From: Aurantiacibacter sediminis
Lineage (GTDB): Bacteria; Pseudomonadota; Alphaproteobacteria; Sphingomonadales; Sphingomonadaceae
Assembly (NCBI RefSeq): GCF_016019885.1
Contig: NZ_JAEANY010000003.1
Coordinates: forward strand, 124,001 to 188,000
Length of the DNA: 64,000 nt
Direction: 5' to 3'
The translations under genes and the position numbers were made by a program. The notes beneath the pieces are model-generated. The model worked only from the letters and a program-made list of their open reading frames with translations. It had not been told where the DNA came from and searched no databases. Shown piece by piece: positions 1 through 64,000 of this stretch (positions are counted from its first letter, which is position 1; the number at the start of each line of letters is the position of its first letter).

Positions 1-396
1 GTGCGGGATCTCGAAGCGCGGCTTTTCAAGCTTAACGGCATTGATCCGGCGCATGGCGAGCCGGTTCAGGGCCAGCGATACGATGTGGGGCAGGAATTCA
101 AGGCGCATACGGATTTCTTCGAGCCCAACGGCGCTGACTTCGAACGTTTTTGCTCGGTCGCAGGCAATCGCACGTGGACATTCATGATCTATCTCAATGA
201 TGTGGAAGCTGGCGGCGCGACGCGGTTCAAAGTGCTGAAAAAGATGTTCCAGCCAGAAATCGGCAAGCTGGTGTGCTGGGACAATCACCGCGAAGACGGC
301 TCACTCAATCCCGCCACACTCCACCACGGCATGAAAGTGCGCAAAGGCGTGAAATATGTGATCACCAAATGGTATCGCGAGAGGGCCTGGGAATGA
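1..396 (+). CDS. 2OG-Fe(II) oxygenase (prolyl 4-hydroxylase-like), 5' truncated by window edge
   Basis: C-terminal part of a prolyl-4-hydroxylase-type dioxygenase (P4Hc domain). The double-stranded beta-helix metal ligands are visible: an HxD pair at about residues 36 and 38 of the fragment (AHTDFF), a distal His near 108 (LHHG) and the lysine that holds 2-oxoglutarate near 118 (KGVKYVITKW). The family uses Fe(II), O2 and 2-oxoglutarate to hydroxylate a protein or peptide side chain; the substrate here is unknown. The reading frame is open to the first base, so the true start lies outside the window. Its stop overlaps the start of the next gene in an ATGA tetranucleotide, so the two are probably co-translated. 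Confidence 0.85.
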   Translation: MRDLEARLFKLNGIDPAHGEPVQGQRYDVGQEFKAHTDFFEPNGADFERFCSVAGNRTWTFMIYLNDVEAGGATRFKVLKKMFQPEIGKLVCWDNHREDGSLNPATLHHGMKVRKGVKYVITKWYRERAWE

Positions 397-806
397 GTAA
401 GCGGACGACAGGCGGCTGCCATTGCGGAGCGGTGCGGTTTGCCTTCGCAATGCCGGATGAGCCGCTGATCCGCCGCTGCAATTGCTCGATCTGCGCGATG
501 AAGGGCATTGTGATGCTCGACGTGCCCAAAAGAGATGTTGAAGTGACGCAGGGCGAAGACGCGTTATCCACCTACACCTTCGGATCGGGCGTGGCGAAGC
601 ACCACTTCTGTTCGCAATGCGGCATCCATGTTCTGCAGGAGCTGCGCTCCGAGCCTGAGAACGTCGCGGTCAGCTATGCCTGTATCGATGATGTTTCGAT
701 TTACGAGCTACCGGAGGTTCCAGTTTTCGACGGGCAGAACCATCCTGCCGATACCGGTCAGTATGAGTATATCGGCGTGCTGACGCTGAAACACATCGAA
801 AGTTGA
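393..806 (+). CDS. GFA family (glutathione-dependent formaldehyde-activating fold) protein
   Basis: 137-residue small zinc protein of the GFA/CENP-V family. All the expected zinc ligands are present: CxC at residues 9 and 11, CNCSIC at 29-34 and a CSQCG near 72-75. The family is named after an enzyme once linked to S-hydroxymethylglutathione formation, but most members, including this one, have no proven reaction. The start is the ATG inside the ATGA overlap with the upstream dioxygenase gene; the longer frame upstream is out-of-frame overlap with that gene. A strong hairpin follows the stop. Confidence 0.9.
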   Translation: MSKRTTGGCHCGAVRFAFAMPDEPLIRRCNCSICAMKGIVMLDVPKRDVEVTQGEDALSTYTFGSGVAKHHFCSQCGIHVLQELRSEPENVAVSYACIDDVSIYELPEVPVFDGQNHPADTGQYEYIGVLTLKHIES

Positions 807-810
807 ATCA

Positions 811-840
811 AAAAGGGCGGTCCAGCAGGACCGCCCCTTT
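811..840. terminator. Bidirectional terminator between GFA gene and rpmE
   Basis: Inverted repeat: AAAGGGCGGTCC and GGACCGCCCCTTT separated by a few bases, with an A-tract on one side and a T-tract on the other. It lies between two convergent genes and can terminate both. Confidence 0.85.
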
Positions 841-862
841 GAATGTCGCGAAGAGCGCGGGC

Positions 863-1099
863 TTAGTCGGCTTTCTTGCCGCCCAGCTTGATGCCGCCGA
901 AACGCTGGTTGAACTTGGCAACACGGCCACCGTCCTGAATGCGCTGCGGACCGCCCGTCCATGCCGGGTGGCTGGTCGGATCGATTTCGAGGTTCATGGT
1001 GTCGCCTTCCTTGCCCCACGTGCTGCGGGTCTGGAATTCGGTGCCATCCGTCATTTTGACGTTGATCATGTGGTAGTCGGGATGCGTATCGGCCTTCAT
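863..1099 (-). CDS. rpmE: 50S ribosomal protein L31
   Basis: 78-residue L31 beginning [10 protein letters not shown] with the family block [18 protein letters not shown] and HPAWTGG. It contains no cysteine, so it is the zinc-free form usual in Alphaproteobacteria, not the four-cysteine form of E. coli. The long upstream extension of this frame runs through a repeat element and is not coding. The start is the ATG at the conserved N-terminus. The gene shares the terminator with the convergent GFA gene. Confidence 0.95.
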
Positions 1100-1199
1100 G
1101 GCAAAATCCTTTTGTGCGTGAAACCGGTTCCGACCGGTCGTGCAATGTTCGGAGAAAGCGCGCGGATAGAGTGGTAGCGAGGATTTTGCAATCCCTCTT

Positions 1200-1296
1200 T
1201 TGCGAACCCGCCTCCGCGGGTTCGTCCTCGCTAGATGCGCAGACAAGCTGCGCCCGCTGCGGGCGGCCGTTCGGCCTTGCGGGCTAGTCGCCCGTG
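1200..1296 (+). repeat. Structured multi-hairpin repeat, copy 1
   Basis: Lies in the gene-free stretch 1100-1451. Four hairpins follow each other: A, a 9-bp stem at 1203-1211/1216-1224 with loop CTCC; B, GCCCGC-T-GCGGGC at 1252-1264; C, GGCCG-TT-CGGCC at 1265-1276; D, CGGGC/GCCCG at 1280-1284/1290-1294. The 62 bp at 1221-1282 match 29017-29078 (opposite orientation) with one mismatch. The outer hairpins A and D differ in sequence between the copies but stay perfectly paired. The rest of the stretch (1300-1424) shows nothing I can name. Confidence 0.8.
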
Positions 1297-1424
1297 CTCC
1301 GCAACGCCAATTGATTGAAGTGCTGGGCTCGCTGGCCAAAGGTCAGCTAAAGCGAGCAACCGCGAAGCCCACAGATGCCGCGCAGGCGGAACGCAGTCCC
1401 GCCGGAGCGAATAGCACCGAGGAT

Positions 1425-1444
1425 GCTCGCCCGGATGGGCGAGC
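1425..1444 (-). terminator. Hairpin downstream of fabZ
   Basis: Perfect 8-bp stem (GCTCGCCC / GGGCGAGC) with a 4-base GGAT loop, seven bases past the fabZ stop. There is no T-tract, so it may be a Rho-dependent end or an RNA 3'-protecting stem. Copy 2 of the structured repeat also has a GGAT loop when read on the same strand. Confidence 0.45.
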
Positions 1445-1451
1445 GTAACAA

Positions 1452-1901
1452 TCAATTAGGCGGATCGGCGATCATCGCGGTGAAGTTGACTTCACACGTC
1501 ACTTTGCCGTCGACGCTTGCCTTGCCTTCGAATTTGCAGATCTTGCTGCGCTGCTGGGTGAAGGCCACGTCGAGCTTGAGCAGGCATCCCGGCTCTACGG
1601 GCGCGCGAAACTTCGCGTTCTCGATCGCCATGAAATAGACGAGCTTGCCGCTATCGGCGAGGTCCATGGTCTCGATGCCGAGGATGCCCGCGGCCTGCGC
1701 CAACGCCTCGATCTGCAGCACGCCCGGCATGATCGGCCGCCCCGGAAAGTGACCCTGGAAGAAATCCTCGTTGAAACTCACCGCCTTGATGGCGCTGATC
1801 CGCTCTCCCTTCACGATCTCCTCGACCCGGTCGACGAGAAGCATGGGATAGCGGTGAGGCAGAGCCTTGAGCACGCGCGTAATGTCGTATGTTTCGCTCA
1901 T
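1452..1901 (-). CDS. fabZ: 3-hydroxyacyl-[acyl-carrier-protein] dehydratase FabZ
   Basis: 149-residue hot-dog fold enzyme that removes water from (3R)-hydroxyacyl-ACP in the elongation cycle of type II fatty acid synthesis. The catalytic His 51 sits in [12 protein letters not shown] and the catalytic Glu 65 in LQIEALAQ. Full length for the family. It is the last gene of the bamA-skp-fabZ block. In many Gram-negative bacteria lpxD precedes and lpxA follows fabZ; both are missing here, which fits a sphingomonad envelope with glycosphingolipids instead of standard LPS (inference). Confidence 0.96.
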
Positions 1902-1922
1902 GGCCCTGCCCCGTATCCTGTT

Positions 1923-2606
1923 TTAGCGACCGCTTTCAGCTGCCGGAGCAGGGGTCTGCTGCGCGGCGGCCTGCTGCTGCTGCAGGATCGCGAGCGTCAG
2001 CAATTGCTGAACCTGCTGGAACAGCTGCACTGCCGCATCGCTCGGCTGGTAATCGGCAGGCGGAATGATGTTCACAGCCGGAACACGCGCATTCAGCGCT
2101 TCCACAACGGCAGAGGTCACATCTGCGTCACCAAAAGCCACTGCAGCCGGTTCGAGAACCAATTGGATGTTGCGTTCGGACATAACCTGCTGAACCGACG
2201 CGGCATATTGCTGGGCGACCTGCTGCACCACGAAAACGCGGGCCAGGTTGATCGGGCGCTGCAGCGTAGCAACTTCCTGATCGATCGCCTGGATCTGCTG
2301 CACAGTCGCATTGTTCGGATCCTGCGTTGCAGGAGCTTCGGCTTCGTCTAGCTGGCCGTTGCCGTTCGTGTCGAATGTCAGGATCAGCTGCTGGCGCTGC
2401 TGCTGGCGCTGCTGGATCGTGGTGCGCTGCGTTTCATACTGCGTGGCGATCTGCTGATAGCCATTCTGCAGGGCCTGCGAGCTCGTTACCGCGCCTGCCA
2501 GATCGACAGTTGCGATGCCGTTGACCTGTGCAGCGGCGGTATGCGGTGCAGCCACGGCACCGGCGAGAAGAGCGGCGCCGAGCGCGCGCTTGAAAAGAGT
2601 TTTCAT
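1923..2606 (-). CDS. skp: OmpH/Skp family periplasmic chaperone with an EF-hand loop
   Basis: 227 residues. A signal peptide (about 1-26, ending AHTAAAQ-like) is followed by an OmpH/Skp body: GIATVDLAGAV, a Gln-rich coiled-coil arm (about 45-75), a second helix, and the NIQLVLEP strand. Skp holds unfolded outer-membrane proteins in the periplasm and hands them to BamA, the adjacent upstream gene; bamA stop and skp start overlap in TGATG. Odd feature: residues 79-90 (DTNGNGQLDEAE) form a complete canonical EF-hand Ca2+ loop between the two arm helices, not part of the E. coli protein as I know it. The C-terminal 40 residues are Gln/Ala/Pro rich. Confidence 0.88.
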   Translation of the reverse strand: MKTLFKRALGAALLAGAVAAPHTAAAQVNGIATVDLAGAVTSSQALQNGYQQIATQYETQRTTIQQRQQQRQQLILTFDTNGNGQLDEAEAPATQDPNNATVQQIQAIDQEVATLQRPINLARVFVVQQVAQQYAASVQQVMSERNIQLVLEPAAVAFGDADVTSAVVEALNARVPAVNIIPPADYQPSDAAVQLFQQVQQLLTLAILQQQQAAAQQTPAPAAESGR

Positions 2607-5335
2607 CAGAATTGTGTTCCTACATTGAACGTAAAGAGTTTGGTTTCATCGCCTCGCTGATCGAGCAGCGTCGTGGCGAGGTCGACCCGGAACGGGCCGA
2701 AGGGCGAATTCCAGTTAACGCCCACACCCACGGAAATACGCGGGGTCGCCGAGTTACCGACGAATTCTTCGATGAATGGCGGCAATTGCGTGCCGATCGG
2801 CGCGTTTTGCGAGCCATCCGGAGCGATGGGCGACGTGACTACCAGCGGCGGCAGCGGCTGGCCGGCATCATTGAGCAGCGGATTACCCGCAGCATCACGC
2901 TGAGCCTGCGCGAAGGTCGGCAGGCCATCTTGCAATTGCGGGATGAACAGCCCGTTGGGTGCGGGGCTTTGCGTCAATTGCGGTGTTTCGACATCGAACA
3001 CCGAGCCGACATCGATGAAGACGGAGGGTCGCAGGCCGAGCTCCCGCGCGCCCGAACCAAGCGGAATTTCGATTTCCGCGCGAGCAAGGTAATAGGCATT
3101 GCCACCCAGCGCATCGTCCTGGTTGCGCTCATCATCGATCGGATTTGGAACGAGATTGCCGTCTTCATCCTGACTGAAGAAACGACGCACGACGCGCGGC
3201 CCTACACCGCGAATGTCGAAGCCGCGGATCTGCCCTTCGCCAAGGAAAAAGCGCTCATTCAGCAGGACGCCTTCATCACCCCAACCATAGATGTAACCAC
3301 CTTCGAGCGACAGCGAACCGATAAACCCGCTGCCAAGGTTCCAATATCGTGCTGCGTTCACACGGGCGCGGGCATATTGCGTATCGCCGCCCAGCCCTGC
3401 AAAATCGAGCGAGAGACTGGCGTTGGTGCCACGCGTCGGGCGCAGGCGGCTGTTCAGTGTGTTATAATTGAAAGAGACACCAAGGATCGACTGCAGGCGA
3501 TCACCCAGCGCGTCGCAAAGATAGCGGCCCGCCACCAACGGCTCACACTGGGCAACGCCATCGCCATCGAAATCGCGGAAGAACTGCCGTTCATCCAACG
3601 TGATTTCCTGATAATTCAGCGTGTAGCGGCCAAGCAGGCTGATATATTCGGTCAGCGGCACGCCGACACGAAGGCCAAAGCCCGTCGTCGTCTGCTCATA
3701 GGTTGCCTGGTCACGGTCGAAGAAGCCGTTGTTGAAATCCTGGCGGTAGATATCGAAGCCGAGCGCGATGTCGCGATCGAACACTTTGGGTTCGGTGAAA
3801 CTGATATTGGCACTTTGCGAGAAGCGCGAATAATTGACCGACAGGCCGACCGACTGGCCGCGACCGCGGAAGTTGTTCTGGCGGATCGAGCCGCTAAAGA
3901 TAAAGCTTTCGAGGCTGGAGAAGCCGGCTGAAAGTGAAAGCTCACCCGTCGGCTCTTCCTGCACGTTTGCCTGCAGGATGATGCGATCGGGCGAAGAGCC
4001 TTCAACCTGTTCGACTTCGAAGTTTTCCTGAAAATAGCCCAACGAGTTGATGCGCGCGGTGGAACGGCGCACCTGCAAGCTGCTGAAAACGTCGCCTTCC
4101 GCAATACGGAATTCGCGGCGGATTACCTTGTCCTGCGTGAGCGTATTACCGTTGATTTCGACCGCTTCGATGTAAACGCGCGGCGCATCGGCCACGGTGA
4201 ACGTCACATCCATTGTGCGATCTTCCGCATTGCGGACCACGCGCGCGTCGACATTGGCAAAGGCATAGCCAAAGGCACCGGCCGTTTCCGAAAGACCTTC
4301 CTCGACATCTTCGATCTGGCTCGAATTGAACCAATCGCCCGATTCGATGGTCAGCTGCGACGTTAGCGCTTCGCTGGAGAAATCGCGCAGCTGGCTGACA
4401 ACCTCGACGTCGCCCCAACGGAACCGCTCACCCTCTTCCACGACATAGGTGATGATGAAGTCACGGCGATCCGGCGTCAGCTCGGCAACGGCCGACACGA
4501 TGCGGAAATCGGGATAACCTTCGGTCAGGTAGAATTCGCGCAGCAGCTGCTGGTCATACGCCATACGATCGGGATCGTAGCTGGTATTGGAGCTGAGGAA
4601 GGCCAGCAGGCTGTCTTCCCGCGTCACCATGGCACCGCGCAGCTCTCCGTCGGAGAAAACCTCGTTGCCAATAATGTTGATCTGGCGAACCTTCGAACGC
4701 GGACCTTCGGAAATCTCGAAAATCACGTCTACGCGGTTCTGGTCGAGCATGACCATTTGCGGCTCTACGGTCGCGGCAAAGCGGCCTTGGCGCTTATACA
4801 GCTCGATAATGCGGGCAACGTCTGCGCGCACTCGGCTGCGGGTAAAGATCTGGCGCGGCGAAAGATTGATTTCAGGCAGAATTTCTTCTGCATCGACGCG
4901 GTTGTTCCCTTCCAGGATGATCCGGTTGATGATCGGGTTCTCGACCACGTTGATCACCATCACTCCGGTGGAGGGATTAAAATCGATGGCGTAATCGGCA
5001 AACAGTTCTGTCTCGGCCAGGCTGATCAGCGCCTGGTCAGCAGCAGCAGCCGTATACTCGCTGCCGGGGCGCAGCTGAATATAGCTGACAATCGTTTCCG
5101 GCTCGAGACGCTGGGCGCCCGATACCGAAATCTGCCGGATGATCTGTGCCTGGGCCTGCGGAGCGGGTGCGGGAGTAGGCTGCGCTTCCGCATCCTGCTC
5201 CTGCTGCGCCGCGTCCTGCTGAGGCACCTCAGTGTCCTGTGCGGCGGCGGCCATCGGCAGCCCGGCAAGCATGGTGCAGCCCAGCAGAGCCGTTGCATAA
5301 TGCGATGCAGTAATTGTCCGTGTTTTGGAACCCAT
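2606..5335 (-). CDS. bamA: Outer membrane protein assembly factor BamA
   Basis: 909-residue Omp85 protein, somewhat longer than the roughly 800 residues of E. coli BamA. After a signal peptide there is a Gln/Ala/Pro-rich linker (about 33-65), five POTRA repeats (about 66-440, the first beginning IIRQISVSGAQRLEPE) and a 16-stranded beta-barrel ending in phenylalanine (FNVGTQF). The barrel carries the lid-lock type motif region IRGFDIRG. It inserts beta-barrel proteins into the outer membrane. The extra length is partly in an extracellular-loop stretch rich in Pro/Gln/Ala near residues 800-850. Followed at once by skp. Confidence 0.96.
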   Translation of the reverse strand: MGSKTRTITASHYATALLGCTMLAGLPMAAAAQDTEVPQQDAAQQEQDAEAQPTPAPAPQAQAQIIRQISVSGAQRLEPETIVSYIQLRPGSEYTAAAADQALISLAETELFADYAIDFNPSTGVMVINVVENPIINRIILEGNNRVDAEEILPEINLSPRQIFTRSRVRADVARIIELYKRQGRFAATVEPQMVMLDQNRVDVIFEISEGPRSKVRQINIIGNEVFSDGELRGAMVTREDSLLAFLSSNTSYDPDRMAYDQQLLREFYLTEGYPDFRIVSAVAELTPDRRDFIITYVVEEGERFRWGDVEVVSQLRDFSSEALTSQLTIESGDWFNSSQIEDVEEGLSETAGAFGYAFANVDARVVRNAEDRTMDVTFTVADAPRVYIEAVEINGNTLTQDKVIRREFRIAEGDVFSSLQVRRSTARINSLGYFQENFEVEQVEGSSPDRIILQANVQEEPTGELSLSAGFSSLESFIFSGSIRQNNFRGRGQSVGLSVNYSRFSQSANISFTEPKVFDRDIALGFDIYRQDFNNGFFDRDQATYEQTTTGFGLRVGVPLTEYISLLGRYTLNYQEITLDERQFFRDFDGDGVAQCEPLVAGRYLCDALGDRLQSILGVSFNYNTLNSRLRPTRGTNASLSLDFAGLGGDTQYARARVNAARYWNLGSGFIGSLSLEGGYIYGWGDEGVLLNERFFLGEGQIRGFDIRGVGPRVVRRFFSQDEDGNLVPNPIDDERNQDDALGGNAYYLARAEIEIPLGSGARELGLRPSVFIDVGSVFDVETPQLTQSPAPNGLFIPQLQDGLPTFAQAQRDAAGNPLLNDAGQPLPPLVVTSPIAPDGSQNAPIGTQLPPFIEEFVGNSATPRISVGVGVNWNSPFGPFRVDLATTLLDQRGDETKLFTFNVGTQF

Positions 5336-5519
5336 TATCCGTCCACTCTAATCGACAACAGCGCCCTGAAGATCAGCCCTTACAGCCCAACCCCCATGTG
5401 GGCCAAAACCCGGTCGTCTCTCTAGGGTCAATAGCGCGAAGTGCGCCCTTGCCCCATGCCAGCTTGGCAATCAAGCGACCATCCGGGATTTCAAGCTGAA
5501 ACTGTCACCCTTTCCCCGC

Positions 5520-6644
5520 CTAGCTGCCGAAGAGCGGCAATTTGGCGACATCTAACAACGTCACAAACACCATCAGCGCCAGAACAACGGCGACACCGGC
5601 GCGAAACGCTAGCTCCTGACTGCGGGCACTGGCTGGACGACGGCGGATTGCCTCGACCGCGTAAAACGCCAGATGCCCACCGTCGAGTGCGGGGATTGGC
5701 AGGAGGTTAATGAATGCCAAGTTAATTGAGATCAGGGCGGCGAAGCTGACGAATTCCAGCCATCCAAGGCTGAGACGTTCTCCCGAAACCTTGGCAATCG
5801 TGATCGGTCCGCCAAGCTCATCCACCGAGCGATCACCAACGATAATCTGCTTGATACCAAGGATGATGAGCTCGAACATATCCCAGGTCTCAGCGGTGGC
5901 GAGACCGACGGATTGGATGATGCCGACATCCTCGAAAGTCCGCTCGGTTGGCCGCGTTTCCACGCCCAACCGCCCTATTATCGAGGTGTTGCCGAACTCG
6001 TCCGTGATTTCGAACGGCTGGGAGGTGACGGGCAGAATAACCTCACCGCCATCGCGCTCGATGGTGATATCCCATGTGCGGCTGGGATAGAGCATAACGG
6101 TGCGCTGCAGATCGCGAAAATCAGCTAACTCTTCGCCATCGATCGCGATTATGCGATCGCCCACTTCCAGCCCGGCAGCCTCGGCGCCCGAATCTTCAGA
6201 GATCGCAGCGATGTAGTTTTCCTGAGACGGATCGGCGGCAAGCGGCTTACCGAAGGCCATGAAGAAAGCTGCAAAAATGGCGATGGCGACGAGGATATTG
6301 GTCACCGGGCCAGCCGCTACGATCAGCGATTTCTGCCACAGCGGCTTGGTCTGAAACGCATCGGATGGCGGCGGATTATCCGGATCGGGAATGCTCGCCG
6401 GATTCATGTCGCCGCGAAATTGCACATAGCCACCGAATGGCAGGGCGGACAGCTTCCAGCGCGTGCCGCGCCTATCGGTATAGCCCGCCAGTTCCTTGCC
6501 GAACCCGACCGAAAATGCATCTGCCCCTACACCGAAATAGCGGCCGACAAGATAGTGGCCCAGCTCATGCACCACCACCAATGGCCCCAGCATCAGCAGG
6601 AAGCCGACAGCATACATCCACCATGGCAACGAGGTAATTTCCAA
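5520..6644 (-). CDS. rseP: RIP metalloprotease RseP (site-2 protease family)
   Basis: 374-residue polytopic zinc protease. The active-site motif HELGH is at residues 26-30 in the first membrane segment and the second metal motif LLPIPALDGGHL is near residue 310. One clear PDZ domain (about 125-200) lies between. RseP cuts anti-sigma factors and remnant signal peptides within the inner membrane. The frame begins with TTG two bases from the dxr stop; the nearest ATG (MYAVGF) would remove part of the first transmembrane segment, so the TTG start is preferred. About 185 bases with no recognised feature separate it from bamA. Confidence 0.93.
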   Translation of the reverse strand: MEITSLPWWMYAVGFLLMLGPLVVVHELGHYLVGRYFGVGADAFSVGFGKELAGYTDRRGTRWKLSALPFGGYVQFRGDMNPASIPDPDNPPPSDAFQTKPLWQKSLIVAAGPVTNILVAIAIFAAFFMAFGKPLAADPSQENYIAAISEDSGAEAAGLEVGDRIIAIDGEELADFRDLQRTVMLYPSRTWDITIERDGGEVILPVTSQPFEITDEFGNTSIIGRLGVETRPTERTFEDVGIIQSVGLATAETWDMFELIILGIKQIIVGDRSVDELGGPITIAKVSGERLSLGWLEFVSFAALISINLAFINLLPIPALDGGHLAFYAVEAIRRRPASARSQELAFRAGVAVVLALMVFVTLLDVAKLPLFGS

Positions 6645-6645
6645 C

Positions 6646-7800
6646 TCAGGCTAGCTCCATCACGTCTTTCGCACGCATCCGCGCTTCGGCATCGACAGCC
6701 AGAACGGCATCGAGATCCTTCGGCGCTTCGGGCGCGTACATTTCGAGAGTTCTGGCCACTATTGCCGAAATTTGGGTGAACCTGATCTGACCGTCAAGGA
6801 AAGCCGCCACCGCGACTTCATTCGCCGCATTCAGGACAGCGGGCGCCCCGCCCCCTGCATAGACCGCTTCGCGTGCAAGTTTGGTCGAAGGAAAACGCTC
6901 TTCATCGGGCGCAAAGAAGGTCAGCTCGCCAACGGCCGCCAGGTCGAGCGGCTTGCACTGTGTGTCCATCCGCTTTGGATGCGCGAGGGCTGATGCGATT
7001 GGCACCCGCATGTCGCTCGGCCCGAGTTGCGCGAGAGTCGAGCCGTCGCGGTATTCGACCATGGAGTGGATGACGCTCTGCGGGTGGACGATGATACGCA
7101 GCCGGTCGAGACCGACGGGAAACAAGTGATGCGCCTCGATGAATTCGAGCCCCTTGTTGAACATTGTCGCACTGTCGACGCTGATCTTCGCGCCCATGTC
7201 CCAATTGGGGTGCGCGATGGCCTGCGCGGGGGTCACAGCGTCCAGTTCTGCGAGGCTTTTGGTGCGCAGAGGGCCGCCACTCGCGGTCAACGTGATCCAG
7301 CGCACGTCTTTAATGTCATTGCCCTGCAGGCATTGGAAAATCGCATTGTGCTCGGAGTCGACGGGCAGCAGCGTTGTGCCGTGCTCGGCGACCTTGGCCG
7401 TCATGACATCACCCGCCGAGACGAGCGCTTCCTTGTTGGCGAGCGCGACGGTGTTGCCCTGCTCGATGCTGGCCATGGTAGGCGCGAGGCCTGCGCAGCC
7501 GACAATCGCCGCGACTGTCAGGTCCGCCGGACGGCGCGCGGCTTCGACCAGCGCCTGCGTGCCGCCAGCAGTTTCGACGGAGGTGCCGGACAGGTGCTCG
7601 CGCAGTTCGCCAAGGCAGCTTTCGTCGCCGACAACCGCGATCTCAGCGTCGAATTCCATCGCCAGCTTCGCCAGCTTTTCTGCCGAGCAATTGGCGCTCA
7701 GCGCGACGACATTCCAATTGTCCCGGTCACCGCGGATCAGGTCGAGAGTGGAATCGCCGATGGAGCCGGTCGCCCCGAAAATGGAAATGCTGCGGGTCAT
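6646..7800 (-). CDS. dxr: 1-deoxy-D-xylulose-5-phosphate reductoisomerase
   Basis: 384-residue enzyme of the MEP isoprenoid pathway, turning DXP into MEP with NADPH and a divalent metal. N-terminal Rossmann motif GATGSIGDSTLDL, the metal-binding PVDSEHNAIFQCL region and the catalytic-loop HPNWDMGAKISVDSAT (in two parts) are all present. The start ATG overlaps the cdsA stop by four bases (ATGA). It supplies isoprenoid units for UppS two genes away and for the polyprenyl synthase at 31.9 kb. Confidence 0.96.
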   Translation of the reverse strand: MTRSISIFGATGSIGDSTLDLIRGDRDNWNVVALSANCSAEKLAKLAMEFDAEIAVVGDESCLGELREHLSGTSVETAGGTQALVEAARRPADLTVAAIVGCAGLAPTMASIEQGNTVALANKEALVSAGDVMTAKVAEHGTTLLPVDSEHNAIFQCLQGNDIKDVRWITLTASGGPLRTKSLAELDAVTPAQAIAHPNWDMGAKISVDSATMFNKGLEFIEAHHLFPVGLDRLRIIVHPQSVIHSMVEYRDGSTLAQLGPSDMRVPIASALAHPKRMDTQCKPLDLAAVGELTFFAPDEERFPSTKLAREAVYAGGGAPAVLNAANEVAVAAFLDGQIRFTQISAIVARTLEMYAPEAPKDLDAVLAVDAEARMRAKDVMELA

Positions 7801-8546
7801 GACGGATGCACATTATACCACAAAAGTGCCGCGACAATGGCAACCGGCAGCAGGCCGTCCACACGATCGAGCACGCCGCCATGTCCCGGAATAAGGTTGG
7901 ACGAATCCTTTACTGCCGCCTTGCGCTTCATTCCGCTTTCCAGAAAGTCGCCCGCCTGCGCGACGACAGCGAGCCCCGCACCAATCCCAAGCGCAGCCAA
8001 GCCAATCAGCGAGAAGGCTCGCTCTCCGACGTTGCTATAGAAAAAGCCGAAAGAGACCAGCGCCGCCGCAGTGGCTCCGCCAGCGAGGCCCGCCCATGTT
8101 TTCGATGGGCTAATGCGCGGGGCAATCTTGGGGCCACCGATGGCCCGGCCAGAGAAATAGGCGCCGGTATCGGTCGCGATCACAATCGCAACGACGCCCA
8201 GCACCACTTCATAAGGCAAATTGGCCAGGCAATAGCCGGCGGCCGCAATGTAGAAAGTGCCGATCAGGAAGATCGCGCCCTGTTTCCAGCCGTCGATTTT
8301 AAGGCGCCGGGAAATGCGCAGCAATTCCCAAATGCCGATAACCGCAACCGCGCCGCAAAAAGTGCTCCACCAGATACCGCCCAGCCACAACGCTGTGCCC
8401 GCAATCGCTACCATGACCAGCGCGCTCGCCGCGCGTTTGGGTAGATCGCCTGTCCGAACCGCAAACGGCACGGCCATGACTTTTTTGGCGTAACGTTTCA
8501 CCCGGTCGCGTTTGCGCTCAGGGGGTGTCAGCTTATCGCCCTCCAT
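7797..8546 (-). CDS. cdsA: Phosphatidate cytidylyltransferase (CDP-diglyceride synthase)
   Basis: 249-residue inner-membrane enzyme with several transmembrane helices that makes CDP-diacylglycerol from phosphatidic acid and CTP. The CDS signature is seen in two pieces, SPSKTWAGLAGG near residue 125 and GDFLESGMKRKAAVKDSS followed by PGHGGVLDRVD near the C-terminus. I take the ATG giving MEGDKLTPPERKR, 14 bases inside the uppS end; the longer frame upstream is overlap with uppS. Its product is the substrate of PssA encoded at 13.8-14.8 kb. Confidence 0.94.
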   Translation of the reverse strand: MEGDKLTPPERKRDRVKRYAKKVMAVPFAVRTGDLPKRAASALVMVAIAGTALWLGGIWWSTFCGAVAVIGIWELLRISRRLKIDGWKQGAIFLIGTFYIAAAGYCLANLPYEVVLGVVAIVIATDTGAYFSGRAIGGPKIAPRISPSKTWAGLAGGATAAALVSFGFFYSNVGERAFSLIGLAALGIGAGLAVVAQAGDFLESGMKRKAAVKDSSNLIPGHGGVLDRVDGLLPVAIVAALLWYNVHPS

Positions 8547-9213
8547 AGCGGCGCTCCCGTGTCGCAAAAGTCTCGCAGGCATCGCGCAGACAGTCCTCGT
8601 CGAAATCGGGCCAGAGCAGGTCCATGAACAGCATTTCCGCATAGGCTGATTGCCACAGCAGGAAATTGGACAGGCGAACTTCACCACTGGTGCGGATCAG
8701 CAGGTCGAGAGGCGGCAAATCGGCGGTGTAGAGATGCTTTGAAATGCTTTCAGGGTCGATTGAGCCCTCTTCAGCAGCCAGCCGCGCTGCGCGGGCGATT
8801 TCCTGCTGTGCGCCATAATTCAGCGCCACTGCGAGTGTCCGGTCGCCGTCCTTCGTCCGCTCCAGCGCGTCTTCAAGCTTGGCGACAATATCGGGCGCGA
8901 AAGCCTTGTAATCGCCAATGATCTTCAGCCGTACACGGCGCTCAATCATGTCCTTGAGGTTGGCTTCGATAAACCTGCGCATCAGGTTCATCAGGTCAGA
9001 GATTTCCTCTTCCTCACGCTTCCAGTTCTCGGATGAGAACGCGTAAAGCGTCAAGCATTCCAGCCCCAGCGTTTCAGCCGCCTGCACGGCCCGCTTGACC
9101 GCATCACCGCCCGCCTTGTGGCCGAGCGCACGCGGCAGGCCGCGCTTCTTCGCCCATCGGCCATTGCCGTCCATGATGATGGCGACATGGCGGGGGTAGT
9201 TTTCTTTGGGCAC
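8533..9213 (-). CDS. uppS: Isoprenyl transferase (undecaprenyl diphosphate synthase)
   Basis: 226-residue cis-prenyltransferase. The pyrophosphate-binding motif MDGNGRWA is at residues 14-21 (Asp 15 essential in the family), followed by GHKAGG and, near the C-terminus, the substrate-binding RTSGEVRLSNFLLWQ. It adds isopentenyl units to farnesyl diphosphate to make the C55 carrier for peptidoglycan and surface sugars. The 3' end overlaps the cdsA start, indicating an operon. Confidence 0.95.
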   Translation of the reverse strand: MPKENYPRHVAIIMDGNGRWAKKRGLPRALGHKAGGDAVKRAVQAAETLGLECLTLYAFSSENWKREEEEISDLMNLMRRFIEANLKDMIERRVRLKIIGDYKAFAPDIVAKLEDALERTKDGDRTLAVALNYGAQQEIARAARLAAEEGSIDPESISKHLYTADLPPLDLLIRTSGEVRLSNFLLWQSAYAEMLFMDLLWPDFDEDCLRDACETFATRERRYGGR

Positions 9214-9232
9214 GGGTGACAGGTTCCGGCGC

Positions 9233-9787
9233 TTATTGCGTCAAGATTTCCTGAACCTTTTTCTCGACGGCGGTATCCACTTCCGAGACGTGAGCATCGG
9301 TAGCTTTCTGAACCTCGTCTTCCATCCGCTTGCGGTCGTCTTCCGAGATTTCTTTCTTCTTCTCGTCTTCCTTCAGCGCCTCCATGCCGTCACGGCGGAC
9401 ATTGCGAATGGCGACTTTGGCTTTCTCGCCATATTCGCCTGCGAGCTTGGCTAATTCCTTGCGGCGCTCTTCATTGAGGTCCGGCATGGGGAGGCGGATA
9501 GTCTGCCCATCGGTCATCGGGTTGAGGCCGAGATTGGCTTTGGAAATACCCTTTTCTACCGCGCTGACATTCGACTTGTCCCACACCTGCACGCTGAGCA
9601 TGCGCGGCTCCGGGGCGGAGACGGTGGCGATCTGGCTCAGCGGCATCATTGCGCCGTACACTTCGGCCACGACCGGATCGAGCAGCGCGGTGTTCGCGCG
9701 GCCGGTGCGCAGGCCCGAAAGATCACCCTTTAGGCTCTCGACGGCGCCATCCATGCGGCGCTCAATGTCGCTCTTGTCGTATTTCAT
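9233..9787 (-). CDS. frr: Ribosome recycling factor
   Basis: 184 residues, the usual RRF length. The three-helix bundle and inserted beta domain are recognisable: [14 protein letters not shown] near residue 24, PMSQ-type region, and the C-terminal charged helices. Together with EF-G it splits post-termination ribosomes. It follows pyrH by three bases, the classic pyrH-frr pair. Confidence 0.96.
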
Positions 9788-9790
9788 CGC

Positions 9791-10513
9791 TTACTGATCC
9801 TCTTTCACAATGGTCTGCACGCCTTCACCCGCCAGCACGCGCGCAACATTGCCCCGCTCGCGGATCGAGAAGACCACGATGGGGATATTGTTGTCGCGGC
9901 ACAATGCCACAGCGGAGGCATCCATAACTTTAAGATTGCTCGCCAGCACCTGATCATAGCTGACGGTATCGAAACGGGTCGCATCGGGGTTGCGCTTGGG
10001 ATCGCTGTCATAGATCCCGTCCACGCTAGTTCCCTTCAGCAGCGCATCGCAGCGCATTTCCGCCGCGCGGAGGGCAGCGCCGGAATCAGTCGTGAAATAG
10101 GGAGCGCCAACACCGGCGGCAAAAATCACGATGCGGCCCTTTTCGAGGTGACGCTCTGCCCGGCGACGGATCACCGGCTCGCACACCTGGTCCATCTGGA
10201 TGGCGCTCTGCACACGCGTATCGACGCCGAGCTGCTCAAGCGCGCTCTGCATCGCCAGCGCGTTCATCACTGTGGCGAGCATGCCCATGTAGTCGGCCTG
10301 CGCACGGTCCATGCCCTGCGCTGCACCCGCCATTCCGCGGAAAATATTGCCGCCACCGATAACAAGGCAGATTTGGAGACCCGTCTCCTTCGCCGCCTTC
10401 ACCTCTTCAGCAAGACGCATGACGTAAGAGGGATCGATCCCGAACTCCTGCTCCCCCATCAACACCTCACCCGAAAGCTTCAGCAGGATGCGCTTGGTGT
10501 CGGGTAGCAGCAT
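9791..10513 (-). CDS. pyrH: UMP kinase
   Basis: 240-residue bacterial UMP kinase of the amino-acid-kinase fold: [12 protein letters not shown] near residue 9, [10 protein letters not shown] near 55, and [14 protein letters not shown] with the uridylate-binding loop near 160-175. It phosphorylates UMP to UDP. I start at MLLPDTKR; the 94-codon extension upstream runs antisense into the metallophosphoesterase region and is not family-like. The promoter must lie in the 130 bases before the divergent gene or within it, because tsf is cut off by that gene and a terminator. Confidence 0.95.
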
Positions 10514-10641
10514 GTTTCGGAATGTCCTCTCAATCGGGCGTTTGCGCGGCTTTAGAGTGAGTGCGCGGCGAAGCCAAGTGTTCCACGATGGTTTTGCCTT
10601 GTGCACTTGTGCGCCAGGCACTGCCGCGCCAGCATCCGCCA

Positions 10642-11493
10642 ATGTCAAAGCTGCTCTCAGCCCTGCTCTGCCGCTGGAAAGTGATCCTGCTCGCCCTTGT
10701 CGTGATTGCAATCGCACTCGGAGTAAAGGCGTGGAGCGATACAATGGCCGATCCAGATGTCTTGCGGACGGAAGTATCGTTGACTGGATATCCAATCGAG
10801 TCCCCCCCGATCACTGTCGCCCTGCTCTCGGACATCCACGTCGCCGGGCCCGATATGCCGCCAGAACGACTTGCTCGCATCGTCGCGCAGATCAACGCGC
10901 TCAACCCCGACATCGTGCTAATCGCCGGCGATCTGGTAAGCGAGAAGCGGATCGCGACGCACATCTACACGGCAGAGGAAATCGTCGCCCCGCTCGGCGC
11001 ATTGACCGCGCCGTTGGGAGTGGTCGTCGTGCCCGGCAATCACGATCACTGGTTCGATTGGGAGGGACTGCAATCCGCCCTCTCCCGCCACGGCATTCAC
11101 ATTTTGCAGAACGAAGCTGCGCAAGTCGGCCCGCTGACAATCGGCGGCGTGGATGACGCCTATACGCGGCGGGACGATCTTTCTGCCGTGCTCCAGCAGA
11201 TGGAAGGTCTGCGCGGCGGTCGGCTCATCCTGACGCACAGCCCCGACGTATCGCCGCAGGTGCCGGCCAACATTTCGCTCGTTCTTGCCGGTCACACCCA
11301 TTGCGGCCAGATCAGCCTGCCGATCGTGGGGCCGGTCTCCTACCTCTCCGAATATGGCGATCGCTACGCTTGCGGTGAGACTATCGAAGGCGGGCGGACC
11401 GTAATCGTCGGCGCCGGACTGGGGACGAGCCTACTGCCGATCCGTTTCGGCACGAAGCCGGAGGTTTGGCTGATTGAATTGTCCGGCCAATAA
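10642..11493 (+). CDS. Membrane-anchored metallophosphoesterase (calcineurin-like, YkuE type)
   Basis: 283 residues: one N-terminal membrane anchor (about 12-30) followed by a calcineurin-like domain with all five metal motifs: [26 protein letters not shown] and AGHTHCGQ. Close families include UDP-2,3-diacylglucosamine pyrophosphatase-like and YkuE-type phosphoesterases; the substrate cannot be told. The start [10 protein letters not shown] puts the anchor at the N-terminus; an earlier in-frame ATG or GTG is possible. It lies on the opposite strand in the middle of the usual rpsB-tsf-pyrH-frr cluster. Confidence 0.85.
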
Positions 11494-11497
11494 AAAA

Positions 11498-11525
11498 GGC
11501 CGCCGGAGCGCAAACCCCGGCGGCC
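11498..11525 (-). terminator. Rho-independent terminator of tsf
   Basis: Perfect 9-bp stem GGCCGCCGG / CCGGCGGCC followed on the minus strand by six T residues. It ends rpsB-tsf transcription and isolates it from pyrH. On the plus strand it may also end the phosphoesterase message, but without a T-tract. Confidence 0.85.
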
Positions 11526-11549
11526 CTTACGATCTGTTCGAGTAAGCGA

Positions 11550-12476
11550 TCAGTTGCCGACGGCAGCGGCCACTTCTGCGGCGAAATCGCTTTCTTCCTT
11601 TTCGATGCCTTCGCCGAGCTGGTAGCGGACATAGTCCTTCAGCACGATTTCGGTGCCGGCGTCCTTGCCAGCCTTGGCAACGACGTCTGCGATGGGCGTC
11701 TTGTTGTCCATCACGAACACCTGGCTGAGCAGCGCTTTCTCCTTGGCGAATTTCTTCACCGCGCCTTCAACCATCTTTTCCTGCACTTCGGCAGGCTTGC
11801 CGCTTTCGGCAGCCTTTTCCGCAGCGATCTTGCGCTCGCGCTCGATCGTGGCGGCGTCGAGACCGTCTGCGGTCAGGGCTTCCGGGAAAGCAGCTGCGAT
11901 GTGCATGGCGAGCTGCTTGCCAAGGCCTTCGAGAACGGCTGCGTCAGCAGTCGATTCCAGCGCAACAAGTACGCCGATCTTACCGAGGTTCGGAGCGGCA
12001 GCATTGTGCATATAGGGCACGACGACGCCGTTCTCGACCGAAACGGTCTTCATGCGGCGGACCTGCTGGTTCTCACCGATGGTCGCGACATTGTCGGTCA
12101 GCTTGTCAGCAACCGTACCGCCATCGGGGTACGAAGCAGCCTTCAGCGCTTCGACATCGTCACCGTCCACGTTGAGCGCCGCTTCGGTGGTCTTGCGGAC
12201 GAAATCCTGAAACTTGTCGTTCTTGGCGACGAAATCGGTTTCCGAGTTCACTTCGACGGCAACGCCCTTGGTGCCTTCAACGGCAACGCCGACGAGGCCT
12301 TCTGCAGCGGTCCGGCTCGACTTCTTCTGAGCGGTGGCGAGGCCCTTGGCGCGCAGTGCGTCAACTGCGGCTTCGATGTCGCCGTTTGCTTCTTCAAGCG
12401 CCTTCTTGGCGTCCATCATGCCCGCGCCGGTCTTCTCGCGCAGGGCTTTCACGTCGGATGCGGAAAATGCAGCCAT
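11550..12476 (-). CDS. tsf: Translation elongation factor Ts
   Basis: 308-residue EF-Ts, the guanine nucleotide exchange factor for EF-Tu. N-terminal UBA-like domain with [20 protein letters not shown], then the TDFV motif ([12 protein letters not shown] near residue 80) that contacts EF-Tu. The start [10 protein letters not shown] is the family N-terminus; the upstream extension reads through a hairpin. It follows rpsB, with a strong stem-loop in the 113-base gap. Confidence 0.96.
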
Positions 12477-12503
12477 GGTTTTGATCCTTCTTATGGAATT
12501 AAG

Positions 12504-12544
12504 GGCGCCGTCCCGATGCTGAAAGAGCAGCGTGGGACGGCGCC
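12504..12544 (-). terminator. Attenuator-like hairpin between rpsB and tsf
   Basis: Perfect 11-bp stem (GGCGCCGTCCC / GGGACGGCGCC) enclosing a smaller GCTG/CAGC stem, in the gap between rpsB and tsf. There is no T-tract, so full termination is unlikely. Partial termination or RNA processing to set the S2:EF-Ts ratio is plausible, as known for E. coli rpsB-tsf. Confidence 0.55.
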
Positions 12545-12589
12545 GTAATCGCAAATTTTGACGTATGAGCGACGGTGCCGCTCACGCGA

Positions 12590-13363
12590 TCAGGCGTCTG
12601 CCTTCGGCGCTTCTTCAGCAGCGGCTTCTGCCGGCGGCGTGTCCATGGCACCGATATCGGCACCCGAGTCCACAACGCCTTCGCCCTTGCCGCTCATCGC
12701 AGCCTGAGCGATCGCATCGCAATACAGGCGGACAGCGCGCGAAGCATCGTCATTGCCGGGGATCGGGAAAGCGATGCCTTCCGGATCGACATTGGTGTCC
12801 AGCACGGCGACGACAGGGATGCCAAGCACGTTGGCTTCCTTGATCGCGAGATCTTCCTTATTGGCGTCAATCACGAACATCACGTCCGGAACGCCGCCCA
12901 TGTCGCGGATGCCGCCGAGCGAAAGCTCCAGCTTGTCCTTCTTGCGGGTCAGCTGCAGGACTTCCTTCTTGGTGAGAAGGCTGGTGTCGCCCGAAAGCGT
13001 TTCTTCCAGCGACTTGAGTTCGCGGATCGAGCCCGAGATCGTCTTCCAGTTGGTGAGCATGCCGCCCAGCCAGCGGTGGTTAACGAAGTGCTGGCCGCAC
13101 GAACGCGCTGCCTGAGCGATCGGCTCCTGCGCCTGGCGCTTGGTGCCGACGAACAGGACCTTGCCGCCTGCGCGGGCCGTCTGCTGCACGAAATCGAGAG
13201 CGCGCGCAAACATCGGCACGGTCTGCGACAGGTCAATGATGTGAACGCCGTTGCGGTCGCCGAAGATATACGGCTTCATCCGCGGGTTCCAGCGGTGGGT
13301 CTGGTGGCCGAAATGTGCGCCGGCCTCGATCAATTGCTGCATGGTGACGGTAGGAGCCGCCAT
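12590..13363 (-). CDS. rpsB: 30S ribosomal protein S2
   Basis: 257-residue S2: [38 protein letters not shown] (seen in consecutive family blocks), [15 protein letters not shown] and [20 protein letters not shown]. The C-terminal Ala/Glu-rich tail is common in Alphaproteobacteria. The roughly 150-base leader (13364-13520) can form stem-loops close to the start (for example GTTCC / GGAAC) and could carry S2 autoregulation, which I cannot test. Confidence 0.96.
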
Positions 13364-13595
13364 AGGTAAATTCCTTTCCGGTTGTTCCTCTGGAAAGCGG
13401 GGAACCGTCCTCGGCTTCAGTCAGCCGCGGATGGCACCGGTATGTATGCCTTCCATGTGAATTTGCCGATTTGGAACACCACGCGTTGATTCGCCGGTTT
13501 CCGCATCGACGGGCGCGCATTTAGCGATGCCTTGGCGCAAAATCCAGCACTATCTGCCCTGCGAGCCACCAAATCTTGTGCGCCGCGCACAATGA

Positions 13596-13643
13596 GAACA
13601 CAAGCGGAACAAAATGCTTGACGGGGCGGAACAGAGGTGGAAC
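13596..13643 (+). promoter_or_regulatory. Two tandem LexA-type boxes (GAAC-N7-GAAC)
   Basis: Box 1 at 13596-13610 (GAAC-ACAAGCG-GAAC) and box 2 at 13629-13643 (GAAC-AGAGGTG-GAAC), 33 bases apart, about three helix turns. This is the reverse complement of the alphaproteobacterial LexA consensus GTTC-N7-GTTC. A -35-like TTGACG at 13618-13623 places box 2 across the -35 to -10 spacer, as in SOS promoters. A related GGAACAAATG at 13669 has no partner half-site. The nearest downstream start is the small ORF at 13721. Confidence 0.7.
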
Positions 13644-13720
13644 AAATGCTGCATCAAAGCGGGAAACGGGAACAAATGTCCCATTTTGGCGCTTTGGCAG
13701 CACTACGAGGAATTACGGAT

Positions 13721-13930
13721 ATGACACTCGCAATCGCAATTTCGCTTTTCTTCGGCCTGGTGGCCGCAGTGTCGCTTGCGTCGTGTCATGCCTCCATTCG
13801 CGCTGCCCTGCGTCAGTTTCGGATGATCCGCGCAGAGCTTGCTACGATTGATCGCGCTCCGCAGACAGTGACCGTTCCACTTCGTCAACCGCAAGAGGCT
13901 TTCGCTCGGGCGCTGGCGTGTCCGGCCTAG
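13721..13930 (+). CDS. Small membrane protein, putatively SOS-controlled
   Basis: 69 residues: one transmembrane helix at about 3-20 (LAIAISLFFGLVAAVSLA) followed by a basic amphipathic stretch (SIRAALRQFRMIRAEL) and a short tail. I do not recognise the family. The ATG has a GAGGA ribosome site nine bases upstream, and two LexA-type boxes end 77 bases before it. Small single-pass SOS proteins that block division are known in Alphaproteobacteria (Caulobacter SidA), but no sequence link is claimed. The 3' end overlaps the convergent pssA by 89 bases, which is the main reason for doubt. Confidence 0.5.
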   Translation: MTLAIAISLFFGLVAAVSLASCHASIRAALRQFRMIRAELATIDRAPQTVTVPLRQPQEAFARALACPA

Positions 13931-14780
13931 GCGCCGATTTTGCACGGCGTGCGCGCTTTACCTTGCCATAGGCCATGATCGCCCAGGCGATGAGCGCGAG
14001 ATAGACAACGCCGATTGCAACCAGCGTCCACCACGTCTCGATCAACAAGGCCCCAACCAGCAGACCGGCAAGCGCGATGACCGCGAGTTTCATGCTGCCC
14101 GAGGGGCGCAGCGACTTCCAGCTCGGCGTCGCGACATTGGACACCATCATCAGCGCGACAAACATGAGCCACGGACCGACCAGCAGCGGATCGCGGTAGA
14201 TCGGCTCGTCGGTCGCCAGCCAGAGATAGATCGGCATAAAAGCAAAGCCCGCGCCCATCGGTGCAGGAACACCGGTAAGGAAGCCCGCCGATTTGTGCGG
14301 CTGGTCATCCACATCGATCTGCGCATTGAAGCGCGCCAGGCGCAGGGCGCAGCAAATCGCGTAGGCGAGCGCCGCCAGCCAGCCAAAGCGCGGCATTTCA
14401 ACTAAGGACCAGAGATAGAGCACTAGCGCGGGCGCAATGCCAAAGCTCGCCGAATCGGAAAGGCTGTCCAGCTCTGCGCCGAAGCGTGATTGCGCTTTCA
14501 ACAGGCGCGCCACGCGGCCATCCATCATATCGAGAATACCGGCGATGATCATGGCGAAAACCGCGCGGTCCCACTGGCCACCAACAGCGAACAGGATGCT
14601 CGTGAGGCCCGAGCACAGCGCAGCGGCCGTAATTGCATTGGGCAGCACTGCGCGCATGGAAAGGCCCTTGCCGCCTCGCGACCGGGTCACATGCTCATGC
14701 TCGCTCGCTTTGGGGCCCAGCCACGCAGGGCCCGGAGGCGCGGTATCGTCTTCTTCGTAATCGTTTTTTGGGGTATCCAT
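13842..14780 (-). CDS. pssA: CDP-diacylglycerol-serine O-phosphatidyltransferase
   Basis: 312-residue multi-pass enzyme of the CDP-alcohol phosphatidyltransferase family. The signature DG-x2-AR-x8-G-x3-D-x3-D is intact (MDGRVARLLKAQSRFG then AELDSLSD, about residues 88-110). It makes phosphatidylserine from CDP-diacylglycerol and serine in the inner membrane. The first 40 residues are an acidic, poorly conserved cytoplasmic extension and the last 40 are basic. Its start overlaps the psd stop by one base (TAATG), so psd and pssA are co-transcribed and work in sequence. Confidence 0.94.
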   Translation of the reverse strand: MDTPKNDYEEDDTAPPGPAWLGPKASEHEHVTRSRGGKGLSMRAVLPNAITAAALCSGLTSILFAVGGQWDRAVFAMIIAGILDMMDGRVARLLKAQSRFGAELDSLSDSASFGIAPALVLYLWSLVEMPRFGWLAALAYAICCALRLARFNAQIDVDDQPHKSAGFLTGVPAPMGAGFAFMPIYLWLATDEPIYRDPLLVGPWLMFVALMMVSNVATPSWKSLRPSGSMKLAVIALAGLLVGALLIETWWTLVAIGVVYLALIAWAIMAYGKVKRARRAKSAPRPDTPAPERKPLAVDEVERSLSAERDQS

Positions 14781-15541
14781 TACTGGCTAACGCCTTCCAG
14801 CAGAGCTTGGGTCCCGATTTCTGCAAGGATAGTTTCGCCCGCCACCACGCGCTGACCAAGCAGCACCTTTGGATCGGTGCCCGCCGGCAGGTAAACATCC
14901 ACACGGCTGCCAAAGCGGATAAGGCCGATACGCTGGCCGGCAGCGACAATGTCACCCGGCTTTACGAAGGGCACGATCCGGCGCGCAATCAGGCCTGCAA
15001 TCTGCGTAAAACCGATGCGCGTACCGTCAGCCTGCTCGATCAGCATGTGCTGGCGCTCATTATCCTCGCTCGCCTTGTCGAGATCGGCATTCATAAAAGT
15101 GCCGGGCACGTAAACAATACGCCGGATCGTGCCCGCAATCGGCGCGCGATTGATGTGCACGTCGAACACCGACATGAAGATGGAGATGCGGGTAACCGAT
15201 TCCGCGCCCAACCCTTCCGCGCCGTCGCTATCGCTGCCTTGCAGTTCCTTGGGCGGTGGCACTTGCGCAATAAGCGTCACAAGCCCGTCTGCCGGGGAAA
15301 TGATGCCCTTATCATCTTGCGGCACAACGCGTTCGGGATCGCGAAAAAACGCGAATACGCCAGCCGAGAGCAAGAGCAGTGGCCAACCAATGATTTCCCA
15401 GTCGAGAAGGAACAGGAAGATCAGCGAGATGCCGACCGCAATGACGCCATATTTGCGCCCTTCGGGGTGGATCGCAGGTAGGCCCCATTCCGCCTCACCG
15501 CGACCGCGATTGTCTTTCAATTCACCAGCCATGCGCTGCAT
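14780..15541 (-). CDS. psd: Phosphatidylserine decarboxylase proenzyme
   Basis: 253 residues, the short bacterial Psd class. N-terminal membrane segments (about 30-65), then the decarboxylase fold with [29 protein letters not shown] and, near residue 211, the self-cleavage site RFGSRVDVY, where the Ser becomes the pyruvoyl group. It converts phosphatidylserine to phosphatidylethanolamine. A second ATG three codons in (MAGELKD) is an equally likely start. First gene of the psd-pssA pair. Confidence 0.94.
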
Positions 15542-15606
15542 TCTAGGGGCAAGCGCAGGGCCTCACAACCCGATACATCTCGCTGCCGTGGATTAGGCCG
15601 CCACGC

Positions 15607-17022
15607 TTAGTCTACCGAGAAATCGAAGGGAACGCCGCTTTCGCGAAAGCGCGAGGGCACGATTTCCCGGCCCATTGGCGGCGCAGAACGCGCGACACAG
15701 TGCGGGCGATGACACATGCGGCAGGCAACGCCGATCGGGGTCGGCTCCGCATCGTGCAGCGCGTCGCTATAGACGAGCTTACCGAGATGATTGGCCGAAC
15801 AGGTGATCGCGACGGCGCGATTGACGCTGCTAGCGCCAAAGCTGCCGCCCCCACCCCGCACCATGCGAGCAATCGAGACGTAGCGTTCGCCGTCGGGCAA
15901 TTCGATCAGCTGCGCGTCTACTTCTGCGGGACGGTCAAACACGCGGTGGACATTCCACAGGGGGCAACCTCCGCCATGCCGCGCGAAAGGGAACCCCGCC
16001 CCGTCCAGCCGTTTGGAGACATTGCCCGCCCGGTCCACGCGCAGAAAGAAGAACGGCACGCCTTCATCGCCGGGCCGCTGCAAAGTCGTAAGCCGATGCG
16101 CAACCTGCTCGAAACTGACGGTGAAGCGCGAGCCGAGCGCCTCTACATCATAGCGAAGATCTTCAGCGGCGCGTTTGAAGACGCGATATGGCATCAGCAG
16201 AGCCGCCGCCCAATAGGATTGCAGCGCGCGACGCACCAGCCGCTTCCCGTCATCGCTGGCGAGGCGACTATCCGCCACCAGCTCCGTAATCGGCGCTTCC
16301 TGTTCAAGGATGGCGATCTGCAGGGCCGCCTGAAAGCGCCGCGCCGTGTGATCGAGCCGCTCGGCAATGTAAACGCGGCGGCGGTGGTAATCGTGCCAGC
16401 GCAACGCGCCTCGCAACAGGCCATCATCGGTCAGCCGCAACTCAAGCCCATGCTGCTGCGCGAGGTGATCGCGCATCGCCTCGTAGGAATCGAGCGCGCG
16501 CGCAGCCTGTGCAGCTGTGTCATCCAGTTCGGGGAAGCAATTGCGCCGCGCCGCCAGAAACGCGCGCGCCTCCCCCACGGGATCGGTGCGGCTTGGTGCA
16601 TCGCTACTTTCGTTGGTCGCCCCCGCGCTGCCTTCCTGCCGCTCCGCCAGTGCGAGCTGTTCTTCACCAAAAGCGGTATGCAGGCGCAGCAGTGCCTCTG
16701 CCATGCCCGGATAGCTTGTCGCGATATCCTCGATGTCGAGCGGCTCGATTGCAATGTCGGCGAAGATCGGATCTTTCAAAACGCCCTGCAAGCGCTTGGC
16801 GGTCTCATCCGCATCCTCATCCGCCAGCTCACCCACATCGATACGATAAGTAGTGGCAAGCTTGAGCAGCATTTCGGCGGTGACGGGGCGCTGGTTGCGC
16901 TCCATCAGAGCGATATAACTTGGCGAAATATCCAGATCGGTCGCCATGATCGCCTGCGTCAGGCCGAGATCACGCCGCAGCTTCTTCAATCGTGGCCCCA
17001 GATACAGCGCCTTGCCTGCCAT
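15607..17022 (-). CDS. XRE/IrrE-domain transcriptional regulator (RamB/ScfR-like)
   Basis: 471 residues. N-terminal helix-turn-helix (about 8-62, with LGLTQAIMATDLDISPSYIA), a middle domain of the IrrE/DUF955 type with a degenerate metallopeptidase region, and a C-terminal cysteine-rich DUF2083 domain (GGCPLWNVHRVF, GVACRMCHRPHCVARSAPP). This architecture is that of RamB/PrpR/ScfR regulators, which sense acetyl- or propionyl-CoA status and control aceA, aceB or the methylcitrate cycle. It diverges from aceA, so control of the glyoxylate shunt is likely (inference). Inverted repeats in the shared intergenic region are candidate operators. Confidence 0.85.
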   Translation of the reverse strand: MAGKALYLGPRLKKLRRDLGLTQAIMATDLDISPSYIALMERNQRPVTAEMLLKLATTYRIDVGELADEDADETAKRLQGVLKDPIFADIAIEPLDIEDIATSYPGMAEALLRLHTAFGEEQLALAERQEGSAGATNESSDAPSRTDPVGEARAFLAARRNCFPELDDTAAQAARALDSYEAMRDHLAQQHGLELRLTDDGLLRGALRWHDYHRRRVYIAERLDHTARRFQAALQIAILEQEAPITELVADSRLASDDGKRLVRRALQSYWAAALLMPYRVFKRAAEDLRYDVEALGSRFTVSFEQVAHRLTTLQRPGDEGVPFFFLRVDRAGNVSKRLDGAGFPFARHGGGCPLWNVHRVFDRPAEVDAQLIELPDGERYVSIARMVRGGGGSFGASSVNRAVAITCSANHLGKLVYSDALHDAEPTPIGVACRMCHRPHCVARSAPPMGREIVPSRFRESGVPFDFSVD

Positions 17023-17045
17023 GGTTTCCTCCGTAACCTACTCAC

Positions 17046-17076
17046 CTTTACAGCCTTACAAGCATTTCTTGTAAAG
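17046..17076. promoter_or_regulatory. Candidate operator in the regulator-aceA intergenic region
   Basis: Perfect inverted repeat TTACAAG-CATTT-CTTGTAA at 17056-17074, nested in a wider TTTACA / TGTAAA pair, followed at 17078 by TTGACA. It sits in the 144-base divergent gap and is the most obvious binding site for the divergent RamB/ScfR-like regulator. The half-site differs from the published Corynebacterium RamB motif, so the match is by position and symmetry only. Confidence 0.5.
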
Positions 17077-17166
17077 TTTGACAACGTTACACCGAATGGC
17101 GCGACTTACCCATCCGCACCTGCGAAACCCGCTTCATCACGAACACGCGCTTTGGATGGAGCCAAC

Positions 17167-18762
17167 ATGACTTACTTTGCAGAAATTCACCGCCAATCCG
17201 GCATCAAGCAAAAGAGCGGCCAGAACTGGGAAGCTATCGATCCTGAATTCGCCGCTCGCCTGCGTGTCCAGAACCGCTTCCAGAGCGGCCTCGACATTTC
17301 TCGATACACAGCAAAGATCATGCGCGAAGACATGGAAGCCTATGACAATGATCCGGCGGCTTACACCCAGTCGCTCGGCTGCTGGCATGGTTTCATCGGC
17401 CAGCAGAAAATGATCAGCATCAAGAAGCATTTCGGCACGACGAAGGGCAAGTACCTGTATCTGTCGGGCTGGATGGTGGCCGCTCTCCGCAGCGAATTCG
17501 GCCCCCTGCCCGATCAGTCCATGCACGAAAAGACCAGCGTTCCCGCGCTGATCGAAGAGCTTTACACTTTCCTGCGCCAGGCCGATGCCCGTGAGCTGGG
17601 CGGCCTGTTCCGCGATCTGGATGCAGCGCGCGAAGCTGGTGACGAAGAAGCCGCCGCCCGCGCCCAGCAGGCGATCGACAACCACCAGACGCATGTCGTG
17701 CCGATCATCGCAGATATCGATGCCGGTTTCGGCAATGCCGAGGCGACATACCTGCTCGCCAAGAAGATGATCGAAGCGGGCGCATGCGCCCTCCAAATCG
17801 AGAACCAGGTTTCGGACGAAAAGCAGTGTGGCCATCAGGACGGCAAGGTCACCGTTCCGCATGAGGACTTCTTGCAGAAGATCCGCGCGATCCGTTACGC
17901 CTTCCTCGAACTCGGCGTTCCCGATGGTATCATCGTGGCCCGTACCGACTCGCTCGGTGCAGGCCTGACGAAGCAGATCGCCTATACGAAGGAGCCGGGT
18001 GACCTTGGCGACCAATACAACGCCTTTCTCGATTGCGAAGAGGTCGACATTGCGGCGATCGGCAATGGAGAGGTACTGATCAGCCGCGAGGGCAAGCTCC
18101 TCCGCCCGAAGCGCTTGCCCTCCAACCTTTACCAGTTCCGCGCCGGCACCGGCGAGGACCGCTGCGTGCTCGACTGCATCACTGCGCTGCAGAACGGAGC
18201 TGACCTGCTGTGGATCGAAACCGAGAAGCCGCATATCGGCCAGATCGGCGGAATGGTGAGCCGCATTCGCGAGGTTATTCCGAATGCCAAGCTCGTCTAC
18301 AACAATTCGCCCAGCTTCAACTGGACGCTCAACTTCCGCCAGCAAGTCTATGACAAGTGGGAAGAAGAAGGCCGCGACCTGACCGATTTCGATCGCACCA
18401 GCCTGATGAGCCAGCACTATGACGACAGCGAACTGGCGAAGGAAGCCGACGAACGCATTCGCACTTTCCAGGCCGATGCGGCTCGTGAAGCTGGCATCTT
18501 CCACCACCTGATCACGCTGCCGACCTATCACACGGCCGCGCTGAGCACGGACAACCTCGCGAAGCGCTACTTCGGCGAAGAAGGCATGCTCGGCTACGTG
18601 AAGCAGGTCCAGCGCGAGGAAATCCGCCAGGGCATCGCCTGCGTGAAGCATCAGAACATGGCCGGATCGGACATCGGCGATGACCACAAGGAAGCCTTCG
18701 CCGGCGAAGCTGCCCTGAAAGCAGGCGGTAAGGACAACACCATGAACCAATTTGCAGCCTAG
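17167..18762 (+). CDS. aceA: Isocitrate lyase (large, 531-residue class)
   Basis: 531 residues, the longer isocitrate lyase class seen in Pseudomonas aeruginosa. It splits isocitrate to succinate and glyoxylate, first step of the glyoxylate shunt. The active-site loop EKQCGHQDGKVTVPHED lies near residue 220, with Gln where the shorter class has Lys or Arg before CGH. The start MTYFAEIHRQ has a GGATGGAG ribosome site; the very long open frame upstream is antisense to the regulator gene and not coding. Malate synthase lies downstream. Confidence 0.95.
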   Translation: MTYFAEIHRQSGIKQKSGQNWEAIDPEFAARLRVQNRFQSGLDISRYTAKIMREDMEAYDNDPAAYTQSLGCWHGFIGQQKMISIKKHFGTTKGKYLYLSGWMVAALRSEFGPLPDQSMHEKTSVPALIEELYTFLRQADARELGGLFRDLDAAREAGDEEAAARAQQAIDNHQTHVVPIIADIDAGFGNAEATYLLAKKMIEAGACALQIENQVSDEKQCGHQDGKVTVPHEDFLQKIRAIRYAFLELGVPDGIIVARTDSLGAGLTKQIAYTKEPGDLGDQYNAFLDCEEVDIAAIGNGEVLISREGKLLRPKRLPSNLYQFRAGTGEDRCVLDCITALQNGADLLWIETEKPHIGQIGGMVSRIREVIPNAKLVYNNSPSFNWTLNFRQQVYDKWEEEGRDLTDFDRTSLMSQHYDDSELAKEADERIRTFQADAAREAGIFHHLITLPTYHTAALSTDNLAKRYFGEEGMLGYVKQVQREEIRQGIACVKHQNMAGSDIGDDHKEAFAGEAALKAGGKDNTMNQFAA

Positions 18763-18778
18763 TCGCTGCGGCAAACCA

Positions 18779-18806
18779 GTTCGCGGCGTAAATCCGCGCC
18801 GCGAAC
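18779..18806 (+). terminator. Strong hairpin between aceA and the small ORF
   Basis: Perfect 10-bp stem GTTCGCGGCG / CGCCGCGAAC with an 8-base loop, 16 bases after the aceA stop, with no T-tract. It may stabilise the aceA 3' end or cause partial read-through so that aceA is made in excess of malate synthase. Confidence 0.55.
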
Positions 18807-18846
18807 GACCCCCCAATAGTGCAATCGATTTTGAGGAGACTGAAAG

Positions 18847-19002
18847 ATGGCACAACCGACAATGGCCCGCCCCGTATTCTCCACCGAGGATTTCGGACTG
18901 ATCCGTAACGCTCTCGCCGTCGCCATTCGAAATGGTGAAGACAATGCAGAGACACGCAAGCTTGTGAACCTGCACCACCGGCTGGGACGTTTCGCACGAT
19001 GA
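18847..19002 (+). CDS. 51-residue conserved-looking small protein coupled to malate synthase
   Basis: Begins MAQPTMARPVFSTEDF and ends HHRLGRFAR. It has a good ribosome site (GAGGAG eight bases before ATG), and its TGA overlaps the glcB start in ATGA, so the two are translationally coupled. It is soluble, mixed charge, probably two short helices (DFGLIRNALAVAIRNG and DNAETRKLVNLHHRL). No family recognised. Position between aceA and malate synthase suggests a regulatory or accessory role in the shunt, or a leader gene that sets glcB translation. Confidence 0.7.
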   Translation: MAQPTMARPVFSTEDFGLIRNALAVAIRNGEDNAETRKLVNLHHRLGRFAR

Positions 19003-21158
19003 GCAATGAGGCCCTGGCAGAAATGGATCGGCCCGAGCACTCCGAAGACAGCGCGGAGGGGTACACCCTTCGCGCTGACCTCAGGGTTGCAGAGGAGCTC
19101 GCGGTATTTGTCGAAGACGAAGTGCTGCCCGGCACTGGTGTCGACACCGAAGCATTCTGGCAGGGCCTTGCTGCCATCGCAGCGGAATATGCACCGCGCA
19201 ATCGCGAGCTTTTGCTCACCCGTGCGCGGCTGCAGGACGCAGTAAACGTTTGGCATCGCGACAATCCCAAAGCGGATCGCGGTGCGCCCGAAAGCTTCCT
19301 GAGCGAGATTGGCTATCTGGTGCCCGAGCCGGAGCCATTCACGATCGGCACCAGCAATGTGGACGCAGAAATCGCGACCATCGCAGGCCCACAATTGGTG
19401 GTGCCAGTGCTCAATGCCCGCTTTCTGCTGAATGCGATCAATGCGCGCTGGGGCAGTCTGTATGACGCTTTTTACGGCACGGATGCGCTGGACGGCTCCA
19501 CGCCTCCGGCGGGTCAATACGACACCGATCGCGGCGCGCAGGTTATCGCGCGGGCCAAGGCTTTTCTCGATGACTCAGTGCCGCTGGCCGAGGGATCCTG
19601 GGCCGAGTGGACGGGCGGCGTGCCCACCCTCGCCAATCCAGACCAACTGCGCGGGACGGCAGGGGATAATCTGATTCTGCGCAACAATGGCCTGCATATC
19701 GAAGTGGTGATCGACACAGAACACCCCATCGGCAAAACAGACCAGGCTGGCATCGCCGACATTCGCCTCGAAGCCGCGCTGTCCACCATCGTCGATCTTG
19801 AAGATTCGGTCGCAGCTGTCGATGCGGAGGACAAGGTCGCAGCGTATCGCAACTGGCTCGGTGCGATGACTGGTAATCTGCGCGCACGCTTTACCAAAGG
19901 CGGTGAGACGGTGCTGCGCAAACCGGCCGCGGATCGCAGCTACACCGATATGGAGGGCAACGCTCGGGACCTTCGGACGCGTAGTCTTTTGCTTGTCCGC
20001 AATGTCGGACATCTGATGACCACACCAGCGGTGTTGCTTGCCGATGGATCCGAAATCCCCGAAGGCATTCTCGATGCGGCCATCACAACGCTAATCGGCC
20101 TGCACGATCTAAAAGCGCTCGGTCCGCTGCAAAGCTCCGCTGCGGGCAGCATCTATGTGGTCAAACCCAAGATGCACGGGCCTGAGGAATGCGCCTTCAC
20201 AAATGACCTGTTCGACGCGGTCGAAGACATGCTCGGCCTTGCGCGCAACACCGTAAAAGTTGGCGTCATGGATGAGGAACGCCGCACCAGTGCCAATCTC
20301 GCCGCCTGCATCCACGCGGTGAAGGATCGCATCTTCTTCATTAATACGGGCTTCCTCGATCGCACGGGCGATGAGATCCACACTTCGATGCTGGCCGGCC
20401 CGATGGCGCGCAAGGCGGAGATCAAACAGGCCGAATGGATCGCGGCCTATGAAGATCGCAATGTGCAGATCGGCCTTGCCTGCGGTTTTGCCGGGCGGGC
20501 GCAGATCGGCAAAGGCATGTGGGCCGCACCTGACCGGATGCAGCAAATGCTCAACGAAAAGTCGGGCCACCCTGCGAGCGGAGCCAGCACTGCCTGGGTC
20601 CCCTCACCCACGGCGGCCGTGCTTCACGCAACGCATTATCACGCTTGCGATGTCTCAGAACGCCAGCGTAAGCGCGCGGATGAAACCGTGGTACCGCTCG
20701 GCAAGCTGCTGACCGTGCCACTCGCCGAAGATACGAATTGGTCTGACGAGGACATCGCCGAAGAATTGCGCAACAACGTGCAGGGCATCCTCGGCTATAT
20801 GGTGCGCTGGATCGATCAGGGCGTCGGCTGCTCCAAAGTTCCGGACATTCACGATGTCGGACTGATGGAAGACCGTGCGACCCTGCGTATCTCCAGCCAG
20901 CACATCGCCAATTGGCTTGAGCACGGCATTGTCGATCGCCTAATGATCGATGAGGCGCTTCACGAAATGGCGGCCAAGGTCGACGGCCAGAATGCAGCCG
21001 ATCCCGCCTACACACCAATGGCTCCCAACATGCGCACGAGCATAGCAGTTGCCGCTGCACGCGAGTTGATCATTACAGGCGCGCAGCAGCCATCCGGCTA
21101 CACCGAACCCGTCCTTCACCGCGCCCGCGCACGAGCCAAGGCGGCCTGCGCTGCCTGA
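18999..21158 (+). CDS. glcB: Malate synthase G
   Basis: 719-residue single-chain malate synthase G, which condenses glyoxylate with acetyl-CoA to malate. A TIM-barrel with the catalytic and metal residues in the blocks RSLLLVRNVGHLM, NDLFDAVEDMLG and RIFFINTGFLDRTGDEIHTS, and a C-terminal plug domain. Full length for the G form. Its start overlaps the stop of the 51-codon ORF (ATGA). With aceA it completes the glyoxylate shunt. Confidence 0.95.
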   Translation: MSNEALAEMDRPEHSEDSAEGYTLRADLRVAEELAVFVEDEVLPGTGVDTEAFWQGLAAIAAEYAPRNRELLLTRARLQDAVNVWHRDNPKADRGAPESFLSEIGYLVPEPEPFTIGTSNVDAEIATIAGPQLVVPVLNARFLLNAINARWGSLYDAFYGTDALDGSTPPAGQYDTDRGAQVIARAKAFLDDSVPLAEGSWAEWTGGVPTLANPDQLRGTAGDNLILRNNGLHIEVVIDTEHPIGKTDQAGIADIRLEAALSTIVDLEDSVAAVDAEDKVAAYRNWLGAMTGNLRARFTKGGETVLRKPAADRSYTDMEGNARDLRTRSLLLVRNVGHLMTTPAVLLADGSEIPEGILDAAITTLIGLHDLKALGPLQSSAAGSIYVVKPKMHGPEECAFTNDLFDAVEDMLGLARNTVKVGVMDEERRTSANLAACIHAVKDRIFFINTGFLDRTGDEIHTSMLAGPMARKAEIKQAEWIAAYEDRNVQIGLACGFAGRAQIGKGMWAAPDRMQQMLNEKSGHPASGASTAWVPSPTAAVLHATHYHACDVSERQRKRADETVVPLGKLLTVPLAEDTNWSDEDIAEELRNNVQGILGYMVRWIDQGVGCSKVPDIHDVGLMEDRATLRISSQHIANWLEHGIVDRLMIDEALHEMAAKVDGQNAADPAYTPMAPNMRTSIAVAAARELIITGAQQPSGYTEPVLHRARARAKAACAA

Positions 21159-21195
21159 CGTTTTGCGCGCCGGCTGAAATGATTTGCGGAGCGGC

Positions 21196-21216
21196 GGTGG
21201 TGGACAGGGCTGGATT
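21196..21216 (+). repeat. 21-bp direct duplicate of the tRNA-Tyr 3' end
   Basis: 21 bases identical to 21348-21368, which is the CCA end, acceptor strand and part of the T-arm of tRNA-Tyr. The two copies are in the same orientation, 152 bases apart. Duplicated tRNA 3' ends are typical traces of integrase attachment sites; no integrase or cargo lies between them. Confidence 0.75.
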
Positions 21217-21349
21217 GGCCGCCGCTTCGCTCTGGCCGTCTCTGCTTCGCTCCGTTCCGCCCCAGCGTGTCCGTGTTGCGCACGAAACGCTGGTTCGCGA
21301 CTTACGTTGCGAGACTTGCTGAGGGAGCGCTGAAGCAAGAGATGGCGGG

Positions 21350-21435
21350 TGGTGGACAGGGCTGGATTCGAACCAGCGTACGCTTGCGCGGGCAGATTTA
21401 CAGTCTGCTGCCTTTAACCACTCGGCCACCTGTCC
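21350..21435 (-). tRNA. tRNA-Tyr(GTA)
   Basis: 86 bases including an encoded CCA. Acceptor GGACAGG pairs with CCTGTCC; the anticodon loop reads CTGTAAA with GTA; a long variable arm marks a class II tRNA, as expected for bacterial tRNA-Tyr; the T-loop TTCGAAT is normal. Confidence 0.95.
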
Positions 21436-21590
21436 ACACAGTGCCGGATGTGAGCCTTGGCTCACTAGGATGAAGCGCCTGGTCACGAGCACTTTCCTGC
21501 CGAGAGGCGCCCCTTTGGCGAAGCACCGCTTGCCTGTCAACAGGCCTGCTGGCAGGAGGCACGCAGAAACTGATCGGCAGGCGAGAATTT

Positions 21591-22382
21591 ATGGCCAAAG
21601 GCAAAGGTAAAAAGGGTCTGCGCGGGCGCGCCGGCCGGATGCAGGGCGGGCGCGGTTCTGGCCGCGCGGGGAAGGGCAACGTCCGCCTGTGGGGTCGCCA
21701 TGCGGTGGAAGCCGCGCTGAAAAACCCGCGCCGTCAGCACATCAAGCTGTGGGCGACGCTGGAAGGGATCGACTCGCTGGATGGTGAATTGCCGCCCGAT
21801 TTCCCGCTGGAGCGGGCCGAAGTCGCCGACCTTGCGCGGCTCGTCGCCAAGGATGCGCCGCATCAGGGCCTGGTGCTCGAATGCATGCCGCTGGATGATC
21901 TGCACCTGTCAGATGTGATGGATGCTGACGCTGCGCGGCCGATTATCGTGCTCGATCAGGTTACCGATCCGCACAATGTTGGCGCTATCCTGCGCTCTGC
22001 TGCCGCGTTCAATGCTGCTGCAATTGTCACTCAGGATCGCCACGCCCCGCCTGAGGGCGGCGTGATCGGTAAGAGCGCCTCAGGTGCACTAGAGACAGTT
22101 CCTTGGGTACGCGTCGTCAATCTGGCGCGCGCGCTCGAAGAAATGGCGGATGCCGGATACTGGCGGATTGGCCTCGCAGGCGAAGCAGAAGCGACGCTTG
22201 CCGAAGCTCTCCCAGCCGGCCCAGTCGCAATCGTGCTCGGCGCAGAGGGCGAAGGCATGCGGCACAATGTTGGCCAGCACTGCGATGCGCTCGCCAAACT
22301 GCCGATCAGTGAGGAGATGGAAAGCCTGAATGTCTCCAACGCCGGAGCCATCGCTCTATACGCCATCGCGACGCGCGGCTGA
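21591..22382 (+). CDS. rlmB: 23S rRNA (guanosine-2'-O-)-methyltransferase RlmB / TrmH family
   Basis: 263 residues. A very basic, Gly/Arg/Lys-rich N-terminal tail (about 1-30), then the RNA-binding substrate domain and a SPOUT methyltransferase knot with the family motifs IVLDQVTDPHNVGAILRSA, VAIVLGAEGEGM and SEEMESLNVSNAGAI. It most likely 2'-O-methylates a 23S rRNA guanosine (G2251 in E. coli numbering); a paralogue acting on tRNA is less likely. It starts 155 bases from tRNA-Tyr on the other strand. Confidence 0.88.
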   Translation: MAKGKGKKGLRGRAGRMQGGRGSGRAGKGNVRLWGRHAVEAALKNPRRQHIKLWATLEGIDSLDGELPPDFPLERAEVADLARLVAKDAPHQGLVLECMPLDDLHLSDVMDADAARPIIVLDQVTDPHNVGAILRSAAAFNAAAIVTQDRHAPPEGGVIGKSASGALETVPWVRVVNLARALEEMADAGYWRIGLAGEAEATLAEALPAGPVAIVLGAEGEGMRHNVGQHCDALAKLPISEEMESLNVSNAGAIALYAIATRG

Positions 22383-22412
22383 GCGCCACGCTTTTCTTCA
22401 GCAGGTACGGAA

Positions 22413-22436
22413 AGGGCCACCCCCCGGGGTGGCCCT
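22413..22436. terminator. Terminator between rlmB and hupB
   Basis: Perfect 11-bp stem AGGGCCACCCC / GGGGTGGCCCT with a 2-base centre, between two convergent genes. GC-rich and without long T-tracts. Confidence 0.7.
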
Positions 22437-22484
22437 CCTCGCTTCACGCAGCGTAAAAGCTGCCTGAAGCCCCCTCTCTCGCGA

Positions 22485-22757
22485 TCAGTTGACCGCGTCC
22501 TTAAGACCTTTGCCAGCTTTGAACTTGGGCTGGGTCGATGCCTTGATCTGCATCGGTTCGCCAGTGCGCGGGTTACGGCCCATGCTGGCCTTGCGCTTGG
22601 CGACGGAGAACGTACCGAAACCAACCAGTCGCACCTCATCACCCTTGGACAGCGTGCTGGTGATTGTGTCGAACACAGCCTCGACAGCCTTGGTCGCATC
22701 ATTGCGCGACAGTCCGCTTGCGTCTGCTACTGCGCCGATCATTTCGTTCTTGTTCAT
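22485..22757 (-). CDS. hupB: DNA-binding protein HU
   Basis: 90-residue HU/IHF-fold nucleoid protein. MNKNEMIGAVADASGLS N-terminus, VGFGTFSVAKRKASMGRNPRTGEP arm region (two family blocks) and KFKAGKGLKDAVN end. It forms dimers that bend and compact DNA. The start is the ATG at the family N-terminus; the longer frame upstream is leader. Next to lon, the common lon-hupB neighbourhood. Confidence 0.95.
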   Translation of the reverse strand: MNKNEMIGAVADASGLSRNDATKAVEAVFDTITSTLSKGDEVRLVGFGTFSVAKRKASMGRNPRTGEPMQIKASTQPKFKAGKGLKDAVN

Positions 22758-22920
22758 TGTCTGGAAAACCCCCTCACTGGAATTTGTCGGATTTTGTGAA
22801 GCTGCACGGGCAGCCGAAGCGGCGAATTGAGCGACTTTCTCCCCCGCTGTCAAAGGCATTCATCGCAAAAATGGCTCTTTTTTAAGAGGGTGTGAAGCAA
22901 TCGGCCTTTCCACTGGCAAA

Positions 22921-22977
22921 AAATTGCCCGCAGCGGCCCATCACGGAAATTACGTGAGGGCCGCCGCGGGCGAATTT
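22921..22977 (-). terminator. Long terminator hairpin downstream of lon
   Basis: Nested inverted repeat: AAATTGCCCGC pairs with GCGGGCGAATTT, and GCGGCCC with GGGCCGC, around a small TCACG/CGTGA stem. It begins 27 bases past the lon stop. Confidence 0.65.
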
Positions 22978-23003
22978 CGGTAGCTAATCGCTACGAGAGC
23001 GAA

Positions 23004-25397
23004 TCAATGCGCAGTGGTTGCGGGCGGCGTGCCGCCCGCCTGGCCCTGCGGCTGGCTGGCGAGATCATCCGCTTCGGTCCATTCGATGGGCGCGGGAATG
23101 GCGGTCAACGCGTGCTCCAGCACCTGATCAACATGGCTAACCGGTACGATTTCCAAGCCTTCTTTCACATTGTCCGGAATCTCTGCGAGGTCTTTTTCGT
23201 TTTCTTCGGGGATCAGAACCTTCTTGATCCCGCCGCGAAGCGCCGCAAGCAATTTCTCCTTGAGTCCGCCAATAGCGAGGACGCGGCCACGCAAAGTAAC
23301 TTCGCCCGTCATCGCAACATCAGGCCGGACGGAAACGCCCGTCAGCGTCGAAACGATCGAAGTGACCATGCCGATGCCTGCACTCGGCCCGTCTTTGGGC
23401 ACTGCGCCTTCGGGCAGGTGGATGTGCACATTCTTGCGCTGGAAGATGCTCGGCTTGATGCCGTAGGCAGGCGCCCGCGCCTTTACGAAGCTGAATGCTG
23501 CGGCAATGGACTCGTTCATCACTTCGCCCAGCTTACCGGTGGTTTTCACCTCGCCTTTGCCCGGCGTGGTAACGCTTTCGATGGTGAGCAATTCGCCTCC
23601 GACCGACGTCCACGCAAGACCGGTGACCGCGCCGACCTGCGCATCTTCTTCACCCATGCCGTGCTTGAATTTGCGCACCCCGGCAAAGTCGCCGAGATTA
23701 TCCGCCGTAATCGTGACGCTTTCGACTTCTTTCTCAAGAATCTTGCGCAGGCTCTTACGCGCCAGATTGGCGATCTCGCGCTCCAGCGTACGCACGCCGG
23801 CTTCACGAGTGTAATAGCGGATCAGGTCGCGCAGCCCCTCTTCGGTGAGCGTAAACTCTCCATCCTTCAGGCCGTGATCTTCGACCTGCTTGGCGATAAG
23901 GTGGCGCTGGGCGATTTCGACCTTTTCATCCTCTGTGTAGCCTTCCAGCCGGATGATCTCCATCCGGTCCAGCAGCGGCTGCGGGAGGTTGAGGCTGTTT
24001 GCCGTGGTGACAAACATGATGTCACTGAGGTCGATATCGAGCTCGAGATAGTGATCCTGGAACTTGTTGTTCTGCTCGGGGTCGAGCACTTCGAGCAAGG
24101 CTGAAGCGGGATCCCCCCGGAAGTCCTGGCCAAGCTTGTCGATTTCATCGAGCAGGAACAGCGGATTGCTGGTCCCGGCCTTCTTGAGGTTCGACACGAT
24201 CTTGCCCGGCAGTGAGCCGATATAGGTGCGGCGGTGGCCGCGGATTTCGGCTTCATCGCGCACGCCTCCCAGCGACTGCCGGATGAACTCGCGACCGGTC
24301 GCCTTGGCGATGCTCTTGCCAAGGCTGGTCTTGCCGACGCCCGGAGGGCCGACGAGGCACAGGATCGGCCCCTTCAGTTTGTTGGTGCGCGCCTGCACGG
24401 CGAGATATTCGATGATCCGGTCTTTGACCTTGTCGAGCGCATAGTGATCGGCATCGAGCACGTCCTGCGCTTTCGCAATATCTTTCTTCAGCTTGCTCTT
24501 CTTGCCCCATGGCAGGCCGAGCAGGATGTCGAGATAATTGCGCACAACGGTCGCCTCGGCGCTCATCGGCTGCATGCTTTTCAGCTTTTTCAGCTCGCTC
24601 TCAGCCTTGGTCTTGGCTTCCTTCGAAAGCTTGGTTTCCTCGATTTTCTTCTGCAATTCGGCAAGCTCATCGCCATCCTCACCGTCGCCGCCACCCAGCT
24701 CGCTCTGGATCGCCTTCATCTGCTCGTTGAGGTAATATTCGCGCTGGGTTTTCTCCATCTGCCGCTTCACACGGCCACGGATCTTGCGCTCCACCTGCTG
24801 GACGGAAATCTCGCCTTCCATGACGGAGAAGACCATTTCCAGCCGCTTCAACGCATCGGTCTCAGCCAGCAATTGCTGCTTGGTATCGACCTTGGCGGAA
24901 AGCGCCGCAGCGATGGCATCGGCCAGGCGGCCGGCATCGTCGATATCTGCCAGTTCAGCTTCGATATCTTCGGGCAGCTTTTTATTGGTGCGGGCGTAGT
25001 CGGCGAATTGCTCGAGAGCGCTGCGCATCATCGCGGCCACCTCGGTGCCGCTGGCGCTGGTCTCATCCAGAGCTGCCGTCTGCGCGAGGACGGACTCGCC
25101 GTCGGCGCGCATCTCGCTCATTTTTGCGCGGACCTTGCCTTCGACGAGCACGCGTACCGTTCCGTCCGGCAGTTTCAGCATCTGTTGGACCTGCGCGACA
25201 GTGCCGATGTCGTAGAGATCACCGCGCTCCGGATCATCCGTTGCAGGGTCGAGCTGTGCGACTAGGAAGATGTCGCGATCGGCTTCCATCGCGGCCTCCA
25301 GCGCCGCCACCGACTTGTCACGTCCGACAAACAGCGGGACGACCATGCCGGGAAAAACGACGATGTCGCGCAGGGGAAGAAGGGGGTAGGCGTTCAT
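23004..25397 (-). CDS. lon: ATP-dependent protease Lon
   Basis: 797-residue LonA protease. N-terminal substrate-binding domain with [14 protein letters not shown], a coiled-coil region (about 190-280), the AAA+ domain with Walker [14 protein letters not shown] and Walker [10 protein letters not shown], and a C-terminal protease domain whose catalytic dyad is Ser 672 ([10 protein letters not shown]) and Lys 715 ([10 protein letters not shown]). It degrades misfolded and some regulatory proteins (CcrM and SciP in Caulobacter). A Pro/Gly/Gln tail ends the protein. A heat-shock-type promoter lies just upstream. Confidence 0.97.
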
Positions 25398-25452
25398 ATC
25401 AATATCCGTTGGTCTGGCGAGCGCTCACGCGCCCACAATCACTTGGCATCAG

Positions 25453-25481
25453 ATATGGGGCCACCCCCGCCGCATCGCAAC
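25453..25481 (-). promoter_or_regulatory. Heat-shock (RpoH) type promoter of lon
   Basis: On the minus strand, GTTGCGA (25481-25475), a 14-base spacer, then CCCCATAT (25460-25453), about 55 bases before the lon start. The -10 is an exact match to the sigma-32 consensus; the -35 keeps the TTG core only. Confidence 0.6.
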
Positions 25482-25512
25482 CGGTGCGGATGAGTAAGTG
25501 TGGATGAGGCGC

Positions 25513-26406
25513 TTAGCCAATTTGATACAGGACCGAGGTAGTCCAGTAGCTCCGGATCGCGTTTCCAGCCGCATCCAATGCCGGCTCAAACCGGGCGTGC
25601 CGCCTCAAGCCGTCGCAGGCCGTATCATGAAATACCTCAAGGCCGACGGCAGATTGGACGTGGCACTCTTCCACTTCACCTTCGGTGTTGATAATCAGCC
25701 GCAAATTCAGTGAAGCCTGTTCGCCCTCCCTAAGGGCACCGGAAGGGTACTCACGAACAAATCGATGGACCCATTGGCGCATGCGCAATGGCTGCACTTC
25801 GCGAGTGAGGCTTTGATGCGCGTCGACGTCGATGCCCCAAAAGGTAAGCAAATTGTCCATGCAACCGCGCATGGCTCCCATCGGATCCGCCATCGAGCCG
25901 GTTTCGAGCACCAGTGGGTGCTCAAATGAGTTAGAGAAATGAATGCCCGTAACTTCCGCTTCACGCTGACGGCGTTGTTCGTCCGTGATTTCGATGTCAC
26001 CATCGCTGGCGGCTTCGGCCATGGCTGCTGTTGAAAGCGAGCCATTGAACATCATGCCTGTTCCGCCATCATTCAGGCTAATCCGGAAAGCGTTCGGGTT
26101 TTCGCGTTCTTCGGTGTCCGGCATCACCTGATAGCGGAAGCGCCGGCTGCGCGTCTCCATCGTATCGCTATAGACTATGAATTGCAGAGCGCCGTTAGGC
26201 GAAAACTGCCGCATTTCCATGAAAGCGGTGTCGGTCCCATCGGAAAACTGCCGCCGCAAGGCACAGCTGTCCTCAGCCAAATCGAGTACCCATGGGCTGC
26301 TTGCGGCCAGCGTCCGTGTGTCATCCTGCGCCTGCGCCCCGCCGGCAGGCATCACGACGCACATCGCAGCGGCTGCCGCGAGGGATTGTTTCGAAATGAA
26401 TTTCAT
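25513..26406 (-). CDS. Periplasmic protein with TonB C-terminal-like domain
   Basis: 297 residues with a signal peptide (about 1-26, ending GGAQAQ). The first 200 residues match no family I know. The last 80 (from YPSGALREGEQ through FEPALDAAGNAIRSYW) look like a TonB C-terminal domain of the kind found in energy-transducer-like proteins, but there is no proline-rich spanning arm and no membrane anchor. It therefore cannot couple to ExbBD in the normal way. Function unknown. It lies alone between lon and ybaB on the same strand. Confidence 0.7.
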   Translation of the reverse strand: MKFISKQSLAAAAAMCVVMPAGGAQAQDDTRTLAASSPWVLDLAEDSCALRRQFSDGTDTAFMEMRQFSPNGALQFIVYSDTMETRSRRFRYQVMPDTEERENPNAFRISLNDGGTGMMFNGSLSTAAMAEAASDGDIEITDEQRRQREAEVTGIHFSNSFEHPLVLETGSMADPMGAMRGCMDNLLTFWGIDVDAHQSLTREVQPLRMRQWVHRFVREYPSGALREGEQASLNLRLIINTEGEVEECHVQSAVGLEVFHDTACDGLRRHARFEPALDAAGNAIRSYWTTSVLYQIG

Positions 26407-26475
26407 CAGTGAGACCCTCTGATCACGATCAGGGGGGCAATATAGTTGGGATCAAGACCCCATGCCAGCAAGATT

Positions 26476-26817
26476 TCACCCCATGCCAGGCAAATTGAAG
26501 CCCGGCGGCAGGCCGAGGCCCTGCTGCATTTCGGCCATATGCTCGCCGGCCTTGCGGTCGGCCTTGTCGCGCGCATCATTGAAAGCGGCGGTGACAAGGT
26601 CTTCGAGGATCTGCTTTTCTTCAGTTTTGATGAGGCTTTCATCGATTTCCACGCCGATCATCCGGCCGCGCGCGCTGGCCCGCACTTTGACGAGGCCGCC
26701 GCCTGCAGTCCCTTCGACTTCAATCGTGTCGAGCTTTACCTGCGCATCCTGCATCTGCTGCTGGATCTTCCCGGCAGCTTCCTGCGCGGCTTTCATCATT
26801 TCTTCCATGTTCTGCAT
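26476..26817 (-). CDS. ybaB: YbaB/EbfC family nucleoid-associated protein
   Basis: 113 residues beginning MQNMEEMMKAAQEAAGKIQQ, with the family centre GGGLVKVRASARGRMIGVEID and a C-terminal helix ending GLPPGFNLPGMG. YbaB dimers bind DNA without strong sequence need. Directly downstream of dnaX, the conserved dnaX-ybaB arrangement (recR, often third, is not here). Confidence 0.95.
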   Translation of the reverse strand: MQNMEEMMKAAQEAAGKIQQQMQDAQVKLDTIEVEGTAGGGLVKVRASARGRMIGVEIDESLIKTEEKQILEDLVTAAFNDARDKADRKAGEHMAEMQQGLGLPPGFNLPGMG

Positions 26818-26911
26818 CTGGGGGCTCCTCGGCTGATCAGTCGGTAATTGGCTTGTCTATTCTAGCTTGGGATCATCGCCAGCTATTCAAGTATGATAGC
26901 ACAGTTGCGCG

Positions 26912-28795
26912 TCAGGCGCGGCGGCTCCAATCCTCGCTGCGGCGGGCTGGCTTCTGTTCTTCGACCACCTTTGCATCGGGGAAAGCAGCAAAGGCGGCCT
27001 GCACCAGCGGATGGTTGCGCACCCTGTCCGCCTCTGCCTGCCGCGCGGCTTCGTCCTGCTCGCTCAACGTCGGAGCGCCCTCGCCTTCGCCCCGGATAAT
27101 TTCCCATTTCGAGCCAAAGGCGTTCTGGAAAGCCTGCCTGATCTGCGGCGTGATGTTATCGTCGAAACCGGATGGCTGCGTGTATTCCAAGCGACCGGGC
27201 GCGAGCGAAATGACCCGCACCTGCCCTTTCAGCAGGCTGCCCATCGTCCACGCACCTTCGATCCCTGAATTCTCGATCTGCTCGACCAGATCGCGCCAAT
27301 GCGCTGCCGGGTTTCCGCCACCTACCGCAGGTGCCCCGCCCTCGGATGGCGTGCCGGTCGCGCCGCCGGTCAAAGCGAAATCCTTCAGCTGTTTGGCGAG
27401 CTTGCCCGGGTCCGGCATGTCAGCCGCATGCATCGCGCGCAGCAGAGCCATTTGCGCTGCCACCAGCGGATCGGGCGCGGTGCGCACTTCATCATGGCCC
27501 TTCAAAAGCAGTTGCCACAGGCGATGGACTTGCCCGGCGGACAAGCGCTGCGCCCATTCACTGATTGCCGCGCGCTCTTCCTCCGTCGGCGCGTCAGGCT
27601 CGCCAATCTGGCCGACGGCGACGCGATGCGTGAATTCCATCAGCGCGCGCATCAGCGAAAGCGGCTCCACACCCAGCGAATATTGATCTGCAATCGCGGC
27701 GAGAAGTTTCTGCGGCTCACCTTCGAGCACATGCTGAAAAAGCCGCCGCTGCGCCCCGCGATCGGCCAGGCCGAGCATATCGCGGACCTGGTCCACGCTG
27801 ACCTTGGTGGAGCCATCGCCCGATTCCATATCGGCATGAGCAATCGCCTGATCGAGGATCGAAAGCCCATCTCGCACCGAACCCTCGGCAGCCGACGCGA
27901 TCATCGCCAGCGCCTCATCATCCGCGCCCACGCCCTCCTGCTCGCAGACCCAGGCGAAGTGCTTGTGGAGCAGATCGGACGGGATGCGGCGCAGGTCGAA
28001 ACGCTGCGTGCGGCTGAGGACGGTGACCGGAAGTTTGTCGACTTCGGTGGTGGCGAAGAGGAATTTCACATGCGCAGGCGGCTCCTCAAGGGTCTTGAGC
28101 AAAGCATTGAATGCGTTGCGCGAAAGCATGTGAACTTCGTCGATAATGTAGATCTTGTAGCGCGCCGACACGGCCGCATAGCGCACCGCCTCGATAATTT
28201 CGCGCACATCGTCCACGCCTGTGTGAGACGCCGCATCCATCTCGATGACGTCGATATGCCGCCCCTCTGCGATGGCGAGGCATGGCTCGCACTGGCCGCA
28301 TGGATCGATGGTCGGTCCGCCTTGCCCATCCGGCCCCACACAATTCAATGCTTTGGCGATGAGGCGCGCGGTCGAGGTTTTGCCGACTCCGCGAACGCCG
28401 GTCATCAGGAAGGCATGCGCCAGCCGGTCCCGTTCTATGGCATTGCCCAGAGTGCGAACCATCGGCTCCTGCCCGATCAGTTCAGAAAATGTCTGCGGAC
28501 GGTATTTTCGCGCCAGCACCCGGTATGGCTGCGCGGGATCGGTGGCCGATGGCAGCGGGGCCGTCGAGCCTGCTTCAATAGCAGAGGGTTCTTCGGGAGC
28601 CGGAGTGGCCGGAACGGGCGCCTGCTCAGCCGTTGGCTCCGGCGCTGCCTCGGACGGCTCCTCGCCGAACATGGAATTCTGCCCCGCAGCCTCAAGCTCC
28701 GCAGCGGAAGGCTTGTTTTCCTCCTCCTGCGCGGGCGCATCATTGCCATTGTCGATCCATGGCGGCGTGTCAGAATTCTCGGGGGAATCACTCAT
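26912..28795 (-). CDS. dnaX: DNA polymerase III subunits gamma/tau
   Basis: 627 residues. An unusual 85-residue acidic, Pro/Ala/Glu-rich N-terminal leader precedes the clamp-loader ATPase (QPYRVLARKYRPQTFSELIGQ). Walker A GVRGVGKTSTAR, the zinc-binding cysteines (CVGP, then PCGQCEPC), the IDEVHMLS Walker B and the sensor-1 LFATTEVDKLPVTV are intact. The C-terminal tau part binds DnaB and the polymerase. I see no A-rich slippery site for a short gamma form. Followed by ybaB. Confidence 0.95.
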   Translation of the reverse strand: MSDSPENSDTPPWIDNGNDAPAQEEENKPSAAELEAAGQNSMFGEEPSEAAPEPTAEQAPVPATPAPEEPSAIEAGSTAPLPSATDPAQPYRVLARKYRPQTFSELIGQEPMVRTLGNAIERDRLAHAFLMTGVRGVGKTSTARLIAKALNCVGPDGQGGPTIDPCGQCEPCLAIAEGRHIDVIEMDAASHTGVDDVREIIEAVRYAAVSARYKIYIIDEVHMLSRNAFNALLKTLEEPPAHVKFLFATTEVDKLPVTVLSRTQRFDLRRIPSDLLHKHFAWVCEQEGVGADDEALAMIASAAEGSVRDGLSILDQAIAHADMESGDGSTKVSVDQVRDMLGLADRGAQRRLFQHVLEGEPQKLLAAIADQYSLGVEPLSLMRALMEFTHRVAVGQIGEPDAPTEEERAAISEWAQRLSAGQVHRLWQLLLKGHDEVRTAPDPLVAAQMALLRAMHAADMPDPGKLAKQLKDFALTGGATGTPSEGGAPAVGGGNPAAHWRDLVEQIENSGIEGAWTMGSLLKGQVRVISLAPGRLEYTQPSGFDDNITPQIRQAFQNAFGSKWEIIRGEGEGAPTLSEQDEAARQAEADRVRNHPLVQAAFAAFPDAKVVEEQKPARRSEDWSRRA

Positions 28796-28856
28796 GCGCG
28801 CAAGACTAGGCGCTCACCACGCGAATGTCATCGCGCTTGCCGGATGATGTTGTGAA

Positions 28857-28947
28857 AAGGAGCCGAGCGACCCGCTGCCATTTACCTGGGCTGCTTCCTT
28901 CCGGACCTGACCCGGTGAGCAAACGCGAACGTCCACCCGACTCCCGC
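28857..28947 (-). ncRNA. ffs: Signal recognition particle 4.5S RNA, small bacterial type
   Basis: On the minus strand the apical domain is unmistakable: TCAGGTCCGGAAGGAAGCAG with flanking CCGGG/CCCAGG, the Ffh-binding asymmetric and symmetric loops with a GGAA tetraloop. The flanks GGAGTCGGGT and GCTCGGCTCC pair with wobbles to close the rod. About 90 nt, with ends estimated from the pairing and the T-run. Located just upstream of dnaX-free space, as often in Alphaproteobacteria. Confidence 0.92.
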
Positions 28948-29002
28948 GGCGCATATGGCCGCGGTCGGCGACAAATTCAAGCGCGATTGCAACGCTACAA
29001 AT

Positions 29003-29100
29003 CGGTTTCGCAGAAACCGCAAGGCCGAACGGCCGCCCGCAGCGGGCGCAGCTTGCCTGCGCATCTAGCGAGGACGAAGCGGCGGATGCCGCTTCGCAAA
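29003..29100 (-). repeat. Structured multi-hairpin repeat, copy 2
   Basis: Reverse-oriented second copy of the element at 1200-1296. The central 62 bp (29017-29078) carry hairpins B and C and differ by one base. Hairpin A here is CGAAGCGGC / GCCGCTTCG with loop GGAT (29075-29096) and hairpin D is CGGTTTC / GAAACCG (29003-29019). Both outer stems differ from copy 1 but are perfectly paired. It fills the gap between ffs and the NDUFS4-like gene. Confidence 0.8.
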
Positions 29101-29106
29101 ACTAGA

Positions 29107-29388
29107 TTACCGAAAATTGTCCGCATAGGCCTGAAGCTTCAGCTTCTTGGGCGGGACAGAATGCACGCGGGCCGCGATGCCGTATTTCTCGGCATAGGCC
29201 TGCGCTGCCTCGCAGCTGGGGAATTTCAGCTGCACCTGCTGACGCGTATCGCCGCTGCCGGACCATCCCATCAGCGGGTCGGGCTTCTTCGCCTCTGCCG
29301 GAACGAAATCGAGCACCCACTGATCGGTGAGAGCCTTGCCGGATTGCATCGCGCTTTGCGGGCGCTTGTAGATACGTGCGTCTGCCAT
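29107..29388 (-). CDS. ETC complex I subunit, NDUFS4-like
   Basis: 93 residues matching the ETC_C1_NDUFS4 family: ARIYKRPQSAMQSGK at the start, WVLDFVPAEAKKPDPLMGW in the middle and the paired FPSCEAAQAYAEKYGI, VHSVPPKKLK at the end. It is the alphaproteobacterial accessory subunit of NADH dehydrogenase shared with mitochondria. I start at MADARIYK; an extension of 26 codons reaches into the hrpB terminator region and is unlikely. Not with the nuo operon here. Confidence 0.9.
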   Translation of the reverse strand: MADARIYKRPQSAMQSGKALTDQWVLDFVPAEAKKPDPLMGWSGSGDTRQQVQLKFPSCEAAQAYAEKYGIAARVHSVPPKKLKLQAYADNFR

Positions 29389-29425
29389 AGGAGAGCCCTT
29401 AAAGCCGATTTGCGCAACGCTCAAT

Positions 29426-29447
29426 CCCCTCTCGCTAGCGGGAGGGG
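29426..29447 (-). terminator. Hairpin downstream of hrpB
   Basis: Ten-bp stem CCCCTCTCGC / GCGGGAGGGG with a single G-T wobble and TA at the centre, immediately after the hrpB stop and before the NDUFS4-like gene. No T-tract. Confidence 0.5.
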
Positions 29448-29449
29448 AG

Positions 29450-31882
29450 TTACCGGTTGAAAGCATTCTTGGTCTTTAAGCTCGGTTTTTCCGTCCAAGG
29501 CTCATCCGGCCAGCGATGCTTGGGGTAGCGGCCTTTCATATCCTTTTGCACATCCGCCCAGCTGCCGCGCCAGAAACCGGGGAGATCGCGGGTCGCTTGG
29601 ATAGGTCGCCCGGCCGGATTGGTGAGGTGTATGAGCAACGGCGTTGTGCCGATCATCGGGTGGCGGTCTAGCCCGAACAGCGCCTGCACGCGCACCTCGA
29701 CACTCGGCGCATGTTCACTCGCATAATCGATAGCGTGGCTGGTACCCGCGGGACTGGTGAATTGTCGGGGGGCACGCTGATCCAACTGCTGGCGTTCGTC
29801 CCACGACAGGAGGTGCAGCGCGGCCTCGGCATAGCGCCCCGGTGGCAGGTCGAGGTCGCGCCTGCCGGACAGCAGCGGGGCGAGCCATTCCTCAGCCCGC
29901 GCGCCCAACTGCTCTTCACTCAGTGCTTCGATCCCGGCGAAATGTGCGCGGGCGAGAAACCCTGCCGGCAGCAATTTCCCCAGCCGCTCAACAGCTTTCT
30001 CCACAAGGATATCAACAAAAGCTTGACGATCAGGATCGGGGTCCGGCCCGCTCGCAAGCGTTATCGCGCCAAGCCGCTTCTCGCGCCTCGCCTCAACACG
30101 GTTCTCGCCGGAATTCCAGCGCGCGACAGTGCGGGTCTCAATCAGTTTGGCACAATACTGCTCAATCTCCTGCGCTGTCAGTTCTGCTGCGGCTGTGATG
30201 CGAGCCCCTTTGGCCTGTCCCTGCGCATCGGCGATCACCAGCCACTCGGCGCGCGCCAGAGGTGACGCAGGATCAAGAGTGAAGCCGCGCCCACCGGCGG
30301 ATGCCCAGTTCTCACCCGATGGATCACGGCGGCGGGCGATAGTGTCCGGCTGCGCGAGCGCGAGGAACAGAGCCGCATTGCGCGATGAGGTTTCGTGGGG
30401 TGAAACAAGCCGCTCAGCCGCCTTTGCCCATCGCTCTGCCAGCTTTCGCGCGCCGTCGGCCCGCTTGCCGCGATCGCCATGCCACCGGGACAGGCGCTGC
30501 ATCAGATCTTCACCGCGCCCGCCGAGACCTCGCTCCTGCGAGAGCGCGACCAGCTTCGCGGCGTCGAGCGCCTGACCGGCCTCTGCGCCAAGCAGAACAG
30601 CAGCGCCCGCAACGGGGTCCATCGGCAGGCTGGCGATCTGCTCGCCGCGCGGGGTGATACGTCCCTCCGCGTCGACCGCGCCGAGCTTCTCCAGCCGCAA
30701 GCGTGCACTGGCGAGCGACCCTTCTGGCGGCGGGTCGAGCCATTGCAGGCTCAGCGGATCGCCAACGCCCCACTTCGCCAGCCCCAGCACCAGCGGCGCC
30801 AGATCGCTGGAGAGCATTTCCGGCGTGTCATAGGCGGGCCTGCCCGCATGCCCGGCCTCTTCCCACAGGCGATAAGCAACACCCGGCGATTGACGCGCCG
30901 CTCGGCCCGCCCGCTGCGCTGCTGCGGCCTGGCTGGCGCGCGTCGTGACCAGATGGGTGGTTCCCGCCGCGCGATCGAATTCGGCCCGGCGGGCAAGCCC
31001 GCTGTCCACGACCACCGAAACGCCATCGAGCGTTAGCGAAGTCTCGGCGATGCTGGTGGCAAGGACAATGCGCCGCCTGCCATCAGGATCACGACGGATC
31101 GCAACGCGCTGGTCAGCGGGCTGCACCTGGCCATGCAGTGGCAGCACGGGGGTGTTCGGCAGCTTCGCTTCCAGCCGCTCCTGTACCCGGCTGATCTCAC
31201 CAACACCCGGAAGGAAGGCGAGGATGTCACCCTCTTCCTCACGCCACGCCGTCAGGATCGCCGAGGTCATCGCATCCTTCAGCCGCTTTTCCGGCGACGC
31301 GCCGAGCCATTTAATATCGAGCGGATAGGCTTTGCCTTCACTCTCGATCACCGGCGTTGCATCGCCCATCAGCCGCGCAAACCGTGCGCCGTCGATGGTT
31401 GCGGACATGACGCACACGCGCAGGTCCTCGCGGAGGATCCCTTGCGTTTCGAGCGCGAGCGCGAGGCCGAGGTCGCTATCGAGCGAGCGCTCATGCGCTT
31501 CATCGAACAGCAGGGCTGACACGCCGTCCAATTCCTGATCTTCGAGCAGCCGATTGACCAATATCGCCTCGGTCACGACATTGATGCGGCTGCCCTTGCG
31601 ACTGTCGAGCCGGGTCAGATAGCCGACCCGCTCGCCCACTTTCTCGCCGAGCAATTGCGCCATCCGCTCCGCCGCAGCGCGCGCTGCGACACGGCGGGGT
31701 GATGTGATGATGATCTGGCCGCTGCACCATTCCTGATCGAGCAAAGCGGGAGCCACCGCCGTGGTCTTCCCCGCTCCGGGCGGAGCGACCAGGACGGCGG
31801 AATTGCCCGCACGCAAGGCAGCGAGCAGGTCCGGCAATACGGCATGGATGGGGAGTTCTGCGGCCACCTTGACCGCCCTCAA
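29450..31882 (-). CDS. hrpB: ATP-dependent RNA helicase HrpB
   Basis: 810 residues from the chosen start. DEAH-box helicase: motif I APPGAGKTTA, motif II DEAHERSLDSD, motif III SATIDGARF, motif VI QRAGRAARQSPG, then HA2, OB-like and the HrpB-specific C-terminal domain. It is a bacterial DEAH/RHA helicase with no settled cellular role. No ATG fits the N-terminus. I choose a TTG that overlaps the stop of the polyprenyl synthase gene (TTGA), giving LRAVKVAAELPIHAV; the longer frame lies inside that gene. Length then matches the family. Confidence 0.9.
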   Translation of the reverse strand: MRAVKVAAELPIHAVLPDLLAALRAGNSAVLVAPPGAGKTTAVAPALLDQEWCSGQIIITSPRRVAARAAAERMAQLLGEKVGERVGYLTRLDSRKGSRINVVTEAILVNRLLEDQELDGVSALLFDEAHERSLDSDLGLALALETQGILREDLRVCVMSATIDGARFARLMGDATPVIESEGKAYPLDIKWLGASPEKRLKDAMTSAILTAWREEEGDILAFLPGVGEISRVQERLEAKLPNTPVLPLHGQVQPADQRVAIRRDPDGRRRIVLATSIAETSLTLDGVSVVVDSGLARRAEFDRAAGTTHLVTTRASQAAAAQRAGRAARQSPGVAYRLWEEAGHAGRPAYDTPEMLSSDLAPLVLGLAKWGVGDPLSLQWLDPPPEGSLASARLRLEKLGAVDAEGRITPRGEQIASLPMDPVAGAAVLLGAEAGQALDAAKLVALSQERGLGGRGEDLMQRLSRWHGDRGKRADGARKLAERWAKAAERLVSPHETSSRNAALFLALAQPDTIARRRDPSGENWASAGGRGFTLDPASPLARAEWLVIADAQGQAKGARITAAAELTAQEIEQYCAKLIETRTVARWNSGENRVEARREKRLGAITLASGPDPDPDRQAFVDILVEKAVERLGKLLPAGFLARAHFAGIEALSEEQLGARAEEWLAPLLSGRRDLDLPPGRYAEAALHLLSWDERQQLDQRAPRQFTSPAGTSHAIDYASEHAPSVEVRVQALFGLDRHPMIGTTPLLIHLTNPAGRPIQATRDLPGFWRGSWADVQKDMKGRYPKHRWPDEPWTEKPSLKTKNAFNR

Positions 31883-32901
31883 TACCCCCGAGCGACGGCA
31901 AATTGCGCGGCCTGCACCATGGCGCGGCGCGCGGCGGAATCGGGGAATATGTTGAGCGCATCGCAGGCGCGCTGGGCGAAATGGCGCGCGCGTTCTCGCG
32001 TGGCCGATACGCAATCATGCTTGCGGATCAGGTCGACCGCATGAGCCAAGTCCTCATCCTCGGTCGTGAAACCGGCGATGGCATCCTGCCAGAAGCGGCG
32101 TTCCTCATCATTGCCGCGCTGATAGGCAAGGATCACCGGCAGCGTCATTTTGCCTTCGCGGAAATCATCGCCCCGATCCTTGCCCATTTCGGAAGCTTCG
32201 GAATCGTAATCGATGGCATCGTCCACCAGCTGGAAAGCTATGCCGAGATTGCGGCCGTAGCTGTCGAGCGCTTCCTCTTCCTCCTCACCGCATTCGGCCA
32301 CCACGGCGGAGATCCGGCTAGCCGCTGCAAAAAGTGCAGCAGTCTTCGCGCCGATAATATGCAGGTAACGCTCTTCCGAGGTTTCGATCTTTCGCTGCGA
32401 AACAAGCTGGTCGACTTCGCCCTGTGCGATAATCGCGCTTGCGCTCGAGAGGATCTTCAGGACCTTCAGGCTGCCGTCTTCCACCATCAGCTCGAAAGCG
32501 CGGCTGAACAGGAAGTCGCCCACCAGGACGGTGGCGGGATTGCCATAGACGATGTTCGCCGCTTCCTTGCCGCGCCGCATCTCGCTGCCGTCGACGACAT
32601 CGTCATGCAACAAGGTGGCTGTGTGGATGAATTCCACCGCAGCGGCGAGCTTGTGGTGGCGCGTGCCCTGATAGCCGACGACTTCCGCCCCGGCGAGCGT
32701 CAGCATAGGCCGCATCCGCTTGCCGCCGCCCGCGATCAGATGACCGGCAAGCGCAGGGATCAGCGGAATTTCGCTCTGCATCCGATCGAGAATGATCGAA
32801 TTGACCTGGTTCATGGGCGTGGCTGTCAGCGACAGGATGGGAGAAAGACTAGGCTGTTCTCCGCCATTCGTGCGCTTCAGGGGGACGACGTTGTCGCTCA
32901 T
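31879..32901 (-). CDS. ispB: Polyprenyl (octaprenyl/decaprenyl-type) diphosphate synthase
   Basis: 340-residue trans-prenyltransferase from MSDNVVPLKR. Both Asp-rich motifs are present: LLHDDVVDGSEMRRG (first) and LVDDAIDYDS (second), with GGGKRMRPML before them. It makes the long isoprenoid tail of ubiquinone; chain length cannot be read from sequence by eye, and Q-10 is expected in this group. The 12-codon upstream extension to an earlier ATG is possible. The stop overlaps the hrpB start. Confidence 0.92.
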   Translation of the reverse strand: MSDNVVPLKRTNGGEQPSLSPILSLTATPMNQVNSIILDRMQSEIPLIPALAGHLIAGGGKRMRPMLTLAGAEVVGYQGTRHHKLAAAVEFIHTATLLHDDVVDGSEMRRGKEAANIVYGNPATVLVGDFLFSRAFELMVEDGSLKVLKILSSASAIIAQGEVDQLVSQRKIETSEERYLHIIGAKTAALFAAASRISAVVAECGEEEEEALDSYGRNLGIAFQLVDDAIDYDSEASEMGKDRGDDFREGKMTLPVILAYQRGNDEERRFWQDAIAGFTTEDEDLAHAVDLIRKHDCVSATRERARHFAQRACDALNIFPDSAARRAMVQAAQFAVARGY

Positions 32902-32998
32902 GCGGCTCTCAATGGGGGCAAGCGCTCGCCTTGGCAAGGCGGCATTTCAGCCGCATTCGCACGTGCAATATAGTTTCAGGACAGCTAAGCATTGCGCA

Positions 32999-33289
32999 AT
33001 GACTGAATCGACCGATCCGCAGCTCGCCACCTTTCGCAAAAGCATCGACAATATCGATGCGGCGCTCATTCACATCTTGGCGGAGCGTTTTCGCATTACG
33101 CAGGCTGTTGGTGAATATAAGGCGAAGAGCGCCCTGCCCCCAGCCGACCCCGCGCGAGAGACCAAACAGATCGCACGGCTGCGTGCGCTGGCGGTCGAAG
33201 CCGATCTCGATCCTGAATTCAGCGAGAAGCTGCTGCGTTTCATCATCGATGAAGTGATCCGCCACCACAGAAAAGCGCGCGGGGACTAG
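32999..33289 (+). CDS. Chorismate mutase (AroQ class, monofunctional)
   Basis: 96 residues: all-helical AroQ-type mutase with FRKSIDNIDAALIHILAERF, the conserved basic ITQAVGEYKAKS and the C-terminal IIDEVIRHHRKAR. It converts chorismate to prephenate for Phe and Tyr synthesis. There is no prephenate dehydratase domain. Salicylate-forming pyruvate lyases share the fold, but no siderophore genes are near. Diverges from the polyprenyl synthase gene with 97 bases between. Confidence 0.9.
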   Translation: MTESTDPQLATFRKSIDNIDAALIHILAERFRITQAVGEYKAKSALPPADPARETKQIARLRALAVEADLDPEFSEKLLRFIIDEVIRHHRKARGD

Positions 33290-33337
33290 CCACCCGCGCG
33301 CTTCCTGTCCCGTCCAAGGGAAAGTCTGACTTGCCGA

Positions 33338-34372
33338 TCAATCCGGACCGCGACGTTCCGGATCGGCCCGGTCGCGCCTGCTGCGCGCTGGCCGCTGCGG
33401 ATCGCTGCGCCGTGGCCTTTCGGCACGTTCGCGGCGCTGCGGACGCTCGGCCTGCGGACTTGGGCGCTGTGGCCTATCCGCATTCTGCCGACGATTGGGC
33501 CTCTCTGCGCGCGGTGGCTGCTGTGGGCGCTCTGCCCGATCATTTCGGCGAGGCCGCTCGGCCCGTGGCGGACGTTGCGGCCGATCCGCTCGGTCATTGC
33601 GGCGCGGACGATCTACCCGATCATCCCGACGCGGACGCTCGGCGCGCGGCGGACGCTGCGGTCGCTCTGCGCGCGGGGGCCGCTGCGGGCGATCTGCCCG
33701 ATCATTACGCCGTGGCCGATCTGCGCGGTCATTGCGACGCGGCCGCTCGGCACGGGGTCGCTGATCACGGTTGCGGTCTACCCGGCCACCGCGCCGATCG
33801 CGGTCTGCCCTGTCTCGCCTGTTAACTTCGCCTGCATGGTCCGGAGCGGAGCGGTCGATACGCCCGTCACGCCCGGTGTTTTCAAACCGATCCCCGCCAT
33901 AGCGGCGACGATCACGTGCGCGGTCGCGCCGGCGATCATCGTCATCGCGGTAACGGCGGCCATCTCTATCACGATAGCGACGCCCATCGCGGTCCCGGTA
34001 ACGGCGATCATCGCGATAGTCGCGGTGGTCACGGTCTCGCCAGCGGCGCTGGTCACGATAGCGGTGCGGAATTTCATAGCCATATTCACGCCAGTGCGGG
34101 CGGAATTCACGGTGTCCCTGGCGGCGACCATACCAATAGTCGCGATGGCGGCGAGACCAGCGATATTCGCGGCCCCAGCGATCGTAAACGTAATAGCCGA
34201 CGCCCGGATAATAATAGTCGTCATACCAGCCGTAATACGGGTATGAGCCGACGGACACGCCGACGCTGACGCCGGATTGGCCATATCCATAATCGTCGTA
34301 ATATGTAGAGCAGGCCCCAAGGCCCAATGATGACGCCGCGATGGCGATTGCCCCTAAAATGCGGGGGGACAT
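33338..34372 (-). CDS. Arg/Asp/Pro-rich repeat lipoprotein, function unknown
   Basis: 344 residues. Signal peptide with lipobox LGAC (Cys 21). Residues 22-100 are Tyr/Gly-rich (STYYDDYGYG, YYGWYDDYYYPGVGYYVYDRWGREY). Residues 100-200 are an RYRDRDGRR-type repeat and 200-344 repeat units of the kind AERPRRNDRADRPQRPP many times over. The charge pattern makes it intrinsically disordered. Residue 22 is Ser, so outer-membrane attachment is expected. It follows the histidine kinase gene by 104 bases on the same strand. Low-complexity DNA gives long false frames on the other strand. Similar RHO-type or RcnB-like basic periplasmic proteins exist, but I cannot assign it. Confidence 0.7.
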   Translation of the reverse strand: MSPRILGAIAIAASSLGLGACSTYYDDYGYGQSGVSVGVSVGSYPYYGWYDDYYYPGVGYYVYDRWGREYRWSRRHRDYWYGRRQGHREFRPHWREYGYEIPHRYRDQRRWRDRDHRDYRDDRRYRDRDGRRYRDRDGRRYRDDDDRRRDRARDRRRYGGDRFENTGRDGRIDRSAPDHAGEVNRRDRADRDRRGGRVDRNRDQRPRAERPRRNDRADRPRRNDRADRPQRPPRAERPQRPPRAERPRRDDRVDRPRRNDRADRPQRPPRAERPRRNDRAERPQQPPRAERPNRRQNADRPQRPSPQAERPQRRERAERPRRSDPQRPARSRRDRADPERRGPD

Positions 34373-34476
34373 AGGTGATCTCCCACAAAATCCTTCAACC
34401 CGTGCTTTATGAAGGATGAGCTGTGCATCAAATCTGAACAGCCTCGTTGTGAGATAGAAAGCTTTGCGTGGGCGGC

Positions 34477-35967
34477 TCAGCCTGCGCGCGGCAATTTCAG
34501 CTTTACCAGCAATCCGCCAAGATCCTCGCTTTCGTGCAGAGACACCGTGCCGCCGTAAATCTGCGCCACATCGCGGACGATGGCGAGGCCGAGGCCGGTG
34601 CCGGGCTTGCTCATGTCCAGCCGCGCGCCGCGGCCGAAAATGGCATCGCGCTCTTTCTCCGGAATACCCATGCCATCATCCTCGATCCAGATGACGCAGC
34701 GCTTTGCATCAGGCTCTGCATCGATGGTGATGAAGACACTGCCGCCGCCATATTTCGCGGCGTTTTCGATGAGATTGCCGAGCAGCTCATCAAGGTCCTG
34801 CCGCTCCATCGCGACATCCGTATCCCTGCCCGCGATATCGAAGCGGACGTGCTGGTAAAGGCGTGAGACCGCGCGCTCGACGCCTTGTGCGCTCTCCATT
34901 GCGCTCGCGCGCGACAAACCCGTAGCGCGGCGACCAACGGCTCTTGCTCGGGCAAGGTGGTGGTCGACATGGCGCTGCATCACATCGGCTTCGCGCAGCA
35001 CGGCTTCCGGTAGATCGGGGGATTGCGCATGCGCGGCATTGTTGAGGACGGTGAGCGGAGTTTTCAGCGCATGGGCGAGGTTGCCGGCATGGGTGCGCGC
35101 TTCCTCCGCCTGCTTTTCCGAATGTTCAAGCAGCGCGTTGAGCTCTTCCACCATCGGTTGCACTTCGAGCGGGAGCGGCTCTGTCACCCGGTTGGTTCCG
35201 GTGGTGCGTATGCGAGCAATCGCCTGGCGCACACGGCGTAACGGGCCGAGGCCATACCATGTCTGCGCCATCGCCATTAGGAATAGGCCAATGCCGAGAA
35301 TGGCGAAGGACCAGATGAGCGTCAGGCGGACCTGCGCGATCTGGTTGTCGATCTCCTCACGGTTCTGCGCCACCACGAATTGCCATTGCACATCGCTGCC
35401 GGGCAACTGAACGGTGCGCTGGACGATACGCAAGGCCTCGTCACGAAACTGAACTGAATCGTAAAATACCGGCTCCAGGAACTCGCCTTCACGCACTACC
35501 AGCCGGTCGTCCCAGAGCGAATTGGAAGGGAAGGGATCGTAACCGTCACCGCTGATCTGCCAGTAGGATCCGCTGCCCGGTTCGAGATAGGACTGGTTAC
35601 CCAGGATCGAATTGAAACGGACACCCCAGATAGGGTCGACTTCTGCCGACCGCAGCATCGCATTGAGCGGGATCAGCAGGCGGTTGTCGAATTCTTGCTC
35701 CAATTGGTTAGTTAGAACCCGGTCGAGCGCGAACCCGCCCACCGAAAGCAAGATGACAATCCATCCCGCCGCGATCATCATCATGCGGCGGGACAGGCTG
35801 CCGGTATGCGTTACCGTGGCGCCCTGCTCTTCCTCGTAATGATAGGCGTGCTCGTGCTCCGCTCCACCCGGAAGCGTTTCCGCGCCTGGCGCAGGGACAT
35901 CGCCATCATCGCTGCCGCTATTCGCGGGGTGCGTCTGCGGGGTCGTCGAGGCTGTAACCGAGGCCAC
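34477..35967 (-). CDS. Sensor histidine kinase (PhoQ/EnvZ-like)
   Basis: 496 residues. A 60-residue cytoplasmic, acidic and His-rich leader (EHEHAYHYEEE), TM1 at about 64-82, a periplasmic sensor domain of about 130 residues, TM2 at 214-236, a HAMP-like linker, the HisKA helix with phospho-acceptor His 299 (NLAHALKTPL), and a complete ATPase with N-box LLGNLIENAAKYG, G1 DDGMGIP and G2 GTGLGL. The His-rich leader could bind metal (speculative). Its start overlaps the response regulator by 50 bases. The signal is unknown. Confidence 0.92.
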   Translation of the reverse strand: MASVTASTTPQTHPANSGSDDGDVPAPGAETLPGGAEHEHAYHYEEEQGATVTHTGSLSRRMMMIAAGWIVILLSVGGFALDRVLTNQLEQEFDNRLLIPLNAMLRSAEVDPIWGVRFNSILGNQSYLEPGSGSYWQISGDGYDPFPSNSLWDDRLVVREGEFLEPVFYDSVQFRDEALRIVQRTVQLPGSDVQWQFVVAQNREEIDNQIAQVRLTLIWSFAILGIGLFLMAMAQTWYGLGPLRRVRQAIARIRTTGTNRVTEPLPLEVQPMVEELNALLEHSEKQAEEARTHAGNLAHALKTPLTVLNNAAHAQSPDLPEAVLREADVMQRHVDHHLARARAVGRRATGLSRASAMESAQGVERAVSRLYQHVRFDIAGRDTDVAMERQDLDELLGNLIENAAKYGGGSVFITIDAEPDAKRCVIWIEDDGMGIPEKERDAIFGRGARLDMSKPGTGLGLAIVRDVAQIYGGTVSLHESEDLGGLLVKLKLPRAG

Positions 35968-36595
35968 GGATGGTGGTTATAACGTCTGCGCCAAGTTTCT
36001 TGCGGATGCGGGTGACGAAGACTTCGATCGTGTTGCTGTCACGGTCGAAATCCTGGTCGTAAATATGTTCGATAAGCTCCGTCCGGCTCACCACCTTGCC
36101 CTTGTGGTGCATCAGGTAACTGAGCAGCTTATATTCCTGCGCGGTCAGCTTCACCGGCTCACCATTCAGCGTGACGCGGCCTGAGCGTGTATCCAGCCGG
36201 ACATCGCCTGCCGTCAGCTCGGAAGAGGCATTACCCGATGCACGGCGGATCAGGGCGCGCAGGCGAGCTATCAGCTCTTCGGTCTGGAAAGGTTTTGCAA
36301 GGTAATCGTCTGCCCCTGCATCCAGCCCTGCGACCTTGTCGCTCCAGCTATCGCGCGCTGTCAGCACCAGCACGGGGAATTTCCTCCCTTCCTTGCGCCA
36401 CATGCCCAGAACCGTCAGGCCGTCGATTTCGGGCAGGCCCAGATCGAGCACGGCAGCGTCATATTCTTCCGTGCTGCCGAGGAAATGGCCGTCCTCGCCA
36501 TCAGTGGAAAGGTCCACCGCATAGCCGTTCTGTTCCAGTGTCGATTTGAGTTGCTGGCCGAGAGTAGGCTCGTCCTCAACAATCAGAATGCGCAT
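35918..36595 (-). CDS. OmpR-family response regulator (PhoP-like)
   Basis: 225 residues: receiver domain with acidic pocket EDEP (8-10), phospho-acceptor Asp 51 (AVLDLGLPE), and Lys in LAKPF near 101; then a winged-helix DNA-binding domain ending HIYDQDFDRDSNTIEVFVTRIRKKLG (in family blocks). Partner of the downstream kinase. Preceded by a PepSY protein gene; PepSY-regulator-kinase order is common in Alphaproteobacteria and suggests the PepSY protein is a target or modulator. Confidence 0.94.
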   Translation of the reverse strand: MRILIVEDEPTLGQQLKSTLEQNGYAVDLSTDGEDGHFLGSTEEYDAAVLDLGLPEIDGLTVLGMWRKEGRKFPVLVLTARDSWSDKVAGLDAGADDYLAKPFQTEELIARLRALIRRASGNASSELTAGDVRLDTRSGRVTLNGEPVKLTAQEYKLLSYLMHHKGKVVSRTELIEHIYDQDFDRDSNTIEVFVTRIRKKLGADVITTIRGLGYSLDDPADAPRE

Positions 36596-36684
36596 CGAAT
36601 ATTCCCTGTACTGTGTCGCGCTGAGTGGTTGCGCCTACAACATGAACGCGTCAAGCAAGCAGCGAGTTTCCAATGGGGAGATAT

Positions 36685-37002
36685 TCAGCGCGATACGCGC
36701 AGGACGCGTGCTGTCTGCGCATCCACGTCGACCCAGATCATCCGGCCATTGCGAATGAATTTAAGGCGATAGACCTGCGCGATGGGATCATATTCGAAAC
36801 CGATATACTCATCATCCTCGCGCATTTGCGGGATGATGCGGCGTTCGATTTCACGAATAGGCATGTTGCGGCCAGCCTGCATTTCCGCACGCGCAGAGTT
36901 CTGGTCACCGCGTTCACGGTCAAAAGATTGCGCAGACGCAGGCGTGCTCCACGCCGAAAGGGCGCAGGCAGCAGCAGCAAAGATGGCGATCGGCTTCAAC
37001 AT
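36685..37002 (-). CDS. PepSY-domain periplasmic protein
   Basis: 105 residues with a signal peptide (about 1-24, STPASA then Gln). The body has a PepSY fold: IREIERRIIPQMREDDEYIGFEYDP, then VYRLKFIRNGRMIWVDVDAQTARVLRV (each a family block). PepSY domains often inhibit proteases or sense at the periplasmic face. I start at MLKPIAIFAA, since a much longer frame upstream has no signal-peptide sense. First gene of a run leading to the two-component system 89 bases downstream. Confidence 0.8.
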   Translation of the reverse strand: MLKPIAIFAAAACALSAWSTPASAQSFDRERGDQNSARAEMQAGRNMPIREIERRIIPQMREDDEYIGFEYDPIAQVYRLKFIRNGRMIWVDVDAQTARVLRVSR

Positions 37003-37134
37003 GATGGTGGTTTGCCTAAAGATACGCCGTTGAACAAGAAGTGAATTTGCCACCATCCATGCGTTCAGCTTTATTGGCTGTTCCTTCGCGGACTGCTTGC
37101 CACACACCGCCCTCCCCCCTAATTGGCAGCGCGC

Positions 37135-38952
37135 ATGGCAGAACCTCCCATTCTCAGCCTCGAAGGCATCGGCTTGCAACAAGGTGGGCGCTGGCTGTTC
37201 GGTGATCCGTCATCAGGTGATGGCGAGGGGCTGGACCTGCATATCGGCCCGCGCGACAGGCTGGCACTGATCGGTCGCAATGGCGTTGGCAAAACGACGC
37301 TGCTTCGCCTCATCACGGATGAAATCGAGCCGGATCGCGGCGTGCGCAAGGTAAAAGCGCATGCCAATATCGTCTGGCTGGAGCAGGAGCCGGATTTTTC
37401 CGCCCATAAGACGCTGATGGACTTCGCCCTTGCCGGCGATGACGCGCCGCCTGAACACGGCGTAGAGGCCATTGCCGGCCAGCTGGGCATCGACATGACG
37501 ACAGAGGCAGCGACCGCCAGCGGCGGCGAGAAGCGCCGCGCCGCAATCGCCCGCGCGCTGGCGCAGGAGCCCGACCTGTTGCTGCTCGATGAGCCGACAA
37601 ACCACCTCGATCTTGCTGCCATCGACTGGCTGGAAACGTGGCTTGAGCGGTTCAAAGGCGCGTTCATTGTCATCAGCCACGACCGCACCTTCCTGAAACG
37701 CCTGACCCGGGCCACACTTTGGCTGGACCGCGGCAGTATGCGGCGCAAGGAAGTTGGCTTTGGCGGCTATGAGGCGTGGGAAGAGCAGGTCTATGCCGAA
37801 GAGGCGCGCGCGGCAGAAAAGCTCGATGCGAAGCTGAAGATCGAGGCGCATTGGCTTGAGCGCGGCGTCACTGCGCGGCGCAAGCGCAATATGGGCCGTT
37901 TGGAAAAGCTCTTCGAAATGCGCGCCGCACGCGCTGCGATGATCACGCCCGGCGGCACAGCCAAGCTCAAACTGGCGAGCGATGAGGATTTTAAAAGCAA
38001 GTCCGTCATCGTCGCGGAGGATATCTCCAAGACCTATGGCGATCGGCAGGTCATCAAGCCCTTTTCCTTGCGCATCCAGCGCGGTGACAGGATCGGTATT
38101 GTCGGCGCCAATGGCGCGGGCAAGACGACGCTTCTTAAAATGCTGACCAAGGAGATCGAGCCGGACACGGGCACCGTGACCCATGCCAAGACTCTCTCTG
38201 GCGTCTCCATCGATCAGCAACGCGCGCTATTGCAGCCCGAACTTACCGTGCGGCAGGTGCTGGCGGAAGGCGGCGACTGGCTGGATGTGCGCGGCAGCCG
38301 CAAGCACGTTCAGGCCTATCTGAAGGACTTCCTCTTCGACCCCAGCCTTATCGATGCGAAGATCGGCACATTCTCCGGCGGCGAGCAATCACGACTGCTG
38401 CTGGCGCGCGAGTTTTCCCGCACCTCCAATCTGCTGGTGCTGGATGAGCCAACCAACGATCTCGACCTCGAAACGCTTGACCTGCTGCAGGAAGTTATCG
38501 CCGACTATGAAGGCACCGTCCTGATCGTCAGCCACGATCGCGACTTTCTCGATCGCACGGTGACGGTGACACTCGGCCTCGACGGCAGCGGCACGGTCGA
38601 TATCGTCGCAGGCGGCTACGAGGATTGGCAAGCGAAGCGCAAACAGCGCACCCCGAAGAAAGCCAGGACAGACAAACCAACCGACGAAAAATCTGCGCCG
38701 CCCCCTCCCCCGCCGCCGAAATCGAGCAAACTGTCCTACAAGGACCAGCGCGATTACGAGCAATTGCCGAAGCGGATCGAGGAGTTGGAAACCCTTATCG
38801 GCAAAGGCGAAAGCGCGCTCGCCGATCCAGAGCTGTACAGCAAAGACCCGGACAAATTCGCGCGGATCAGCAAATCGCTTGAACTGGCGCGCGACGAAAA
38901 GGACGCGGCAGAAGAACGCTGGCTGGATCTTGCAGAGCGAGCCGAGAGCTAA
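37135..38952 (+). CDS. ABC-F family ATPase (Uup-like)
   Basis: 605 residues with two ABC cassettes: Walker A GRNGVGKTT and GANGAGKTT, signatures SGGEKRR and SGGEQSR, Walker B LLLLDEPTNHLD and LLVLDEPTNDLD, joined by a P-site linker. The C-terminus has a Lys/Pro-rich stretch (including PPPPPPPK) and a coiled-coil domain (LSYKDQRDYEQLPKRIEEL), the hallmark of Uup. ABC-F proteins act on ribosomes. A start four codons earlier (TTG) is possible. A second ABC-F, EttA, is at 61.7 kb. Confidence 0.9.
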   Translation: MAEPPILSLEGIGLQQGGRWLFGDPSSGDGEGLDLHIGPRDRLALIGRNGVGKTTLLRLITDEIEPDRGVRKVKAHANIVWLEQEPDFSAHKTLMDFALAGDDAPPEHGVEAIAGQLGIDMTTEAATASGGEKRRAAIARALAQEPDLLLLDEPTNHLDLAAIDWLETWLERFKGAFIVISHDRTFLKRLTRATLWLDRGSMRRKEVGFGGYEAWEEQVYAEEARAAEKLDAKLKIEAHWLERGVTARRKRNMGRLEKLFEMRAARAAMITPGGTAKLKLASDEDFKSKSVIVAEDISKTYGDRQVIKPFSLRIQRGDRIGIVGANGAGKTTLLKMLTKEIEPDTGTVTHAKTLSGVSIDQQRALLQPELTVRQVLAEGGDWLDVRGSRKHVQAYLKDFLFDPSLIDAKIGTFSGGEQSRLLLAREFSRTSNLLVLDEPTNDLDLETLDLLQEVIADYEGTVLIVSHDRDFLDRTVTVTLGLDGSGTVDIVAGGYEDWQAKRKQRTPKKARTDKPTDEKSAPPPPPPPKSSKLSYKDQRDYEQLPKRIEELETLIGKGESALADPELYSKDPDKFARISKSLELARDEKDAAEERWLDLAERAES

Positions 38953-38979
38953 ATCCCTGTAAAAACGGCGCGCCAAACG

Positions 38980-38995
38980 TTAGCGGCGCGTTAAC
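38980..38995 (+). promoter_or_regulatory. CtrA-like box (TTAG-N7-TTAAC)
   Basis: TTAG-CGGCGCG-TTAAC, one mismatch from the Caulobacter CtrA consensus TTAA-N7-TTAAC, 47 bases before the acidic-protein gene at 39043. A single short motif, so chance occurrence is possible. Confidence 0.35.
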
Positions 38996-39042
38996 CACGT
39001 TTCCTCACTTCGTTTGCACCAAAGCCGGGCAAACCCCTTGGC

Positions 39043-40554
39043 ATGGGCATTGCCTCCTCATCTGCATTGCGTGACGAGAACGCCGGCAACGGGCCTGCTT
39101 ATGGCAGTCTCGAAACGCTTGGCGCCCGTCCGAAGCCAAAGAAAAAGCCTGTGCTCGTGCTGGATCCGGACGAGCTCGCGCAGGCGCATGCCATGTTCCA
39201 GGATGCCTCGGCAGAGCTGATGGGCGAAGAGGTCGAGCGTCCGCAGCGCCCGGCGACAATCCTCGGCCTCGCGCCGATGGAAGATGACGATCTTGAGGAA
39301 ATGGGTCAGTCGGACGAGCCCGATGCCGAAGACGATGACGCCGTTCCCAATGCTGAGGACGTGCTTAGCCTTACGCGTCGCAAATCTGCGCCTGTGCTGG
39401 ATCACGGCCTTGATGATGCGATTGCCAATGACCTTCGCATGCAAACGCCCGACGCGGACCAGATCGCGGCCAGCGGAACCGATCCAATCAGCGGCGACGA
39501 TGATTTTGGCGGCTACGCCGATCCCGATGGCCCCATCGAAGACGATATCGATCTGGAAAATCGCATCTTCCCCTCGCTTCCGGTCCAGCCGGAATTGGCC
39601 GAAACCGAGAGCGAGCCTGCCGAAGCGGAAGCTGCACAAACGCCGCCCGCACAGCCTGTTGTCCCTGCCGAGCCCGAAATGTCGGCATCGGCCGAACCGA
39701 AAATTGCGGAAGAAATACCGCAACAAACCTCGTCGCTCGAAAGCCTGCAGGCCCGTTTGGCCAAACGCGACGCGGAAAACCAATCGCATGATTTCGAAAC
39801 GACCGAGCCCGGGGCGATAGAAAAGCCAAATAGCCGGGCCAGTCACTTTGCGCCGTCGCGCGAGGATGTCGAGGAGCTGCGGCAACGCCACAGCAAGGAC
39901 TGGTTCGAGCTGGACCGCGACGATGTCGAAAAGCGCGAATTGCAGGCATGGGCTGACGAAAACTGGCAGAATGACAAACCAGCATCGTCGGAAAATCGTG
40001 TGGATGCGCGAGAGACCGATAAGCCGCGCGCTACTGCGCCTGAGCCAATGGAGCCGCGCCCCGCACCTGCCAGGCCTGAACCAAAGCAATCGAGCGATTT
40101 CGCGCCGCCGCCTCCGGTACAGATGCAGCCGCCAGCGCAGAACGCTGAGTCGGAGCCAGAACCTCAGCCCAAGCCAGCCGTGCCCACGCCGGTCGCAAGC
40201 GATAAGGATCGTTGGGAAGAGGCGAAGCCTGCCGCGCCGATGGCGGAATCAGCCGATCACATCTCGCCGGAGTCCACCGAAGTTGCTGGGGACAACGCAG
40301 CCACCGCAGACATATCGGATGAAAGCTACACGCTGACGGATGACGATCAGACGGACGGCTATGCCTTTATGCGTGATCCGCGCTCGCGCCGCTCTGCCGT
40401 TACTGCCACTCCGCAAGGTCGCCAGAGTGCCCTTCGCGCGAAGCTGCTGCGCGATGCGGAGCGTGAAGCCGCCGAAAAGGCCGCCCGCCAAAGCCGGGCA
40501 AGCAATTCAGTGGTCCTGCGCTTCTGGAACTGGCTGCGCGGTCTGTTTGGTTGA
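39043..40554 (+). CDS. Large disordered acidic protein with a C-terminal amphipathic tail
   Basis: 503 residues, no recognised domain. The first 60 residues may fold (KPVLVLDPDELAQAHAMFQDASAELMG, in two helical parts). Most of the rest is acidic, Pro/Glu/Ala rich and predicted disordered, with runs such as EDDDLEE and PPPPVQMQPP. A conserved-looking patch near 270-310 (SREDVEELRQRHSKDWFELD) could be a helix. It ends in a basic helix (RQSALRAKLLRDAERE) followed by an aromatic, membrane-seeking tail VVLRFWNWLRGLFG. No signal peptide. Architecture suggests a cytoplasmic scaffold tethered to the membrane by its C-terminus; this is inference. Confidence 0.75.
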   Translation: MGIASSSALRDENAGNGPAYGSLETLGARPKPKKKPVLVLDPDELAQAHAMFQDASAELMGEEVERPQRPATILGLAPMEDDDLEEMGQSDEPDAEDDDAVPNAEDVLSLTRRKSAPVLDHGLDDAIANDLRMQTPDADQIAASGTDPISGDDDFGGYADPDGPIEDDIDLENRIFPSLPVQPELAETESEPAEAEAAQTPPAQPVVPAEPEMSASAEPKIAEEIPQQTSSLESLQARLAKRDAENQSHDFETTEPGAIEKPNSRASHFAPSREDVEELRQRHSKDWFELDRDDVEKRELQAWADENWQNDKPASSENRVDARETDKPRATAPEPMEPRPAPARPEPKQSSDFAPPPPVQMQPPAQNAESEPEPQPKPAVPTPVASDKDRWEEAKPAAPMAESADHISPESTEVAGDNAATADISDESYTLTDDDQTDGYAFMRDPRSRRSAVTATPQGRQSALRAKLLRDAEREAAEKAARQSRASNSVVLRFWNWLRGLFG

Positions 40555-41031
40555 TCAGCTGATCCGATAAAAATCCGCCACCCGGTCGAGCGCAAGTTTC
40601 AGCACCAGCTTACCGCTGCGCGCGGGCCAGCGTAGCGTCTTTTCCGCCACGGGCAGGGTTTCGCCTGCACACACCACGCGCCAGAGGATGTCTTCCAGCC
40701 CCCGACCCGCCTGTTGCAGCGCGCCATCGAAACGGGCTTTCGCGGCGATCTGACGTTCCGTGGGGGAAAGGCCATCGCCGCCCGAACCCTTGATCCGCAC
40801 CGGGTCCCACCGCATCGTTACATTCGCGCCAAGGCTCGCGCGTTCGTAATCGGCGCGCAGGCGTTCACCGGCATCGAAAAGCCGATCATCAAGATGGCCG
40901 TGCGCGTGCAACCAGCCTAGCGGGCTCTCTGCGACATTGACTGTGGCGCTTCGCCCCCTGCGGCCGGCACTGCCTTTGCGACGAGGCCCTTCGGCTGTCA
41001 GTTCCCGTTCGACAAGTTTGCGATGCTGCAT
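40555..41031 (-). CDS. DUF6456 domain protein
   Basis: 158 residues. A basic N-terminus is followed by the alphaproteobacterial DUF6456 block: NVAESPLGWLHAHG, FDAGERLRADYERASLG, and the C-terminal helical GLEDILWRVVCAGETLPVAEK, then WPARSGKLVLKLALDRVADFY. In other genomes this region is often joined to a helix-turn-helix; here it stands alone. The pattern suggests DNA or RNA binding but the role is unknown. Convergent with the acidic-protein gene with no gap between stops. Confidence 0.75.
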   Translation of the reverse strand: MQHRKLVERELTAEGPRRKGSAGRRGRSATVNVAESPLGWLHAHGHLDDRLFDAGERLRADYERASLGANVTMRWDPVRIKGSGGDGLSPTERQIAAKARFDGALQQAGRGLEDILWRVVCAGETLPVAEKTLRWPARSGKLVLKLALDRVADFYRIS

Positions 41032-41127
41032 GCTTTTTCCCTTCTGGCGACGCGCAGCCCTTGCAAAATCGAATCGGTTGTAGGAAAGCTATTTTTGCAA
41101 CCAATTCGGTTAATTGAGGGATGAAGG

Positions 41128-41700
41128 ATGATTAATCGCATTCGCGATATTCGTCGGCAAAAGGGTCTGACGCTGGCTGAGGTGGCCGCCGCATGTGAGC
41201 CGCCCACCACCGCGCAGACGATTGGCCGGTTGGAAACCGGCATGCGCAATCTCTCGCTCGTCTGGATGAACCGCATCGGGGCTGCACTGGGTGTCGACCC
41301 GGAAACGCTGGTGAAAGCGGAGAGCGAGAGCCAGCCGCAAGTCATCGCACGGCTGACCGATGCCGGAGCGGAAAGCCTGCCCTCCCCGCGCGATGCAATC
41401 CTGCCGACCGAATTGCTCGAAGGGGGATCGCTCGTGTGCCTCGAGATCGAAACGGGCCAAGGTGAATATCGCGGCGGAGACCAGCTCTGGATGCGGCAAG
41501 TCGCGCCTGAGGATGCCGGAAATCTGATCAATCGTGATGTTCTCGCCCCGCGATCGGGTGGGCGCTTCGCATTTGGCCGGTTGATAGATCGGCAGGGGAG
41601 CCTTGTCGGCCTGCTCCCGCCCGGAGTCGGGAAGCGGCAGATCGTAATCGACAGCCCGGCCTGGCTGGCCGTTGCCGAAATGCTGGTCCGCAAACTGTAA
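41128..41700 (+). CDS. XRE-family transcriptional regulator with C-terminal sensor-like domain
   Basis: 190 residues. N-terminal XRE helix-turn-helix at about 5-60 (IRDIRRQKGLTLAEVAAAC, QTIGRLETGMRNLSLVWM), then a beta-rich domain of about 110 residues. That domain resembles an S24-like peptidase fold in size and hydrophobic pattern (RDVLAPRSGGRFAFGRLI), but I cannot find a Ser-Lys pair with confidence. 96 bases from the divergent DUF6456 gene and 16 bases before the glycosyltransferase. Confidence 0.75.
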   Translation: MINRIRDIRRQKGLTLAEVAAACEPPTTAQTIGRLETGMRNLSLVWMNRIGAALGVDPETLVKAESESQPQVIARLTDAGAESLPSPRDAILPTELLEGGSLVCLEIETGQGEYRGGDQLWMRQVAPEDAGNLINRDVLAPRSGGRFAFGRLIDRQGSLVGLLPPGVGKRQIVIDSPAWLAVAEMLVRKL

Positions 41701-41716
41701 AGCCTTCTTGCCGCTT

Positions 41717-42910
41717 ATGCCCCGCATCCTATCGCTATCGACCCTGTTCCCCAATGCGCATACGCCGCGCTTCGGCACCTTCGTCGCGCGGCAGATGGAA
41801 ACGCTTGCCGCGACGCCCGATTGGGATGTCACCTTGATCAACCCCGTTGGAGTGCCGCCGATAGCTGCGGGCCGGTACAAGCCGATTGCCAAGGCAGCTG
41901 TGGATGGCGTGGAAGGCGGCGTGCAGGTCTATCGTCCGCGCTTCACCCTGTTTCCCAAATTCGGCGGGCGCTTTAACCCGGCAATGATTGCGCGTGCGGC
42001 GCTTCCCCTGGCGCGAAAACTTCATGCAGATCAGCCCTTCGACCTGCTCGATGCGCAATTCTTCTATCCCGACGGACCGGCGATTGCGCAGATTGCCGAT
42101 GCGCTACAATTGCCATTCAGCATCAAGGCCCGGGGGGCGGACATCTCCCACTGGGGCGCGGTTCCCTATGCCCGAAACGCGATGCTGGAGGCTGCCACTT
42201 CGGCTTACGGCCTGCTCGCAGTGAGCGAGGCATTGCGGCTCGATATGGGCGATCTCGGCATGCCGGTCGAGACAATTACCGTGCATTACACGGGCCTCGA
42301 TCACACGCTTTTCAAACCGCTCAACCGCGCGGAATGCCGCGAATGGATGGCGGAGAACCACGCCATGCAGCTCGCGGAAAATGAGAAGCTGGTGACGTCC
42401 GTCGGCGCGCTTATTCCGCGCAAAGGGCAGACGTTGCTCATTCAGGCGCTGGTCGAATTGCCCGATGTGCACCTTGCGCTGGTGGGCCGCGGGGATGATC
42501 GCACGGCGCTCGCTTCGGAAGCGCGGCGGCTGGGCGTTGCTAGACGCGTGCATATGCTCGGCAGCCTCGATCATACAGAGCTTCCCATCGTCCTGTCGGC
42601 AAGCAATGCCATGGCGCTCAATTCCGCGAGCGAAGGCCTGGCGAATGCGTGGGTGGAAGCGCTCGCTTGCGGCACGCCTATAGTCATCACCGATGTCGGC
42701 GGCGCGCGCGAGCTGGTGAAAAGCGACAGCGCCGGCCGGATTGTGGACTATGACCCGGATAACGAGCCGAGCGTTTTTGCCCGAGCAATCCGCGAAGTGC
42801 TCTATGCCGATTATTCGCAATACGATGTCGCCGCCAACGCCGCGCATTTCAGCTGGGAAGCGAATGCGGCGGCGCTGGCCGATTACTATCGCGGCCTGAT
42901 CGGCGGCTAG
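41717..42910 (+). CDS. Glycosyltransferase family 4
   Basis: 397-residue GT-B enzyme. N-terminal acceptor domain (MPRILSLSTLFPNAHTPRFG) and C-terminal nucleotide-sugar domain with VGALIPRKGQTLLIQAL, LALVGRGDD, and the EX7E-type loop NSASEGLANAWVEALACGTPIV. Donor and acceptor are unknown; exopolysaccharide or sphingoglycolipid synthesis would fit the group. The start MPRILSL is 16 bases after the upstream regulator. Its stop overlaps the secF stop by four bases, convergent. Confidence 0.9.
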   Translation: MPRILSLSTLFPNAHTPRFGTFVARQMETLAATPDWDVTLINPVGVPPIAAGRYKPIAKAAVDGVEGGVQVYRPRFTLFPKFGGRFNPAMIARAALPLARKLHADQPFDLLDAQFFYPDGPAIAQIADALQLPFSIKARGADISHWGAVPYARNAMLEAATSAYGLLAVSEALRLDMGDLGMPVETITVHYTGLDHTLFKPLNRAECREWMAENHAMQLAENEKLVTSVGALIPRKGQTLLIQALVELPDVHLALVGRGDDRTALASEARRLGVARRVHMLGSLDHTELPIVLSASNAMALNSASEGLANAWVEALACGTPIVITDVGGARELVKSDSAGRIVDYDPDNEPSVFARAIREVLYADYSQYDVAANAAHFSWEANAAALADYYRGLIGG

Positions 42911-43884
42911 ATTTCGCCGCGCGCTTTCTTTTCCTGACGGTCGGCCAGGGTCTCTTCAGGCACGAAGCTGTCAGATGTTACGCCCAGCCAGATCAGGATC
43001 GGCGCGGCCATGTAGACCGAGCTGTAAGTACCCACGAACACGCCGAGCACGATGGCCGCGACAAGGCCGAACAGGCTTGCTGGGCCAAAGAACAGCAGCG
43101 GCATCAGCGCGACAAACAGCGTCAGGCTGGTCATCACCGTCCGCGCGAGCGTCTCGTTCACCGACAAGTCCAGCAATTGGGGCAGCGGCATCTTGCGGAA
43201 TTTCTTCAGGTTCTCGCGGATGCGATCATACACCACGATCGTATCGTTCAGCGAGTAACCGATGATGGCAAGGATCGCGGCGATGATCTGCAGGCTGAAT
43301 TCGAGCTGGAACAGCGCGAACATGCCCAGCGTCAGCGAGACGTCGTGAAACAGCGCAAACAGCGCGCCCACACCGAATTGCCATTCAAAGCGGATCCAGA
43401 TGTAGACGCTGATCGCCAGCATAGCGAAGATGAGCGCATAGACCGATCTCTCACGAAATTCGCCTGCGACCTTTCCCGACACAGTCTCGTTGGCGTCCTG
43501 TCGGACGTTCTCGAATTCACTCTGGATCGTGCTGACGACTTCTTCGCCAATAGCCGTGGCAGCACCGGGCTGGTCCTCCACGCCTTCAGGCAGGCGCACG
43601 CGGATCGAGACCGAGTTGGGATCGCCGAAACGCTGGATCGTCGGCTCGCCATAGCCCAATTCGCCAAGCTGAGCGCGCAGCTCCACAATCGGGGCTTCCT
43701 CACGCTCAACAAAGGTCACGCGCACTTCCTGACCCCCGGCAAAGTCGACGCCGTAATTAAGGCCCTTCGTTGCCACCAGCGCCCAGCTTGCCGCGATCAG
43801 CAGGATGCTGATGACGTAAAACGGCATTCGCAGCTTCAGGAATTTGATATTTGTCGTTTCGGGAACGAGCTTGAGAAGTTTCAT
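42907..43884 (-). CDS. secF: Protein translocase subunit SecF
   Basis: 325 residues with six transmembrane helices. Signature blocks: NYGVDFAGGQEVRV, GYSLNDTIVVYDRIREN and the FGPASLFGLVAAIVLGVFVGTYSS region in two parts. SecDF uses the proton gradient to pull proteins through SecYEG from the periplasmic side. 16 bases after secD. Confidence 0.96.
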   Translation of the reverse strand: MKLLKLVPETTNIKFLKLRMPFYVISILLIAASWALVATKGLNYGVDFAGGQEVRVTFVEREEAPIVELRAQLGELGYGEPTIQRFGDPNSVSIRVRLPEGVEDQPGAATAIGEEVVSTIQSEFENVRQDANETVSGKVAGEFRERSVYALIFAMLAISVYIWIRFEWQFGVGALFALFHDVSLTLGMFALFQLEFSLQIIAAILAIIGYSLNDTIVVYDRIRENLKKFRKMPLPQLLDLSVNETLARTVMTSLTLFVALMPLLFFGPASLFGLVAAIVLGVFVGTYSSVYMAAPILIWLGVTSDSFVPEETLADRQEKKARGEI

Positions 43885-43900
43885 ATGTTTGTCCTCCCGC

Positions 43901-45511
43901 TCAAATTGCGATGTCGCTGGGGCGTTTGGCTTTCAGCCAACCGGCGACCCACATGCGGGTGAGAATGACAGCGGTGAACACGCTGGTGAACAGGCCGATG
44001 ATCAGGACGACGGCAAAGCCGCGAACCGGACCGGAGCCGAACATGAACAAGAGCACGCCAGCGATGAAGTTGGTCACGTTGGCATCGTAAATTGCGCGAC
44101 TGGCCTCTTTATAGCCCGTCTCAACCGCGGCGATCACGCGCCGCCCTCGCCTTCGCTCTTCACGAATGCGCTCATTGATCAGGACGTTGGCGTCCACCGC
44201 CGCGCCGACAGTCAGCACAAAGCCCGCAATACCCGGCAGGGTAAGCGTAGTGTTCATAAAGGCCATGATGCCGAGAACCATCAGCACGTTCAGGATCAGC
44301 GCGCCGGTCGAATAGATGCCGAAGCGGCCATAAGTCGCCATCATCAGCAGGATGACGAGCAGGGAGCCGATGCCCATCGCGATGCCACCCTTGATGATGG
44401 AATCGCGACCGAGGTCTGGCCCAACCGTGCGCTCCTCAATCACAGTCAGGTCGACAGGCAGCGCACCCGATCGCAGCTGGATTGCAAGGTTGTTTGCGCT
44501 TTCGACCGTAAAGCTGCCGGAAATCTGTGCCGAACCGCCAAGGATCGGCTCGTTGAAATTGGGAGCGGAGATCACTTCGTCATCAAGGATGATAGCGAAG
44601 CGGCGATTTACATTTTCGGTCGAGAGGCGCGCAAAGGTCGCGCCGCCCTGCGGATCGAACTGGATATTCACCACCGGCTCATTGGTATCGGGGCTGAACC
44701 CCTGCTGCGCGCCGGTAAGGCTTTCGCCGCTAATGCCGCCAAGCCGGTTCACGACCAGCACAGAGCCCGCAAAAGGGCTGTCTTCAGCGTAAGGCACGAT
44801 TTCCGTGCCCGGGATCGGATCGGCGCGCGCGGCTTCTTCCGTCATCTCATTCTGGCGGCGCGGGGCGACCAGCTTGAATTCGAGGTTCGCGGTTTCACCC
44901 AGCAAAGCCTTCAGCGCTTCGGGATCTTCGAGACCCGGCACCTGCACCACAATGCGATTGGGACCCTGGCGGATGATGGTAGGCTCGCGCGTGCCCAGCG
45001 CATCGATACGGCGGCGCACGACTTCGGTCGCGCTTTCCATTGCATCGTCGACAGCATTGTCGATACCCTGCTCGGTCTGGGTCAGGACGATGCGCCGGCC
45101 ATCGACCACTTCCAGCTGCCATTCGGCAACAAGGCCCGTGCCGTTGATAACTGGCAGCAGCTCTTCACGCGCACGATCGATATCGCTCGCATTTTCGAGC
45201 ATGAAGGACACTTGCCCGTCGAGCGTATTGAGCTCGCCAAATTCGATTTCCGGATCGGCATCACCCAGCAGCTGGATGACCGATTCCTCCATCGTTTCCA
45301 GCCGCTGTTCGGCCACTTGCGCCGGATCCGCTTCGAGCAGGATGTGACTGCCGCCGGCAAGGTCCAGCCCCAGATTGATCTGCGGCGCTTCCTCAACGAA
45401 GTCCGGCGCATCGACGCCCGTCATTGACAGGATCGAAGGAATGGCCAGAACGGCCAGTGCGAGCGTTACTGCCCAAAGCGAAATGCGCTTCCAGAGCGGG
45501 AAATCGAGCAT
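43901..45511 (-). CDS. secD: Protein translocase subunit SecD
   Basis: 536 residues: six transmembrane helices and a large periplasmic domain. LGLDLAGGSHILLEAD near residue 47 and the RND-like ending with PGIAGFVLTVGAAVDANVLINERIREE (family blocks). Partner of SecF; secD is preceded by yajC with 27 bases between. The classic yajC-secD-secF operon. Confidence 0.96.
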   Translation of the reverse strand: MLDFPLWKRISLWAVTLALAVLAIPSILSMTGVDAPDFVEEAPQINLGLDLAGGSHILLEADPAQVAEQRLETMEESVIQLLGDADPEIEFGELNTLDGQVSFMLENASDIDRAREELLPVINGTGLVAEWQLEVVDGRRIVLTQTEQGIDNAVDDAMESATEVVRRRIDALGTREPTIIRQGPNRIVVQVPGLEDPEALKALLGETANLEFKLVAPRRQNEMTEEAARADPIPGTEIVPYAEDSPFAGSVLVVNRLGGISGESLTGAQQGFSPDTNEPVVNIQFDPQGGATFARLSTENVNRRFAIILDDEVISAPNFNEPILGGSAQISGSFTVESANNLAIQLRSGALPVDLTVIEERTVGPDLGRDSIIKGGIAMGIGSLLVILLMMATYGRFGIYSTGALILNVLMVLGIMAFMNTTLTLPGIAGFVLTVGAAVDANVLINERIREERRRGRRVIAAVETGYKEASRAIYDANVTNFIAGVLLFMFGSGPVRGFAVVLIIGLFTSVFTAVILTRMWVAGWLKAKRPSDIAI

Positions 45512-45538
45512 GGCGGTGTGACCTGCTGCCTATCTGTG

Positions 45539-45859
45539 TCAGTCGTTCGCGGGCTTGCCGCCGGGCGGCAGGATATCGCCGATGGTGTTTTTCACCACCT
45601 TGATACGCGTGCCCTGTGCGATCTCGATTTCGGCATAGTCATCGTCGACCTTGATCACCTTGCCGATGACACCGCCCGCAGTCACGACCTTGTCGTTCTT
45701 TTTCACGCTGGCGATCTTGGCCTGGTGTTCCTTGTGCCGCTTCATCTGCGGGCGGAAAAGCAGGAACCAGAAGATGGCGATCATGCCGATGATCGGCAGG
45801 AATTGCACCCATCCTGGAGGGGGAGCCTGGCCGACTGCCAGGGCGAGAAAATCAAGCAT
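45539..45859 (-). CDS. yajC: Preprotein translocase subunit YajC
   Basis: 106 residues with one membrane helix (about 20-38, FLPIIGMIAIFWFLLFRPQ) followed by a basic small domain QMKRHKEHQAKIASVKKNDKV in family blocks. Part of the SecDF-YajC complex. The 250 bases upstream (to the tRNA) hold no gene I can support. Confidence 0.95.
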   Translation of the reverse strand: MLDFLALAVGQAPPPGWVQFLPIIGMIAIFWFLLFRPQMKRHKEHQAKIASVKKNDKVVTAGGVIGKVIKVDDDYAEIEIAQGTRIKVVKNTIGDILPPGGKPAND

Positions 45860-46113
45860 GTGTTCGTTCCATTCAGGAGCGGTGAGTCAAAAAACCGAAT
45901 GTGTCAGAAAATACCCGGCAAACCCGCGGCGCAAACCGCGATTCACCAGCCTCCTCCCCGACATATGGGCGCTGCGCGTAGCAGCATTGCGGAGAGGTGG
46001 CAATTGAGGTCCGTTTTGCAATAGATCCGCATACCAGCCGCGCGTGAAATTCTGCCCCGCTATGCGCTTGCTATCGCGCCCCACCCTTTCTATAGGCGCG
46101 CTTCCACTGGTCT

Positions 46114-46190
46114 CGGGAAGTAGCGCAGCCTGGTAGCGCATCACACTGGGGGTGTGGGGGTCGCAGGTTCGAATCCTGTCTTCCCGACCA
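46114..46190 (+). tRNA. tRNA-Pro(GGG)
   Basis: 77 bases including encoded CCA. Acceptor CGGGAAG / CTTCCCG, D-arm GCGC-AGCCTGGTA-GCGC, anticodon loop CTGGGGG with GGG at 34-36, T-loop TTCGAAT. An 8-bp inverted repeat (CCACTGGT at 46104, ACCAGTGG ending at 46194) flanks the gene and extends the acceptor region in the precursor. Confidence 0.92.
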
Positions 46191-46198
46191 GTGGACCT

Positions 46199-46501
46199 TC
46201 AAGCAGGTTCGGCGAGTCGATCAACCTTCAGCGACTTTGCCGCTTTCTTCGCGACAACCAGATCATGCGCGGATTGCATCCGCAGCAGGGTCCCGGCATC
46301 GACGCCAAAAGCCTTTTCGAACCGGATAGCCATTTCCGGAGAAAGCGCTGCCTTGCCGTTGAGCAGATTGCTCAATCCAACACGCGATACCTTCAGATGC
46401 TCGGCAGTGGCACTCACGCTAAGCCTGTACGCAGAGACAAAATTCCGCCTCAGCCATGGCCCCGGATGGACCGCGAAGCTGTCATGCAGTTTGATAACCA
46501 T
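46199..46501 (-). CDS. higA: HigA-family antitoxin
   Basis: 100 residues with a helix-turn-helix at about 15-75 ([40 protein letters not shown]), the HigA addiction-module pattern ending with an extended Lys-rich tail. It binds and blocks HigB and represses its own promoter. The start overlaps the toxin stop by one base (TGATG), toxin first, as in higBA operons. It lies eight bases from the tRNA-Pro gene on the other strand. Confidence 0.92.
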
Positions 46502-46782
46502 CAGTGATAGTCCTCAAGGTTGAGGTCGGCGATTGTCGCATCGTCGACCTTAGTAAACGTAAGTCGCCAGTTTCTGGTGACGGTCATCGCAAACGTCCCC
46601 CTCCGATTGCCGGTCAGGGCATGAAAGCCGAAGTTGGGCGGCACCGAAAGCTCGTCGAACGCTTGCGCACTGGCAATAAAGGCGATCATATCCGTGATAC
46701 GCTCGGGCTCGATCACGCCCTTCGCCTTGCCCGTTTCGAGAAACTTGCGAAGGTGCTTGTGCAGGACATTCTCGATTTCCAC
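46501..46782 (-). CDS. higB: HigB-family (RelE/ParE-type) toxin
   Basis: 93 residues from a GTG start. Family pattern: HKHLRKFLETGKAKGV at the N-terminus, FHALTGNRRGTFAMTVTRNWRLTF in family blocks, and an acidic end LNLEDYH. HigB cuts mRNA on the ribosome. An upstream TTG two codons earlier is in frame, but lies only one or two bases past the -10 box, so it would not be on the transcript. The GTG is seven bases past the -10, where transcription itself should begin, so the message is probably leaderless. Confidence 0.85.
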   Translation of the reverse strand: MEIENVLHKHLRKFLETGKAKGVIEPERITDMIAFIASAQAFDELSVPPNFGFHALTGNRRGTFAMTVTRNWRLTFTKVDDATIADLNLEDYH

Positions 46783-46788
46783 GCGCAA

Positions 46789-46817
46789 TGTATAGTCATG
46801 CTTTACAATTTAGTCAA
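46789..46817 (-). promoter_or_regulatory. higBA promoter and candidate operator
   Basis: On the minus strand TTGACT (46817-46812), a 17-base spacer and TATACA (46794-46789), a near-consensus sigma-70 promoter. ATGCTT and AAGCAT form an inverted repeat inside it, and TAGTCATGC / TAGTCAAGC is repeated on the plus strand; both are candidate HigA sites. Confidence 0.75.
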
Positions 46818-46927
46818 GCATCACTTTACACTCGGGTCACTTTGTGAGGCCCAAGCAAATGCTTTCCTACAGCTTTGCCTCTCCGCCACGCCCGTCTGCG
46901 AATCCAACCGCAACGGAGCATCCCCCC

Positions 46928-47341
46928 ATGGCAATTCTCGAATCCCTTATCGGTCCTATCGCTTCCATCATCGACAAGATCATTCCGGACAAGGAAGCGC
47001 GCGAGCGGGCGAAGCTGGAGTTGATCGCGCTCGAAGGCACGCAGGACATGGCGCAGATCGAGGCACGGCTTTCCGCCATCATTGCAGAAGCCGAAAGCAC
47101 CGATCCGTGGACCAGCCGCGCGCGGCCGAGCTTTCTTTACGTCATGTATGCGATGATCCTGTGCGCTTTGCCTATGGGTGTCCTTGCGGCGTTCAATCCC
47201 ACGGTCGCGCGCGATATCGGCGCAGGAATGAACGCCTATCTCGGCGGGCTGCCCGAGCCGCTCTATGCGCTGTTTGGCACAGGCTATCTCGGCTATACCG
47301 CCGCGCGTCAGTGGGGCAAGGTGAAGGGCGTGGACAAATAA
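46928..47341 (+). CDS. 3TM holin of the gene-transfer-agent type
   Basis: 137 residues matching the family named holin of 3TMs for gene-transfer-agent release (PF11351-type). N-terminal amphipathic charged helix (LIGPIASIIDKIIPDKEARERA), the block TDPWTSRARPSFLYVMYAM, and about two to three membrane segments ending TGYLGYTAARQW. No endolysin, capsid or other phage gene is nearby. Directly downstream of the higBA promoter on the other strand. I start at MAILESLIG. Confidence 0.85.
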   Translation: MAILESLIGPIASIIDKIIPDKEARERAKLELIALEGTQDMAQIEARLSAIIAEAESTDPWTSRARPSFLYVMYAMILCALPMGVLAAFNPTVARDIGAGMNAYLGGLPEPLYALFGTGYLGYTAARQWGKVKGVDK

Positions 47342-47400
47342 GCGCCAGGACACTGTCACACCTGTCACACCCCTGCCTAGAAAGCCTGACCGAAACCTGT

Positions 47401-47441
47401 GCCTTTGCCCTTGGCGGCAGCCCCCGATTGCCGCTAAAGGC
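47401..47441 (+). promoter_or_regulatory. Leader hairpin covering the aroQ ribosome site
   Basis: Outer arms GCCTTT (47401) and AAAGGC (47436-47441) and inner arms GCGGCA / TGCCGC form a stem whose 3' arm contains the AAAGG ribosome site, seven bases before the aroQ ATG. Folding would block initiation. Confidence 0.4.
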
Positions 47442-47447
47442 ACGCGC

Positions 47448-47882
47448 ATGACTGACACAGTATTCGTATTGAACGGACCCAATCTGAACCTGCTCGGCGT
47501 GCGCGAGCCTGAGATTTATGGCGCAGACACGCTGGATGATCTCGCCACCCGGTGCGAGGCTAAGGCGAAGGAGCTTGGCCTCGAAGTCGACATGCGCCAG
47601 TCCAACCATGAAGGCCATCTGTGCGACTGGCTGCATGAAGCGCAGGCCGATGGCGCGAAAGCTGTCATCCTGAATGCAGGTGCCCTCACCCACACCAGTC
47701 TAGCGCTATATGATGCGATCCGCGCGATCCGCACGCCGGTGATCGAAGTGCATATCTCCAACCCCGCCGCACGTGAAGCCTATCGCCATAAGAGCTATGT
47801 CGCGATGGGCGCTCTCGGCACCATCTCCGGTTTCGGCGGATATGGCTATGAATTGGCGCTGGAAGCCGCAGCGAAGCTGTAA
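47448..47882 (+). CDS. aroQ: Type II 3-dehydroquinate dehydratase
   Basis: 144 residues, the usual size for the dodecameric type II enzyme. VLNGPNLNLLGVREPEIYG at the start holds the catalytic Tyr and Arg, LNAGALTHTSLALYDAI the middle block and VEVHISNP-like EVHISNPAAREAYR the end. It makes 3-dehydroshikimate in the shikimate pathway. Followed by accB and accC, a gene order common in Proteobacteria. Confidence 0.96.
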   Translation: MTDTVFVLNGPNLNLLGVREPEIYGADTLDDLATRCEAKAKELGLEVDMRQSNHEGHLCDWLHEAQADGAKAVILNAGALTHTSLALYDAIRAIRTPVIEVHISNPAAREAYRHKSYVAMGALGTISGFGGYGYELALEAAAKL

Positions 47883-47976
47883 AGCCGCATTCCGCCAAAG
47901 CGATTGCTAACCCTTGCTTTGGGGGCGGACTGGTTCTAGCCCCCAAGCCATCCTTTACCACTGCATCGGGGAATGC

Positions 47977-48489
47977 ATGTCTGACAAGAAGACCTCCGCC
48001 GCCAGCAAAAGCGGCATGACCGTTGATCCCAATCTGGTTCGCGAACTGGCCGAAATGCTCGGCGAAACCGGCCTGACTGAAATCGAGGTCGAAGAAGGCA
48101 ATAAGCGGATCCGCGTTGCGCGCAACATGACTGCCGCTCCGCCGCCTGCTGCAATGATGGCGCCCACACCTACGCCGGCTCCAGCTCCCTCTACCGCTCC
48201 TGCCACGCCGTCTGCTGCAGACGCTCCGGGCGAAAGCGCAGCCACGGAAGACGTAGCGAACGCCGTCAAATCGCCGATGGTAGGCACTGTCTATCTCGCG
48301 CCGGAACCGGATGCACCGGACTTCGTCTCCGTCGGCGACACGGTGAAGAAGGGCGACACGCTGCTGATCGTCGAAGCCATGAAGGTGATGAACCCGATCA
48401 CCGCGCCTGCCGATGGAATGGTGAAGCAGATGCTGGTCGAGAACGGTTCGCCGGTCGAGTTCGACCAACCACTCGTTGTCATCTCGTAA
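47977..48489 (+). CDS. accB: Biotin carboxyl carrier protein of acetyl-CoA carboxylase
   Basis: 170 residues: an N-terminal domain ([23 protein letters not shown]), a Pro/Ala linker (about 55-85) and the biotinyl domain with Lys 136 in EAMKVMN as the biotin site. First committed step of fatty acid synthesis with AccC next door. I start at [10 protein letters not shown]; a longer frame upstream runs back into the leader. Confidence 0.96.
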
Positions 48490-48504
48490 AGCCGCGCTGA
48501 CAGC

Positions 48505-49863
48505 ATGGGCATTTCACGCATACTGATCGCCAATCGCGGAGAGATCGCTCTGCGCATCCACCGTGCAGCGCACGAAATGGGCATTGAGACGGTTGCGGTG
48601 CACTCCACCGCTGATGCCGAGGCCATGCATGTGCGACTGGCGGATCACGCAGTCTGCATCGGTCCGCCAGCAGCGTCGGAGAGCTATCTGAATGTCGCGG
48701 CGATCATTTCAGCTGCTGAAATCAGCGATGCGGATGCGATCCACCCCGGTTACGGCTTCCTCTCCGAAAATGCGAAGTTCGCCGAAATCGTCGAATCGCA
48801 TGGCATCAAGTGGATCGGCCCCAAGCCCGAACACATTCGCACCATGGGGGACAAGGTCGCCGCCAAGCAGACGGCGGGCAAGCTTGGCCTTCCGCTGGTG
48901 CCGGGTTCGGACGGCGCCATCTCCGACTATGACGAGATGCGCCGCATTGCGGACGAGATCGGCTATCCGGTGATCGCGAAGGCTGCAGCGGGCGGCGGTG
49001 GCCGCGGCATGCAGGTCATTCCCGATGCGGAATCGATGGAGCCGCTGGTCAAGCGCGCCATGAGCGAGGCGAAAGCCGCGTTCGGCGATGACACGATGTA
49101 TCTGGAAAAGTACCTCGGCAATCCGCGCCATATCGAGTTCCAGGTCTTCGGCGATGGCGAGGGCAACGCCATCCATCTGGGCGAACGCGACTGTTCGCTC
49201 CAGCGCCGCCACCAGAAAGTGTTCGAAGAAGCCCCCTCGCCCGTGATTACCGCTGAAGAGCGGGACCGGATGGGCGGCATCGTGGCCAAGGCCATGGCCG
49301 AAATGGGCTATCGCGGTGCGGGCACCATCGAATTCCTGTGGGAAGATGGCGAGTTCTACTTCATCGAGATGAACACGCGCCTGCAGGTCGAGCATCCGGT
49401 TACCGAAGCGATTACCGGTGTCGATCTGGTGCGCGAGCAGATCCGTGTCGCCGATGGCAAAGCGCTGTCGGTAGCGCAGGAAGACCTCCGCTTCACCGGC
49501 CATGCGATCGAGTGCCGCATCAATGCGGAAGACCCGTTCACTTTCGCCCCAAGCCCCGGCAAGATCACCTATTACCACCCGGCAGGCGGCATGCATGTGC
49601 GCGTGGATAGCGGGCTTTACGCCGGCTATTCGATCCCGCCCTATTACGACTCCATGATCGCCAAGCTGATCGTTTACGGTCGCAATCGCGAAGGCTGCCT
49701 GATGCGCCTACGCCGCGCGCTGGAGGAAATGGTGGTGGAAGGCGTTAAGACCTCGATACCGCTGCACCGGGAACTGATCCGCCAGCCCGATGTGATCAGC
49801 GGCGATTACACGATCAAATGGCTGGAAGAATGGCTTGCCGATCGCGATGCCGAAGCCGAATAG
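48505..49863 (+). CDS. accC: Biotin carboxylase of acetyl-CoA carboxylase
   Basis: 452-residue ATP-grasp enzyme. [18 protein letters not shown], the Gly-rich ATP loop [29 protein letters not shown] and the active-site [16 protein letters not shown] are all intact. It carboxylates biotin on AccB using bicarbonate and ATP. 15 bases after accB. Confidence 0.97.
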
Positions 49864-49865
49864 GC

Positions 49866-49896
49866 AAAAAAGGGGCGAACCGCGTTGGCTCGCCCC
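49866..49896 (-). terminator. Terminator of the ompA-family gene
   Basis: Stem GGGGCGA (49872) / TCGCCCC (to 49896), followed on the minus strand by a T-run (49871-49866). It can also end accC messages from the other side. Confidence 0.8.
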
Positions 49897-49924
49897 TCAC
49901 ACACTTTTGGCGGAGTGAAGCGGT

Positions 49925-50836
49925 TTAGCCGCCCATACCTTCATCCAACGCTTTGCTGACGAGGATGTTGACCGACACGCGGCGGTTCTGCGCACGGCCA
50001 GCTTCCGTCGTGTTGTCAGCCGCAGGATCAGCTTCGGCCATGCCGGTCGGCGTCATCATACGCCACGGCGCCCAGCCACACTGCTGCTGCAGATAGTTCA
50101 CGACACCGCTCGCGCGGCGTTCGCTCAGCACCTGGTTGTAATCCTGATTGCCGACGGAGTCAGTGTATCCGACAACCAGCAGCTGCGCGCCGTCGGTGGC
50201 GCTTGCCTGAGTTGCGAAGTCGCACAGTTCACGCTGAGCGACAGGCGAGATGTTATGGCGCCCGGTGTCGAAATAGACATTGGTGACGCCCGTCACGTTA
50301 TATTGGTCGATGTTGGCTACGCGGCCGCGCAAGGCCTCTGCCGCAGCGGCATTCTCTTCGATCGCCTCTTCATTCAGGGCGAAGCGCTGTTCGGTGCCGG
50401 TGCGGATCATTTCCGCGGTTTCGAGGTCGTCCGCCGAGAAGCGAATGCGGCTGGCAAGCAGGCCATCTTCCCAACGCACGGTCTCCACTGTGACCGGGAT
50501 GCCGTTGAGGAGCGAGGCGGTGCTGAGCTCCGTGCGGCCAAGGCCGAGAAAGCCTCCGCGCGCGCGAATATCGGTGATCTCACCTACGGCGACGGATGTG
50601 GTCGCGCCATTGGCTTCGGTCACGGTGATTTCACTGCCGGTGCGGGCCGAGATAAAGCCGTCGATCTCAGGGCCTTCCGCAAGGCCATCGAGACTGGCAG
50701 GCAGATTGCCATAGACGTTGATGTTCTGCGACGTGGTCTCCGCCGGCAATTCCTGCGCCGATACGCTGCCGCCAAACGGCAGGACCATTGCGGCACCAAG
50801 CGCCAGAGCTGCGGAATATTTACGCGCCAAATTCAT
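49925..50836 (-). CDS. OmpA-family outer membrane/periplasmic protein
   Basis: 303 residues. Signal peptide (about 1-28, GSVSAQ), an N-terminal region of about 160 residues without clear barrel pattern, a helical linker, and an OmpA peptidoglycan-binding domain (about 195-295) with VTNVYFDTGRHNISP, VVGYTDSVGNQDYNQVLSERRA and the AQNRRVSV end. It links the outer membrane to the cell wall. A short beta-rich segment (residues 45-110) is unlike the usual OmpA barrel. The 276-base region upstream holds no other gene. Confidence 0.85.
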   Translation of the reverse strand: MNLARKYSAALALGAAMVLPFGGSVSAQELPAETTSQNINVYGNLPASLDGLAEGPEIDGFISARTGSEITVTEANGATTSVAVGEITDIRARGGFLGLGRTELSTASLLNGIPVTVETVRWEDGLLASRIRFSADDLETAEMIRTGTEQRFALNEEAIEENAAAAEALRGRVANIDQYNVTGVTNVYFDTGRHNISPVAQRELCDFATQASATDGAQLLVVGYTDSVGNQDYNQVLSERRASGVVNYLQQQCGWAPWRMMTPTGMAEADPAADNTTEAGRAQNRRVSVNILVSKALDEGMGG

Positions 50837-51112
50837 GTTCTCACTCCTTCATTCGCTTGGTGCCTGCTGCCTCCGAAAGGCGGCGTGGCTTCGAAAAGAA
50901 ACCGTGACCCCAAGCTATCCATCCAGTCCCATGAGCCGAATGCGAAAATCCACCGGCCCGCGGATTGCCCCCGCGCCATTACATGAATGACTGTCTCGCA
51001 GATGAACATTTCGCACACCCGTTCCCGGTTTACGGATCGAGTGAGCGCATATTGCGGCGAATGGTTACTGGTAGCGAAGCAGACAGGGTGAATCCGGCGC
51101 TAAGAAGGGGTC

Positions 51113-51577
51113 TCAGCCCAGCGGAACGCCCGGCTCGTGCTTGGCCGTGCGGATCGTCAGCGAGGTTTTGACACTCGCCACATTGGGAGCGGGGGTCAGT
51201 TTGCTGGTCAGGAATTCCTGGAAGCTCTGCAAATCGCGGCTGACTATCTTGAGAATAAAGTCGATTTCGCCGTTCAGCATGTGACACTCACGCACTTCGG
51301 GCAGCATGTTGATATGCTCTTCGAACGCTTTCAGGTCTTCTTCTGCCTGGCTGCGGAGGCTGACCATGGCGAAGACGGTAATCGCAAAACCAAGCTTTGA
51401 AGCGTTTAGATCGGCATGATAGCCGCGAATAACGCCTTCTTCCTCCAGTGCGCGCACGCGGCGCAGGCATGGCGGCGCGGTGAGGCCGACGCGGCGCGCC
51501 AGGTCGACATTGGTCACCCGGCCTTCGGCCTGCAATTCGGCCAGCAATTTACGATCAATTGAGTCGAGCGTCGACAT
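51113..51577 (-). CDS. Lrp/AsnC family transcriptional regulator
   Basis: 154 residues, full length. Helix-turn-helix (about 5-60, LDSIDRKLLAELQAEGRVTNVDLA as family blocks) and the RAM/AsnC ligand domain (LPEVRECHMLNGEIDFILKIVSRDL). The start MSTLDSIDRK is the family N-terminus. Lrp-type proteins respond to amino acids. Divergent from a histidine kinase gene, with a hairpin and a palindrome in the 205-base gap. Confidence 0.93.
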   Translation of the reverse strand: MSTLDSIDRKLLAELQAEGRVTNVDLARRVGLTAPPCLRRVRALEEEGVIRGYHADLNASKLGFAITVFAMVSLRSQAEEDLKAFEEHINMLPEVRECHMLNGEIDFILKIVSRDLQSFQEFLTSKLTPAPNVASVKTSLTIRTAKHEPGVPLG

Positions 51578-51607
51578 CACCGGTGCCCCTGCAATGGTTT
51601 CGAGCAA

Positions 51608-51722
51608 CCTGCTTACGCAAGCAGGCAACATCCGGCACGCTTTCTAACAGCTGGCCGATTGATTGTTCCATATGCACGCAATTGTCCCTTTTTGCAACGC
51701 ACGCAGAAGCGCACATGTGCGC
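51608..51722. promoter_or_regulatory. Inverted repeats in the lrp-kinase intergenic region
   Basis: Two separate symmetrical elements: CCTGCTT-ACGC-AAGCAGG at 51608-51625 and the perfect 14-bp palindrome GCGCACATGTGCGC at 51709-51722. Either may be an Lrp-type operator or a kinase-gene control site. Confidence 0.4.
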
Positions 51723-51782
51723 AGCGCTGCTCCTCGCTATTGGAATTTTTGGAAATTCTTAACCTTTCTCGCCGGAGCCTGC

Positions 51783-53462
51783 ATGCAAATCGACGATCGC
51801 CTCACCACCGTGCTGCGTATGCGCGTAGACAGTGATGGCGTACGTCGAACACAATTCAGGCAGCTTATCGACCTCTTGGGCACACTGCCCGAAACTGCCG
51901 AGAGCGAATTGCTCAGGCCTGCCTATGCGCGGCTTTCGGAGCTGATGACGCATCTTCCGCAAGAGGAGCAGGCTGCGATCCTGCGCGAACCGGGCGTGCG
52001 CCTGCGCAATCCAGAGCTCGTCGCATATCTTGCCGGGGGCGAGTCCAAACCGGCCGCTTCCGCCATGGCGACCGCACGGCTTAGCGATGCGCAATGGCTC
52101 GCGCTAATCCCGGAACTGCCGATGAATGCGCGCGGCTTTTTGAGGCACAGACGCGATCTGTCCTCTGATGTGAAGGATTTGCTGGCGCGCCTCGGCGTGC
52201 AGGATCTCGTCCTGCCTGATGCGGGGATCAATCGCTCCGCCGCAGCTGTACCACCCAGCCCCACTCCCGCAGTGGCGCCCGTATCTCCAGCGAGCCCAAC
52301 AAGCGACACGACCGAAGGCATCGGCGCGCTCCTACGCCGTATCGAGGCATTTCGCGAAGAGCGCCAGGGTAAGCCTGTTGCCCCCCGCCTTCCGCTGGAA
52401 GAGGAGGAACTTTCCGCAAGCCCCCTGCTCGGCTTCGAATTCGCCACCGATACGGCAGGCACTGTCACCTGGGCGAGCGGCCCGATCGCAACGCTGGCCG
52501 TGGGCCTTCGCCTGACCTCCCCAATGCCCGGCGTTTTGATCGATGTGGACAAGCGGATTGCCGCTCGCCTGGCCGCGCATCAACCGATCACCACCGCGCC
52601 CATCAATCTGGCTGCCGCGCCCGACATCAGCGGTGAATGGCGCATGGATGCAGCCCCACTCTTCGATGCAAAGGACGGTCGCTTCACCGGCTATCGCGGC
52701 TGCCTGCGGCGTCCGATCGTTTCTGCAGAAGATGCCGCCAATGATGACAGCGAAGGCGATGCGATGCGGCAGGTGCTGCATGAATTGCGTACTCCGGTGA
52801 ACGCGATCCAGGGTTTCGCCGAAATCATCCAGCAGCAGCTATTCGGCCCCGCCCCGCATGAATACCGCGCGCATGCCGCCGGGATATCGGTGGATGCCGC
52901 CAAGCTGCTTGCCGGGTTCGATGAAGTCGACCGGCTGGTCAAACTCGACTCCGGCGATTTGAAGCCGGAGGAAGGCGAAAGCGATCTGCGCCTCGTGGTT
53001 TCCGACACCGTCCAGCGCTTGCAGGCGTTTCTTCGCCCGCGCAACGCCGCTTTCGACTTGCGCGTAAAGGGCTCGCCTTTCCATGTCGGGCTGGCGCGGC
53101 CGGAAGCGATGGCGCTGTGCTGGCGGCTTCTCGCCACGGCGGCTGGCGCCATGGGGCCAGGCGAAACGATTGCGCTGCGTCTTGCGGGCAATGAAAAGCG
53201 GGTGCGGCTGCGCATGAAGATCCCGCCCTCACTAATCGATGGCACAGCCAAAAATCTCGCCGCCCCCGCCGATCAACAGCGTGAAAAGGCGATTAGTGCG
53301 GGAATGTTCGGCCCAAAATTCTCGTTCAAACTGGCGCAGGCAGAGGCAGAAGCGGCAGGCGGTTATCTAAAATGTAAACAAGACCGGGTAACGTTGGTTC
53401 TTCCGGCCTTGACCGCCAAGAATGTCGATCATAGCCCGGAACAGGGACGCGCGAACGGGTAA
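51783..53462 (+). CDS. Histidine kinase with intact HisKA and degenerate ATPase domain
   Basis: 559 residues, soluble. N-terminal helical region (1-140), a Pro/Ala linker, a PAS-like sensor (about 217-310), a HisKA helix with phospho-acceptor His 333 (HELRTPVNAIQGF) and a C-terminal domain of HATPase size. In the latter the N-box is AMALCWRLLATAAGAM with no Asn, G1 DxGxG is absent, and G2 GxGL is replaced by AISAGMFGPKFSF. It probably cannot bind ATP as a kinase. It may act as a phosphotransferase or scaffold. Followed by the deacetylase gene. Confidence 0.8.
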   Translation: MQIDDRLTTVLRMRVDSDGVRRTQFRQLIDLLGTLPETAESELLRPAYARLSELMTHLPQEEQAAILREPGVRLRNPELVAYLAGGESKPAASAMATARLSDAQWLALIPELPMNARGFLRHRRDLSSDVKDLLARLGVQDLVLPDAGINRSAAAVPPSPTPAVAPVSPASPTSDTTEGIGALLRRIEAFREERQGKPVAPRLPLEEEELSASPLLGFEFATDTAGTVTWASGPIATLAVGLRLTSPMPGVLIDVDKRIAARLAAHQPITTAPINLAAAPDISGEWRMDAAPLFDAKDGRFTGYRGCLRRPIVSAEDAANDDSEGDAMRQVLHELRTPVNAIQGFAEIIQQQLFGPAPHEYRAHAAGISVDAAKLLAGFDEVDRLVKLDSGDLKPEEGESDLRLVVSDTVQRLQAFLRPRNAAFDLRVKGSPFHVGLARPEAMALCWRLLATAAGAMGPGETIALRLAGNEKRVRLRMKIPPSLIDGTAKNLAAPADQQREKAISAGMFGPKFSFKLAQAEAEAAGGYLKCKQDRVTLVLPALTAKNVDHSPEQGRANG

Positions 53463-53493
53463 CAGCCCGCTTGAAGTTGGAGATACCGGTGTA

Positions 53494-54486
53494 ATGCGGA
53501 GTCTGCTCGATCAGCCTCCGGAAGACAGTCGCGCCCGCTTTCGCGACCGCATTCCGCGTTTCATTTTGACAGTCGATACCGAAGAGGAATTTGACTGGGA
53601 GAAGCCGCTCACCCGCGAAACGCACGGCACCGATCATGTGCGGCGGCTGTCCAAGTTCCAGGAATTTTGCGAACACCAGAAAGTGGTGCCGGTCTATCTG
53701 GTGGACTGGCCCATCGCCAATTCTCGTCTTGCCGCGGAAATATTGCGCGAACCGCTTGCCGCCGGGCGCGCTGAAATCGGTGTGCAATTGCACCCTTGGG
53801 TGAACCCGCCTTTTGCTGAAGATGTCACGCAGCACAACTCCTTTGCCGGGAACCTGCCGCGCGACTTGGAGGAAGCCAAGTTCGTCAAATTGCGCGATTG
53901 CATCGAGGCGAAGTTCGGTGTGACACCGCTCATCTATCGCGCCGGTCGCTATGGCGTTGGCGAGAACACCGCTCGCATCTTGGCCGAGCACGGCATCGCA
54001 ATCGACACGTCGGCGCGCCCGCAATTCGATTATTCATCGGTTGGCGGGCCCAATTTCCGAACTTTTCCGATTGCTCCTTACTGGCTGGATGACGAGCGCA
54101 CCCTGCTCGAACTGCCTCTCACGACGACATTCTGGGGCATGCTGCGCAAGCAAGGCGAATACATCTATCCGCGGCTCTGGCGCGCGCCATCCATGCGCGG
54201 CGTCCTTTCGCGCCTCAACATGCTGGAACGCGTGCCGCTGACGCCTGAAGGCGTCACTGTGGAGGAGGCGATACGCGGCATCGATATGGCACTCGATGAA
54301 GGCGCGCCCATGCTCGTCTTCTCCTTTCACAGTCCCTCGCTACGACCGGGCGACACGCCCTACGTCCGCACCGAAGAGGATCTGGACGATTTGTACGATT
54401 GGTGGCGGCGGGTCTTCGCCTATCTCAAGCAGCGCGGTGTGAAGCCGTCCTGCGTGAAGGATGTGATGCATTCGGTCGAACGCTAA
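53494..54486 (+). CDS. Polysaccharide deacetylase family protein (WalW-like)
   Basis: 330 residues. NodB-type fold with the metal motif TVDTEEEFDW (Asp/Glu) near residue 28, the His pair region VQLHPWVNPPF, and a conserved YRAGRYG, HGIAIDTSARP. Members of this group are often called WalW and occur with surface polysaccharide genes. The start MRSLLDQP has GGAG 11 bases upstream; an ATG at 53422 would overlap the kinase end by 41 bases and is possible. Same strand and close to the degenerate kinase. Confidence 0.8.
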   Translation: MRSLLDQPPEDSRARFRDRIPRFILTVDTEEEFDWEKPLTRETHGTDHVRRLSKFQEFCEHQKVVPVYLVDWPIANSRLAAEILREPLAAGRAEIGVQLHPWVNPPFAEDVTQHNSFAGNLPRDLEEAKFVKLRDCIEAKFGVTPLIYRAGRYGVGENTARILAEHGIAIDTSARPQFDYSSVGGPNFRTFPIAPYWLDDERTLLELPLTTTFWGMLRKQGEYIYPRLWRAPSMRGVLSRLNMLERVPLTPEGVTVEEAIRGIDMALDEGAPMLVFSFHSPSLRPGDTPYVRTEEDLDDLYDWWRRVFAYLKQRGVKPSCVKDVMHSVER

Positions 54487-54575
54487 AATTCCACACTTCA
54501 CAAGGTTCTCGCTTCGCTCCGCAAGCTGGCTTATGCAGTCGGACAGAAGCTGAAAACAGCAATGCAGGATCAGGG

Positions 54576-55607
54576 ATGCCGAACCAGAACACGCCCAGCC
54601 ACCGGGTGACGTCTTTCGAAGTTGCCGAGCGAGCCGGGGTCAACCAGTCCACCGTATCGCGTGCGCTATCGGGCGATAGTTCGATCACCGATGCAACGCG
54701 CGAAAAGGTGCGCCGCGCGGCGGATGAGCTGGGATACCGTGTCGATGCCCGCGCTGCGCGGCTGCGGAGCGGCAAGACCCGCACTCTCGCCATCGTCGTC
54801 ATTACCAAGCCCGATATCGAAGCCACCCAGATCAATCCCTTTCATTACAATCTGCTCGGCAGCGTCTGCGCGGCAGCTTCTGAAAAAGGGTATCAATCGC
54901 TGGTTTCGTTCCAGTCGGTTGAAGAACAGTTCTACGGCGACTTCGTCGAGACGCGGCAGGCCGACGGTGTCATCCTAATCGGAACCAGCACCAATGATGC
55001 GGCCTGGGCGCACCACAGGGCCCTGTTGGAGCGCGAGGATGTAGCAAGCTGGGGTTCGCCCTATGTGGATCATCGCCGCGTCGATTCGGACAATCGCGCG
55101 GGCGCTCGCATGGCGGTGGAGCGATTGCTCGCCGCCGGACATCGAGACCTCGTCTTCATCGGCGATACGCGCCAAACGCAGCCGCAATTCCGGGAGCGTT
55201 TTGCAAGCTTCAGCGATGCGACGCGCGAAGCCGGAATCGATGGCGGAAAGGCCATCTTCGAAGATGGCGAGACACGCGGCCAACAGGGCCGTCGCTCTGC
55301 CCGCACGTTGATCGACAGCGGCCGCGGCTTCGATGGCATCTTCTGTTCTTGCGATGCGATGGCGTTTGGCGCCCTCGAGGTGTTGCGCGAAAGCGGCGTG
55401 GACGTTCCAAGAGATGTGGGTGTGATCGGATTCGATGGGCTTGGCAGCGGTGCACACTCTAGCCCGCCGCTCACGACGGTGGAGCCGGACTTTGCCCGCG
55501 CCGGCGTACTGCTGGTCGATACAGCGCTGGGCCTCACCAAAAGCGGTGAACGCCGCCGCGCACCGGTGCGTCTAGTCGAGCGCGCCAGCGTGCGAACCGC
55601 GACCTAA
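54576..55607 (+). CDS. LacI-family transcriptional regulator
   Basis: 343 residues. N-terminal helix-turn-helix with [23 protein letters not shown] in family blocks, hinge [14 protein letters not shown], and a periplasmic-binding-protein-like sensor domain ([41 protein letters not shown]). Effector unknown; no transport or sugar genes are adjacent, so it may act on distant genes. A terminator hairpin follows. Confidence 0.93.
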
Positions 55608-55621
55608 GCTGGAAAGAATTA

Positions 55622-55654
55622 CGGCCGGAACCACCACGCAGGTGATTCCGGCCG
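55622..55654 (+). terminator. Terminator downstream of the lacI-family gene
   Basis: Stem CGGCCGGAA / TTCCGGCCG with an inner CACC/GGTG pair, 14 bases after the stop and just before the tRNA-Pro 3' end on the other strand. Confidence 0.7.
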
Positions 55655-55659
55655 AAAGC

Positions 55660-55736
55660 TGGTCGGGGAGACAGGATTTGAACCTGCGACCCCCTGTACC
55701 CAAAACAGGTGCGCTACCAGGCTGCGCCACTCCCCG
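55660..55736 (-). tRNA. tRNA-Pro(TGG)
   Basis: 77 bases with encoded CCA. Acceptor CGGGGAG / CTCCCCG, D-arm GCGC-AGCCTGGTA-GCGC, anticodon stem CCTGT/ACAGG with loop TTTGGGT and TGG at 34-36, T-loop TTCAAAT. It shares the D-arm with the GGG isoacceptor at 46.1 kb. Confidence 0.95.
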
Positions 55737-55898
55737 GACCGCAGAGGCCCCTAGATTCTGCGCCACTCCGGCGCAAGTGCAAAACGTGCCTTTCACCCGT
55801 ATCACCGAAGAATCTGCGTAATTTCGCGTATTACTACGTCTCCGAAACGGAGATGGTGACGCAGGTAGAGCATGCCGAAAGCCTTTTAGGCCGCCGCC

Positions 55899-56306
55899 AT
55901 GCCTTATCTCTCTACAGTCCTCGCCGCCCTGACCTTTATCTCCACCCCGCTGGAGAATTGCACCGTCACCGATGGCGATACCATTCGCTGCGGAGATGAG
56001 CGGATTCGGATTACAGGGATCGATGCTCCCGAAACGCATGCCTGCCGCGCAGGGCGGCGCTGCGTTGATGGTGACGGGCGCGCCTCGACGCGCGCGATGG
56101 AGGCCACCGTCGCCAATACCGCGCTAACAATCGTGCGGCTGGGAGAAGATCGGTATGGCCGGACGCTCGGTGTCGTTTACGCCGATGGGCAGAATATCGC
56201 CTGCGCGCAGCTCGCCGCAGGACAAGCCTATTACGTCGCGCGCTGGGATGATGAGGGGCTGGTGGCAGCAGACTGCCCCGCACTCGCCGCATCTAGAAGT
56301 ATCTAG
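55899..56306 (+). CDS. Thermonuclease-family (SNc) protein
   Basis: 135 residues. Secreted-looking N-terminus, then the staphylococcal nuclease fold: VTDGDTIRCGDERIRITGIDAPET with the Ca2+-site Asp residues and DRYGRTLGVVYADGQNI with the catalytic Arg. Members cut DNA and RNA outside the cytoplasm. Short for a complete SNc but all core motifs are present. It may recycle nucleotides from external DNA. Confidence 0.88.
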   Translation: MPYLSTVLAALTFISTPLENCTVTDGDTIRCGDERIRITGIDAPETHACRAGRRCVDGDGRASTRAMEATVANTALTIVRLGEDRYGRTLGVVYADGQNIACAQLAAGQAYYVARWDDEGLVAADCPALAASRSI

Positions 56307-56322
56307 GCTAATGCCCGAAGGA

Positions 56323-56399
56323 TGGTGGGCCCGGCAGGACTCGAACCCGCGACCTAGCCGTTATGAGCGGCCAGCTCTAACCAACTGAGCTACAGGCCC
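56323..56399 (-). tRNA. tRNA-Ile2(CAT, lysidine-modified type)
   Basis: 77 bases with encoded CCA. The anticodon loop CTCATAA has CAT, which could be Met or Ile2. The acceptor GGGCCTG gives C4-G69 and C5-G68 pairs, the elements that TilS uses to recognise tRNA-Ile2, whereas elongator tRNA-Met has T-A or A-T there. I therefore prefer Ile2, read as AUA after lysidine modification. Initiator tRNA is excluded by the normal first pair. Confidence 0.8.
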
Positions 56400-56458
56400 G
56401 CACCAATCCTTCGTGCGCGCTCGCCCCTAAACCGGGCCGCGCGCGTCTTCAAGCAATC

Positions 56459-57841
56459 TTACTCTTCCAGCATGATCGGCGCTCCGAGGAAGCTGCCGCG
56501 ATGGTTGGCAAGCACCCGTGTCACCGCCGTCCACACGGCGACATTCTGTGCCAGCTCGCCCGGATCGACCTTGTCCAGCGTATCGTTCGCTGTGTGATGC
56601 AGGTCGAAATAGCGCAGGCCATCCTGCTGCAGATCGATAATCGCGCCGCCCTGATCCCTTAAGATGTTGAGATCAGCGCCGCCGGTCGCGGTAATCTGCG
56701 GTGCGGGCAGCACTCCATAGGGGATCACGGCATCGGCCAGCTGCTGGAACAGCGCCGGGTTGCTTTGGGTGAAATTCGTCTCCAGCCGCCAGATGAGGCC
56801 AGCGCCGAAATCGCTTTCAAGACCGACGCCGATTTCTTCGTCGGCATGGGCTTCGGAATATGCGCGGCTGCCCCACAGGCCAGTTTCCTCAGCGCCTGCG
56901 AACAGCACGCGAATAGTGCGAAGCGGCTGGCCATCTTCGACGGCGTGCAGCGCGGCAGAGGCGGCAATGGCGCAACCCGAAGCATCGTCCACCGCGCCTG
57001 TGCCATTGTCCCAGCTATCAAGATGGCAGGCGAGCAGCACGGGCGGCAGTGAAGGATCGCGCCCCATAATCTCGCCAACGACATTGCCGCTCTGGGTCAT
57101 ACCGAGGAATTGGGGGGTGAGCACCAGTTCAAGCGTCAGCGTCTCACCGCGTTCGAGCAGGCGCTCGACATTGTCCGCGTCGGGATTGCTGAGCGCGGCA
57201 GCCGGAATTGGCTCCACACCGTCGGGCCAGCTTGTCGCGCCGGTGTGCGGCAGGCGATCATTGTCGGTGCCGATCGAGCGTATGATGATGCCCGCAGCAC
57301 CCTTTTGCGCGGCAATTCCCGGCCCCTGCCGACGCGGCGAGCCGAACATTCCGTAATGCGAACCGTCTTGCGTCGCTTGCATCGGGTTTCCGATATAGAC
57401 GATCTTGCCTGCAACTTCCGCCGGATCGGCTGCGCGCAGATCGTTGACGGTGGCGAACTGGACGATCTCCGCCGTGATACCTTCGGCAAGAGTCGCCCCG
57501 CTATAGCCGAGCGCGGTGAGGACCAGCGGCTGCGCCCCTGCCCCGACCAGCCGTGCGCGCTCTTCGCCGCGAACCCAGGTATTGTGCATGAACGGCTCAT
57601 CCGCGACATTCACGAAGCCACGCTCGATCAGCCATTCCATAGCCCATGCGCGCCCACGTGCTTCATCCTCCGTGCCAGCAAGACGCGGGCCGATTTCTGT
57701 AGTGATGCCTTCGAGGAAATCCCAAGCCACTTCGTCATGCGCGCCGGGCTCCAGCCCGTAGCGATGATCGTAGCGCTGGGCAGCGGCAGTGGCGGGAATG
57801 GCGAGCGAAAGCGCAGCAAGCGCGAGGATCGGTTTCTTCAT
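56459..57841 (-). CDS. M28-family zinc aminopeptidase/carboxypeptidase Q-like, exported
   Basis: 460 residues with a signal peptide (about 1-22, PATAAAQ). A PA insert domain (IVYIGNPMQATQDG, AAQKGAAGIIIRSIGT) interrupts an M28 co-catalytic zinc fold: HLDSWDNGTGAVDDASG, GAEETGLWGSRAY, ESDFGAGLIWRLETN and a final LHHTANDTLDKVD. It hydrolyses small peptides in the periplasm or outside. Starts at MKKPILAL; the extended frame to 58048 is antisense to the diguanylate cyclase end. Confidence 0.92.
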   Translation of the reverse strand: MKKPILALAALSLAIPATAAAQRYDHRYGLEPGAHDEVAWDFLEGITTEIGPRLAGTEDEARGRAWAMEWLIERGFVNVADEPFMHNTWVRGEERARLVGAGAQPLVLTALGYSGATLAEGITAEIVQFATVNDLRAADPAEVAGKIVYIGNPMQATQDGSHYGMFGSPRRQGPGIAAQKGAAGIIIRSIGTDNDRLPHTGATSWPDGVEPIPAAALSNPDADNVERLLERGETLTLELVLTPQFLGMTQSGNVVGEIMGRDPSLPPVLLACHLDSWDNGTGAVDDASGCAIAASAALHAVEDGQPLRTIRVLFAGAEETGLWGSRAYSEAHADEEIGVGLESDFGAGLIWRLETNFTQSNPALFQQLADAVIPYGVLPAPQITATGGADLNILRDQGGAIIDLQQDGLRYFDLHHTANDTLDKVDPGELAQNVAVWTAVTRVLANHRGSFLGAPIMLEE

Positions 57842-57887
57842 GGGCGCAAGTGCTAAGCGCCACGATGCGTGCTGTCCAGACGGGTAT

Positions 57888-59075
57888 TCAAGCAGCAGCC
57901 CTGCAGGCATCTTCACACAGAGGAACAGCGGGCTGAGAGCCGCGTTCGATCCGGTTTCGGCCATTGTTCTTCGCTGCATAAAGCGCCGCGTCAGCCCGCG
58001 AGAACAGCCGGTCATAGCTTTCACCCGGCCGGCGTTCGGCGACGCCAAAGCTTGCCGTCAGGCTGATATGATCTCCAATCTCGGGAAAGGTGCTGCGCGC
58101 GAAGGCAAGTCGCATGCGGTCTGCCAATTGCGCAGCGTCGGCTTCCCCGCAATGGCGCACCAGAATGCAGAATTCCTCTCCGCCAACACGCCCAAGCAAA
58201 TCATGCGGACGGCTCATCCGGGCAAGGAGCGTACCCATTCCGGCAATCGCCTTGTCACCTGCCTGATGCCCCCACAGATCATTGACCTGCTTGAAGTGAT
58301 CGATGTCCGCAATCACCAGGCTAACCTGCTCGCCAGTATGTGTGCTCTGACTTAAGGTACGCGCGACTTCCGCTTCGAAGGCACGGCGATTGCACAGGCT
58401 TGTGAGCGGATCGATATTTGCGCCTTCACGCACTTTGACGATGCCATCGTAAACGCAGGCGCCCAGCAGCACGATTGCCGTGTTCAGCGTCTTCAGCATC
58501 AGCACCATGTTGATGATCGTATAGTAGAGGGACTCGCGATATTCGGCGGCGGGTATTGCCCCTTCCGCCATGGACGTCAGCACCGGTCGCACCATGAAAT
58601 CGACCGTATGCAGCGCGAGAACAATCAGTATCGCTGTGTCGACCAGCGTGCGTCGCGGAGCATCCGCCAGAGACACGAAAGCGACCAGAAACATCATTGC
58701 GTAACCGGCATTGATGAGGACAAGACGCGGCCCTGCATCATCAGAAATGCTCACAGCAGCGAGCAATGACACAGCGGCTATGCAATATATGCCGAATAGT
58801 GTGCGAAGATGCGCTGGCCGCCCTGCCCTGTGGCAAGCGCCCCAAATCAGCAGCACGCTGGCGAGCGAATAGAAGGCCTGCGTCACAAAGAACGTCGCTG
58901 CCGCGCCGGTGGGCAGCAGATGAGTGACAATGAAGCCAAGAGCAAAGGCGGCGTATCCGGCTGCGAAAGCGAGCACTTGTCGGCCAAGCCCCGCGCGCCA
59001 CCAGACAGCTAGGAATAGCGCTGCGAACACGAACGCCATTATCGGCGTCGTCAATCCCAAGATTTGTTCGCGCAT
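57888..59075 (-). CDS. Membrane diguanylate cyclase (GGDEF)
   Basis: 395 residues. About seven membrane helices (1-205), then a GGDEF domain with IDPLTSLCNRRAFE, IADIDHFKQVND, and active-site GGEEF preceded by an RxxD inhibitory site five residues before (RPHD), so product feedback is expected. It makes cyclic di-GMP. No EAL domain. The start MREQILGL has GAGGGGG just before it; a longer start at 59111 is possible. It stands alone near the M28 peptidase gene on the same strand. Confidence 0.92.
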   Translation of the reverse strand: MREQILGLTTPIMAFVFAALFLAVWWRAGLGRQVLAFAAGYAAFALGFIVTHLLPTGAAATFFVTQAFYSLASVLLIWGACHRAGRPAHLRTLFGIYCIAAVSLLAAVSISDDAGPRLVLINAGYAMMFLVAFVSLADAPRRTLVDTAILIVLALHTVDFMVRPVLTSMAEGAIPAAEYRESLYYTIINMVLMLKTLNTAIVLLGACVYDGIVKVREGANIDPLTSLCNRRAFEAEVARTLSQSTHTGEQVSLVIADIDHFKQVNDLWGHQAGDKAIAGMGTLLARMSRPHDLLGRVGGEEFCILVRHCGEADAAQLADRMRLAFARSTFPEIGDHISLTASFGVAERRPGESYDRLFSRADAALYAAKNNGRNRIERGSQPAVPLCEDACRAAA

Positions 59076-59178
59076 TTTTCCCCCTCGTTGCGAAGGGGCC
59101 TTATCGCCCATTGGTTAATGTGGTTCTAAGGTCTTCCCGCAAGCCACGCCGAAACCAGCATTTTTTGCTCGAGCCTCG

Positions 59179-59676
59179 CTACCAGAACCGGCTGCCGGGA
59201 ATACCCTTGAAGGGCCCTGCCACCTTGCTCGTGATCCAGCCGCCGTAGAATTCGCCAGGCTGCGGTCGCACCTCCTCGCCGTCGACAAGGCACTGATCGA
59301 ATGGTGCGGCATAAAACGCCAGATAATCGCGCAGGATCTGAAATGTGGGCGTCGGGCTCGGATAAGACCAGCCGACTTTTTCCAGCACTTCGTCTCCGGC
59401 GACCACGTCCCAATATTTGGCCGCCCCTTTCCATTCGCAGAATGACGAACCGGCTGCACGGCGGAGCGCGTCTTCGGCAATATCATCGGGCGGAATATAG
59501 TAATTGGGTGGATGGCTGGTTTCGAGCACGCGAACGGCATTGCGTGTGTCGGCAATGGTGATGTTATTGTGTTCGATGACTATGTGCGCATTCGTCGTTT
59601 CGGCGATGGCGGGGCGCGGATAATCCCAGACGCTTTCCTGGCCAGGGCCGACGGGATCGGGTTCGGGATGACGCAT
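59179..59676 (-). CDS. DUF427 family protein
   Basis: 165 residues. The DUF427 block: DYPRPAIAETTNAHIVIEHN, LETSHPPNYYIPPDDI, FCEWKGAAKYWDVV, WSYPSPTPTFQILRDYLAFYA and the end YGGWITSKVAGPFKGIPGSRFW in parts. Common in Alphaproteobacteria, with no known biochemical role. Followed on the minus strand by nothing close until the cyclase; preceded by the DCC-family gene. Confidence 0.85.
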   Translation of the reverse strand: MRHPEPDPVGPGQESVWDYPRPAIAETTNAHIVIEHNNITIADTRNAVRVLETSHPPNYYIPPDDIAEDALRRAAGSSFCEWKGAAKYWDVVAGDEVLEKVGWSYPSPTPTFQILRDYLAFYAAPFDQCLVDGEEVRPQPGEFYGGWITSKVAGPFKGIPGSRFW

Positions 59677-59694
59677 GCTTGTTCCCCTTTAAGT

Positions 59695-60045
59695 TTAGTC
59701 GCTGACAAGTCGCTGCAGGCGCGGACGGACACGCAGGAAGCCTTTGTAGAGCACCTCGAAAATCTGCCGAAGGCCCGGTAGCCGGGCAAGCTGGCCAAAG
59801 GGCCTGAGTATCGGGATCGCGCGCCACATGGCGGCAAAGCCCTGCGCGCCTGAATAGATGCGGCCGTTCTCTTTTACATGGAAGCGGGCGAGCAAATCGT
59901 CCTGCGATATCGGGCAGCTCTCAGGCTGACCTTCGCTGACATCGACGAAATCAATGGAATGACGCTTGTCGAGCTTTTGCATGACAGCAATCTCGCGGCG
60001 GCAAAGCGGGCAAGCGCCATCGTACCATACGGTAACGTCAGCCAT
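59695..60045 (-). CDS. Thiol-disulfide oxidoreductase DCC family (DUF393) protein
   Basis: 116 residues. N-terminal WYDGACPLCRREI gives the DxxCxxC signature (CPLC) of the DCC family, a thioredoxin-like fold. C-terminal RPFGQLARLPGLRQIFEVLYK block. The start MADVTVWYDG overlaps the FAD-protein gene by eight bases, so the two are probably an operon. Confidence 0.88.
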   Translation of the reverse strand: MADVTVWYDGACPLCRREIAVMQKLDKRHSIDFVDVSEGQPESCPISQDDLLARFHVKENGRIYSGAQGFAAMWRAIPILRPFGQLARLPGLRQIFEVLYKGFLRVRPRLQRLVSD

Positions 60046-60982
60046 CCTCGATAATCCGATCAGCCAGTTCGACGCCGGAAATAAACGCGCTCTCGACGCG
60101 CGGACCAATCAGCCAATCGCCGCAAACGCCGATCTTTTTATCGGCATCCCACAGGGCCTTGTCGCCAGATGCGCCGCTGCGCGCATAGCGCCAGCGATGG
60201 GCATCGGTATGCAGCGTGCCTGGCAGCGTGCCGACCTGCTCGGCAAAGGCTTTGAGAAGCTGATCGATCACGTCGTCCTTCTCTTCTTCCAGATGCTCTT
60301 CGCTCCATTCAGGCGAGGCTTGGATTACCCAGCATTCGGTCTCGCCAGCGCGATCTGGCTTGGCGGAATTGCGCGCGGCCCATCCGATCGCACCGGCATC
60401 ATGTAAGGTATCGCCATGATCGACGCGGCTGGTGAAGGTCGCCATCAGCGTCCAATTAGGCTTGGAAACCGTGTCCTCGGATAGCTGCGCGAATTCACCC
60501 TGATGCGCGTAAAGTAGCGGGGCGACCTGTTCTGCCGGGACGGCAACCAGCACCGCATCGAATGCGCTGCCCACCGTTCCCTCTTCGTCCAGCAGCCACA
60601 GCGCTTTCCCTTCGCGCCGGATCTCCTCGATCCGCTTGCCAAAGGTCACATCCTGCTTGGCGGCCATTGCCTTGATCGGCGCATTCATGCCTGGAGTGCC
60701 CACCCACGCGCCTTCCTTGGCGGCTGACCAAGGGGCGACAACGCCTTGGCTTTGCCAACGCTCGACCTGCGCCGCAAAGCGTGGATCGCGTGCAGTGAAA
60801 TATTGCGCGCCGTGATCGAAGCGAAGAGTTTTGCCATCCACTTCAGCTCGCCGCGTCGCCATGCGACCGCCGGGGCCGCGCCCCTTGTCGAAGAGCGAAA
60901 CGCGATGACCCGCTTCTTTGAGAGCGGCGCCGCAGGAAAGACCGGCCATTCCGGCCCCGATAATTGCAATATCCATACCCAC
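60038..60982 (-). CDS. FAD-dependent amine-oxidase-like oxidoreductase (renalase-like)
   Basis: 314 residues. Rossmann FAD site IAIIGAGMAGLSCGAALKEAG at residues 5-25, GGRMATRR, FDHGAQYFTARDPRF, and a C-terminal GDWLIGPRVESAFISGVELADR FAD-closing motif, each in family blocks. Same group as bacterial renalase-like NAD(P)H-anomer oxidases; substrate uncertain. The 5' end is clear; a start two codons later (MDIAII) is possible. Confidence 0.85.
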   Translation of the reverse strand: MGMDIAIIGAGMAGLSCGAALKEAGHRVSLFDKGRGPGGRMATRRAEVDGKTLRFDHGAQYFTARDPRFAAQVERWQSQGVVAPWSAAKEGAWVGTPGMNAPIKAMAAKQDVTFGKRIEEIRREGKALWLLDEEGTVGSAFDAVLVAVPAEQVAPLLYAHQGEFAQLSEDTVSKPNWTLMATFTSRVDHGDTLHDAGAIGWAARNSAKPDRAGETECWVIQASPEWSEEHLEEEKDDVIDQLLKAFAEQVGTLPGTLHTDAHRWRYARSGASGDKALWDADKKIGVCGDWLIGPRVESAFISGVELADRIIEDG

Positions 60983-61018
60983 CCAATCGCGCAGCGCGGT
61001 GGGTGTTCCGCCGCAGCG

Positions 61019-61540
61019 TTAATTGTCGCGGTCAGCCACATCTTTCAGCATTTCATCGGCCAGATGATCACCGTGCAGCACGGAGATATCGCCTGTCGAT
61101 TCCAGCACCACGGCGCGCACTTGGCCCTTATCGAGCACGTTGGACTCGCGCAGCTTGGCGCGGAGGTCCTCTTCGGTCACGCGGGTAGTCGCCAGAACCT
61201 CGTGGAGCACTTCGCCATCGCGCATCAGCAATTTCGGCTCATTGGCCAGCGCATCCTCCACCGTGTCACTGCGCTTGCGGACCAGCGCGACGATGAATTG
61301 AAAGACGAAAATTCCGACCATCGCCAGCATGGCCTGCGCAAACCCGGTCCATTCGCTCGCCTGCGCCGCGCCCGCGATCAGAGAGCCAAGGGCCACCGTC
61401 ATCACGAAGTCGAAACTCGTCATCTTGGATAGCGATCTCAGGCCGACAAAACGGATCTGAACGACGACAAATGCAAGGGCGATCATGCCCAGCACGAGGC
61501 CGCGCAGGATCAGGTCGAGTGTGCTGTTTTCAAGGAACAT
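61019..61540 (-). CDS. DUF421 (YetF-like) membrane protein
   Basis: 173 residues: three membrane helices (RGLVLGMIALAFVVVQI; FDFVMTVALGSLIAG; AMLAMVGIFVFQFIVAL) followed by the YetF-type cytoplasmic domain LLMRDGEVLHEVLATTRVT and a C-terminal beta part. YetF-family proteins help germination in Bacillus; here the role is unknown. I start at MFLENSTL; the longer frame lies in the leader. Confidence 0.85.
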   Translation of the reverse strand: MFLENSTLDLILRGLVLGMIALAFVVVQIRFVGLRSLSKMTSFDFVMTVALGSLIAGAAQASEWTGFAQAMLAMVGIFVFQFIVALVRKRSDTVEDALANEPKLLMRDGEVLHEVLATTRVTEEDLRAKLRESNVLDKGQVRAVVLESTGDISVLHGDHLADEMLKDVADRDN

Positions 61541-61660
61541 GCATAGGCAACCCGCCCCGCTGTAAATGCGTTCCAAACAAACTTGCCCACCGCCGCGCTT
61601 ATCCCTATCTGCGGCTGCAACACACATCCCACCATATTATACGAATTAAGGACCCGCCCG

Positions 61661-63334
<1,674 letters not shown>

Positions 63335-63426
63335 CTTGCCTGTTCGGCTCTCCTTTCTGTGATGTGATTGCATTTCGCTGAATGTGAAGCCTTGATCTTT
63401 GTAAATGAGCAGCGAATACTCGCGGC

Positions 63427-63783
63427 ATGAAAAAATGCATCATTGTCGTCGCCGCATTCGGCCTGAGTGCTTGCGCGACTGACCAAGCCCCGGTTTACGG
63501 TTCCGATAATCGCGTGGTCCAGCTTGGAAGCGGCACGCCAGCCGGTCGGCTGGGCACGCTCAATGGGTATGTCCTGCGCGTATCCGGCTCGCCGTTGTGT
63601 GACGATCCGGTCATCGAAGGGCGCACGATCCGCTGTTCGATCAGCGACATCACAGGGCCGGACTATGATTTCCGGTCGGCAGGGCCGCTCACGGGGTTCA
63701 CTGTGCAGGATGGCCAGAGGCGTGAGATTTGCATCAATCCGCGCTTGGAATTTTCCGGTGGGAGAGCATTCATCGATTGCTGA
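63427..63783 (+). CDS. Small putative lipoprotein
   Basis: 118 residues. Signal peptide with lipobox LSAC (Cys 16). The mature part is 100 residues with four further cysteines in pairs that could make disulfides (SPLCDD, TIRCSI, EICINP, FIDC at the end). No family recognised. 92 bases after ettA. The ATG has only a weak ribosome site, so expression may be low. Confidence 0.65.
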   Translation: MKKCIIVVAAFGLSACATDQAPVYGSDNRVVQLGSGTPAGRLGTLNGYVLRVSGSPLCDDPVIEGRTIRCSISDITGPDYDFRSAGPLTGFTVQDGQRREICINPRLEFSGGRAFIDC

Positions 63784-63799
63784 CACGAACAAGCGGCAG

Positions 63800-64000
63800 T
63801 CAGGCTTGCATGAAATCCTTGAAGCCGGTCAATGCAAACTGCACACCCATAGCGATTACGATTAGGCCCATGTAACTTGTTACCACCTGTCTCGCGAGCC
63901 CGCCGTTCTTCGCGTTTTTGCTGAATTTCGCTGCGGCAAGCAAAACTGCCAGCAAGATGCCCATCACAATCCCGATGGCAATCAGGGTAACCAAGGAAAT
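63800..64000 (-). CDS. MarC-family membrane protein, 3' part only
   Basis: The last 66 residues of a MarC-like protein: an LLAVLLAAAKFSKN helix and an end of RQVVTSYMGLIVIAMGVQFALTG in blocks, with two membrane segments. The frame is open beyond the window edge, so the N-terminus is missing; an in-frame TTG near the edge is not the true start. The MarC/NAAT family was named after multiple antibiotic resistance but its transport role is unproven. Confidence 0.75.
   Translation of the reverse strand: MSLVTLIAIGIVMGILLAVLLAAAKFSKNAKNGGLARQVVTSYMGLIVIAMGVQFALTGFKDFMQA

Follow-up and report, generated by a model that had tools for sequence, protein, structure and literature searches.

A small membrane protein family behind LexA-type boxes and overlapping pssA in sphingomonads, a candidate division brake upon DNA damage

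A small membrane protein gene behind two LexA-type boxes in Aurantiacibacter sediminis belongs to a family with a shared promoter design, a hydrophobic helix, and an overlap with pssA, which extends from this one gene of the window (the whole stretch of 64,000 nucleotides analyzed here) to most genera of the GTDB family Sphingomonadaceae. We regard the gene as a strong candidate for a brake, so far undescribed, that acts upon DNA damage. By analogy with known inhibitors, we propose, with somewhat less than even confidence, that it encodes a LexA-repressed small bitopic protein of the inner membrane, induced by the SOS response and most likely halting cell division.

The genome holding the window comprises 2.67 Mb in 14 contigs, and Aurantiacibacter is placed in the Erythrobacteraceae by the NCBI taxonomy. 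An earlier note on this DNA had reported two GAAC-N7-GAAC boxes around TTGACG, and this held to the letter: both boxes are exact, lie on one strand (+), and are 33 bases apart from start to start. Box 1 (GAACACAAGCGGAAC, 13596..13610, + strand) lies upstream of the presumed -35 element TTGACG (13618..13623, +), of which TTGAC is kept in relatives and which stands between the two boxes. Box 2 (GAACAGAGGTGGAAC, 13629..13643, +) falls in the spacer between this element and the presumed -10, AACAAA (13641..13646, +), a weak hexamer assigned solely by its spacing, 17 bases past TTGACG; in a promoter consensus scan of 13400-14100, no site matched sigma-70 at both hexamers. There follow an imperfect leader hairpin (13655..13696, +; 20-nt arms, 75% complementary), which is not general in the family, and the likely ribosome-binding site GAGGA (13707..13711, +), read from the sequence 9 bases ahead of the ATG. 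The small membrane protein gene of 69 codons (13721..13930, +) starts at ATG 13721, its stop ends at 13930, and the distance of 77 bases from box 2 to the ATG is as previously claimed. On its left lies the divergent rpsB (12590..13363, - strand) and on its right a convergent pssA-like gene (13842..14780, -; TIGR00473 at 104.5 bits, just below the 107-bit cut-off), followed by psd. The 3' end of the pssA-like gene covers the last 89 bases of the small gene, from codon 41 onward. The statement that no DNA repair gene is adjacent also agrees with our scan of the neighbors, which are tsf, rpsB, pssA, psd, and a RamB-like regulator.

The same motif, as GAAC/GTTC-N7, stands before recA, lexA, and uvrA in the window genome, so that the box can be regarded as the LexA-type site of this genome, as had been suggested. 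It also stands before genes for a ribonucleotide reductase, an MmcB-like protein, and a member of TIGR03916 (putative DNA modification/repair radical SAM proteins), and before an ORF that resembles ImuA only weakly, with a score below cut-off. The 15-mer of box 1 is even repeated exactly ahead of the ribonucleotide reductase gene (L005; G000:C6, 159992-160006). Upstream of recA, the reversed form was found at 26 of the 30 loci read, out of 58 genomes with a RecA match, and the forward form at none of the 30. Moreover, GTTCN7GTTC is the LexA motif published for Caulobacter (PMC12700426). Since the motif is shared with recA and lexA and agrees with the published one, we infer with high confidence that the small gene is very probably under LexA control.

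The number of boxes would not by itself have singled out this locus. The 64-kb window holds two matches, not above chance, for a shuffle mean of 1.49 and at least two matches in 42 of 100 shuffles; the whole genome holds 65 sites, compared with 54 for the backward control, and most genome-wide matches are thus due to chance. Nineteen ORFs near genome-wide box sites were chosen for a Pfam scan. Several of them fall outside DNA repair, in the families RhuM, NepR, SRP54, HD, patatin, and winged helix; five belong to no family, and one had only a weak match. At L021 (G000:C7, 36821-36846), two overlapping boxes with a common half-site lie near an ORF of 325 codons that matches a winged-helix family. 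At L072 (G000:C7, 607080-607094), the box GAACAGAAGTGGAAC lies 10 bp ahead of a patatin-like ORF of family TIGR03607, a possible further LexA target judging from this arrangement.

At the window gene, chance boxes are ruled out by conservation. The window protein was found in 31 of 40 genomes of the genus (E <= 0.001), and the following counts concern 30 loci, i.e., those of the 31 positive genomes with DNA. TTGAC is followed 2 to 8 bases later by an exact box at all 30 loci, at least two exact boxes lie within 170 bp of the start at 28 and at least three at 10, and the reversed form is found at none. All 30 genes are located between rpsB and pssA/psd. A lack of the ORF and the boxes in close relatives had been named beforehand as what would refute the proposal; both were kept at 30/30 genus loci. 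Beyond the genus, up to ~1 kb ahead of rpsB was read in 94 genomes from 93 genera of the GTDB family, one per genus and all with rpsB, the stretches L264 and L274 ending at contig ends. Exact GAAC-N7-GAAC occurs within 700 bp of rpsB in 70 of these 94 representatives, compared with 1 for the reversed form and at most 9 for any half-site spacing other than N7 (0 to 15); TTGAC stands directly ahead of the box in 61/94. Where ~97% of Caulobacter SOS promoters hold one box (PMC12700426), two or more are the rule at the genus loci, yet 56 of the 70 representatives carry a single one.

Behind the box, a small ORF with a single hydrophobic transmembrane helix at its N terminus was found in all 70 representatives. 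This helix was demanded by the ORF search, and a control in other families was therefore needed: when the search was run at fixed positions ahead of rpsB in other families (28 genomes), a helix ORF occurred at 5 of 55 positions, and none of these ended in AA. A reverse-strand control gave a helix-like ORF in 114 of 210 cases, 19 of the 114 ending in AA, but this control is not clean because pssA itself encodes a membrane protein. Among the 24 representatives without an exact box, four have a helix ORF, with a one-mismatch box in L213, L232, and L245 and no box in L249. The whole genomes of the remaining 20 were searched for TTGAC-N2-7-GAAC-N7-GAAC, which was found in 18, with a small helix-plus-tail ORF behind it in 15. 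These 15 further genes, which keep the promoter, the helix, and the tail, lie beyond the stretch read ahead of rpsB or on another contig, at varying distances from rpsB (only ~1.2 kb for L360), and two of them (G051 and G060) come from genomes whose stretch met a contig end. Two of the 20 genomes have no such promoter, and three have the promoter without a full-length gene behind it, with short frames only at L352 and L366. Altogether, the gene is present in some form in 89 of the 94 representatives (70 + 4 + 15).

Outside the family, an exact box lay 700 bp or less from rpsB at 1 of 28 loci of the class (L156), and no helix ORF followed it, the flank of locus L151 being limited to ~530 bp; within the order, none of 7 loci of other families had an exact box. 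Profile searches recovered fewer members (20/199 and 53/296, or 134/298 at a laxer E value with doubtful hits) because the protein changes fast. The promoter rule finds members even where the divergence of the protein defeats profiles. Some candidates were not retained: L103 and L104, judged false, sit inside ORFs of ~600 codons; L140 has an inexact box, with neither rpsB nor pssA found in its stretch; and L108/L126 of genome G092, which also has the syntenic copy L242, has no box. The box-less L126 (G092:C2, 1070781-1070984) is thus a second small membrane ORF in a genome with a syntenic copy, and a reversed DnaA-like box, TTGTGGATAA, lies upstream of it.

The small ORF is almost certainly a real protein. 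Over the first 40 codons, at least half of the substitutions fall at third codon positions in nine pairs taken from members of the genus, and synonymous codons exceed the others in each of the nine, although the pairs are not all independent. The window protein has a hydrophobic helix near residues 3-21, a basic tail, and the C terminus ACPA; family members measure 50 to 111 residues. Over the 70 proteins, the 20 residues past the helix hold 213 Lys/Arg and the residues ahead of it none, a zero partly built in because the ATG nearest the helix was taken as the start while 32 of the 70 have an in-frame ATG upstream. By the positive-inside rule, the Lys/Arg-rich tail would be placed inside, and a membrane insertion with the N terminus out and the C terminus in is likely, if a little less so given how the choice of starts colors the charge count.

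That this is a one-helix small membrane protein outside any known family, as the earlier note had it, was borne out by the helix call and by scans of family libraries. None of 30 members matched Pfam, NCBIfam, PHROGs, or PADLOC at E <= 0.01, a single NCBIfam match lying far below its cut-off, and a profile of the members had no match among PDB sequences at E <= 0.1; none of these profile comparisons pointed to a known inhibitor. Among the papers listed on LexA or SOS in sphingomonads and relatives or on SOS membrane inhibitors, none names the gene in its title or the beginning of its abstract, although it may figure as an unnamed locus in an expression table. In Sphingopyxis granuli, lexA, recA, and imuABdnaE2 are described as induced together, and the available text of that induction study makes no mention of a small membrane gene (PMC6472365); nothing on it was found in the available text of PMC13384398 either.

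The second conserved trait of the locus is its overlap with pssA. Of the 85 genes (70 + 15 further), 83 have a convergent pssA (82) or psd (1) as neighbor; in L283 and L349, neither was found in the stretch, which spans 3 kb for L349. The overlap with the 3' end of pssA or psd concerns 81 of the 85 genes, by 13 to 424 bases, and 78 of these 81 overlaps are in one relative frame. The two genes that have a neighbor without overlapping it both end in AA. The last five residues of the 70 proteins read most often Leu (41), Arg (40), Ala (47), Ala (64), and Ala (68), and an -AA ending is found in 63/70 representatives (54/58 once 12 already examined genomes are removed), in 13 of the 15 genes from the re-searched genomes, and in 15 of the 30 genus members, the window protein ending instead in CPA. 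In most members, this ending lies antisense to the PssA motif [IV][KR]R[QR]R, which forces the last Ala and biases the other end residues. For this reason, the background of 4.4% for -AA (316 long ORFs) is not a fair comparison, and codon choices silent in PssA provide a better test.

Such choices are strongly skewed. Opposite residue -2, pssA uses CGG for Arg in 61 of 64 cases. In the parts of these pssA genes that lie beyond the overlap, CGG makes up 35% of CGN codons, or 46% when a C follows (binomial 3e-17 relative to the 46%, uncorrected for relatedness); CGC at this place would yield Gly where a C follows. The neighboring Arg codon, at the stop of the small gene, is AGG in 42 of 42 cases, compared with 69 of 1,020 Arg codons in matched pssA parts, a baseline that partly includes the motif itself, and a stop at this place presupposes an A in first position. 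The CGG excess at the following Arg is not significant (12/23, p 0.06). From these PssA-silent choices, the small frame appears to be selected to end in Ala-Ala-stop, although a DNA-level signal between the convergent genes may be another source of the skew. Seen from pssA, the skewed codon choice lies in the C-terminal Arg/Lys motif opposite the end of the small gene (78 loci), and the two overlapping genes appear, from their sequences, to constrain each other.

A C-terminal Ala-Ala is described as the key element of the ssrA degron in Escherichia coli (PMC7652416). Within the genus, the tmRNA tags recovered from 8 genomes (12 of 20 loci run) end in ALAIAA (7) or ALAVAA (1). In the members ending in -AA, a degron could well be present, at a little under an even chance judging from the sequences, an estimate slightly lowered by the position of the ending antisense to pssA.

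We propose the following sequence of events. In undamaged cells, LexA bound to the boxes over the promoter would keep the gene off. Upon DNA damage, RecA would trigger LexA cleavage, resulting in the expression of the small gene. The protein would then enter the inner membrane with its N terminus outside and its C terminus inside, the basic tail keeping the latter in the cytoplasm, and its single helix would bind to a partner in the membrane, for which the septal FtsW/FtsI/FtsN complex is the likeliest candidate. Division would be held until repair is done; in members ending in -AA, a ClpXP-type protease may then clear the protein, allowing division to resume. An inhibitor role is plausible by analogy, the functional class being suggested by the precedent of SidA, DidA, SosA, and YneA and not by homology. 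Division as the target process comes close to an even chance, slightly lowered because the gene stays with pssA.

The link to PssA is the main rival to division arrest. A LexA-controlled membrane protein could instead tune another process in repair, foremost phospholipid synthesis by PssA/Psd, or else a membrane protease or transporter, and we consider this less likely. It accounts for the convergent pssA or psd beside nearly every gene, including the pssA beside 14 of the 15 genes that were not near rpsB in the first survey. However, the overlap makes the two genes hard to part, so that their constant company need not mean a shared function. Moreover, psd is present and pssA not recognizable in the stretches read at L106, L107, and L110, and L349 has neither.

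The leaders provide a further trait, shared by part of the family. TTWTNCACA is the DnaA-box consensus, and it occurs between the first box and the ATG in 23 of 70 representatives (17/58 without the 12 already examined genomes), e.g., in L220 (G047), L238, L221, and L261, often with near copies close by. With 25 hits in 6,746 leader bases compared with 1 in 47,714 surrounding bases, the enrichment of DnaA-box-like motifs in these leaders is strong. It does not apply to the window: the motif is found in none of the 30 genus members, nor in any of 30 recA upstream regions (200 bp each). A fuller version of the division checkpoint would have the protein read two replication signals, LexA and, in a subset of genera that leaves out that of the window, DnaA, and then be removed by a cytoplasmic AAA+ protease via an ssrA-like peptide encoded antisense in pssA; this combination seems improbable as a whole. 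Regarding RNA structure, the leader of the window gene folds at -28.9 kcal/mol (z -3.35, the lowest z of 66 leaders), its hairpin sitting just ahead of the ribosome-binding site. A conserved RNA leader was ruled out for the family, the mean z of the 66 leaders being -0.42 compared with -0.54 for 65 controls.

The strong hairpin of the window leader could limit translation, as would suit a membrane toxin induced by SOS, reducing the membrane potential and bringing about dormancy in the manner of TisB or DinQ, and the protein is indeed small, hydrophobic, and encoded behind a LexA-type box. Its long basic tail and the generally unstructured leaders of the family nevertheless make a toxin a rather remote prospect. 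Still less probable is that transcription itself matters, PssA being lowered by convergent transcription that SOS induces and that runs into the 3' end of pssA: the overlaps of 13 to 424 bases would permit it, but the frame is under selection outside the overlap and, judging from pssA codon choice, inside it as well. As for EcfG-type promoters, they read GGAAC-N16/17-CGTT, and GAAC is thus part of their GGAAC; such a promoter was set aside by eye in the window sequence, where no CGTT stands at the required spacing. Finally, that the boxes serve a different regulator recognizing the same half-sites, GAAC being shared with EcfG-type promoters, or that the ORF is a conserved antisense shadow of pssA, its end lying antisense to a conserved PssA motif, is very improbable, given the specificity of N7 (70/94 versus at most 9) and the same spacing at recA and lexA for the former, and, for the latter, a promoter, a helix, and the first 40 codons that lie outside the overlap in the window, third-position substitutions within those codons, and a pssA codon choice that follows the small frame.

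Division arrest by a LexA-repressed membrane protein thus remains our preferred reading. To our knowledge, the division stop that follows DNA damage is largely undescribed in alphaproteobacteria other than Caulobacter, and we know of no SOS membrane inhibitor that is linked to DnaA, that shares its codons with a lipid synthesis gene, or whose removal takes place from the cytoplasmic side. The family supplies a candidate division-brake gene in 89 of the 94 representatives of the sphingomonad/erythrobacter family. Its overlap with pssA, its -AA ending, and the DnaA-like motifs render three points testable: the removal of a membrane checkpoint protein, a DnaA input, and the company of pssA.

Among known systems, TisB (PMC11575346) and DinQ (PMC3567139) are likewise described as small SOS-linked membrane peptides, but the members of the new family are longer, with a basic tail and without general leader structure. 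Like proteins with an ssrA-like -AA C-degron, most members (63/70) end in AA, and the genus tmRNA tags end in -IAA or -VAA; unlike in these proteins, the ending lies antisense to a PssA motif, and the window member ends in CPA. SidA and DidA are described as small single-helix inhibitors in Caulobacter (PMC4211646). SidA of Caulobacter crescentus is also alphaproteobacterial, LexA controlled, and a very small inner-membrane protein (PMC4211646, PMC12700426), with 29 residues versus 50 to 111 in the new family, a comparison made by description only. DidA, with 71 residues, is alike in size and single helix, but is reported to be induced by DriD independently of SOS (PMC4211646), whereas the new family lies behind a LexA-type box. 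In Firmicutes, YneA and SosA are SOS-induced division inhibitors that likewise have one helix (PMC6851548, PMC13396833); YneA is reported to bind FtsW via this helix, FtsW being proposed as a common SOS target (PMC13396833), and recovery from the YneA checkpoint involves proteolysis (PMC6051672). YneA carries a LysM domain past its helix, whereas no Pfam family is matched by the 30 members scanned here. SosA is described as poorly conserved at a fixed chromosomal place, with its extreme C terminus proposed as a turnover signal (PMC6851548). The C-terminal part of YneA and SosA is extracellular according to these reports and is cleared by CtpA-type proteases (PMC6851548, PMC6051672), whereas that of the new family is predicted to lie inside the cell.
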